DNA from: an uncultured Alphaproteobacteria bacterium
GTDB lineage: Bacteria > Pseudomonadota > Alphaproteobacteria > CAAGCB01 > CAG-977
Direction: 5' to 3'
Assembly (NCBI GenBank): GCA_944391535.1
Contig: CALXTY010000004.1
Location: 1 to 35,061 of the forward strand
DNA length: 35,061 nucleotides
The translations under genes were made by a program, and so were the position numbers. Shown in pieces: positions 1 to 35,061 of this stretch; within the stretch, counting starts at the first letter, position 1, and every line of letters begins with the position of its first letter. The notes under the pieces are model-generated. The model saw only the letters and a list, made by a program, of their open reading frames with translations, was not told the origin of the DNA and did not search any database.

Positions 1-575
1 TGTTGAGTCAATTCGGTCTGGTGGGGATTCCGGGCGGTCGGCGCGGCATGCCGCAAATCGAAGTGACGTTCGACATAGACGCCAACGGCATTGTTAATGT
101 ATCGGCAAAGGATAAGGCGACCGGAAAAGAACAAACGATTCGGATTCAATCTTCGGGCGGATTAAGCGAAGCCGACATTGACAAAATGGTCAAAGACGCC
201 GAAGCGCACGCTTCCGAAGACAAGAAGAAGAAAGAAACGGTTGAAGCCAGAAACAAAGCCGAAAGTTTGATCCATGCGACGGAAAAGAACTTAAAGGATC
301 TCGGCGACAAGGTTTCCGCGGCCGACAAAGAAAAGGTTGAAGCGGACATTAAAGCTTTACAAGATGTTTTGGACAACGGCGATATCGCTACGATTAACGC
401 GAAGTCCGAAGCTTTGATGCAATCTTCCATGAAGATCGGCGAAGCTTTGTATAAAGCGCAGCAACAAACCGCTTCCGCCGGAGCCCAATCCGGCGCCGAA
501 ACGTCATCTTCTTCAGAATCCAAGCCGGACGAAGGCGTCGTTGATGCCGATTTTGAAGAAGTCAAGAAAGACTAA
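1..575 (+). CDS. dnaK: Chaperone DnaK (Hsp70), C-terminal part only
   Basis: This is the last third of DnaK, the ATP-driven Hsp70 chaperone that works with DnaJ and GrpE in the cytoplasm. The gene enters from the left edge, so the ATPase domain lies outside the window. The visible 191 codons begin inside the substrate-binding beta-sandwich ([20 protein letters not shown] is a family hallmark). They continue through the alpha-helical lid, rich in Lys/Glu, and end with a disordered Ser/Glu-rich tail and a [12 protein letters not shown] terminus like the classical EEVKD-type end. The upstream TTG at position 3 is an internal Leu codon, not a start. A strong terminator follows, and dnaJ comes next. 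Confidence 0.97.
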
Positions 576-592
576 TACTTGCTAAAACATAG

Positions 593-629
593 CCGTTCGG
601 AGTACAACAGAGTTCTCCGAACGGTTTTT
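593..629 (+). terminator. Rho-independent terminator after dnaK
   Basis: A perfect 10-bp stem (593-602 with 615-624) encloses a 12-base loop and is followed by five T residues. It lies between dnaK and dnaJ, so it probably lowers dnaJ expression relative to dnaK by partial termination. That role is inference. Confidence 0.85.
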
Positions 630-657
630 CCATACCTGACATAAGGTTGATAAGAAG

Positions 658-1803
658 ATGGCTAAACAAGATTATTATGAACTTTTAGGGATCGACAAAA
701 GCGCTTCCGATGTTGAAATCAAAAAAGCGTACAGATCAATGGCGATGAAATATCACCCCGACCGCAATCCGGGGGATAAAGAAGCCGAACTGAAGTTCAA
801 GGAAGTCACGGAAGCTTATGAAATCTTAAAAGACGGCCAAAAACGCGCCGCGTACGATCGTTACGGTCATGCGGCGTTTGCTCAAGGGGCGGGCGCCGGT
901 TTCGGCGGCGGGTTCGGCGGCTTTAATTTTGATTTCGGCGGCGGCGGGTTCGGCAGTATTTTTGAAGACATCTTCAGTGAATTCATGGGCGGTGCGGCAG
1001 GTCGTGCGCGTACGTCTCAATCAGCCGGCCGACGCGGAGCCGATATTCGCTATGATTTGGAAATTTCATTGGAAGAAGCCTATCACGGCTTAAAGAAAGA
1101 GATTGAAGTCCAAACGGCGGTTCGTTGCGATGAATGCGACGGCACGGGCGCGGCGGCCGGATCAAAGGCGGAAACGTGCGATATGTGTCACGGGACGGGA
1201 CGCGTTCGCCGTCAATCGGGATTTTTCATTGAAGAAAGAATGTGCCCGAATTGTCAGGGAACGGGAAAAGTTATCAAAAATCCTTGCAAGAAATGCAAAG
1301 GAACGGGAAAAGTTTCACAAAAGAAAGTCTTGGAAGTCAATATTCCGGCCGGTATAGACACCGAAAACAGGATGCGTCTTTCGGGGCAAGGCGAAGCCGG
1401 TTTGAACGGCGGTCCGAACGGCGACTTATACATTTTTGTTCATGTCAAGCCGCATTCCATCTTCAAACGCGAAGGGGCGGACTTGTATTGCAATGTGCCG
1501 TTATCCATGACGACGGCGGCTTTAGGGGGAAACATCGAGATCCCCTGCATTGACGGATCGACTGAAAAAGTCACAATCAGCGCGGGAACGCAAACAGGAG
1601 AAGAAGTTCGTCTGCGCAAAAAAGGCATGTCGATTTTACAAAACAAAAACGTCGGAGATTTATTTGTGCGCTTTAAAGTGGAAACACCGACAAAATTGAC
1701 GGCGCGTCAAAAGGAATTGTTGAAAGAATTTGAAGCCGAGGGCAAAGAAAACAGCCCTGAATCGACAGGCTTCTTTGAAAAGATCAAAGAGCTTTTGAAA
1801 TAA
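658..1803 (+). CDS. dnaJ: Chaperone DnaJ (Hsp40), full length
   Basis: Hsp40 co-chaperone that delivers unfolded clients to DnaK and stimulates its ATPase. The 381 residues match the usual length. The order is: J domain (about 1-70) with the HPD tripeptide at 33-35; a Gly/Phe-rich linker (about 75-125); a zinc-binding domain with all four CxxCxGxG repeats ([32 protein letters not shown]); and the C-terminal substrate-binding domains. It lies 82 bases after dnaK in the conserved dnaK-dnaJ order. Nothing is missing, so it should be a functional type A DnaJ. Confidence 0.98.
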
Positions 1804-1824
1804 AGTTCAATCATTTGAAAAAAA

Positions 1825-1858
1825 GACGGAAAACATAAAAAGCTTTCCGTTTTTTTTA
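1825..1858 (+). terminator. Rho-independent terminator after dnaJ
   Basis: A 7-bp stem (1826-1832 with 1844-1850) is followed by an uninterrupted T run. It separates the chaperone genes from dapB. Confidence 0.75.
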
Positions 1859-1926
1859 TTCGGTTGGAATATCTTTTTTTTTATTTTAGAATAAATAAGA
1901 GTTTCAAACTGTTAAGGACGTTTTCC

Positions 1927-2736
1927 ATGAAAATAGGCATTACGGGATGTGCGGGCAGAATGGGCAAAATGCTGTTAAACCGCGTTTTAACGAACAAAGA
2001 CTGTGAACTTGCCGGCGGTTCCGAACGTCGGGAAAGCGGCTTTATCGGTCGGGATTTAGGGGAAGTGATCGGCACCAGACCGTTAGGGATTTCGGTGACT
2101 TCCTATCCTTTCGAATTATTTGAAGCCAGTGACGCCGTTTTAGATTTTACGGCTCCCGCGGCAACGGTGGAACACGCCAAAATCGCTGCCGAAACGGGTA
2201 AAATTCTGATTGTCGGGACAACGGGATTAAGCGGGGATCAAATGGATCTGTTAAAGAAATGTGCCGAAAAAACGGTTATCGTCGCCGCTCCGAATATGAG
2301 TGTCGGGGTTAATTTGCTGTTTGCTCTGGTTAAACAGGCGGCATCGGTTTTGGATCCGTCTTATGACATTGAAATTGTTGAAATGCATCATCGTAACAAA
2401 GCGGACGCTCCTTCGGGGACGGCTTTGGGATTGGGTAAGGTGGCAGCGGAAGGCCGTGAAATTAATCTTAAAGATCATGCCCGATACGAACGTTACGGCA
2501 ATACGGGCACCCGTCCGACAGGAGAAATCGGATTTGCGGCTTTACGTGGCGGAGACGTTGTCGGAGATCATACGGTGATTTTTGCCGGACAAGGCGAACG
2601 CATTGAATTAACGCACAAAGCCTCTTCACGTGAAATTTTTGCGGACGGTGCGATCAAAGCCGCTTTATGGGCTCAGGATAAACCGAAAGGGTTGTATTCC
2701 ATGCAAGACGTTTTAGGATTAAGACCCTGTTTTTAA
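1927..2736 (+). CDS. dapB: 4-hydroxy-tetrahydrodipicolinate reductase
   Basis: NAD(P)H-dependent reductase of the diaminopimelate/lysine pathway, supplying meso-DAP for peptidoglycan and lysine for protein. The frame is open from 1864, but the preceding 21 residues are hydrophobic filler. The ATG at 1927 starts directly on the Rossmann fold (GCAGRMG, residues 8-14) and gives the family length of 269 residues. VGTTGLS, APNMSVGVNLL and the catalytic HHRNKADAPSGTA stretch (from about residue 154) are all present. The C-terminal domain has the THKASSRE region. The ribosome binding site is weak (AAGGA, about 10 bases upstream). alr follows after 23 bases, so the two cell-wall genes are probably co-transcribed. 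Confidence 0.97.
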   Translation: MKIGITGCAGRMGKMLLNRVLTNKDCELAGGSERRESGFIGRDLGEVIGTRPLGISVTSYPFELFEASDAVLDFTAPAATVEHAKIAAETGKILIVGTTGLSGDQMDLLKKCAEKTVIVAAPNMSVGVNLLFALVKQAASVLDPSYDIEIVEMHHRNKADAPSGTALGLGKVAAEGREINLKDHARYERYGNTGTRPTGEIGFAALRGGDVVGDHTVIFAGQGERIELTHKASSREIFADGAIKAALWAQDKPKGLYSMQDVLGLRPCF

Positions 2737-2759
2737 AAATTTTTTGGCTGCGTTAAAAT

Positions 2760-3776
2760 ATGTCAACAATGAATCTTGTTGTTTTTCCTGAAAATTTGGA
2801 ACACAACTTTCGCCTGATGCAACAAAACTGTCCGCAAACGGAAATCGCCGCCGTTGTCAAAGCCAACGCTTACGGACTGGGCATCAAGAATGTCATTCCC
2901 GCTTTACTGATAGCCGGTTGTAAAACTTTTTTCGTCAACCGGCTCAGCGAAGGCGTTGCGGTTCGGTCTCTGACAGACACGGCAACGGTTTTTGTTCTGG
3001 ACGCCTTTATTGAATCGGAAACGCCTCAAAATTATAAAGATCTGAAGTTAACCCCCGTTTTTTCAACCATAGAATCTCTTTACCGTTATCCTTCGGAACA
3101 AAATATCGCCGTCCGTCTGGATACGGGCTTTAATTTGGCAGGGATCAACGCTTTTGACAAAGAAACAACGATGAGGGCTTTAAACGGACGAAGTGTTTCT
3201 TTTTTAATGTCCCATCTGGCTTGCGCCGAACGACCGGACAATCCGAAAAACAAAAAACAACTGGATTTATTCTTACAATATGCGGCGTTGTTCCCGCACG
3301 CGCGCAAAAGTCTGTCGGCGTCTTTCGGCGTTTCTTTAGGCAAAGAATACTGGTTTGACGTAATCCGGACGGGAGCTTCTTTATACGGATCAACCGCTCT
3401 TCCCGGCAGCCGGAGCGCCGCTAAATTGACAGCGAAGATCGGTTGGCTAAGATGGTTTGATGCGGGTGAAAGCTTGGGATACAACGACAATTTTATTTTC
3501 AAAAAACGCACCTTAGTTGCTTCCGTTTTAGTCGGATCGGGCGACGGCATTGTTCATAAACAAGGCTGTTTTGTGGATTATCGGGGACAATTGCTTCCCG
3601 TCCTGACACCGCCGGCGACGAACTATCTGCCGATAGACGCGACAAGCGTTGCGGATTGTATTCACGTTTCAGATGAAGTAGATTTATTCAATACCGAATA
3701 CACACCCGATCGATTGGCGGTTGATGCGGGTATGGAAGTCGGAGCGGATGTTTTAATTCGTTTAAATTCTTTTTAG
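2760..3776 (+). CDS. alr: Alanine racemase (PLP-dependent), somewhat divergent
   Basis: Interconverts L- and D-alanine for peptidoglycan using pyridoxal phosphate. The N-terminal barrel carries the PLP-lysine motif AVVKANAYGLG with K34, and the second catalytic base is probably Y241 in SLGYNDNF. The C-terminal beta domain is present. At 338 residues it is slightly shorter than typical enzymes (about 360). The region that usually reads MD just before the VDV strand reads T287-N288 here (ATNYLPIDAT), an unusual active-site change. No clear Shine-Dalgarno is visible. ATG 2760 and ATG 2769 are both possible starts. It follows dapB closely, which fits a cell-wall precursor operon. Confidence 0.9.
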   Translation: MSTMNLVVFPENLEHNFRLMQQNCPQTEIAAVVKANAYGLGIKNVIPALLIAGCKTFFVNRLSEGVAVRSLTDTATVFVLDAFIESETPQNYKDLKLTPVFSTIESLYRYPSEQNIAVRLDTGFNLAGINAFDKETTMRALNGRSVSFLMSHLACAERPDNPKNKKQLDLFLQYAALFPHARKSLSASFGVSLGKEYWFDVIRTGASLYGSTALPGSRSAAKLTAKIGWLRWFDAGESLGYNDNFIFKKRTLVASVLVGSGDGIVHKQGCFVDYRGQLLPVLTPPATNYLPIDATSVADCIHVSDEVDLFNTEYTPDRLAVDAGMEVGADVLIRLNSF

Positions 3777-3819
3777 CTATATTGCATTTTAAACGATTTT
3801 GTTTCTTTATGGAGAAGAT

Positions 3820-4608
3820 ATGATAGATACCAAAGCTTTTTCAAAACTCACTTACGGACTGTACGTTGTCGGGGTAAAGTGCGCGAATAAATTCGGCGGT
3901 TGCATTGTTGATGCGGTCATGCAAACGACTGTTCAGCCGCAGACGTTGGTGATTTGCTGCAATCAAGGCACACAGACACAGGAATGTATCGAAGAAACGA
4001 AAGAATTTACATTATCGGTTTTATCGGAGACGACCGATCCGTTTGTGATTGCGAATTTTGGATTTCAGTCTTGCCGACTGGCGGACAAATGGGAAAAAGT
4101 GCCTTATCATTTAATGAGTAATCTGCCGGTTTTAGATGATGCGGCGGCTTATTTGCACTGCAAGGTGACGGAAATCAAAAAGCTTTCGACACACACTTTG
4201 TTTTTCTGCGATGTCATTGAAGCGCAAGACGGTGCGGGAAAAGCTTTGAGTTATACGACGTATCAGGAATCATGGAAGCCGAGAGTCATGGAGGCTTTTC
4301 AAACAGGGAAATGTTCCCAAACAGGTAAAGGAGAAAAAAAGATGACGAAATGGGTATGTAAAGTGTGCGGATACGAATACGAAGGCGACGAATTGCCGGC
4401 GGATTATGTTTGTCCGGTTTGTGGTGTCGGTCCGGACGAATTTGAAAAAGTGGAAGAAAAAGGGGAAAAGCCGGCTGCGAAAAAGGAAAAATGGGTTTGT
4501 TCCGTTTGCGGATACGTTTATGACGGCGACACACCGTTTAACGAATTGCCGGACGATTATGTTTGCCCTGTTTGCCAACAGCCGAAGAACGTATTTGTAA
4601 AAGAATAA
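3820..4608 (+). CDS. Flavin reductase-like protein fused to two rubredoxin domains
   Basis: A 262-residue electron-transfer flavoprotein. Residues 1 to about 160 resemble the FMN-binding split-barrel (flavin reductase/flavoredoxin) domain. Two rubredoxin domains follow, each with paired CxxC knuckles (WVCKVCGY...YVCPVCG, then WVCSVCGY...YVCPVCQ), joined by a Lys/Glu linker. Each should bind one Fe(Cys)4. The architecture recalls the high-molecular-weight rubredoxin (Hrb) of anaerobes such as Moorella, which passes electrons from NADH to flavodiiron proteins, but with one rubredoxin more. The ATG at 3820 is preceded by GGAGAAG, so I prefer it to the earlier in-frame start at 3799. An in-frame internal ribosome site at 4327 could also yield the double rubredoxin alone. 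The oxygen or NO detoxification role is inferred. Confidence 0.88.
4327..4344 (+). promoter_or_regulatory. Internal ribosome binding site with in-frame ATG before the rubredoxin domains
   Basis: AAAGGAG at 4327-4333 lies 8 bases before an ATG at 4342. That ATG is in frame and starts [11 protein letters not shown], exactly at the first rubredoxin domain. Initiation there would give a separate 88-residue double rubredoxin. The sequence is visible, but its use as a start is inference. Confidence 0.5.
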
Positions 4609-4620
4609 ATTTTTAAAAGA

Positions 4621-4657
4621 ATCCCCCTTTTGCCTGACGGCAAAGGGGGATTTTTTT
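4621..4657. terminator. Bidirectional terminator between convergent genes
   Basis: A GC-rich stem of about 13 bp with one bulged T (about 4621-4634 with 4639-4651) and a short loop is flanked by T residues on the + side and A residues on the other. It sits between the flavorubredoxin gene (+) and hinT (-), and can end transcription from both. Confidence 0.85.
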
Positions 4658-4661
4658 ACGC

Positions 4662-5012
4662 TTAGAACGCCAGTTTTTTGCCGGCCAGAATATGCACGTG
4701 CAAATGCGGGACTTCCTGTCCGCCGTCACGACCCGTGTTCATCACCAAACGATAACCGCCGTCAACCAATCCCTGCTCGGCCGCCACTGCTCCGACAGCT
4801 TTAAAAAAGCCAGAAATCTCTTCAGACGAAGCTTTTGACGTAAAATCGGAAAAATCCGTATAAGCCCCTTTCGGAATCACCAATAAATGAACCGGAGCCT
4901 TCGGATGAATATCCGCAAAAGCTATCGCATACTGATCTTCGTAAATCTTGTTAACGGGAATATCCCCCTTTAACATTTTGGCAAAGACATTACTTTCATC
5001 ATAAACCTTCAT
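4662..5012 (-). CDS. hinT: HIT-family nucleotide hydrolase (HinT-like)
   Basis: Purine nucleoside phosphoramidase of the histidine-triad superfamily, 116 residues as expected. The catalytic triad motif is H103-L-H105-V-H107 (PHLHVHILAG). The N-terminal FAKMLKGDIPVNKIYEDQY region and the central HLLVIPK strand are also typical. AAGGAG sits 6 bases before the ATG, within the 3' end of hisE, and the two coding regions are only 3 bases apart. It is the last gene of a hisA-hisE-hinT operon. Its physiological substrate in bacteria is uncertain. Confidence 0.95.
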   Translation of the reverse strand: MKVYDESNVFAKMLKGDIPVNKIYEDQYAIAFADIHPKAPVHLLVIPKGAYTDFSDFTSKASSEEISGFFKAVGAVAAEQGLVDGGYRLVMNTGRDGGQEVPHLHVHILAGKKLAF

Positions 5013-5015
5013 TTC

Positions 5016-5339
5016 CTACTCCTTCGGTCGTGAATTTTTTTCCGTTATGCCGGAAATCCCTTCCCTTTGTTCCAAAACTTTAAACACATCTTCGGGACAA
5101 ACTTCCGCGTCAGCCCATAAAACGCATAAATGATATAACAAATCGGCGCTTTCCGAAACAACGTGTTCTTTGTCTTTTTTTACGCCGGCAATCACGGTTT
5201 CAACCGCTTCTTCCCCGACTTTTTGCGCAATCCGCTCCGTTCCTTTGGAAAACAGTTTCGCCGTATAAGACGTCTGCGGATCGGCCGTTTTACGACTTTG
5301 GACAACGGCGAACAAACGATTTAACACTTCTGCTGTCAT
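5016..5339 (-). CDS. hisE: Phosphoribosyl-ATP pyrophosphatase
   Basis: Second enzyme of histidine biosynthesis, hydrolysing phosphoribosyl-ATP to phosphoribosyl-AMP and pyrophosphate. The 107-residue all-helical MazG-like protein has the metal-binding KVGEEAVETVIA and ESADLLYHLCVL helices. Its start overlaps the hisA stop as ATGA (5336-5339) and it has an AAGGGA site inside hisA, so translation is probably coupled. It is a stand-alone HisE, not a HisIE fusion, as is usual in alphaproteobacteria. Confidence 0.95.
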   Translation of the reverse strand: MTAEVLNRLFAVVQSRKTADPQTSYTAKLFSKGTERIAQKVGEEAVETVIAGVKKDKEHVVSESADLLYHLCVLWADAEVCPEDVFKVLEQREGISGITEKNSRPKE

Positions 5340-6070
5340 GCTTGATTCCCTTTTAACAAATCTACGGCCTGACGAACGCTGAAACGGTTTTCATAAACGG
5401 CTCGTCCGGCGATTACTCCGATAATGTTGTTTTTTTCTTCCCGTTTACAGGCTTCAATATCTTTTAAAGAAGAAATGCCTCCCGACACGATGACGGGTGT
5501 CGAAATCGAAGAAGCCAGCTGAACGGTTGCCGGCAAATTCGGACCTTGCAGAACACCGTCACGGGAAACGTCCGTATAAATAATGGCGCTGACGCCGACC
5601 GATTCAAAACACCGCGCCAAATCAAGCGCCGTCATTTCGGATTTTTCAGCCCACCCTTCGACAGCGACAAAGCCGTCTCTGGCATCTATGCCGACGGCGA
5701 TTTTATCGGGGAATTCGCGACAGGCTTTTTTAACAAAGTCGGGATCGCGCAAAGCGATCGTTCCCAGAATAACGCGCCTCACGCCTTTGTCGATCCACAT
5801 TTTTATTGTTTCAATCGTACGGATTCCGCCGCCCAATTCGATATTCACGGACACTTTATTCAAGATGTTTTCAACGGCTGTCGCATTAACGGGTTTCCCG
5901 GCAAAAGCACCGTCCAAATCAACGATATGGATCCATTCCGCCCCTTGAGCAACAAATTCTTGAGCCTGCGCCGCCGGATCATCGTTAAAAACGGTTGTCT
6001 GCGCCATATTGCCTTGCTTCAAACGGACGCATTTTCCTTCTTTCAAATCGATTGCCGGTAACAGATACAT
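5336..6070 (-). CDS. hisA: ProFAR isomerase (phosphoribosylformimino-AICAR-ribotide isomerase)
   Basis: Fourth step of histidine synthesis, an Amadori rearrangement catalysed on a (beta/alpha)8 barrel of 244 residues. The two catalytic aspartates are visible: D8 in LLPAIDLK and D167 in YTDVSRDG. The phosphate-binding loops IELGGGIR and VIVSGGISS are intact. HisF shares this fold, but the MYLLPAIDLKEGKCVRL start is typical of HisA. It overlaps hisE by 4 bases. In many alphaproteobacteria hisF lies between hisA and hisE. It is absent here, so hisF must be elsewhere if the pathway is complete. AAAGGA precedes the start. Confidence 0.95.
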   Translation of the reverse strand: MYLLPAIDLKEGKCVRLKQGNMAQTTVFNDDPAAQAQEFVAQGAEWIHIVDLDGAFAGKPVNATAVENILNKVSVNIELGGGIRTIETIKMWIDKGVRRVILGTIALRDPDFVKKACREFPDKIAVGIDARDGFVAVEGWAEKSEMTALDLARCFESVGVSAIIYTDVSRDGVLQGPNLPATVQLASSISTPVIVSGGISSLKDIEACKREEKNNIIGVIAGRAVYENRFSVRQAVDLLKGNQA

Positions 6071-6089
6071 AGAAGAATCCTTTAAAACT

Positions 6090-6109
6090 AAAACATTTTT
6101 TAATGTTTT
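6090..6109. promoter_or_regulatory. Inverted repeat between divergent hisA and the pseudoprotease gene
   Basis: AAAACATT and AATGTTTT are separated by four T residues, forming an 8-bp inverted repeat in the 82-base gap between two divergent genes. It could be an operator or simply AT-rich promoter sequence. Confidence 0.3.
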
Positions 6110-6152
6110 TCTGATTATGTAAAATAGACTGAATCAAATATAAAGGTATCTG

Positions 6153-8189
6153 ATGAAATTGAAACAACTTTTCTTTATTTTTCTAAGCTTATTTTTATTT
6201 CAGATGCCTGCTTCCGTTTTAGGGAAGACCGAAACGACGGTTGTTCTTGATGAAAACGGAGCGACCCCCGTTTATGATTCCGCATCAAGCGAACTGGCGG
6301 AACGATTATTTACGTTTGATTCCCGTTTGGCTCCGATCAAGTTGGAATACGTTGACTTTAAGATCAACCGAAACCGGACGGCTGATGAATGGGGCAAAGA
6401 TATCGGTCAATACAATTTCAAGTTATTCGGTTGCAGGCGGGGTCAAAGAAACATTGTTTTAAACGAAGGCCGCGCGATGCGCCGTGACATGAAGTTTGAC
6501 AATGTATTTTTTGAAGAAATGAACGAGTTATTCCCCGTCATCGTTCGCAAGGACAACCCGTATTATCCGTATTCGATCAGCGCGGAACGCCCCGATTTAC
6601 TGCCGGGATATGTCATTACGGCGGAGATCAAAGACTTGTTTATCAACGTTTGCGATCAATACGACTGGCGCACGCGCACTTATTCGCATTTACGTAGCGG
6701 ATCGGCAGAAATTCAAGTGTTATGGCGTGTTATGACACCGTTTAACCGCAAACTGTATTGGGAAGACGTCACGCGCGGTTATGCTGAAATTCAGACGCCT
6801 ATCCGTGACGGAGAAATCCGATTAATTGAAAAAGCGTTTGCCGACGCTTTGGTTCGTGTGATCGGCATGCCCGGATTTATGCAAACGATGCGTACCGTTC
6901 CAAGCCCTGCAGAATTAGAAAAGGCAAAAGCACAATTTGAAGCTTTGGCTTACGAACACAAAAAATACAAAAAACTTCGTTCTTCATACCGCCGTAAGCG
7001 CATGGTTTTTTATAATGAACGCGAACGAGAAAAAACACTTGAAGAGCTCGAAAAAATTACCGGTGGCGACAGAGATTTAACGGGCGATTTGGAAAAGGGC
7101 ACCGGCGCATTGCACGCATTGGAAGAACTGGAACGCATGGTTGCCGAGGGAGAAATTCTTGATTCAGAACAGTTACAGCGTTTGGAAGAAGCCCGCCGCG
7201 AACTTGGAGAACAAGTGTTGAGGAGTAAAGCCTTAGACGGGACGGAGACTCACGAAGAAGAATTGACCGACGGACAAAGCGGTCGAAGATTGAGCGATTC
7301 AATTGGATCCGGTATTTTAGCACGCGGACTGACCGATAGAGATGACGGAGAAGGTTTCTATGCCCGATTATTAACTGAACCGCCCATGCAAAGAGGTTTA
7401 TTCGGACGTATTTTGCCCGTTGTTCCTTTAGTTCGCTTCTTTGAAGGATATACTCTTTCTTCTGAAAGCGCTTTGGAACGCCAAGAAAACAAGTTAGGCT
7501 TTGTTGTTTCCCCTGTTGACGGTTGGATTACGATTGGCAACCAAAAACCGTTCAGATATTTATCTCCGATCCGTTTATATCGTATTCGTTCGAGCGTAGT
7601 TGCGGTAACGAATGAAGAAGAAGTCGGTTCGGGACTGATAATTTCCCCGACATTGATTTTAACGAATTACGAGATTGCCAAAAAAACGACTTTTGTAAAA
7701 GCGGAATTTTTGGACGGTCGTATTGTTTCCGCCATGGTTTTGCGTGTCAATAAAGACAAAGACGTTGCTTTACTGTATATATCTCCGACAGAATTTGACA
7801 AATACAATTGGCCCATTCCCTTACGTTTGGACTTACCCGAAGTCGGCGAACCGTTCTATGCGATCGGCACCCCGATGCGCGGCGGGTTCGAAGGAGCTTT
7901 GGAAAAAGGAAAAGTGGCCGGCTATCGTTTCAGCGATACGGGCGTTGATATTTTGACGAACACGAACGTTCAGAGTGTTTCTTTGGGAGGCGTATTGGTT
8001 GATGAAAACGGCAATGCGATCGGCTTGGCGCACGCTGGCAAGAGCCTGATTGAAAGCAGAGACGGTTTTATTCCGATCGGGGACGCCTTTGACGCTTTAA
8101 AAATCCGTATTCGGGATCGTGACACGGACGAAACGCCGACCCAGAAAGCCCGCCGTTTACGCAAGATGCGCGAAAATTACATCAAGTAA
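6153..8189 (+). CDS. Secreted protein of unknown function with a C-terminal inactive trypsin-like domain
   Basis: A 678-residue exported protein I do not recognise as a whole. Residues 1-24 look like a signal peptide (LFFIFLSLFLFQ core). Residues 30 to about 260 form a globular region with no motif I can name. Residues 265-370 are strongly charged, Glu/Arg/Lys-rich and probably coiled coil. From about 475 to 655 the sequence follows a trypsin/HtrA-type fold: SSVVAVTNEEEVGSGLIISP, ILTNYEIA, KDVALLYI, and SLGGVLVDENGNAIGLA near the end. The catalytic His position reads Glu (E507), the Asp is kept (D537), and the Ser position reads Leu (L611), so it should not be a protease. A binding or scaffolding role in the periplasm is inference. 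Its stop abuts the convergent regulator gene at 8190. Confidence 0.85.
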   Translation: MKLKQLFFIFLSLFLFQMPASVLGKTETTVVLDENGATPVYDSASSELAERLFTFDSRLAPIKLEYVDFKINRNRTADEWGKDIGQYNFKLFGCRRGQRNIVLNEGRAMRRDMKFDNVFFEEMNELFPVIVRKDNPYYPYSISAERPDLLPGYVITAEIKDLFINVCDQYDWRTRTYSHLRSGSAEIQVLWRVMTPFNRKLYWEDVTRGYAEIQTPIRDGEIRLIEKAFADALVRVIGMPGFMQTMRTVPSPAELEKAKAQFEALAYEHKKYKKLRSSYRRKRMVFYNEREREKTLEELEKITGGDRDLTGDLEKGTGALHALEELERMVAEGEILDSEQLQRLEEARRELGEQVLRSKALDGTETHEEELTDGQSGRRLSDSIGSGILARGLTDRDDGEGFYARLLTEPPMQRGLFGRILPVVPLVRFFEGYTLSSESALERQENKLGFVVSPVDGWITIGNQKPFRYLSPIRLYRIRSSVVAVTNEEEVGSGLIISPTLILTNYEIAKKTTFVKAEFLDGRIVSAMVLRVNKDKDVALLYISPTEFDKYNWPIPLRLDLPEVGEPFYAIGTPMRGGFEGALEKGKVAGYRFSDTGVDILTNTNVQSVSLGGVLVDENGNAIGLAHAGKSLIESRDGFIPIGDAFDALKIRIRDRDTDETPTQKARRLRKMRENYIK

Positions 8190-8825
8190 CTAATCGGAAC
8201 ACACCAATCGATATCCTTCGCCGTTTCCGGTCATAAAAGATATCCCCGTTGTTTCAAGTTTTTGGCGCAAACGATAGATATGCGTTTCCAAAGTATGCGT
8301 GGAAATCCCTTCTCCGTATCCCCATATTTCGCGCAAAAGCGTTTCTTTATCGACCGGCGCATCGCAACGATGAAGATAATTCAGGATAGCGGCTTCTTTT
8401 TCGGTCAATCGGATTTCGGTTTCCTTATAAACCAGAGTTTTAGCGGCGAAGTTGAACTTCCAGACGCCCAGAGAAACAGCGGCTTCATCGCTTTGTTCGA
8501 ACTGCGCCACAGCAGCGATCAGAGCCGTTAAGAAGACAGACAAACGTATCGGTTTTTGAAAGATCTGAAGATCTTGCACATCAATCGGTTGATTTACCAG
8601 ATAAAATACAGGCACAGCTTTCTTGACAGCGGTCAGCAGATGATGTTGTTCCGGCGAAGGATCGTCCATAATCAGCGCAGAAAAATCTTCGTTTTTAATA
8701 AAATTAACGGCTTCGTCAAAGTCGGCGGTTTCAACGACTTCCTGAGCAATTTCCAGCACCCGTATTTCACCGGCGAGAGCCTGTCTCGGTTTTTCTTGTT
8801 TTGAACAGATCAAAATTTGACGCAT
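8190..8825 (-). CDS. Winged-helix response-regulator-like transcription factor with degenerate receiver
   Basis: A 211-residue OmpR/PhoB-type DNA-binding protein. Residues 1-105 have a receiver-like pattern, with a candidate phospho-acceptor D54/D55 (LIMDDPSP) and the conserved KP at 91-92. The acidic pair normally found after the first strand is replaced by CSKQE (residues 7-11), so Mg2+ binding and phosphorylation may be lost. Residues 118-209 are a clear winged helix (RLTEKEAAILNYLHR, then THTLETHIYRLRQKLE and GEGYRL). GGAGG precedes the ATG. The gene is divergent from the sigma-54-driven orphan at 8939, making that gene an obvious but unproven target. Confidence 0.88.
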   Translation of the reverse strand: MRQILICSKQEKPRQALAGEIRVLEIAQEVVETADFDEAVNFIKNEDFSALIMDDPSPEQHHLLTAVKKAVPVFYLVNQPIDVQDLQIFQKPIRLSVFLTALIAAVAQFEQSDEAAVSLGVWKFNFAAKTLVYKETEIRLTEKEAAILNYLHRCDAPVDKETLLREIWGYGEGISTHTLETHIYRLRQKLETTGISFMTGNGEGYRLVCSD

Positions 8826-8891
8826 GCGCTCCTCCGTTAAAAGACGGAACCATGATAAAAGAGGTTTTTTCTTTCTTCAAATAAAATTACT

Positions 8892-8907
8892 TGGCACGGA
8901 TATTGCA
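8892..8907 (+). promoter_or_regulatory. Sigma-54 (RpoN) promoter, -24/-12 type
   Basis: TGGCACG, four bases (GATA), then TTGCA: this matches the sigma-54 consensus TGGCACG-N4-TTGCW exactly. The invariant GG (8893-8894) and GC (8905-8906) are 12 bases apart. Transcription would begin near 8918, about 20 bases before the ATG at 8939, with the ribosome site in between. Sigma-54 promoters need an AAA+ activator bound upstream. No activator gene is seen in the window. Confidence 0.85.
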
Positions 8908-8938
8908 TATGTTTTATCAGGAAGAAAGGGAGGACAAC

Positions 8939-9877
8939 ATGTTAAACATGGAATTTACGGTTGATATGTCTGTTTGGCAGGACGGAATCACTTTTCAATC
9001 CGCATTGGCGTCAAAGCCTGCGGAAGAATTTGAATTGCCTCAAAAAATGCGCCAAAGCCTGTTTACCGAAACATTAAACGCGTCGCAAGAGCCTGTCGTT
9101 AAAAAACAAATTACGGAAACGACAAAACGTCAGAATCCCCCTTTAAACAATCAGGAACTTCACGCTCCGACTCTTTTGGCGGCGCAAGAAATACAGAAAG
9201 AAAAACAGGCTTCTGTTCCTGCGCAATCGGTACCCGAATTGCCGTCTTCTTTAACAAATGTGGAAGATTTGACCCCGTTTGTTGTCAGCGCGGACACGAT
9301 CAAACCGGGCAGCCGATTAAACGAACAACTGGAACGCACAAAGTTTACACAGAAAACAAACAAGCTGATCGGATCGGATTCTCCTTACAATATGTCGGAA
9401 GAAACGGCAAAAGCCCGAGAAACCGCCAAAACAACCAGAACTCTGAAAGGTCCCGGAGACGCGAAAGTCTTTCCGATGGAAACGGCGGCGCGTTTTCGCA
9501 ACAATCAAACAAAATTCGGTGTCGCTCAGCCGCTAACGGTCAGCGCTTCGGAACAAGCGAAGCAATTGCGTATCGAAGAAATGCAACAACAAGCCAAAGC
9601 AAAAACCATTAACGAAATCAACACGTCATTGGCTCCTAAATCCAACATTTCCAAAAAAACACCGATCGACCTTGAAGCGATAAAATCTCAAGTCAGTACG
9701 GAAGGATTCGGCTATAAACGGGAAAATCTGCCGATGGCGTCATCAGAAAAAGTTTCGCCTGCGGCTTCTTGGTTTCCCGAAGCCATGACCCGCCAGCTGG
9801 ACGCTTACGAAGCCGCCCGCAAAGTCGCCCAATACGGCGCAACGGGACAAGCGACAGGGACGGATTTAAGCGTATAA
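8939..9877 (+). CDS. Predicted disordered protein of unknown function under sigma-54 control
   Basis: A 312-residue protein I do not recognise. There is no signal peptide or membrane segment. The sequence is rich in Gln, Thr, Lys, Ala and Pro, with short helical stretches (ASEQAKQLRIEEMQQQAKAK; EAMTRQLDAYEAARKVAQYG), and looks mostly disordered. The start at 8939 is chosen because GGGAGG (8928-8933) precedes it, and because the earlier in-frame TTG at 8891 lies inside the sigma-54 promoter. Sigma-54 in alphaproteobacteria often drives flagellar, nitrogen or envelope genes. A flagellar accessory or secreted substrate is conceivable, but nothing in the sequence proves it. A bidirectional terminator follows. 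Confidence 0.85.
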   Translation: MLNMEFTVDMSVWQDGITFQSALASKPAEEFELPQKMRQSLFTETLNASQEPVVKKQITETTKRQNPPLNNQELHAPTLLAAQEIQKEKQASVPAQSVPELPSSLTNVEDLTPFVVSADTIKPGSRLNEQLERTKFTQKTNKLIGSDSPYNMSEETAKARETAKTTRTLKGPGDAKVFPMETAARFRNNQTKFGVAQPLTVSASEQAKQLRIEEMQQQAKAKTINEINTSLAPKSNISKKTPIDLEAIKSQVSTEGFGYKRENLPMASSEKVSPAASWFPEAMTRQLDAYEAARKVAQYGATGQATGTDLSV

Positions 9878-9879
9878 AA

Positions 9880-9903
9880 AAACCCTCCGTTATCGGAGGG
9901 TTT
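9880..9903. terminator. Bidirectional terminator
   Basis: A 10-bp stem (9880-9889 with 9894-9903) with a 4-base loop has A residues before and T residues after. It lies between the sigma-54-driven orphan (+) and the ferredoxin gene (-), and serves both. Confidence 0.85.
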
Positions 9904-9916
9904 CTGTTAGGCTTAC

Positions 9917-10141
9917 TTAAGCTTTAGCTGCTTCTTCAGCATTAAACTTAATCCACTTTTCATCAGCTTCGTCTTCAGTGGTGATAGCACCCTGAGGGCA
10001 TTCGGAAATGCAGACGCCGCAATCGATGCAGGTATCGGGATTGACAACGACCTGTGTGTCGAGTTCAACGAAAGCGCCGACCGGGCAAACATCAACGCAG
10101 GTCAAACATTTTACGCAGGAATCATTAACAACAGAAGCCAT
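9917..10141 (-). CDS. Ferredoxin with two [4Fe-4S] clusters (FdxA-like)
   Basis: A 74-residue soluble electron carrier. Two complete cluster motifs are visible: C9-x2-C12-x2-C15-x3-C19-P and C38-x2-C41-x2-C44-x3-C48-P. The DEKWIKFNAEEA tail resembles the C-terminal part of alphaproteobacterial FdxA ferredoxins. Those are usually about 110 residues, and their first motif generally binds a 3Fe cluster, so this one is shorter and of the 8Fe kind. GAGGAGA precedes the ATG at 10141, which I prefer to the ATG five codons earlier. In many alphaproteobacteria this gene lies next to the S4/helicase pair. Here an RNA and an R-M system separate them. Confidence 0.93.
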   Translation of the reverse strand: MASVVNDSCVKCLTCVDVCPVGAFVELDTQVVVNPDTCIDCGVCISECPQGAITTEDEADEKWIKFNAEEAAKA

Positions 10142-10180
10142 ATTAAATCTCCTCAAAACTAGTTTTGTATGACGTAAAGC

Positions 10181-10208
10181 AATATAGCGGTTTTTGACGT
10201 TTTTTCAA
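10181..10208 (-). promoter_or_regulatory. Sigma-70-type promoter of the ferredoxin gene
   Basis: On the minus strand TTGAAA (10203-10208), a 16-base spacer and TATATT (10181-10186) form a good housekeeping promoter about 40 bases before the ferredoxin start. It interleaves with the divergent promoter of the structured RNA. Confidence 0.65.
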
Positions 10209-10221
10209 GCCTGAATATGAA
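10194..10221 (+). promoter_or_regulatory. Sigma-70-type promoter of the structured RNA
   Basis: TTGACG (10194-10199), a 16-base spacer and TATGAA (10216-10221). A transcript would start near 10228 and run through the stem-loops to the terminator ending at 10512. Confidence 0.55.
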
Positions 10222-10512
10222 AGCGGTCAAAATTTCCCGGCAGGTAAGAATTTTGTAACCGTTTGGCTTTATCTTTTAACCGGAACGTTTGATGAATGTT
10301 CCGGGGTGTGGAAACCCCTCTAATGCGTCTTGTGTAAAGACGATAATTTTGCACGCCTTCTGGTTTAACGACCGGAAGACGACAAAATAAGTGTATATGA
10401 AACACCGTGGAATACTAGTTAACCGCGGCGCTTTTGTTATATACGAATATGTCGCACTATTTCATTAGAGTAGTTTCCAACTTCCGGTCGCCTTCATCAG
10501 GCGACTTTTTTT
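10221..10512 (+). ncRNA. Candidate structured non-coding RNA of unknown family
   Basis: The 389-base gap between the ferredoxin gene and the R-M genes is filled with consecutive hairpins. SL1 is 10221-10234 with 10249-10264 (one two-base bulge). SL2 is 10280-10289 with 10295-10304. A short GGGGT/ACCCC stem is 10303-10307 with 10314-10318. SL3 is 10326-10331 with 10337-10342. SL4 is 10354-10364 with 10371-10381 (one mismatch). SL5 is 10391-10394 with 10402-10405. SL6 is 10405-10410 with 10423-10428. A terminator hairpin closes the unit. With its own promoter this looks like a discrete RNA of about 285 bases. I see no hallmark of tmRNA, RNase P, 6S or SRP RNA. It could instead be an attenuating leader of the R-M operon. 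A 32-codon ORF (10292-10390) lies inside. Confidence 0.6.
10487..10512 (+). terminator. Rho-independent terminator ending the structured RNA
   Basis: GTCGCC (10487-10492) pairs with GGCGAC (10500-10505) across a 7-base loop and is followed by seven T residues. It sits only 18 bases before the R-M start codon, so R-M transcription must either read through it or start within this short stretch. Confidence 0.85.
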
Positions 10513-10530
10513 GTTTAAAGGAAACGCTTG

Positions 10531-12534
10531 ATGCCCAGTATCGAAGAAAAAATCGAAAACATTGCCAAGGAACAGCTGAAAAAATGCCGGACGTTCACGA
10601 AAACCGAAAGCATTAACACGGAAATTGACGACGCATTGAAAAGCGCCCCGTCTAAAAGCGGCGGGAAGGGAAACAACTATCCCGACATCAAATTGTTTCT
10701 GACGACAAAGAGCAACCGCAAAATCCCCGTGATGATTGAAGTTAAAGGAACTAAGGGAGCTTTGATCAAAACCGCACCGAATGGTGAAATCGACAAATCA
10801 AAGGCGTCCAATATTCAAAAATACGCGGTGAACGGAGCGGTTCATTACGCCGACGCGATTGTGAAAAACACAATGTCATACAAAGAATCCGTCGCCGTCG
10901 GTATGAACGGATACGAAGACGCGGGCGAAATCAAAACGGAACTGGGCGTTTATTACGTTTCGGCGAACAATTTTTGTATTCCGAAAAAAGTTGGCGATTA
11001 CAGCGATTTAAGTTTTCTGTATCCGGAAAACTTTGAAAATTTCGTTCAAAAAATCGACGCGCTTTATTTAACTGAAGAGGAAAAGGAAGCGAAAGCCAAA
11101 GATTACGAAAATCAGATCGAAATCAAACTAAAAGCGTTAAACCAAAGAATGCACGACGAACTAAAAATATCCGTCGGATCGCGCGTTCAACTGGTGGCGG
11201 GGCTGATTATGGCGGCTTTAGGTGTTGACGGCAGGGTTTCCCCGTTGGAAATAGCAGATTTAAAGGGTGACACGGGGGAAAATTCAAATGACGGAAAGAT
11301 CGTTGTTAACAAAATCGCCGACTTTTTAAACGAAAAGAATCTGCCCAAGGAAAAGCGGGAATTGATTATTTCCGATTTGTCGCAAGTGTTCATCTATTCG
11401 CAGATTTACAAACCTAAAAATGGCGAAAGCGCGATAAAAACCGTTTACACCGTCATCAAAAACGACATCATGCCAATTTTCACATCGGCGCGGCATTTGG
11501 ATTTTACGGGCAGGCTGTTCAATGTGTTGAACGAATGGGTGGATATTCCGGACGGCGATAAAAACGACGTCGTGCTGACCCCGCGCTATGTCTGCGAATT
11601 TATGGCGAAACTGTGCAAAATCAACAAGGACAGCTACGTTTGGGACTATGCGACGGGCAGCGCTGGATTTTTGATTTCCGCGATGAAGCAAATGATTGAC
11701 GATGCGGAAAAAACAATCGCTAGCCCGAAAGAACGCACCGAAAAAATCGCACACATCAAGTATTTTCAGCTACTTGGCGTTGAATTGCGCGCTGACATTT
11801 ATATGCTGGCGGTGCTGAATATGATTTTGATGGGGGACGGATCGTGCAACATTTTGCACAAGGATTCTCTAATCGAATTTAACGGAAATTACGAACAAGG
11901 GACGCAAAAAGACACGCCATTTCCCGCCGATGTGTTCCTGTTGAATCCACCCTATTCCGCCAAAGGAAAAGGATTCGTTTTTGTTGAACGCGCGCTGAGC
12001 CGAATGTCGGGCGGACGCGCCGCAGTTTTGATTCAGGAAAACGCCGGTAGCGGCAACGGTTTGCCCTACACAAAGGAAATATTGAAACGCAACACGTTGG
12101 TCGCCGCGATTCACATGAGCGACATTTTTTGTGGCAAAGCGGGTGTTCAAACGGCGATTTACGTTTTCGACGTCGGCATTCCGCATAATACGGATAATTT
12201 GGTGAAATTCATTGATTTTTCAAACGATGGATATACGCGCCAAAACCGCAAAAAATCCGCTTCGGACGTGAATTTAAAAAATACGGACGACGCGACAGGG
12301 CGTTACCAGGAAATTATTGATATTGTTTTAGGGCGTAAAAAGAAAACGTCCTATTTTGATGATTGCGTGATTGAAGACATAATCTCTTTAAAGGGCGATG
12401 ATTGGACATATGCGCAACACAAACGGGTGGATACGATTCCTACCGAATCCGATTTCAGAAAAACAGTCGCAGATTATCTGGCGTGGAAAGTATCGACACT
12501 GTTGAAATCGGAGGGAACACCCGAAAATTTTTGA
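10531..12534 (+). CDS. BcgI-like (Type IIB) restriction-modification enzyme: nuclease and N6-adenine methyltransferase
   Basis: A 667-residue fusion that should both cut and methylate DNA together with the specificity subunit downstream. Residues 1 to about 190 hold a PD-(D/E)xK-type nuclease: P51-D52, then E70-V-K72 (YPDIKLFL...VMIEVKG). The rest is a Type I/HsdM-like gamma N6-adenine methyltransferase with the SAM-binding motif DYATGSAGF (372-380) and catalytic NPPY (472-475). A nuclease fused to an HsdM-like subunit plus a separate S subunit, with no separate HsdR, is the BcgI arrangement, whose enzymes cut on both sides of their site. The ATG at 10531 has AAAGGA 8 bases upstream, so I prefer it to the TTG just before it. 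Confidence 0.88.
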   Translation: MPSIEEKIENIAKEQLKKCRTFTKTESINTEIDDALKSAPSKSGGKGNNYPDIKLFLTTKSNRKIPVMIEVKGTKGALIKTAPNGEIDKSKASNIQKYAVNGAVHYADAIVKNTMSYKESVAVGMNGYEDAGEIKTELGVYYVSANNFCIPKKVGDYSDLSFLYPENFENFVQKIDALYLTEEEKEAKAKDYENQIEIKLKALNQRMHDELKISVGSRVQLVAGLIMAALGVDGRVSPLEIADLKGDTGENSNDGKIVVNKIADFLNEKNLPKEKRELIISDLSQVFIYSQIYKPKNGESAIKTVYTVIKNDIMPIFTSARHLDFTGRLFNVLNEWVDIPDGDKNDVVLTPRYVCEFMAKLCKINKDSYVWDYATGSAGFLISAMKQMIDDAEKTIASPKERTEKIAHIKYFQLLGVELRADIYMLAVLNMILMGDGSCNILHKDSLIEFNGNYEQGTQKDTPFPADVFLLNPPYSAKGKGFVFVERALSRMSGGRAAVLIQENAGSGNGLPYTKEILKRNTLVAAIHMSDIFCGKAGVQTAIYVFDVGIPHNTDNLVKFIDFSNDGYTRQNRKKSASDVNLKNTDDATGRYQEIIDIVLGRKKKTSYFDDCVIEDIISLKGDDWTYAQHKRVDTIPTESDFRKTVADYLAWKVSTLLKSEGTPENF

Positions 12535-13682
12535 CTAGCCCCCGTTTGGAAAAATTGAACAAAGAATTTAAACGAAACGGGGGCCAATGGAAAAAATTTA
12601 AAATCGAAGATCTGTTTGAAGTCGAATCTTCTAAAAAAATATTTCACGCAAATACATTAAATGAAATTTTTGAAAATCAAGTTGAGACTTCCCACCCTTA
12701 TGTCGTCAGAAGTACCCAAAACAATGGCATAAGAGGTTATATCATTGAAGATGTCTGCTTTTTAAATGAAGGCAACTCTTTGTCTTTTGCACAAGATACA
12801 TTTTCTGTTTTTTATCAACAAAAAAACTTTTTCACTGGAAACAAAGTAAAAATTTTAAAACCCAAGTTTATTTTAAATCATCAAAACGCTCATTTCTTCG
12901 TTTGCTGTTTTAATAAGGTTCTTTCTGACTTTTCCTGGGGAGTTTGTTCAGATGTTAATTTTATTAAAAATTTAAAGTTAACACTTCCCGCCACACTCCA
13001 AGGAACGCCTGATTTTTCCTATATGGAACGCTATATTTGCGAGCTTGAACAAGCGCGCGTCAGCGAGCTTGCAACATACCTGCGCGCCGCCGGATTGGAA
13101 AATTACGATTTAACCGCCGCAGAACAAACCGCGCTGGACAATTTTAAAAACGGAAAAATCCGGTTCAAGGAATTTAAAATCGGAGAATTGTTTGATGTTG
13201 TTAAAGGCAAGCGACTGACAAAACAAAATATAAGGCCAGGAAACATCAATTTTTTAGGGGCTATCTCTTCCAATAACGGGATACGGGAACATATTGAAAC
13301 GACAACCGTATGGAAACCGAATTGTATATCCGTTAACTATAACGGCAGTGTCGGCTGTTCTTTTTATCAGGAAGAGCCTTTTTACGCTTCCGATGATGTG
13401 AATATATGTTATTCAAAAGAAAATTGGAGTCTGAACAGAAAACGGGCATTGTTTTTCTGTGCCGTATTTAAAAATTTTTCTCAAAATTTCAGTTATACGC
13501 AAAAATGGAATAAAGAGCGAATGATAGAAAGCTTTGTATTCATTCCCGTCACTGACAACGTACCCGATTTCGCCTTTATGGAATCGTTCATCACCGCACA
13601 GCAAAAGCTGGCGATAAAGGAGGTTGTTCTGTGGAAAGATAAAGTTATTTCAACGACAAAAAAAGTCATTAATGAAAGTTAA
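12531..13682 (+). CDS. DNA specificity subunit of the BcgI-like system
   Basis: A 383-residue HsdS/BcgIB-type protein that reads the two halves of a bipartite target. Two half-repeats are visible: WKKFKIEDLFEV (from residue 20) to PDFSYMERYI (from 160), and RFKEFKIGELFDV (from 211) to PDFAFMESFI (from 345). They are joined by a helical spacer with LEQARVSELATYLRAAGL. The first target-recognition domain (about 12600-13000) is clearly more AT-rich than its surroundings, as expected for exchangeable recognition domains. I take the TTG at 12531, which overlaps the upstream stop as TTGA, with GGAGGG about 15 bases upstream. The frame is open back to 12402, but that start would overlap the previous gene by 130 bases. 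The stop overlaps that of the convergent S4 gene. Confidence 0.87.
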   Translation: MTSPRLEKLNKEFKRNGGQWKKFKIEDLFEVESSKKIFHANTLNEIFENQVETSHPYVVRSTQNNGIRGYIIEDVCFLNEGNSLSFAQDTFSVFYQQKNFFTGNKVKILKPKFILNHQNAHFFVCCFNKVLSDFSWGVCSDVNFIKNLKLTLPATLQGTPDFSYMERYICELEQARVSELATYLRAAGLENYDLTAAEQTALDNFKNGKIRFKEFKIGELFDVVKGKRLTKQNIRPGNINFLGAISSNNGIREHIETTTVWKPNCISVNYNGSVGCSFYQEEPFYASDDVNICYSKENWSLNRKRALFFCAVFKNFSQNFSYTQKWNKERMIESFVFIPVTDNVPDFAFMESFITAQQKLAIKEVVLWKDKVISTTKKVINES

Positions 13683-14053
13683 AATTTCCCTTTTAAGCGG
13701 TTGATCGCGCGGCGGTCGCGTTTTGTCGGTCGTCCCGTGCCGGCCGCTCTGAACTCGAAAGCTTTTTTCGGCGGCGGTGCCAAATTTTCCGGTTCCCGCG
13801 TTTGTTCGTACAACGTCTTTGCAATCGGGGCACCGACTCTTTTTTCACAAAATCCCGCCACCCGAACGAAAAAACGCATCGATCCGCGCAGGATTGTCAA
13901 TTCATCTCCGATTTTAATTTCGCGGCTTGATTTTAACACTTTTTCATCATTTACGGCGATATGCCCGCCTTCGATCATTTGCTGTGCGACCGAACGCGTT
14001 TTGGCAAAGCGCGTGAAATAAAGCCATTTATCGATTCTTTGAGAATCGCTCAT
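13679..14053 (-). CDS. S4-domain RNA-binding protein (Hsp15/HslR-like)
   Basis: A 124-residue basic protein with an S4 RNA-binding domain at the N terminus (RIDKWLYFTRFAKTRSVAQQMIEGGHIAVN, about residues 6-35, continuing to about 65). A Lys/Arg-rich tail (RPTKRDRRAINRLKGKF) follows. E. coli Hsp15 of this family binds stalled 50S subunits carrying nascent chains. The same role here is inferred from homology. The start overlaps the helicase stop as ATGA (14050-14053). Its stop shares TTAA (13679-13682) with the R-M specificity gene. Confidence 0.93.
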   Translation of the reverse strand: MSDSQRIDKWLYFTRFAKTRSVAQQMIEGGHIAVNDEKVLKSSREIKIGDELTILRGSMRFFVRVAGFCEKRVGAPIAKTLYEQTREPENLAPPPKKAFEFRAAGTGRPTKRDRRAINRLKGKF

Positions 14054-16575
14054 TTCTTTTTCAAAGCCGCCAAGGCCGCAAACGGAGAATTCATATCGAC
14101 CGCTTCCTCTTTCGCTTCAGCTTTGCGCTTTTTAAATTTCGGCTGGATCATCAGGATTTCCGTTTCTTTCGTTTCGTCCCCGATCGTTGTCGTCTGCTTT
14201 TCTTTCGTCACTTTAAAACCGAGGAATCCGAACACTTCTTCGGCTTCATCACGCTTTAATCCCGCAATCGAGAGCAATTCCAAAGGCAACACCTGCGGTT
14301 TTCCCTTATCCTGACGGGTCACTTCGCGCAATTTTGCCGTAAAGCGTTCCATCACGTCGACACGAATGGCTCTGGTTCCCGCCAAAGCATACCCTTGCAC
14401 AAGATACAGGGCGCGCGGCACACCGCGTTCAACGGCGAAAGACATCTTGCCGTCAACGGCAAAACCTGTCGCATACTGCGTTTTATCAAACCAGACTTTC
14501 CACAAAATCGCGCACACCCGCTGCGCCGCCGGCTTTAACAACATCGGGAAGAACAAATAATCGTGTCCCAAACGCATTCCCGCTTTGGCCAAGACCTTTT
14601 TATCGGCTTCGTTCAACCCTTTAATCAGATCGAACACTTTTTCACGCGGCATGGTACCCAACTGTTCGGCAACCTGCCACAAAATCCCTCTCGCCGATCC
14701 GGAAGCGTTTTCTTCTTCCAACGTGCGCAACGCCGCAAACAAAGGCATGATCTTGTTGGCCAGAAAGACTTCCAACCACCCGTTCAAACGGTTTTTAATC
14801 TGTTCGACATACGTTTGATCTATCGTTTCATGCACGCTTAACGATACGGTCGGATGCAGGATATCCCGTCCTTTGACGACCTTAGCCAAGCTTTGTCCTT
14901 TCCAGAAGATCTGCGCGTCGTTTTCCAACGTAAAGTCTTCCTGAGGCGCGGCGAGAATGGCCGCAATTCTGTTTTGGAATTCCGCCTGCAAAGCTTTTTC
15001 CGCCGCTGAAATCAGAACGCGGTCGGCAAACTTTCCGGCTCCCGTGATCGGAACGAAACGCAATCCCTGCATTTTCCCGACAGATTGTCCTTCGACTTCC
15101 ACAGAGCCGTCTTCTTCGATTTTTGTAAATAATTCCACTTGTGCTTTCATACCTTTAACCAAAACAGATGTGCGCTTGTCCACAAACCGCTGAGCCAGCT
15201 TTTGATGCAACGCATCGGACAGCTTGTCCTCAACGGCTCTCGTAATGTCCCGCCAGTGCGCCGACCGATCGATCCATTCTTTTCTTTGAGCAATATACGT
15301 CCAAATTCTGATTCCTGCAATACGTCCCGTAACAACATCTATATCGCCGTTCGTATTGTCGAGAATTTTAACTTGTTTTTCAAACCAATCCTGCGGCAAT
15401 TTTCCTTCGTTCAGGATATGGCGATAGATCTGCGCCAACAAACGCGCATGCGCTTCGGGCGTGACTTTTCTGAAATCCGGAATCTGGCAGATTTCCCATA
15501 ACAATTTGACTCTCGAAGCGTGATTGACCGACTTCACGATCGCCTGATCGCGCATCAAAGCTTCCAAGACCTGCTGATCTTCGGCTTTTCTGGCGCCGAC
15601 CAATCCCGAAACATTCGGACGAACGTTCAGACTGTACAACAACGAATCCAAAGACGTCGTCTTTAAGTCGGGGTTGCGCCAAAACAAATGAGAAAGCGGT
15701 TCAAAGCGGTGTTCTTCAATCCTGTCGATGATGTCTTGACTTAACGCCGAAGCTTCGGCCGCCGCGCCGAACGTGCCGTCTTTCATATACCGCCCCGCCC
15801 GTCCGGCGATTTGCGCGAGTTCCGCGGCGGACAAAGCCCGCATTTTCATGCCGTCAAACTTGCGCAAAGCCGTAAAACACACATGAGAAATATCCATATT
15901 CAACCCCATGCCGATCGCATCGGTGGCGACCAGATAATCGACTTCTCCGGACTGGAACATATCGACCTGCGCATTGCGGGTGCGAGGGCTTAACGCGCCC
16001 ATGACAACGGCGGCACCGCCTTTTTGCCGGCGGATCAGCTCGGCCAGAGCATATACGTCCTGCACCGAAAAACCGATAATCGCGGCACGGGCGGGAAGAC
16101 GGGTGATCTTCTTTATCCCCGTGTACGTCAGTTTTGAAAAGCGCGGCCGCGTTTCAATTTCGATTCCCTCTATTAACTGTTTTAACAAAGGCTTGATCGT
16201 TTCCGCGCCCAGAAACATTGTTTCCCGCACGCCGCGGGCATGCAACAAACGATCCGTAAAAATATGCCCGCGTTCGACATCGGCCGCCATTTGAATTTCA
16301 TCGACCGCCAGAAAGTCAACGGCGCGTTCCAAAGGCATCGCTTCGACCGTACAGACGAAATAAGACGGATTTTCCGGCATGATTTTTTCTTCGCCCGTTA
16401 TCAAAGCGACCTGTTCAACGCCTTTGAGCCGAACGATTTTATCGTAGTTTTCTCTGGCCAGCAGACGCAAAGGAAAACCGATCATTCCCGTTTTATGAGT
16501 CAACATTTTTTCGACGGCCAGATACGTTTTTCCCGTGTTTGTCGGCCCGAGCAGCGCAGTAACGATTTGTTCCAT
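14050..16575 (-). CDS. Suv3-like superfamily 2 RNA/DNA helicase
   Basis: An 841-residue ATP-dependent helicase resembling mitochondrial SUPV3L1/Suv3 and alphaproteobacterial homologues. Walker A is GPTNTGKT (10-17), Walker B DEIQ (92-95), and helicase motif VI is QIAGRAGRY. The C-terminal half carries the Suv3-specific region and a charged tail. The frame stays open upstream to 16683, but the ATG at 16575 begins right before the P-loop, as in the family, and I use it. The upstream extension would overlap the divergent htpG. It is co-transcribed with the S4 gene, a pairing common in alphaproteobacteria and suggestive of a joint role in RNA metabolism. Confidence 0.93.
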   Translation of the reverse strand: MEQIVTALLGPTNTGKTYLAVEKMLTHKTGMIGFPLRLLARENYDKIVRLKGVEQVALITGEEKIMPENPSYFVCTVEAMPLERAVDFLAVDEIQMAADVERGHIFTDRLLHARGVRETMFLGAETIKPLLKQLIEGIEIETRPRFSKLTYTGIKKITRLPARAAIIGFSVQDVYALAELIRRQKGGAAVVMGALSPRTRNAQVDMFQSGEVDYLVATDAIGMGLNMDISHVCFTALRKFDGMKMRALSAAELAQIAGRAGRYMKDGTFGAAAEASALSQDIIDRIEEHRFEPLSHLFWRNPDLKTTSLDSLLYSLNVRPNVSGLVGARKAEDQQVLEALMRDQAIVKSVNHASRVKLLWEICQIPDFRKVTPEAHARLLAQIYRHILNEGKLPQDWFEKQVKILDNTNGDIDVVTGRIAGIRIWTYIAQRKEWIDRSAHWRDITRAVEDKLSDALHQKLAQRFVDKRTSVLVKGMKAQVELFTKIEEDGSVEVEGQSVGKMQGLRFVPITGAGKFADRVLISAAEKALQAEFQNRIAAILAAPQEDFTLENDAQIFWKGQSLAKVVKGRDILHPTVSLSVHETIDQTYVEQIKNRLNGWLEVFLANKIMPLFAALRTLEEENASGSARGILWQVAEQLGTMPREKVFDLIKGLNEADKKVLAKAGMRLGHDYLFFPMLLKPAAQRVCAILWKVWFDKTQYATGFAVDGKMSFAVERGVPRALYLVQGYALAGTRAIRVDVMERFTAKLREVTRQDKGKPQVLPLELLSIAGLKRDEAEEVFGFLGFKVTKEKQTTTIGDETKETEILMIQPKFKKRKAEAKEEAVDMNSPFAALAALKKK

Positions 16576-16599
16576 AACCAAAAAAACTTTCCTAAAGAG

Positions 16600-16627
16600 T
16601 TGAAATTTGCGATACAGAAACTTAAAT
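16600..16627 (+). promoter_or_regulatory. Candidate htpG promoter
   Basis: TTGAAA (16600-16605), a 16-base spacer and TTAAAT (16622-16627), about 30 bases before the htpG start. It could be a sigma-70 site. The CCCCAT-like -10 of classical heat-shock promoters is not obvious. Confidence 0.4.
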
Positions 16628-16656
16628 AAAGCACGTTTGATAACTTGGAGGTTATA

Positions 16657-18516
16657 ATGTCGGAAGAAAAAATGCAATTTCAAGCTGAAGTCGGTAAAAT
16701 TTTAGACATAGTCGTTAACGCGCTTTATTCGGACACGGACATTTTTTTAAGAGAATTGGTATCGAATGCCTCAGACGCCTGTGACAAGCTGCGTTATGCC
16801 GCGATTATGAAGCCGGACATTGCCAAAGGTGACGGAGAATTCAAGATTGACATTTATCCCGATAAAGACGCGCATACGTTAACGATTGCCGACAACGGCA
16901 TCGGCATGAACAAGCAAGATTTAATCAAGGATCTGGGATCCATCGGTCGTTCGGGATCAGCTGAATTTTTAAACAATCTGACCGGAGACAAACAAAAAGA
17001 CGCCACGATCATCGGTCAATTCGGTGTCGGATTTTATTCGGCGTTCATGGTCGCGGAAAAAGTCGAAGTCCGTTCCCGCAAAGCCGGCGAAGAAGAAGGC
17101 TGGCTGTGGACATCCACCGGCAAGGGATCTTTCTCGATCACCGAAGAACCGGACGTTTCGCGCGGCACAAAGATCACGCTTTATTTAAAGAAAGACGCTT
17201 ATCATTATGCCGAAGCCGCCGAAGTCCGCCGGATCGTCCGTCAGTTTTCCGATCATATTTCCTTCCCCGTTATCATGCACTATATGGGCGAAACGGAAAC
17301 CATCAATCTGGCCAGCGCCTTATGGACGCGCAACAAAGCCGACATTACGGAAGCGCAGTATAAAGACTTTTACCGTCACATTTCGCACGCTTTTGACGAT
17401 CCTTGGGATATCCTGCACTACAAAGCCGAAGGAACGATCGAATACACGGCTCTGATGTTCATACCGACCAAAACGCCTTTCGACATTTTCCAACCCAACC
17501 GCAACGCGCAGATCAAGCTGTACATCAACCGCGTTTTCATCACGGATCAAGTGCCGGATATGTTGCCGAATTACCTTCGTTTCGTGCAAGGCGTGATCGA
17601 CACCAAAGAACTGCCGTTGAACGTTTCACGTGAAATGCTGCAAAAGACACCTGTCTTAGCCAAGATCAAGACGGGAGTCGTGCGCCGTATTTTAGGCGAA
17701 TTAAAAAAACGCAGCGAAAACGAACAGGAATATCTGACGTTCTGGAACGCTTTCGGCGCGGTTTTAAAAGAAGGGATCTTCGAAGATTCCTACAACCGCG
17801 AAGAAATCGCCGAGCTCTGCCGTTTTTATTCGACGAACGGAGACGGCCTGACCACTTTGGCGGATTACATTTCGCGTATGAAAGACGGTCAGAAGAGCAT
17901 TTACTATATCACAGGAGACGATTTGGCTGTTTTGCGCAACAACCCGCAACTGGAAGGCTTTGCCTCACGCGGGATCGAAGTTTTGCTGTTAACCGATCCG
18001 ATTGATGAATTCTGGCCGCAGGGGCTGACGCAATATAAGGAAAAACCGATCAAATCGGTCAATGCCGGCGCGCAGGAACTGGAAACGCTGTTAATTACGG
18101 ATCAATCCGACAAACTGGAAAAAGCGCCTCAAGCGGATTTGGACGCTTTGACAAAGTTCATGAAAGAAATTGTCGGAGACGAAGTCAAAGAAGTCCGCAC
18201 GACGGAACGCTTGACCAAAAGCCCCGTCGCCCTTTCGACCGGAGACGGCGAAGCGTCCATTCACCTGGAACGCCTGATGCGCCAGCACAATCAACCGTCA
18301 TTATACGTCAGCAACCGTTATTTTGATATCAATCCGCGTCACCCGCTGATCAAAAAGCTGGCCGCAAAAGTCGCCGCCGGAGACACAAGCGACACGAACA
18401 AAGCTTTGGTTCAGGTCTTGTTTGACCAAGCCAAAATCATCGAAGGCGAACCGATCAAAGACCCTGCCGCTTTTTCACAACGCGTCACCGACTTTATGAT
18501 GTCCGCGGTCGAATAA
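16657..18516 (+). CDS. htpG: Chaperone HtpG (Hsp90)
   Basis: Bacterial Hsp90, an ATP-dependent cytosolic chaperone, 619 residues. The GHKL ATPase motifs are complete: LRELVSNASDACDKLR (N-box), DNGIGMN and GQFGVGFYSAFMVAEKVEV. The middle domain (RALFIPTK-like LMFIPTKTPFD, then RVFI and NVSREMLQ) and the dimerisation domain follow. The ATG at 16657 has GGAGG 5 bases upstream, so the slightly longer frame from 16645 is rejected. It is divergent from the helicase and ends at a bidirectional terminator. Confidence 0.98.
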   Translation: MSEEKMQFQAEVGKILDIVVNALYSDTDIFLRELVSNASDACDKLRYAAIMKPDIAKGDGEFKIDIYPDKDAHTLTIADNGIGMNKQDLIKDLGSIGRSGSAEFLNNLTGDKQKDATIIGQFGVGFYSAFMVAEKVEVRSRKAGEEEGWLWTSTGKGSFSITEEPDVSRGTKITLYLKKDAYHYAEAAEVRRIVRQFSDHISFPVIMHYMGETETINLASALWTRNKADITEAQYKDFYRHISHAFDDPWDILHYKAEGTIEYTALMFIPTKTPFDIFQPNRNAQIKLYINRVFITDQVPDMLPNYLRFVQGVIDTKELPLNVSREMLQKTPVLAKIKTGVVRRILGELKKRSENEQEYLTFWNAFGAVLKEGIFEDSYNREEIAELCRFYSTNGDGLTTLADYISRMKDGQKSIYYITGDDLAVLRNNPQLEGFASRGIEVLLLTDPIDEFWPQGLTQYKEKPIKSVNAGAQELETLLITDQSDKLEKAPQADLDALTKFMKEIVGDEVKEVRTTERLTKSPVALSTGDGEASIHLERLMRQHNQPSLYVSNRYFDINPRHPLIKKLAAKVAAGDTSDTNKALVQVLFDQAKIIEGEPIKDPAAFSQRVTDFMMSAVE

Positions 18517-18518
18517 AA

Positions 18519-18548
18519 AGAAAAGCCCTCGTTTGAGGGCTTTTTTTT
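18519..18548. terminator. Bidirectional terminator after htpG
   Basis: A 10-bp stem (18521-18530 with 18535-18544) with a 4-base loop and flanking A and T runs separates htpG (+) from the orphan gene ending at 18554 (-). Confidence 0.9.
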
Positions 18549-18553
18549 GCTTT

Positions 18554-19570
18554 TCAGCGACCGCCTTTTTGACTTTTAATGTCAAAGACGGTAATCATTC
18601 CGCCCGGATTGCCGGCGCCGCTTGCAAACAGTTTATTGACTTCGTTTTTATATGCGGACGTCTTCTTTTCTTTGTTTTCCGGCGTTTTTTGATCAGTCTG
18701 CGGGGCTTTATCTTCTTTTTTCGATTCCTGCGGCACCGTTACCATACCGCCCGGATTACCGAATCCCGCCGCAAACAACGCTTTGACTTTTTGCATATAT
18801 TCACTGAGTTTTTCCTTAGGAGTCTTTGTTGGCAATTCCTTGGACTGCCACGTTTGCCGCTGTCCGGATTCATCCGTTTGCGGTTTTCCCGATCCGCGCG
18901 TCATCGGCACGGACGATATGAAATACGTGCCGAACGTAATACCCATAACGGCGGCGTCACGTCTGACTTCTTTAAAAGCCTCTTCCCCTCTGAACCATTT
19001 GCCCGTTGTCTGAACGAATTTCTTTACTTCGGGAGCGATTAACAAAGACGCTTTTCCCACGCGAATCGCCCCTTTGGTCACATAATCCCCGACAACGTCA
19101 CACGCCATCGTCGCTATGCTCAAAGCGCCGGACGTCATCGTAAAATGAGCTTCCCCTTTATTTTTGGCCAAATAATCCAGAACACCCTTTGCTTCACCGT
19201 TTTGCTTTGCCTTTTGCGCCGGTTCCAACAAAGACATCGCCTTTTCACACGTTTTATAAGCACATATGCCGACAATTCCGGGAATGCCGAACAGCTTTGC
19301 GGCCAATACGGTACGAGCGATATTTTTCGCACTGTCACGCAATTTCACATAGACCTGCCCGTATTTTTGTTCCATCTTGGAATCAAACTCTTTAATTCTG
19401 CGATCGATTTTTTCCAAAAACGGAACGGCATGAATCACCTTTTCTTTTTTCTGCTTCAAGCGTTCTTTGGCGTTCATTACTCCGCGCGTCGTGGAAGAAA
19501 CAAACGTTTCCAGCGTACTTTTACGCAATGACAGCTTTTTTGATCCTTTCTTTTTAACTTCTTCTGTCAT
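18554..19570 (-). CDS. Orphan protein with hydrophobic segments and a duplicated GNPGGM motif
   Basis: A 338-residue protein I cannot assign. The N-terminal 80 residues are very basic. Moderately hydrophobic segments occur at about 84-106, 146-165 and 206-222, so membrane contact is possible. There is no classical signal peptide. The C-terminal third is disordered, Lys/Pro/Gln-rich, and carries the same motif twice, 49 residues apart: KALFAAGFGNPGGMVTV (from about 263) and NKLFASGAGNPGGMITV (from about 312), the second close to the C terminus. Such short repeated linear motifs usually bind a partner. It is the second gene of a pair, 8 bases after the stop of the orphan at 19579-20307. Confidence 0.8.
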   Translation of the reverse strand: MTEEVKKKGSKKLSLRKSTLETFVSSTTRGVMNAKERLKQKKEKVIHAVPFLEKIDRRIKEFDSKMEQKYGQVYVKLRDSAKNIARTVLAAKLFGIPGIVGICAYKTCEKAMSLLEPAQKAKQNGEAKGVLDYLAKNKGEAHFTMTSGALSIATMACDVVGDYVTKGAIRVGKASLLIAPEVKKFVQTTGKWFRGEEAFKEVRRDAAVMGITFGTYFISSVPMTRGSGKPQTDESGQRQTWQSKELPTKTPKEKLSEYMQKVKALFAAGFGNPGGMVTVPQESKKEDKAPQTDQKTPENKEKKTSAYKNEVNKLFASGAGNPGGMITVFDIKSQKGGR

Positions 19571-19578
19571 TTTTGCAC

Positions 19579-20307
19579 CTATTCAAGGACGTCTAACAAT
19601 TTTTCAAATTCCTGATGCACCGTTTCGGCATGAGCTTTATCCAACGGGAAAGCCTGAGCCGATTTATCCATAACAAATAAAATCACCAAAGCCTTTTCCA
19701 TTTCGAACAACAATCTGTCCAAATATTCTTCCCGCGTAATTTCATGATCCGAAACGCACAAACGCATATACGTTTTTATTTTTGCCGTTTCGACTACAGT
19801 TTCTTTAAAGGTTTCAGTCGCCTCTTTTGACATATCGTCCGTTTCGTCATCAACGATTTCCACTTCGTCAAGAACGCGCAAGACCTGTTCAAACTGCTTT
19901 AAAATCAAATGTCCCGAATCCTCTTTTTCAAACGGGTCGATTTTTTCAAAGCAATCCAAATCCGCCAGATTACGTTCAATTTCTTCGGCCGTTATTTTCG
20001 CCAGATTTTCATATCCGATCATCTGGTCAAACTGTTTTAAGACCGGCGTAATTTTCGCTTCCGCTTTCTTGGCGCAAAGCCTTAAATCGGGATTTTCGGT
20101 TTCACCGAAAACTTTAATGAAGCTGTAAAACATCGGCGCATCGTCCGGATCGATTTCGGTTTTTCCCGATAAAAAAGATTCCAGACGTTGCATGGCTTCG
20201 TTTTCCAACAGGTGCATTTTCTTTTCGTCCACGACCGATTCCGCCAAGATCGCCGAACGTTCTGCGATCAAAGCTGTTTCCGTCAAATCAGAAAATCTGT
20301 TTTCCAT
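19579..20307 (-). CDS. Acidic orphan protein, predicted helical
   Basis: A 242-residue protein with no motif I recognise. It is strongly acidic and looks almost entirely alpha-helical, with no signal peptide. A slightly hydrophobic stretch (EKALVILFVMD, about 205-215) lies near the C terminus. It begins an operon with the GNPGGM protein (8-base gap), suggesting they act together. Acidic here and basic there would allow a complex, which is a guess. AGGTG precedes the start. Confidence 0.75.
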   Translation of the reverse strand: MENRFSDLTETALIAERSAILAESVVDEKKMHLLENEAMQRLESFLSGKTEIDPDDAPMFYSFIKVFGETENPDLRLCAKKAEAKITPVLKQFDQMIGYENLAKITAEEIERNLADLDCFEKIDPFEKEDSGHLILKQFEQVLRVLDEVEIVDDETDDMSKEATETFKETVVETAKIKTYMRLCVSDHEITREEYLDRLLFEMEKALVILFVMDKSAQAFPLDKAHAETVHQEFEKLLDVLE

Positions 20308-20369
20308 TCAAACACCTGTAAAAATAAAGCAAGATATTTTATGATACAAAAAAAATTTAAAAAGAGAAA

Positions 20370-20398
20370 GCAAATTTGACAAAATTTTTTCTATTTTT
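20370..20398 (-). promoter_or_regulatory. Possible promoter of the two-gene orphan operon
   Basis: In the very AT-rich gap upstream of 20307 the minus strand reads TTGTCA, about 17 bases, then TAAATT. The AT bias makes chance matches likely. Confidence 0.3.
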
Positions 20399-20446
20399 TC
20401 GATAAAATTTACTTTTTCCATGCAACGCTTTGAACTTAAACAAATA

Positions 20447-20473
20447 CCGTATAACCGCCCTGCGGTTATACGG
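20447..20473 (-). terminator. Hairpin after argH
   Basis: A perfect 12-bp stem (20447-20458 with 20462-20473) with a 3-base loop lies just past the argH stop. The following minus-strand sequence (TATTTGTTT) is only a weak U tract, so it may act as a terminator or an RNA-stabilising 3' end. Confidence 0.65.
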
Positions 20474-20490
20474 CAAAATTCGGCAAAAAT

Positions 20491-21861
20491 TTATTTTTCG
20501 ATCAAGTGTTGACGCAACTGATCCGGAGCCGTCCCGCCATAGCTTTTTCTGGCATTCAAAGAATGAAAGACATCTAAAACGCCATAAACGTCTTGCGTAA
20601 TTTGCGGACAGATTTTTTGCATTTCGCTTAAAGGCACGTCCGTTAAACGCAAGCCGTTTTTTTCGGCGAATTTAACGATTTGACCGGTAATATGATGCGC
20701 CTGCCTGAAGGGAATACCGGCTTTTTTAACCAGCCAATCCGCCAGATCCGTTGCCGTAGGAAATCCGTTTTCCAAGGCTTTGCGCATATTTTCGCGATGA
20801 ACCTGCAATCCCTGAACGATCGCCGTCATGACTTTCAGCCCCAAGGTCAGAGTATCGCAGGCATCAAAGACGCATTCTTTATCTTCCTGCATATCTTTGG
20901 AATAAGCCAGCGGCAAGCCTTTCATCACCGTCAACAAAGTCGTCAGACTGCCATAGATGCGTCCTGTTTTGGCTCTGAGCAATTCGGCGGCGTCCGGATT
21001 ACACTTTTGAGGCATAATCGAACTGCCCGAAGTATATTCCTGCGGCATTTTGACAAATCCGAACGGCTGAGAGGAAAAGACGACCATTTCTTCGGCCAAA
21101 CGGGAAAGATGCATGGCGCAGATCGAAGCGCAAGACAAATATTCCAAAACGAAATCCCTGTCCGAAACGCTGTCCAGCGCATTTTTTGTCGGCGCCTGAA
21201 AGCCTAATTTTTCGGCCGTAAAAAAGCGGTCTATATCAAACGGAGTCCCTGCCAAAGCCGCCGCCCCCAACGGACATTCGTTCATGACGTCAAAAGCGTT
21301 TGCGAACCGTTTTACGTCACGTCCGAACATTTCATGGTAGGCGTGCAGATAAAATCCGAAAGAAACCGGCTGAGCCACCTGCAAATGGGTAAAACCGGGC
21401 ATGATCGTTTCGATGTTTTGCGCCGCTTTTTCTTTCAGGACTTTACGCAAATTTTCCAACAAGGAAACCGCTTTTTGACATTCCTCCCGAATAAACAGCT
21501 TCAAATCGGTAGCGACCTGATCGTTGCGCGATCTGGCGGTGTGCAGTTTTCCGCCCGCTTCGCCGATCAGTTCTTTCAGGCGAGCCTCGACGGCCATATG
21601 AATGTCTTCCAGTTCGCGACGAAAATCGAAACGACCGTCTTCGATTTCTTTTAAAATCAAAGACAGACCGTCTTGAATTTTTTGATTTTCGTCTTTGGTC
21701 AGGATCCCTTGTTTTTCCAACATGGCGGCATGAGCTTGCGAACCGCGGATATCCTGAGCGTAAAGCCTTCTGTCATACGGCAAAGAGGCATTGATTTCCA
21801 ACATCAGCTCTGCCGGGGGCAGGTCGAAACGCCCGCCCCACATCTGATTCGTTTTACTCAT
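20491..21861 (-). CDS. argH: Argininosuccinate lyase
   Basis: Last step of arginine synthesis, splitting argininosuccinate into arginine and fumarate. At 456 residues it has the usual length. The fumarase/aspartase superfamily signature [12 protein letters not shown] is intact and contains the catalytic serine loop. The N-terminal MWGGRF and the [14 protein letters not shown] region are also typical. The start overlaps the argG stop as ATGA (21858-21861). Confidence 0.97.
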
Positions 21862-23087
21862 TTTTGACGATGCTTCATTCTGTAATCACCCGTCAAACGA
21901 ACGGCGTTGATTTTAATAAAGCCCGTGGAATCCATCTGATTGAATCCGCCGTGAATATCCATTGACGCGATATTGGCGTCATAAGGAGTCGTTTCACTGT
22001 AACGCGCGACCGGATAGACGTTGCCTTTATACAATTCCATCACGACACGGCCGTTGACGTTTTGCTGACAAACGTCCACGGATTTCATCAACACTTCCAT
22101 TTCCGGAGAAAACCAGAAACCGTTGTAAATCAAATCGGCGATTTTCACACCGAACTGTTGATTTAAGCGATAGACTTCCTTGTCTTCGCACAATCCCATC
22201 AAATCGATGTGCGCCGCATGCAGGATCGTTCCGCCCGGCGTTTCATAAACACCGCGGGACTTAATGCCGACGAATCTGTTTTCAACCATATCCAACCGGC
22301 CGATGCCGTTTTCGGATCCCAATTTGTTCAAATAAACAAACAAATCCAACGGATCCGTAATCACCGTACCGTCATCAAGGTTTTCGATTTTAACGGGGAC
22401 GCCTTGTTCAAAGGACAAAGCGACTTTTGTTGTTTTATCCGGCGCTTCCTGAGGAGAAACGGACTTGGAATAAACGCTTTGGGGACATTCGGCGTTCGGA
22501 TCTTCCAAAATTCCGGATTCATGACTGATATGCAACAGATTGTCGTCTTCGCTGTAAGCTTTACCGGCGTGTTTTTTAATTTCGATACCGTTTTTTTCGG
22601 CATAAGCCAACATATCGGGACGGCCTTGGAATTCGTTTAAGAATTCGGCGTCTTTCCACGGAGAAATGATTTTAATCGCCGGATTAAGCGCATAAGCGCC
22701 CAATTCGAAACGCACCTGATCGTTTCCTTTTCCGGTTGCGCCGTGAGCGATGTATTCCGCTCCTTCTTCGGCGGCGATGCGGATATGATGCTTAATAATC
22801 AGCGGACGCGCGATTGACGTTCCCAACAAATAGCGATCTTCGTAAACGGCAGTCGCTTTAAAAGCGGGAAAGATGTAATCGGTTACGAATTCTCGTCGCA
22901 GATCCAGAACATAAGCTTTAATTGCTCCGCATTTCAAAGCCTTTTCTTCGATTGCTTTGAAATCATCGTCCTGTCCGACATTCGCCGTATAGGTGATAAC
23001 ATCGAACCCTTTATTGATCAGCCATTTCAGGATCACGGACGTATCCAGTCCGCCCGAATAAGCCAACACGACTTTAGGTTTACTCAT
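21858..23087 (-). CDS. argG: Argininosuccinate synthase
   Basis: Joins citrulline and aspartate using ATP in arginine synthesis. It has 409 residues, with the N-type ATP pyrophosphatase loop [10 protein letters not shown] near the N terminus and the [15 protein letters not shown] region. The frame is open to 23192, but the ATG at 23087 follows AAGGA and begins with the family-typical [13 protein letters not shown], so the 35 extra codons are rejected. It forms a translationally coupled operon with argH and has its own promoter. Confidence 0.97.
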
Positions 23088-23121
23088 TTTGCTATCCTTC
23101 ATTAATGTTAAAAGCGATGTT

Positions 23122-23149
23122 ATTTTAAACAGCTCCTTTTTTTTGTCAA
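23122..23149 (-). promoter_or_regulatory. Promoter of argG-argH
   Basis: On the minus strand a perfect TTGACA (23144-23149) and TAAAAT (23122-23127) are 16 bases apart, about 35 bases before the argG start. This is one of the best sigma-70 matches in the window. Confidence 0.75.
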
Positions 23150-23186
23150 CAGAAGGAAAATGAAGTATATTTTTTGAATCATTTCC

Positions 23187-23214
23187 TTGCATTTAGGTAA
23201 AAGAGTGTTATAGT
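23187..23214 (+). promoter_or_regulatory. Promoter of the rpsF operon
   Basis: TTGCAT (23187-23192), a 16-base spacer and TATAGT (23209-23214). The transcript would carry a leader of roughly 105 bases before rpsF. Confidence 0.6.
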
Positions 23215-23230
23215 TCAGTTTCCGTTTACT

Positions 23231-23295
23231 CCTTGCCGGCATAACGGACCGGCTATGTTCCAAGGCGGCCGTCCATGGGGGGCGGTTTGTTTTTT
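23231..23295 (+). promoter_or_regulatory. Structured rpsF leader with terminator-like hairpin
   Basis: CCTTG (23231-23235) pairs with CAAGG (23261-23265), enclosing a CCGG/CCGG stem (23236-23239 with 23249-23252). A second hairpin, CCGTCC (23269-23274) with GGGCGG (23280-23285), is followed by TTTGTTTTTT. Leaders of rpsF in many bacteria bind the S6:S18 complex for feedback control. The position fits that, and the T tract adds a possible attenuator. I have not matched the exact published motif. Confidence 0.55.
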
Positions 23296-23327
23296 GGAAT
23301 TGAGATAAGCCAAAAGGAGATTTTTGA

Positions 23328-23720
23328 ATGGCTTTATATGAAAGCGTGTTTATTGCACGTCAGGATATTGCCGCTTCACAGGTAGACGCTTTGATTGAAC
23401 GCTTTGAAGGCGTGATCACGGCGAACGGCGGCAAAGTAACAAAGAAGGAAAACTGGGGACTTCGTTCTCTGGCTTACCGTATGAACAAGAACCGCAAGGG
23501 ACATTATGTTTTATTCAACATTGATGCTCCTGCCAAGGCATTGATTGAATTGGAACGTCAGATGCGTTTTGACGAAGACGTCATTCGTTATTTGTCCGTT
23601 CGCGTTGAAGAATTGGAAGACGGTCCGTCCGCGATGATGAGCTACAAAGGCAAAGACGTCAAAGGCCGTAAGAAATTCGATGACAAATTTGATCTTGAAG
23701 ATGAAAGCGAGGAATTCTAA
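23328..23720 (+). CDS. rpsF: 30S ribosomal protein S6
   Basis: A 130-residue ribosomal protein that binds S18 on the 30S platform. The [16 protein letters not shown] start, the [26 protein letters not shown] core and an acidic disordered C-terminal extension are all visible. AAAGGAG precedes the start. Its stop overlaps the rpsR start (TAATG at 23718-23722), coupling their translation. Confidence 0.98.
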
Positions 23721-23956
23721 TGGTAGCTACGACACGTCGTCCGTTCTTCCGCCGTCGCAAAGCTTGCCCGTTTGCGGCAAAAGACGCGCCGAAGATTGAT
23801 TACAAAGACATTAAATTACTGCAGCGTTTTATTTCCGAACGCGGCAAGATTGTTCCCAGCCGCATCACGGCCGTTTCTGTCAAGAAGCAGCGTGAACTGG
23901 CCAAAGCGATCAAGCGTGCCCGTTTTCTGGGTCTGCTGCCTTATGTCATGGACTAA
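23720..23956 (+). CDS. rpsR: 30S ribosomal protein S18
   Basis: A 78-residue basic protein that pairs with S6 on the 30S platform. The [19 protein letters not shown] core and the [21 protein letters not shown] end are diagnostic. It is coupled to rpsF by a one-base overlap. Confidence 0.98.
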
Positions 23957-23971
23957 GGAAGGAGAAAGAAA

Positions 23972-24520
23972 ATGGAAGTCATTTTGCTCGAACGCATTGA
24001 AAAATTGGGACAGATGGGTGACATCGTCAAGGTAAAGCCCGGATTTGCCCGTAACTATTTGTTGCCGCAGGCGAAAGCTTTGCGTTCAAACAAAGAAAAC
24101 TTGGCTTTGTTTGAAGCCCGCAAAGTTCAGTTGGAAGCCGCCAACTTAAAACGTAAGGAAGAAGCCGAACAAATCGCCGCCAAGATGGAAGGTTTGAATT
24201 TGGTTATCGTCCGTCAGGCCGCCGAAACGGGTCAGTTGTACGGATCAGTCACCGGTCGTGACGTTCGCGATGCTATTCGCGAAGCCGGCTACAACATCGA
24301 ACGCCGTCAGGTTGTTTTGGATCAGCCGTTAAAAGAAATCGGTTCTTACAGCATTCGCGTTATTTTGCATCCGGATGTCAGCCGCATGGTTGGCGTAACG
24401 GTTGCGCGTTCCGCCGAAGAAGCCGAACGCAACGCCAAGGCGGCCGCCAAAGCTGCTGCCAAAGCCGAAGCTGCTGCCGAAGTCGTCGAAGCTTTCGACG
24501 CCGAAGCCGCCAACGCCTGA
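23972..24520 (+). CDS. rplI: 50S ribosomal protein L9
   Basis: A 182-residue protein of the large subunit. The N-terminal domain has the signature [21 protein letters not shown], followed by the long connecting helix and the C-terminal domain. It ends in an Ala/Glu/Lys-rich extension beyond the usual roughly 150 residues, as in several alphaproteobacteria. A strong purine-rich ribosome site lies in the 15-base gap after rpsR. Confidence 0.98.
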
Positions 24521-24545
24521 TTTTCAATCGACATTTAATCTTGAA

Positions 24546-24572
24546 GGCGGGGACTTTTATAAAGCTCCCGCC
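24546..24572 (+). terminator. Hairpin between rplI and dnaB
   Basis: GGCGGGG (24546-24552) pairs with TCCCGCC (24566-24572) with one G-T pair, and an inner CTTT/AAAG extends the stem. The following CATTTTAT is a poor T tract, so termination is probably partial and dnaB may receive readthrough from the ribosomal genes. Confidence 0.5.
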
Positions 24573-24598
24573 GTCATTTTATCAAAAGGATACCCCCG

Positions 24599-26071
24599 AT
24601 GAATTCCGAAGACCTTCCCGTTCGCCTTCCCCCTCAAAACATCGAAGCGGAACAAGCTTTGCTCGGCGCCATTTTGTCAAACAATCACGCTTTGGAAAAA
24701 GTATCGGAATTTTTAAAGCCGTTTCACTTTGCCAGTCCGGTGCACAGTGCGATTTACCAAGCCATTTTAACGCTTCATTCACGCGGTCATTCGGCGGATC
24801 CCGTCACCTTAAAGGGCTATCTGTCCAATGACGGCACTTTAGACGAAGTCGGAGGCATTAAATATTTAATGGATCTGGCGGCAACGGCCGTGACGATTAT
24901 TAACGCCGAAGATTATGCGAAATTGATTTTCGACCGTTATTTACGCCGTCAACTGATCGGTTTGGGGACGGATATCGTTAACAACGCCTATGCCGTTAAT
25001 TTGGATAACGACGCTTCTTTACAAATGGCGCAGGCGGAAAAGAAGCTGTACGAATTGGGAACGGAAGGACAAATCGAAGGCGGTCCCAAACCGTTTGTCG
25101 ACACGTTGACCGAAGTCATTCAGGAAGTATCGGAAGCTAAAAAGAATCCGGACGGTATTTCCGGCGTTTCAACGGGCTTTAAAGACCTTGATAATAAAAT
25201 GGGCGGTTTGCACAAATCCGATCTGTTGATTTTGGCCGGACGTCCCGGCATGGGGAAAACGGCTTTTGCGACTTGTCTGGCTTTTAATACGGCGCGAAGT
25301 TTTTTGGAAGATATTAAAAACGGCAAAGAACGAAAAGGGGTCGCTTTTTTTTCGTTGGAAATGTCGGCTTCGCAGTTGGCGGGGCGTATCTTATCCATGG
25401 AAACGCAAATCGCTTCGGACAAATTGCGCAACGGAAAAATCACGACGGACGAATTCCGCCGCGTCGTCGGCTTTGCGGCCGATCTTGAAAAAGTTCCGCT
25501 TTATGTGGACGATACCCCGGGACTGACGGTCGCCGCCATACATAACCGTTGCCGGCGATTGAAAAGAGATTCTTCGAAAGGATTGGGATTGGTCGTCATC
25601 GACTATTTGCAACTGATTGATATGTCAACATCGTCCTATAAGGGGGATATGGTTCGCGGATTAACCGAAACGACCCGTTTGTTAAAAATCATGGCGAAAG
25701 ACTTAAACGTTCCTGTCCTGGTTCTTTCTCAATTGAACCGCGCTGTGGAACAACGTGAAGACAAACGGCCTTTGCTTTCCGACTTGCGTGATTCCGGTTC
25801 TATCGAACAAGACGCCGATATCGTCATGTTTGTGTTTCGTGAACACTATTACATTAAAAACAGCATTCCCGTACAACGTCCGAATGAACCGGAAGACAAG
25901 TTTAACGATCGTATGCGTAAATGGGAAAAATCTTTGGTTGACTTGGAAAAGAAAGCCGAATTGATTATTGCGAAGCAACGTCACGGATCTTTGGGAACGA
26001 TTGATTTATCGTTTGAAGGACAGTTCACCCGTTTCGGGGATTGGTTGGATCCGAACAGCTTTAACGCTTGA
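24599..26071 (+). CDS. dnaB: Replicative DNA helicase DnaB
   Basis: Hexameric 5'-3' helicase that unwinds the replication fork, 490 residues. The N-terminal DnaB domain begins LPPQNIEAEQALLGAIL. The RecA-like C-terminal domain has Walker A GRPGMGKT (214-221), LVVIDYLQLI (Walker B) and LSQLNRAVEQREDKRPLLSD. AAAGGA lies 8 bases before the ATG. The rpsF-rpsR-rplI-dnaB order is widespread in bacteria. The 3' end overlaps that of the convergent cca gene by 11 bases. Confidence 0.98.
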   Translation: MNSEDLPVRLPPQNIEAEQALLGAILSNNHALEKVSEFLKPFHFASPVHSAIYQAILTLHSRGHSADPVTLKGYLSNDGTLDEVGGIKYLMDLAATAVTIINAEDYAKLIFDRYLRRQLIGLGTDIVNNAYAVNLDNDASLQMAQAEKKLYELGTEGQIEGGPKPFVDTLTEVIQEVSEAKKNPDGISGVSTGFKDLDNKMGGLHKSDLLILAGRPGMGKTAFATCLAFNTARSFLEDIKNGKERKGVAFFSLEMSASQLAGRILSMETQIASDKLRNGKITTDEFRRVVGFAADLEKVPLYVDDTPGLTVAAIHNRCRRLKRDSSKGLGLVVIDYLQLIDMSTSSYKGDMVRGLTETTRLLKIMAKDLNVPVLVLSQLNRAVEQREDKRPLLSDLRDSGSIEQDADIVMFVFREHYYIKNSIPVQRPNEPEDKFNDRMRKWEKSLVDLEKKAELIIAKQRHGSLGTIDLSFEGQFTRFGDWLDPNSFNA

Positions 26072-27257
26072 TCTTGTTTAAAGCATACGCCATCAATTCT
26101 TCTTTGCCGGCTTTTCCATCGGTTGCCAGCCAATATTCACGGACGTCATTTAAAACAGACTTTATTTGTTTTTTTTCGACCCGATCAACCAGATCGGCAC
26201 CGGAAAAACAAAAAGGCGGTATGACAATTTGTCGACACTTTTTTATAACTTCGTTCCAGCCGATATCAGGGGAAAAGGCTTCAAATAAAGAGCAAATCTC
26301 TTCGATTAGATCTTGTTGAAAATAAACCGCCAGACGGAATAAATCGTTAAACGCATATTCGGAAGGCTTTTTGGTTCGGTCAAACGAAACAATATGCTTC
26401 AATTTTTTTGCCTGAGCTTTTGAGAGGTGCCAGTTTTTTTGCAAAAGATCGACATTTTGTCCGGACAATCCGCTTAAAGCGAGCAAGCGGTTAAGTAAAG
26501 CGGCGTCAGGTTTTAACTTTAAAAAGGATTTAAAAATTTTCAAATCGGCAAAAGGAAAATATCTGTTTAAAATTCCCGCGTTTTGCATTGCTTCAAGCCC
26601 TTGCAAGGCATTTTTTGCCATAATTAAAAGGAACATTTCCCGTCGCGCGCGATCTACAGACACTTTGAACAAACCGTCGCTGTTTTTTTGACAAACGGTC
26701 AATACGCTCGGATCCGTTCGGGAGTTTTCAAATAAAGCCAAGAACCGGAAATAACGTAAAATTCTTAAATAATCTTCTTGAATCCGTTGATCCGGATCAC
26801 CGATGAACCGAACGACATGATTTTTCAAATCTTGCATTCCGTCGCAAAAATCATATACGTTTCCGTCGAAATCGGCGTAAAGCGCATTAAAGGTGAAATC
26901 CCGTCTGAAGGCGTCGTCCTGCCAATTTTCGGTATAGACGACTTCAGGTTTCCGTCCGTCGTTTTGAATATCCTGACGTAATGTGGTGATTTCGACACAC
27001 GGGAACGATTTATTTTTGGTCAAGACCGTCACCGTTCCGTACGAAACGCCGGTCGGAATGACTTCGAACCCTTCTTTTTTCAGTATTTGTATGACGTGTT
27101 CCGGCAAAACAGGCGTTGCCATATCAATATCGCTTGGTATTTTTCCGATCAGACCGTCGCGAACGCATCCGCCGACGAAACGAATATTTTTTCCCAGCGC
27201 CTGAAAAATTTTTTCGATTTGCGGACAAGATTGCCAGACGGGATTTTCAATTTTCAT
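26061..27257 (-). CDS. CCA tRNA nucleotidyltransferase / poly(A) polymerase family
   Basis: A 398-residue class II nucleotidyltransferase that adds or repairs the 3' CCA of tRNAs. The head domain shows FVGGCVRDGL (28-36), the catalytic carboxylates in SDIDMAT (42-48) and RRDFTFNALYAD, followed by the RNA-binding neck (GDPDQRIQEDYLRILRYFRF). The start at 27257 is chosen because the head domain begins shortly after. The frame is open to 27317, but that would overlap the upstream small gene much more. The family also includes poly(A) polymerases, so the exact activity needs biochemical proof. In alphaproteobacteria this neighbourhood usually holds the CCA enzyme. Confidence 0.92.
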   Translation of the reverse strand: MKIENPVWQSCPQIEKIFQALGKNIRFVGGCVRDGLIGKIPSDIDMATPVLPEHVIQILKKEGFEVIPTGVSYGTVTVLTKNKSFPCVEITTLRQDIQNDGRKPEVVYTENWQDDAFRRDFTFNALYADFDGNVYDFCDGMQDLKNHVVRFIGDPDQRIQEDYLRILRYFRFLALFENSRTDPSVLTVCQKNSDGLFKVSVDRARREMFLLIMAKNALQGLEAMQNAGILNRYFPFADLKIFKSFLKLKPDAALLNRLLALSGLSGQNVDLLQKNWHLSKAQAKKLKHIVSFDRTKKPSEYAFNDLFRLAVYFQQDLIEEICSLFEAFSPDIGWNEVIKKCRQIVIPPFCFSGADLVDRVEKKQIKSVLNDVREYWLATDGKAGKEELMAYALNKIKR

Positions 27258-27510
27258 TTGTTCTTTTATCCATATGCGCCGGAATGATCTTTCCGTTTTC
27301 AAACTTTGGCGGGACATAGATACTGTCGGCGGGCGCTTTGTCCGAAACGGAAAAAAAGAACAAAAAAATCAAAGCGAACAACAATCCGCTTATCGTCAAC
27401 ATTCTGATCGGGAAAGGATTTTGCGTTTTTTTAACGATACGCCAAAAGATCCAATAAACAAAAAAAGGGGTCAAAAAAGGCAACAGAACGGAATATAAGA
27501 TTCTGAACAT
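27247..27510 (-). CDS. Small membrane protein, DUF6111-like
   Basis: An 87-residue protein with two predicted transmembrane segments (about 3-25 and 38-55) and a polar C-terminal tail. A small two-helix protein directly upstream of cca matches DUF6111 proteins of alphaproteobacteria as I remember them. The function of that family is unknown. AAAGGA precedes the start, and the stop lies 11 bases inside cca, so the two are co-translated. Confidence 0.8.
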   Translation of the reverse strand: MFRILYSVLLPFLTPFFVYWIFWRIVKKTQNPFPIRMLTISGLLFALIFLFFFSVSDKAPADSIYVPPKFENGKIIPAHMDKRTNEN

Positions 27511-27574
27511 AAGACTTTATCCTTTTTTTTAATTCGTTAAACTATGTTTTAGCACGAACGGATGAAAAAGAAAA

Positions 27575-28078
27575 ATGATTACGCTTTACCCTTGTCAAAA
27601 TACGCCGGACGACGCTCGGATCGCTTTTTCATGGCGCAACGATCCGAAGACGATTGCGGCTTCTTATATTGCACAGCCTAAAAGCTGGGATTCTTTTTGG
27701 TTGGAATACAGCGAAGGATATTTTACGCAGAAAGGATTCAGCCCCGTTTTTATTATTGAAAGTACGGAGCCGTGCGGTTTTATCCGGTTTGAAAAAACAT
27801 CAATGCCGGAATATCCGGATCAGACAATTATCGAAGTAATGATTAACATTGCCCCCTACCGTCGCGGCGAAGGAATCGGAACCGAAGCGTTAAGAAAAGT
27901 CCGTCAACTGATGAAAGAGAAAAACGTGTTTGCCTTATTGGCGGACATTCGCAAAACCAATCGGGCTTCTCGATCGGCCTTTGAAAAAGCGGGATTTTCT
28001 TTATTTAAGGAACGAACGGAATATATTTCCAAAACAAAAGAAAAATGCTGTATACTGTGTTATCTTTGCAAATTATAG
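27575..28078 (+). CDS. GNAT-family N-acetyltransferase
   Basis: A 167-residue acetyl-CoA-dependent transferase. The pyrophosphate-binding motif A is APYRRGEGIG (93-102), and the typical NRASRSAFEKAGFS motif B comes later. The early FSWRNDP motif also occurs in acetyltransferases acting on nucleotide-linked amino sugars (PseH-like), and the neighbouring WecA-like and glycosyltransferase-like genes fit a glycan substrate. RimJ-type protein acetylation is an alternative. No clear Shine-Dalgarno is seen (A-rich leader). Confidence 0.85.
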   Translation: MITLYPCQNTPDDARIAFSWRNDPKTIAASYIAQPKSWDSFWLEYSEGYFTQKGFSPVFIIESTEPCGFIRFEKTSMPEYPDQTIIEVMINIAPYRRGEGIGTEALRKVRQLMKEKNVFALLADIRKTNRASRSAFEKAGFSLFKERTEYISKTKEKCCILCYLCKL

Positions 28079-28126
28079 AAATTTATTAATACTTTTCGAA
28101 GATAATTTGAAAAAACGGAGTTTCTG

Positions 28127-29281
28127 ATGACCTTATCCCATTATTTTATATTTTTGGCTTGCCTGTCGGTTTTCAATATCGCCGTTTTATACAGTTACTT
28201 TTTACACTATGAGTTCAAAGAATTTGATAAAATTCACAATGAATTTTTCACCCCCACATTAAAACACGCCTATTCCATATTTATTTTAAGTTTTTCACTT
28301 GGTGTAGCCGCTTTGTTTTATTTTACACCGGACCAGACGTGGTTTTTTGAATCGAACTTTTTATATTTTTGCGGATTGCTGTTTGTCTTTTTATTGTTTG
28401 GTTTTATACCGACAAATCAAAAGAACACACGCCTTATCAAAGGGTTATTGGAATTTGGATCAATCACGGGATTTGTTTTTTTTCTGCCCGACAACGACTT
28501 GTTTTCAAAAACGGTTGTTCCGGTCGAAGCCATACGGGTTTTGGCGGCAATCGTGTGGTTTATCATATTTAAATTCACCCTTGTTTTAAATCAATTTGAA
28601 GGTGTCATACCGGCACAGACATTTCATATAGGATTTTCATCTTTATTGATACTGGTTATTTTTTCAACGACGGCTTTATCATTATTTCAAATCAACGCAA
28701 GTTTGTCAGTCTTAATTTTTATGCTGTCTCCTTTTTACTATGTTTTACAGTATCAGCTTCCATTAACCGGTTCGTGCTTAAATTTTATTTGTTTGTTAAT
28801 CACCGGCGTATCCTTTTTCACCGTATTGGCGGGTTATTGGGGGATTGGCGTGTTGATGCTAATGTACGTGCTGTTTGAAATGACGGTATTTGTGTATCGG
28901 AGAATAAAGAACTTTGTCTTAAGAAAGAAGGAACCTCTATTCTTTTTTGAAACCTTGTCGGACAGAGGCGTTCCGGAAGAAAGGGCGATTGGTCTGATTA
29001 TTCGTTATCATCTTTTAATTTCGGCTTTAATGTTATTTATTGCCTATTCGCTCATTCAGGTTCAGGCCGTTATTTTATCAGCTTTGTTATATCTGAAATT
29101 ATATTTCAGGATTTCAGATCCTTCTGGATCGCAAGCATCGTTAAAGGACTTATATCATCGCGCCAAAAAAGACGCCAGAAGAAGCATAACGAATACAAAC
29201 CACATTTTTTCTGTGTTCAAAGAAAAATACAGCGTCAAAAACACTCCCAGAAAAGAGAACGACACCGATGCAGACGCCTGA
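28127..29281 (+). CDS. Polytopic membrane protein resembling WecA/MraY but lacking catalytic residues
   Basis: A 384-residue protein with about nine or ten membrane spans and a basic cytoplasmic tail. Its landmarks line up with polyprenyl-phosphate N-acetylhexosamine-1-phosphate transferases: DKIHNEFFTPT (34-44) where those have the DxPNxRxxHxxPTPR loop; FGFIPT (91-96) where they have GFxDD; NQFEG (155-159) where they have NxxNxxDGxDG; and FFFETLSDRGVPEERAI (272-288) where they have the HHxLxxxGxSxRxA loop. The aspartates of the second and third motifs are replaced, so sugar-phosphate transfer is unlikely. The similarity is by eye and could be wrong. The gene overlaps rsmB by 14 bases. Confidence 0.7.
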   Translation: MTLSHYFIFLACLSVFNIAVLYSYFLHYEFKEFDKIHNEFFTPTLKHAYSIFILSFSLGVAALFYFTPDQTWFFESNFLYFCGLLFVFLLFGFIPTNQKNTRLIKGLLEFGSITGFVFFLPDNDLFSKTVVPVEAIRVLAAIVWFIIFKFTLVLNQFEGVIPAQTFHIGFSSLLILVIFSTTALSLFQINASLSVLIFMLSPFYYVLQYQLPLTGSCLNFICLLITGVSFFTVLAGYWGIGVLMLMYVLFEMTVFVYRRIKNFVLRKKEPLFFFETLSDRGVPEERAIGLIIRYHLLISALMLFIAYSLIQVQAVILSALLYLKLYFRISDPSGSQASLKDLYHRAKKDARRSITNTNHIFSVFKEKYSVKNTPRKENDTDADA

Positions 29282-30581
29282 ATTATTGACACGACATTTG
29301 GCCATTGAAATATTTTGCGATGTATTGCGGCACAACAAAGGGTTGGAAGAGACCTATTCTTCATGTATGGATCAACACTTTTTGCAAACCAGGGATCGAA
29401 CGTTTATTCGTCTTTTGGTAACCGTTATGTTACGCAGGCTTGGTCAGTTGGACGCAATCATATCCGTTTATTTAAAAAAACCTTTGGCTGAAAAAGCAGC
29501 ATACGTTCAAGATGTTTTACGGATCAGCACGGCGCAGCTTATTTTTTTGGACACACCGGCTCACGCAGCGGTTTCTACAGGCGTTTCTTTAGTCAAACGG
29601 AACAAGAAATACAATGGTTTTTCATCTTTAACGAACGCCGTTTTACGTAAAATCGCCAAAGAAGGCAAGGAAATCGTGAAGAAACAAGATGAAGTCAAAC
29701 TGAATATTCCCGATTGGCTTTACGCGCAATGGGCAAAAGAATACGGAGAACAAGCCGCCTATAAAATCGCCCGGATCGGTTTTCAGGAAGCACCTTTGGA
29801 TTTCAGTATCAAATCGGATTCTGTTTTTTGGATGGAACAATTGGAATCGATGCAGATGCCGACCGGCACGCTTAGACGTTTCAAGCCGGCTTGCGTTCCT
29901 TCTTTGGCGGGTTTTTCCGAAGGATCATGGTGGGTACAAGACGTATCGGCAGCGATGCCTGCGAAGCTTTTTCATTCATTAAAAGACAAGATCGCCATAG
30001 ATCTTTGCGCCGCTCCGGGCGGCAAGACGGCTCAAATGATCATGGGAGGAGCCGAAGTAACAGCGATAGACGTTTCTTTAAATAGAATCAAGCGTTTACG
30101 CGAAAATCTGGATCGTCTTGGATTAAACGCTAAAATCATATGCGCGGATGTGAAAAAGTGGTGGAATGAAACAGGGAAAAAAGACGCAAGAAGATTTGAC
30201 GTTGTTTTACTTGACGCCCCCTGTTCTGCGACGGGAACTTTGCGCCGACACCCAGATGTGGCTTTTCACAGAACGCCGGAGGATATTAAACGTCTGAATC
30301 AGACACAGCAAGAGCTGCTTAGAACCGCCATAGACATGATGAATGAGGAAGGCGAATTGATTTACTGTGTTTGTTCGATTTTACCTCAGGAAGGTCGTAT
30401 GGTCATAGATGCCGCCGTAAAAGACAATTTAGCGGAACGCGTGAAAATAACGCCGTCGGAAGTTCCTGCGGAAATGATTACGCAAGACGGCGACTTATGT
30501 ATTTTACCTTATTTTTATGAAGCCCAAGGAGGCTGCGACGGATTTTTTGCCGCACGTTTAAAGAAAAAGAGAACAAAATGA
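29268..30581 (+). CDS. rsmB: 16S rRNA (cytosine-967-C5) methyltransferase RsmB
   Basis: SAM-dependent rRNA methyltransferase of 437 residues. A NusB-like RNA-binding domain (1 to about 135) precedes the Rossmann methyltransferase. Motif I is DLCAAPGGKT (245-254) and motif IV is DAPCSATGTLRRHPD (316-330) with C319. The catalytic cysteine is C369 in CVCSILPQEG. Its ATG lies inside the preceding gene, and its stop overlaps the next start as ATGA (30578-30581), so it is embedded in an operon with envelope-type genes. Confidence 0.95.
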   Translation: MQTPELLTRHLAIEIFCDVLRHNKGLEETYSSCMDQHFLQTRDRTFIRLLVTVMLRRLGQLDAIISVYLKKPLAEKAAYVQDVLRISTAQLIFLDTPAHAAVSTGVSLVKRNKKYNGFSSLTNAVLRKIAKEGKEIVKKQDEVKLNIPDWLYAQWAKEYGEQAAYKIARIGFQEAPLDFSIKSDSVFWMEQLESMQMPTGTLRRFKPACVPSLAGFSEGSWWVQDVSAAMPAKLFHSLKDKIAIDLCAAPGGKTAQMIMGGAEVTAIDVSLNRIKRLRENLDRLGLNAKIICADVKKWWNETGKKDARRFDVVLLDAPCSATGTLRRHPDVAFHRTPEDIKRLNQTQQELLRTAIDMMNEEGELIYCVCSILPQEGRMVIDAAVKDNLAERVKITPSEVPAEMITQDGDLCILPYFYEAQGGCDGFFAARLKKKRTK

Positions 30582-31216
30582 ACAAACTGACAATTCTGTA
30601 TCCTTTTATAGAAGACGGATATAATAAACATACCGAATCCTTTATTGAAGAAATTTTATGGATTCAGAAAAGCCGTCGTGTAGACACTTTAATTACGGTT
30701 GATCGCAAAGGACGAAGTTCGGACTTATTAAGAAAAGCGGGACTTTCCTACGAAGAAATTCCTTTTTCCAAACCAGTCGGAACAAAGGACTTCTACTTTA
30801 CCGCTTTATTTAAATTGATGCGTTCGTCATTACCTTTATTTTTTTATTTTAGAAGCCATAAAGTAAATGTCGTTCATTGTCCGGATTTAATTTCATTGTT
30901 ATGTTGGGGAAATACGGCAAAAATGAATCGTGTCCGTTTTATTGTTTCACTTCAAGACGCCGAGAAATTTTCTCATTACACATCATTAATGTTAGTAGAC
31001 GCCTCAAGGTTGGTTTGCCGGACGGAAGATGTTCGCAACAAAATTCCCGCTCGTTTTTCGGTTTCAAGCCTTTTATCCCCTTTAGGACAGAATATACCGG
31101 AAAATTTAAACAAAGAAAGTATGCGGAAAAACACGGTTGACTTTTGGACGGAATTATACGCATCACTAAATAAAAAACCGGATTTAAACAAAATTACCGG
31201 ATTATTGAACAAGTAA
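30578..31216 (+). CDS. Glycosyltransferase-like protein, N-terminal GT-B half only
   Basis: A 212-residue protein that follows the pattern of GT4-type glycosyltransferase acceptor domains: ILYPF at the start, VNVVHCPDLISLL and RFIVSLQDAEKF mid-way, then LVDASRLVCRTEDVRNKI and LLSPLGQNIPENL, where those proteins reach the hinge. It then ends about 40 residues later, so the nucleotide-sugar-binding C-terminal domain is absent. No second half lies downstream in any frame, and the next gene is IalB-like. It may be a decayed enzyme or a partner-dependent or binding protein. The assignment is moderate and by pattern only. It is coupled to rsmB by ATGA. Confidence 0.65.
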   Translation: MNKLTILYPFIEDGYNKHTESFIEEILWIQKSRRVDTLITVDRKGRSSDLLRKAGLSYEEIPFSKPVGTKDFYFTALFKLMRSSLPLFFYFRSHKVNVVHCPDLISLLCWGNTAKMNRVRFIVSLQDAEKFSHYTSLMLVDASRLVCRTEDVRNKIPARFSVSSLLSPLGQNIPENLNKESMRKNTVDFWTELYASLNKKPDLNKITGLLNK

Positions 31217-31235
31217 TTGAAACGGAGGATAACAC

Positions 31236-31769
31236 ATGAAAAAACTTTTTATATTTTTTCTGTTGCTGTTTTCTTTTCCCTGTTGGGCACAAAATCTGAT
31301 CAACGCGAAAAAAGTCGAACATATCGGTGTTTTTGACGATTGGAATGCATATATTTTTAACGACAAAAAAGATAAAGTTTGTTTTGTTTCCTCAATGCCG
31401 TTCAAATCAAGCGGAGAATATACGCGACGCGGGGATGTTTTTTTAATTATATCTCATCGCCCGAACGAACAGCTTTATGACGTTTTGACTTTTGTTGCTG
31501 GATACACATATCTACCGCGATCGGAAGTTCAGTTTCGAGCCGGAAATTTAAAAGCTTCTTTATTCACCAGTGAAGATACGGCTTGGGCGAAAAATTTAAA
31601 GACAGACGCGGAAATAGCTAAAGCCATGAACAAAGCGGTTCGAGTTACGCTCAAAGGTTTAACATTGGAAGGGATTGAAACATATGATGTTTTTTCCATG
31701 AAAGGCTTTAACAACGCCATGGAGGCCATCAATCGTTTATGTCGCCAATCTTTCGGAACGAATGAATAG
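31236..31769 (+). CDS. Secreted IalB-family protein (invasion-associated locus B)
   Basis: A 177-residue exported protein. A signal peptide (LFIFFLLLFSFPCWA) probably ends at Ala-18. The mature part follows the IalB family: WNAYIF, KVCFVSSMPFKSS, RRGDVFLIISHRP, VAGYTYLPRSEV, SLFTSEDTAWAK, an Ala/Lys-rich helix, TLKGLTLEGIETYDVFSMKGF and AINRLC at the end. Cysteines at the beginning and end could form a disulfide. IalB was named from Bartonella invasion, but the family is widespread in alphaproteobacteria and its role is not settled, so pathogenicity cannot be inferred. A good ribosome site (GGAGG) precedes the ATG. Confidence 0.87.
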   Translation: MKKLFIFFLLLFSFPCWAQNLINAKKVEHIGVFDDWNAYIFNDKKDKVCFVSSMPFKSSGEYTRRGDVFLIISHRPNEQLYDVLTFVAGYTYLPRSEVQFRAGNLKASLFTSEDTAWAKNLKTDAEIAKAMNKAVRVTLKGLTLEGIETYDVFSMKGFNNAMEAINRLCRQSFGTNE

Positions 31770-31832
31770 GACTTTTTTATTTTAACTAAAGATGCTATCT
31801 TGTTTTTAAGGAGTTTTTTAAAGGTTAAAAAA

Positions 31833-32285
31833 ATGAATACGACACCCGTTATTGATCCTGTTCGACAGGAATTTATTGATATGTATGAGGAAACCCTGAT
31901 TGATTTGATTGAAAAATCCGATGAATCGGGTTTATCGGAAGAAACGGAACGATCTTTACGCGTCAACGCGATGGTTGACACGGCTTTGCGCGTACGCAAA
32001 GATTTGGATCCGTTGCTGGCGAACAAACTAAAATCATTGGAAAACTTAAAAGATTACAAGCAGTATTTAATGTCCGAGTTTCGTATTTTCGGTTTTGTTT
32101 CAAAACCGTCTGCCGCCAGAATATTTGCGGAATATCTGTTACTGTCATTATTAAACGAATTTGAAGTTGACGACAGAATTGATTTTGACGTTTTCGGCAA
32201 CGAAATGAACTTGGCATTTTCACAGTTACCCGACGATTATAAAGATTTACGCCGGATTTTTCCATGGGGTCGTTTAATTGATTAA
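31833..32285 (+). CDS. Small helical protein of unknown function
   Basis: A 150-residue acidic, mostly helical protein without signal peptide or recognised motif (YEETLIDLIEKSDESGLSEE, DLDPLLANKLKSLE, RIFPWGRLID at the end). The ATG at 31833 follows AAAGG at a good distance. The frame is open to 31800, and an AAGGAG also sits near 31808, so a start a few codons earlier cannot be excluded. The stop shares TTAA (32282-32285) with the convergent SDR gene. Confidence 0.7.
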   Translation: MNTTPVIDPVRQEFIDMYEETLIDLIEKSDESGLSEETERSLRVNAMVDTALRVRKDLDPLLANKLKSLENLKDYKQYLMSEFRIFGFVSKPSAARIFAEYLLLSLLNEFEVDDRIDFDVFGNEMNLAFSQLPDDYKDLRRIFPWGRLID

Positions 32286-33058
32286 TCGGATCCTTTTTTA
32301 GGTAATTTGGTTAAAATAAAATCTGCCAGACAAGCGGGCAAACAACTGATCAGCCATACGGCAAAAGCCAACAAGGGCGGGAAAGTGATCCGCCCTTTAT
32401 TTTTTGACAGCCCTTCGGCAATAATCAATGCCGCTTTATCGGCGGACATTAAAAAAGGCATAGGGAACTTATTTTTTTGCGTAATTCCGGAAATGACGAA
32501 TCCCGGACAGATAACGTTGACTTGAATACCGTATGGCTTCATATATCCTCTTAAAGCTTCTCCCCAAGCTCTGACGGCATTTTTGGATCCGGAATAGGCC
32601 GGAGCGGACGGCAAGCCCCTGTAACCCGCCAAAGAGCTTAATACGGCGATTTGTCCTTTATTTCTAGGGCTCATTTTTTCCAAAGCAGGCAAAACAGTAT
32701 TAAGGACACCGTTAACATTAACCGCAAAAATTTTACGCGTCATTTCACTGGATTCGCCTGTTTTCCCCGGGCCGGCGGAAATGCCGGCATTAGCGACAAC
32801 TAAATCCAAAGCCGCAATTTTATCGCATCTGTTAATCCAATTTTCAACGGCTCCGGCATCTGTCACATCTATTTTTTCCGCAAAGACTTCGGCTCTTTTT
32901 TCGCGGCATCTTTGAGCGACATCGATTAATCTTTCAGTATTTTGTCCGCATAGAAACAAAGTCACACCTTTTTGCGCGTAGAATAAAGCCAACGCTTTTC
33001 CTATACCGCTGGAAGCGCCCGTAATTAAAATATGCTGAGGATTTTTCATTTTTTGCAT
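32282..33058 (-). CDS. Short-chain dehydrogenase/reductase (SDR)
   Basis: A 258-residue NAD(P)-dependent oxidoreductase of the classical SDR type. The dinucleotide-binding motif TGASSGIG (13-20), NAG (90-92), the catalytic S142 and Y155-x3-K159 (YSGSK) are all present. The C-terminal 40 residues are hydrophobic (LLAFAVWLISCLPACLADFIL), suggesting membrane attachment, as in SDRs acting on lipids or retinol-like substrates. The substrate is unknown. ATG 33058 and ATG 33049 are both possible. The second has a better-spaced GGGA site. Confidence 0.9.
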   Translation of the reverse strand: MQKMKNPQHILITGASSGIGKALALFYAQKGVTLFLCGQNTERLIDVAQRCREKRAEVFAEKIDVTDAGAVENWINRCDKIAALDLVVANAGISAGPGKTGESSEMTRKIFAVNVNGVLNTVLPALEKMSPRNKGQIAVLSSLAGYRGLPSAPAYSGSKNAVRAWGEALRGYMKPYGIQVNVICPGFVISGITQKNKFPMPFLMSADKAALIIAEGLSKNKGRITFPPLLAFAVWLISCLPACLADFILTKLPKKGSD

Positions 33059-33121
33059 TCCCGTTTCAACCAGTTTTATGTAAGGTAATGCAAACGACTC
33101 AATAAATAAAGAGGCTTTAAC

Positions 33122-33991
33122 ATGGAAAGTATGACGGGTTTTGGTTCTTTTTCATCCGGACACGATCTTTCATGGACATGGACTTTGCGCAGTGTAAACG
33201 CCAAAGGATTGGAAATTCGTTGTCGGTTACCCCAAGGATACGAAGACTTGGAACCGAAAATACGTGAATGTTTAAAATCCTTTTTCGTTCGCGGCACCTT
33301 TTCCGTTTCTTTGGACATGACGTGCGAATCTCAGCAAGTTCCGAAGATCAATCTGGCGTTTTTGGAAGAATTATGTTTATTGGCTCAGAATCTTGCCGAC
33401 AAATTTCCTTTGCTTCAACCGGCTTCGATCGACGGATTGATCAACGCTCGCGGTGTTTGTGAAGTCAATCAACACAGTCTTGAAAACCACGATGAAACGG
33501 TCGAGTTGTTTTTAACTTCTTTGGAAAAAGCCGCAGAAACTTTAAAATCGTCCCGTCTGACAGAAGGGGCTAAAATTGCCGTTTATCTGAATGATCTGAT
33601 CAATCAGATTGAAGAATTGGTTTGCAAAGCAAAAAATCTGGCGGCGCTTCAGCCTCAAAGAATCAAAGAAAAATTAAAAGAAAATCTCGCCTTAATCAAA
33701 GAAACGACCGATTTACCGGAAGAACGCTTTATGCAAGAAGTAACGGCTTGCATGTTGCGTGCGGACGTGCGCGAAGAACTTGACCGTTTGGCGGCTCATG
33801 TGCATACCGCGCGAGAGCTGTTCGCCGAAAAGGGAGCCATCGGTAAAAAACTGGATTTTCTTTGTCAGGAATTTAATCGCGAAGCCAACACTCTTTGTTC
33901 AAAATCAGCAGACATTGAATTAACAAAAATCGGCATGGCACTTAAAGCGACCATAGATCAACTCAGAGAGCAAACACAAAATATCGAATAA
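33122..33991 (+). CDS. yicC: YicC/YloC-family endoribonuclease
   Basis: A 289-residue protein of the YicC family, which E. coli work links to RNA cleavage and small-RNA turnover. The MESMTGFG start, SVNAKGLEIRCRLPQGYEDLEP, and the C-terminal GKKLDFLCQEFNREANTLCSKS and DIELTKIGMALKATIDQLREQ are diagnostic. It lies 11 bases before gmk, the usual partner of this gene in bacteria. AGAGG precedes the start. Confidence 0.95.
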   Translation: MESMTGFGSFSSGHDLSWTWTLRSVNAKGLEIRCRLPQGYEDLEPKIRECLKSFFVRGTFSVSLDMTCESQQVPKINLAFLEELCLLAQNLADKFPLLQPASIDGLINARGVCEVNQHSLENHDETVELFLTSLEKAAETLKSSRLTEGAKIAVYLNDLINQIEELVCKAKNLAALQPQRIKEKLKENLALIKETTDLPEERFMQEVTACMLRADVREELDRLAAHVHTARELFAEKGAIGKKLDFLCQEFNREANTLCSKSADIELTKIGMALKATIDQLREQTQNIE

Positions 33992-34002
33992 CAGGAGAAC
34001 TT

Positions 34003-34641
34003 ATGTCGGAATCCATTAAACGCAGAGGCTTTATGCTTGTTTTATCTTCACCTTCCGGAGCCGGAAAAACAGCTATCGCCCGTCGCATCCTTGAAACGGA
34101 AGATAATATGTCTTTATCCGTTTCCGTCACAACCCGTCCCGCCCGTCCCGGAGAAGTCAACGGAAAAGATTACTTCTTTGTTGACCGCCCCACTTTTGAA
34201 GGTATGATACAACGTGACGAATTTCTGGAACACGCCGAATTTTGCAATAACTGTTACGGCACGCCGCGCGAACCCGTTCGCAAAGCTTTGGAAGAAGGCA
34301 AAGACATCTTGTTTGATATCGAATGGCAGGGAACGCAACAAATCGCCGAAAACGCTCGTGAAGATCTGGTCAGCGTCTTTATCCTTCCGCCGTCAATGGC
34401 TGAATTGGAACGCCGTTTATTTTCGCGCGCTCAGGACTCCGAAGAAGTCGTGCGACAAAGAATGGCGACAGCCGCTGCCGAAATGAGCCATTGGAATGAA
34501 TATGATTATGTCATTGTCAATGTCGATTTCGAAGAAAGCGTCCAGAATGTCCGTTCCATTATCAAAGCCGAACGATTAAAACGCCAACGTCAATCCGGAC
34601 TAGCCAGCTTTGTAAACACAATGCGATCTCAAACAGTCTGA
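34003..34641 (+). CDS. gmk: Guanylate kinase
   Basis: Phosphorylates GMP to GDP using ATP. At 212 residues it has the usual size. The P-loop SPSGAGKT (16-23), the GMP-binding SVTTRPARPGEVNGKDYFFVD and the DILFDIEWQGTQQ region are intact. AGGAG precedes the ATG. It forms an operon with yicC. A terminator follows. Confidence 0.97.
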   Translation: MSESIKRRGFMLVLSSPSGAGKTAIARRILETEDNMSLSVSVTTRPARPGEVNGKDYFFVDRPTFEGMIQRDEFLEHAEFCNNCYGTPREPVRKALEEGKDILFDIEWQGTQQIAENAREDLVSVFILPPSMAELERRLFSRAQDSEEVVRQRMATAAAEMSHWNEYDYVIVNVDFEESVQNVRSIIKAERLKRQRQSGLASFVNTMRSQTV

Positions 34642-34652
34642 TTTCAATAAAA

Positions 34653-34683
34653 GAAACGCCGTTTTTATAACGGCGTCTTCTTT
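34653..34683. terminator. Bidirectional terminator after gmk
   Basis: An 8-bp GC-rich stem (34656-34663 with 34669-34676) is extended by flanking AAGA/TCTT-type pairs and followed by pyrimidines. It lies between gmk (+) and the repeat protein (-). Confidence 0.8.
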
Positions 34684-35061
34684 ACCCTTGATTCGGAGAT
34701 TTTGGAACCGGATTAACCGGCGTTTCATTTTGATGCAAAGCCTTAGGAATTTTAACACGAACAACCCCCGGCATTTTAGGAATTTTCACCATACCCGGCG
34801 GCATCTTAATCGGTATTTTTTTCATGACGGGCATCTTCATCACCGGAGTTTTTAAAGCAACGGGAGGAATATTGCCGATCGTATTTTCTTCCTGAAGCGA
34901 CGGCGCTTGAATCGGAGAGAACGTAAACATATTTTCTTCAATTTCGGGATATTCGGGCACCGACGGTTCTTCCTCAACCGGCAGTTCCGCTTCGACTTCG
35001 GGATATTCGGGCACCGACGGTTCTTCCTCAACCGGCAATTCCGCTTCGACTTCGGGATATT
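34682..35061 (-). CDS. Proline-rich repeat protein, C-terminal part
   Basis: The gene runs in from the right edge, so the start is not visible. The 125 residues seen begin with acidic repeats of 18 residues (LPVEEEPSVPEYPEVEAE, then a copy ending EYPEIEEN). A basic Pro/Met/Lys-rich stretch follows (KTPVMKMPVMKKIPIKMPP, then VKIPKMPGVVRVKIPKAL), and then a polar end. There is no domain I can name. The charge reversal between the two low-complexity halves is notable. A cell-surface or cell-division linker protein is conceivable, but there is no evidence. The TTG at 35038 is an internal Leu codon, not a start. Confidence 0.7.
   Translation of the reverse strand, partial: YPEVEAELPVEEEPSVPEYPEVEAELPVEEEPSVPEYPEIEENMFTFSPIQAPSLQEENTIGNIPPVALKTPVMKMPVMKKIPIKMPPGMVKIPKMPGVVRVKIPKALHQNETPVNPVPKSPNQG
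34946..35061. repeat. 54-bp tandem repeat in the coding region
   Basis: Near-identical units are spaced exactly 54 bases apart (the same GGGATATT at 34946, 35000 and 35054), differing by single bases. The array continues past the window edge. Each unit encodes 18 residues, so copy-number changes keep the frame. Confidence 0.9.

Follow-up and report, generated by a model that had tools for sequence, protein, structure and literature searches.

A multi-copy RNA family of Alphaproteobacteria that probably acts as cis-leaders with competing folds and almost certainly includes the Brt RNAs of Bartonella

An RNA in front of a restriction-modification operon

What precedes the restriction-modification (R-M) genes of this uncultured alphaproteobacterium? 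The window, as we call the whole stretch of 35,061 nt that was analysed, holds on its plus strand a folded RNA with an intrinsic terminator, followed by a methyltransferase gene and a specificity-subunit gene. The former is large and carries an N-terminal extension, and the frame of the latter overlaps it. Judged by its gene layout, the operon (10531-13682) is probably type IIB/BcgI-like; a PDB sequence search with it returned no relative. The features are given below, where SD stands for Shine-Dalgarno and bit scores refer to two covariance models, R1 (made from five sequences) and R2 (broader).

10244..10273, plus strand: probable promoter position, with a signature at the same offset in 69 relatives; the -35 is degenerate here
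10280..10512, plus strand: leader RNA; covariance-model match 10283-10508 (R1 262 bits, R2 154 bits)
10280..10304, plus strand: P0, the 5′ hairpin, with loop TGATGAA (10290-10296)
10303..10315, plus strand: A5, the 5′ strand of P1a (GGGGTGTGGAAAC), from sequence comparison and covariation
10318..10325, plus strand: P1b 5′ strand, partner 10463-10470 (own versus cross pairing z = -27)
10326..10342, plus strand: P2 hairpin, from comparison of close relatives and 82-sequence covariation
10354..10381, plus strand: P3 hairpin, from comparison, own-versus-cross pairing and window-copy energies
10380..10454, plus strand: P4, whose internal loop AAAATAAG / AATAT is conserved and whose inner stem (10391-10444) varies, from sequence comparison
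10456..10474, plus strand: P5, ACTAT (10456-10460) with GTAGT (10470-10474), on either side of the P1b 3′ strand
10473..10489, plus strand: hub strand GTTTCCAACTTCCGGTC, with alternative partners A5, the P3 3′ strand (P6), the terminator 3′ arm and the SD region
10486..10512, plus strand: intrinsic terminator, GGTCGCC-TTCAT-CAGGCGACT-TTTTTT
10517..10533, plus strand: SD region AAAGGAAACG with ATG (10531); GGAAAC (10520-10525) complements hub GTTTCC (10473-10478)
10531..12534, plus strand: downstream gene 1, N6-adenine methyltransferase (Pfam N6_Mtase, E 1.6e-18)
12402..13682, plus strand: downstream gene 2, specificity subunit of the R-M system (Pfam Methylase_S, E 1.3e-25); its start codon is uncertain

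The preliminary description of this DNA had placed a strongly folded RNA at 10221-10512, with a clean intrinsic terminator behind it. Both points hold: the minimum free energy of that segment is -102.4 kcal/mol versus -70.3 ± 5.2 kcal/mol for 200 dinucleotide shuffles (z = -6.1; 0/200), relatives keep five stems (10280-10304, 10326-10342, 10354-10381, 10391-10444 and 10486-10506) together with a long-range helix (10303-10325/10463-10485), and the terminator is confirmed at 10486-10512. The upstream end had to be redrawn. In the alignment of blastn homologues, identity begins at ~10278, upstream of which similarity breaks off abruptly in three relatives, and the U-tract forms the 3′ border. The 5′ boundary at 10221 and a first stem at 10221-10264, as originally proposed, thus fall outside the conserved unit, as does the proposed promoter (TTGACG 10194-10199, TATGAA 10216-10221), which is also missing from the promoter scan listing. 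Sequence comparison indicates that the RNA is real and narrower than first reported, spanning ~10280-10512, with its 5′ end just before the 10280 hairpin.

A promoter signature directly before the first hairpin—TT at -36/-35 and a TATAxT-like motif at -14 to -8—is common to the 69 relatives (mean -35/-10 score 8.52 versus 7.44 ± 0.11 shuffled). The hexamers of the window copy itself are weak, its -10 being TTTATC at 10268-10273, ~7 nt before the RNA. The RNA is partly palindromic, so that the opposite strand likewise folds well; the plus strand was assigned from promoter, terminator and gene orientation.

Identity with a known RNA family was rejected. Rfam 15, with tmRNA, RNase P, 6S, SRP RNA and the known riboswitches among its families, gave 0 matches at the gathering cut-off in the window, and at 20 homologous loci no family matched across the element; ARAGORN found no tRNA or tmRNA.

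Relatives and the genes that follow them

How far does the RNA reach beyond this locus? By blastn, homologues appeared in only 4 of 95 other genomes (2/6 in the genus, 1/5 more in the family, and one distant). R1 recovered full-length paralogues within the same family of genomes and matches in 23/385 genomes of the class, and R2 detected the RNA in 39/385 alphaproteobacterial genomes sampled (30/276 genera) and in 11/12 genomes of the window's family. Of 398 genomes sampled across the phylum, five were positive with R2, all in the same class, within which the leader RNA occurs across many families. A third model, R3, was trained on type-B members, with Bartonella and the window type both left out. 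Built without the window copy or its close relatives, it nevertheless scores the window RNA at 53.4 bits (E 4.5e-16). At 34742-34880 on the minus strand, a weak R3 match (11 bits, E 0.026) may be a diverged second copy or chance.

The window's own genome holds 21 R2 matches at E <= 0.01, and copy number peaks at 35 in a 1.6-Mb genome and at ~16 in one of 0.9 Mb. Several copies in the window's genome lie a few hundred bases from contig ends, and several precede related Cys-rich exported proteins; the repeats probably break this assembly, and the true number may exceed 21. In named genomes, a scan with a DNA pattern yielded 79 loci, nearly all from gut or rumen alphaproteobacterial MAGs. A phage-only RNA was considered and dropped: of three DNA patterns, the first hit 0 viral contigs, the second three that R2 did not recognise, and the third three true ones. 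On three IMG/VR contigs (L196, L197, L198) the leader RNA stands before exported or membrane protein genes, near phage-like genes, and in small genomes (L173 and L174; genomes G368 and G079) it follows a terminase-like gene at ~200 nt and in one case precedes a lipoprotein gene. Named phages gave no match with a Bartonella copy, and plasmids none with the window copy.

Nearly all copies finish with a terminator, and the distance from there to the next gene is almost constant: measured over well over 100 distinct genes, the median gap between RNA and start codon is 30 nt (interquartile range 27-33). Only 10 matches have no evident gene within 130 nt, some of these being cut-off or tandem copies. 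With classes assigned by simple sequence rules, lipoproteins are overrepresented among the downstream genes relative to other genes on the same kind of loci (odds ratio 16.8, p 1e-12), as are proteins with signal peptides (3.3, p 4e-6) and with prepilin-like starts (4.5, p 0.003). The RNA also stands before glycosyltransferase-like, outer-membrane, XRE and R-M genes; no metabolic gene set pointing to a ligand was found among the downstream genes.

R-M genes follow the RNA only in the window's genome (G000) and in G002 and G004, all other copies examined preceding other genes. An R-M-specific RNA was discarded on this count, and the R-M neighbourhood, offered earlier as a clue to function, is incidental. 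In relatives, the same genomic spot beside the ferredoxin gene holds other accessory genes. Between the ferredoxin and the S4-domain/helicase genes, this spot looks like a hot spot (L008, L007 and L006; genomes G004, G007 and G002), where the leader RNA has as neighbours lipoprotein genes, a HEPN/MNT-like pair or R-M systems that belong to different families; in G002, RNA and R-M unit flank ferredoxin on its opposite side. XRE-like genes follow three other copies in the window's genome: on L091 (2026-2191, 2491-2656 and 2957-3120, minus strand), three tandem 465-bp units each consist of a leader RNA and a 74-aa XRE-like gene, which resembles the Brt/Trp arrangement of Bartonella. Elsewhere (L041/L052; G032:C24 17687-17849 and 17972-18139), two leader RNAs stand in tandem ~120 bp apart, and ~220 nt after the second comes what is probably a glutamyl-tRNA synthetase gene.

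Covariation and a model of two competing folds

Which helices does evolution maintain? The preliminary description had suggested searching alphaproteobacterial relatives and checking the stems for covariation, and the homologues described above covary strongly. The 82 distinct sequences compared pair in 92.5% of cells and have changed on both sides at 49 of the 59 modelled pairs, with a covariation score of 0.492 versus 0.187 after shuffling and 0.06-0.09 after sliding; the alignment was fitted to the model, as alignments A6-A9 were, and its counts lean towards it. All 7 pairs of P0 are altered on both sides in this set, and four close relatives already show a compensatory G-C/A-U change there. 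A second test took 70 non-redundant members, used the model solely to anchor windows and compared the pairing of a strand with its own partner window to that with other members' windows. Own pairing stood out for P1a (z -19.6), P1b (-27.1), P6 (-16.6), P1′ (-9.1) and P5 (-7.4), P0 and terminator stems behaved as expected, and the P0 loop covaried with the terminator loop (7.8), whose TTCATCA (10493-10499) complements it. The hub paired with the downstream 60 nt that hold the SD region at z -9.8, with the upstream 60 nt as control at z 0.0; SD-type sequences generally complement CTCC-type strands, for which the cross-pair control accounts.

Permutation within each of three subfamilies, which reduces shared ancestry without removing it, left P6 and the hub–SD pairing significant in all three (hub–SD: 0, 3 and 0 of 5000 permutations). 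P5 was significant only in the mixed group, and the covariation of P0 and terminator loops was clear only in subfamily A (z = 7.0). At the level of sequence comparison, then, the position, structure and covariation of P1a, P1b, P3, P6, the terminator and the hub–SD pairing are established. One further long-range helix, P3ext (ATTTTG/CAAAAT), is kept in a subset of members only and was left out of the consensus.

Several of these helices exclude each other. The P3 3′ strand GACCGGAAG (10370-10378) is an antiterminator-like partner of the hub, and A5 together with 10316-10318 can alternatively make a local hairpin, P1′ (GGGG..CCCC). For the type-B alignment, RNAalifold chose the second fold (P1′, P6, P4, P5) unprompted, and in the window copy P6 reaches -18.4 kcal/mol versus -13.0 for P3; in several members P6 shortens the terminator rather than abolishing it. 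The internal loop of P4, AATAAG opposite AATAT, is the most conserved unpaired feature of the RNA. In some members (L036, L038, L049) its two strands occur in swapped order, as if the inner stem were circularly permuted.

Because the same RNA precedes well over 100 genes at a near-fixed distance, and the ribosome-binding site of the next gene covaries with strands of the RNA, we read it as an attenuating leader. It is probable that the window RNA is a cis-acting leader of the downstream operon, with two competing folds and hub–SD control, and that it belongs to a large family in Alphaproteobacteria of which the Brt RNAs of Bartonella are also members. Transcription would start just before the 5′ hairpin and produce an RNA of ~230 nt. 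In the first fold, the hub would close P1a and P1b around P2-P4, the terminator would form and transcription would stop before the gene. In the second, the P3 3′ strand would capture the hub as P6 and remove the base of the terminator stem, accompanied by the P4 domain and by P1′ and P5 as local hairpins, and read-through would be favoured. Once transcription has read through, the 5′ part of the hub, now free, could pair with the SD region of the mRNA and so add a further level of control, in translation. Which fold forms would most likely depend on a signal that the conserved P4 internal loop senses. That the folds really interchange, with this on/off polarity and with P4 as candidate sensor, is what we infer.

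Could a leader at this position work by another route, such as processive antitermination, a bound protein or a thermosensor, instead of signal-driven helix switching? RfaH/LoaP-type systems likewise act on diverse accessory targets, and a metabolic gene set that would point to a ligand is absent downstream; but mutually exclusive helices covary here, which a processive antitermination element would not need, and we consider such a route rather unlikely. Of the two options originally raised, an attenuating leader of the R-M operon or an independent regulatory RNA, fixed gene spacing and SD covariation favour the leader, and the RNA appears to be an attenuator or riboswitch-like element, not mainly an independent sRNA. 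As a main reading, an sRNA made from the TTGACG/TATGAA promoter was rejected, since neither that promoter nor the first stem is conserved and the RNA is linked to the gene behind it. There is little likelihood, in our estimate, that the terminated ~230-nt RNA is itself the product, a trans-acting sRNA (or dual sRNA and leader) whose loops regulate other mRNAs: conserved start-codon spacing and hub–SD covariation need cis action, and the exposed loops differ between copies, even though the RNA has its own promoter position and terminator, its P0 loop complements and covaries with its terminator loop, as would fit a stable folded RNA, and the authors of a Brt1 knock-down in B. henselae attribute the resulting rise of badA to trans action (PMC5387305). 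Since the homologous Brt RNAs accumulate as short transcripts, an independent RNA is kept as a possible second role.

A mobile palindromic DNA element of MITE, REP or integron attC type, with promoter and terminator by chance, would account for the partial palindromy and folding of both strands, the sharp borders, and a multi-copy, patchy occurrence near accessory, prophage and plasmid genes. Yet paralogues within one genome diverge greatly in sequence while keeping their pairing, covariation extends to an SD region outside the element, and orientation and gene distance are fixed, which makes this explanation highly improbable. The MITE/attC-like version, which inverted-repeat ends and the different neighbourhoods of the first homologues had suggested, is largely refuted by covariation within subfamilies and gene spacing; among marks of mobility, the comparison covered general palindromy and orientation bias.

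The cis-acting leader with competing folds invites a bolder and more tentative extension, namely a major riboswitch-like class, so far glimpsed only in Bartonella, through which one conserved signal, sensed by the P4 loop, would govern surface and mobile genes, dozens in each genome, throughout Alphaproteobacteria. We hold this to be possible, if on balance doubtful; if true, RNA would here form a surface and defence regulon that answers to a single signal. For the window, the leader model predicts that the R-M operon is under RNA-level control, as one of many targets, and the exchange of the hub between closing helix, P3, terminator and SD region offers a testable mechanism and a structural target for a ligand search.

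Brt RNAs and other known leader systems

In Bartonella henselae, nine Brt RNAs (Brt1-9; 194-203 nt) are highly transcribed directly upstream of poorly transcribed helix-turn-helix genes; they are multi-copy, with a complex fold and a 3′ terminator-like region, and the family was termed genus-specific in a paper that holds no covariation model (PMC5387305). Our literature search found no description of the leader family outside Bartonella. R2 matched in 0/39 genomes of the genus (best 9.4 bits), and R3 in 24/39. On named plasmids, R3 scored RNAs before helix-turn-helix genes at 35.4 (B. grahamii), 37.6 (B. kosoyi) and 26.8 bits (B. sp. TT0105). The sampled genus is presumably Bartonella: a citrate-synthase primer site matches, its leader sequence matches only named Bartonella plasmids, and repeated RNAs with the same layout precede helix-turn-helix genes in it. 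Judged by genus, size, position and gene, rather than by letter-for-letter comparison, these are almost certainly the published Brt RNAs.

They share with the leader family the P0/P1a/P1b/P3/P4/P5 layout and a perfect hub:P3 complement (CTCCCGGAA/TTCCGGGAG), as well as a length of ~200 nt, multiple copies and a place directly before a gene. The P4 subtype differs, with AATAAG/AATAT in the window and TATGTCC/CTAAAAGC in Bartonella. A single sequence/structure model covers both, in keeping with common descent, and several copies per genome occur here too (21 in the window's genome). In place of the XRE helix-turn-helix regulator (Trp) that follows the Brt RNAs, however, the window copy precedes a methyltransferase and its R-M operon, and the family extends to many alphaproteobacterial families beyond the genus. 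Sequence and structure thus identify the window RNA as a homologue in a wider superfamily, not as a Brt RNA in the strict sense. Because R3, trained on neither, recognises both, RNAs regarded as genus-specific, with a link to adhesin control in Bartonella, would be one branch of a much wider class—one that reaches 35 copies in a 1.6-Mb genome, many alphaproteobacterial families, plasmids and viral contigs, and is absent from Rfam.

Among other known RNAs, sRNA-Xcc1 (RF02221) aligns weakly through the same GACCGGAAG/CTTCCGGTC pairing and, at 27 bits versus a cut-off of 53, does not include the window RNA as a member. T-box leaders are multi-copy and exchange terminator and antiterminator, as the leader RNA appears to do; unlike them, it has neither an Rfam match nor an aminoacyl-tRNA or amino-acid gene set, the tandem pair near gltX excepted. 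Riboswitches with combined terminator and SD-sequestering platforms consist of a 5′ leader with a conserved folded core, mutually exclusive helices and a terminator before the gene. The leader RNA departs from them in its surface and accessory regulon, which replaces a single metabolic pathway, and in matching no Rfam riboswitch. We call it riboswitch-like rather than a riboswitch proper: it has their 5′ leader position, folded core, mutually exclusive helices and terminator before the gene, and terminator and covarying SD pairing together provide an expression platform.
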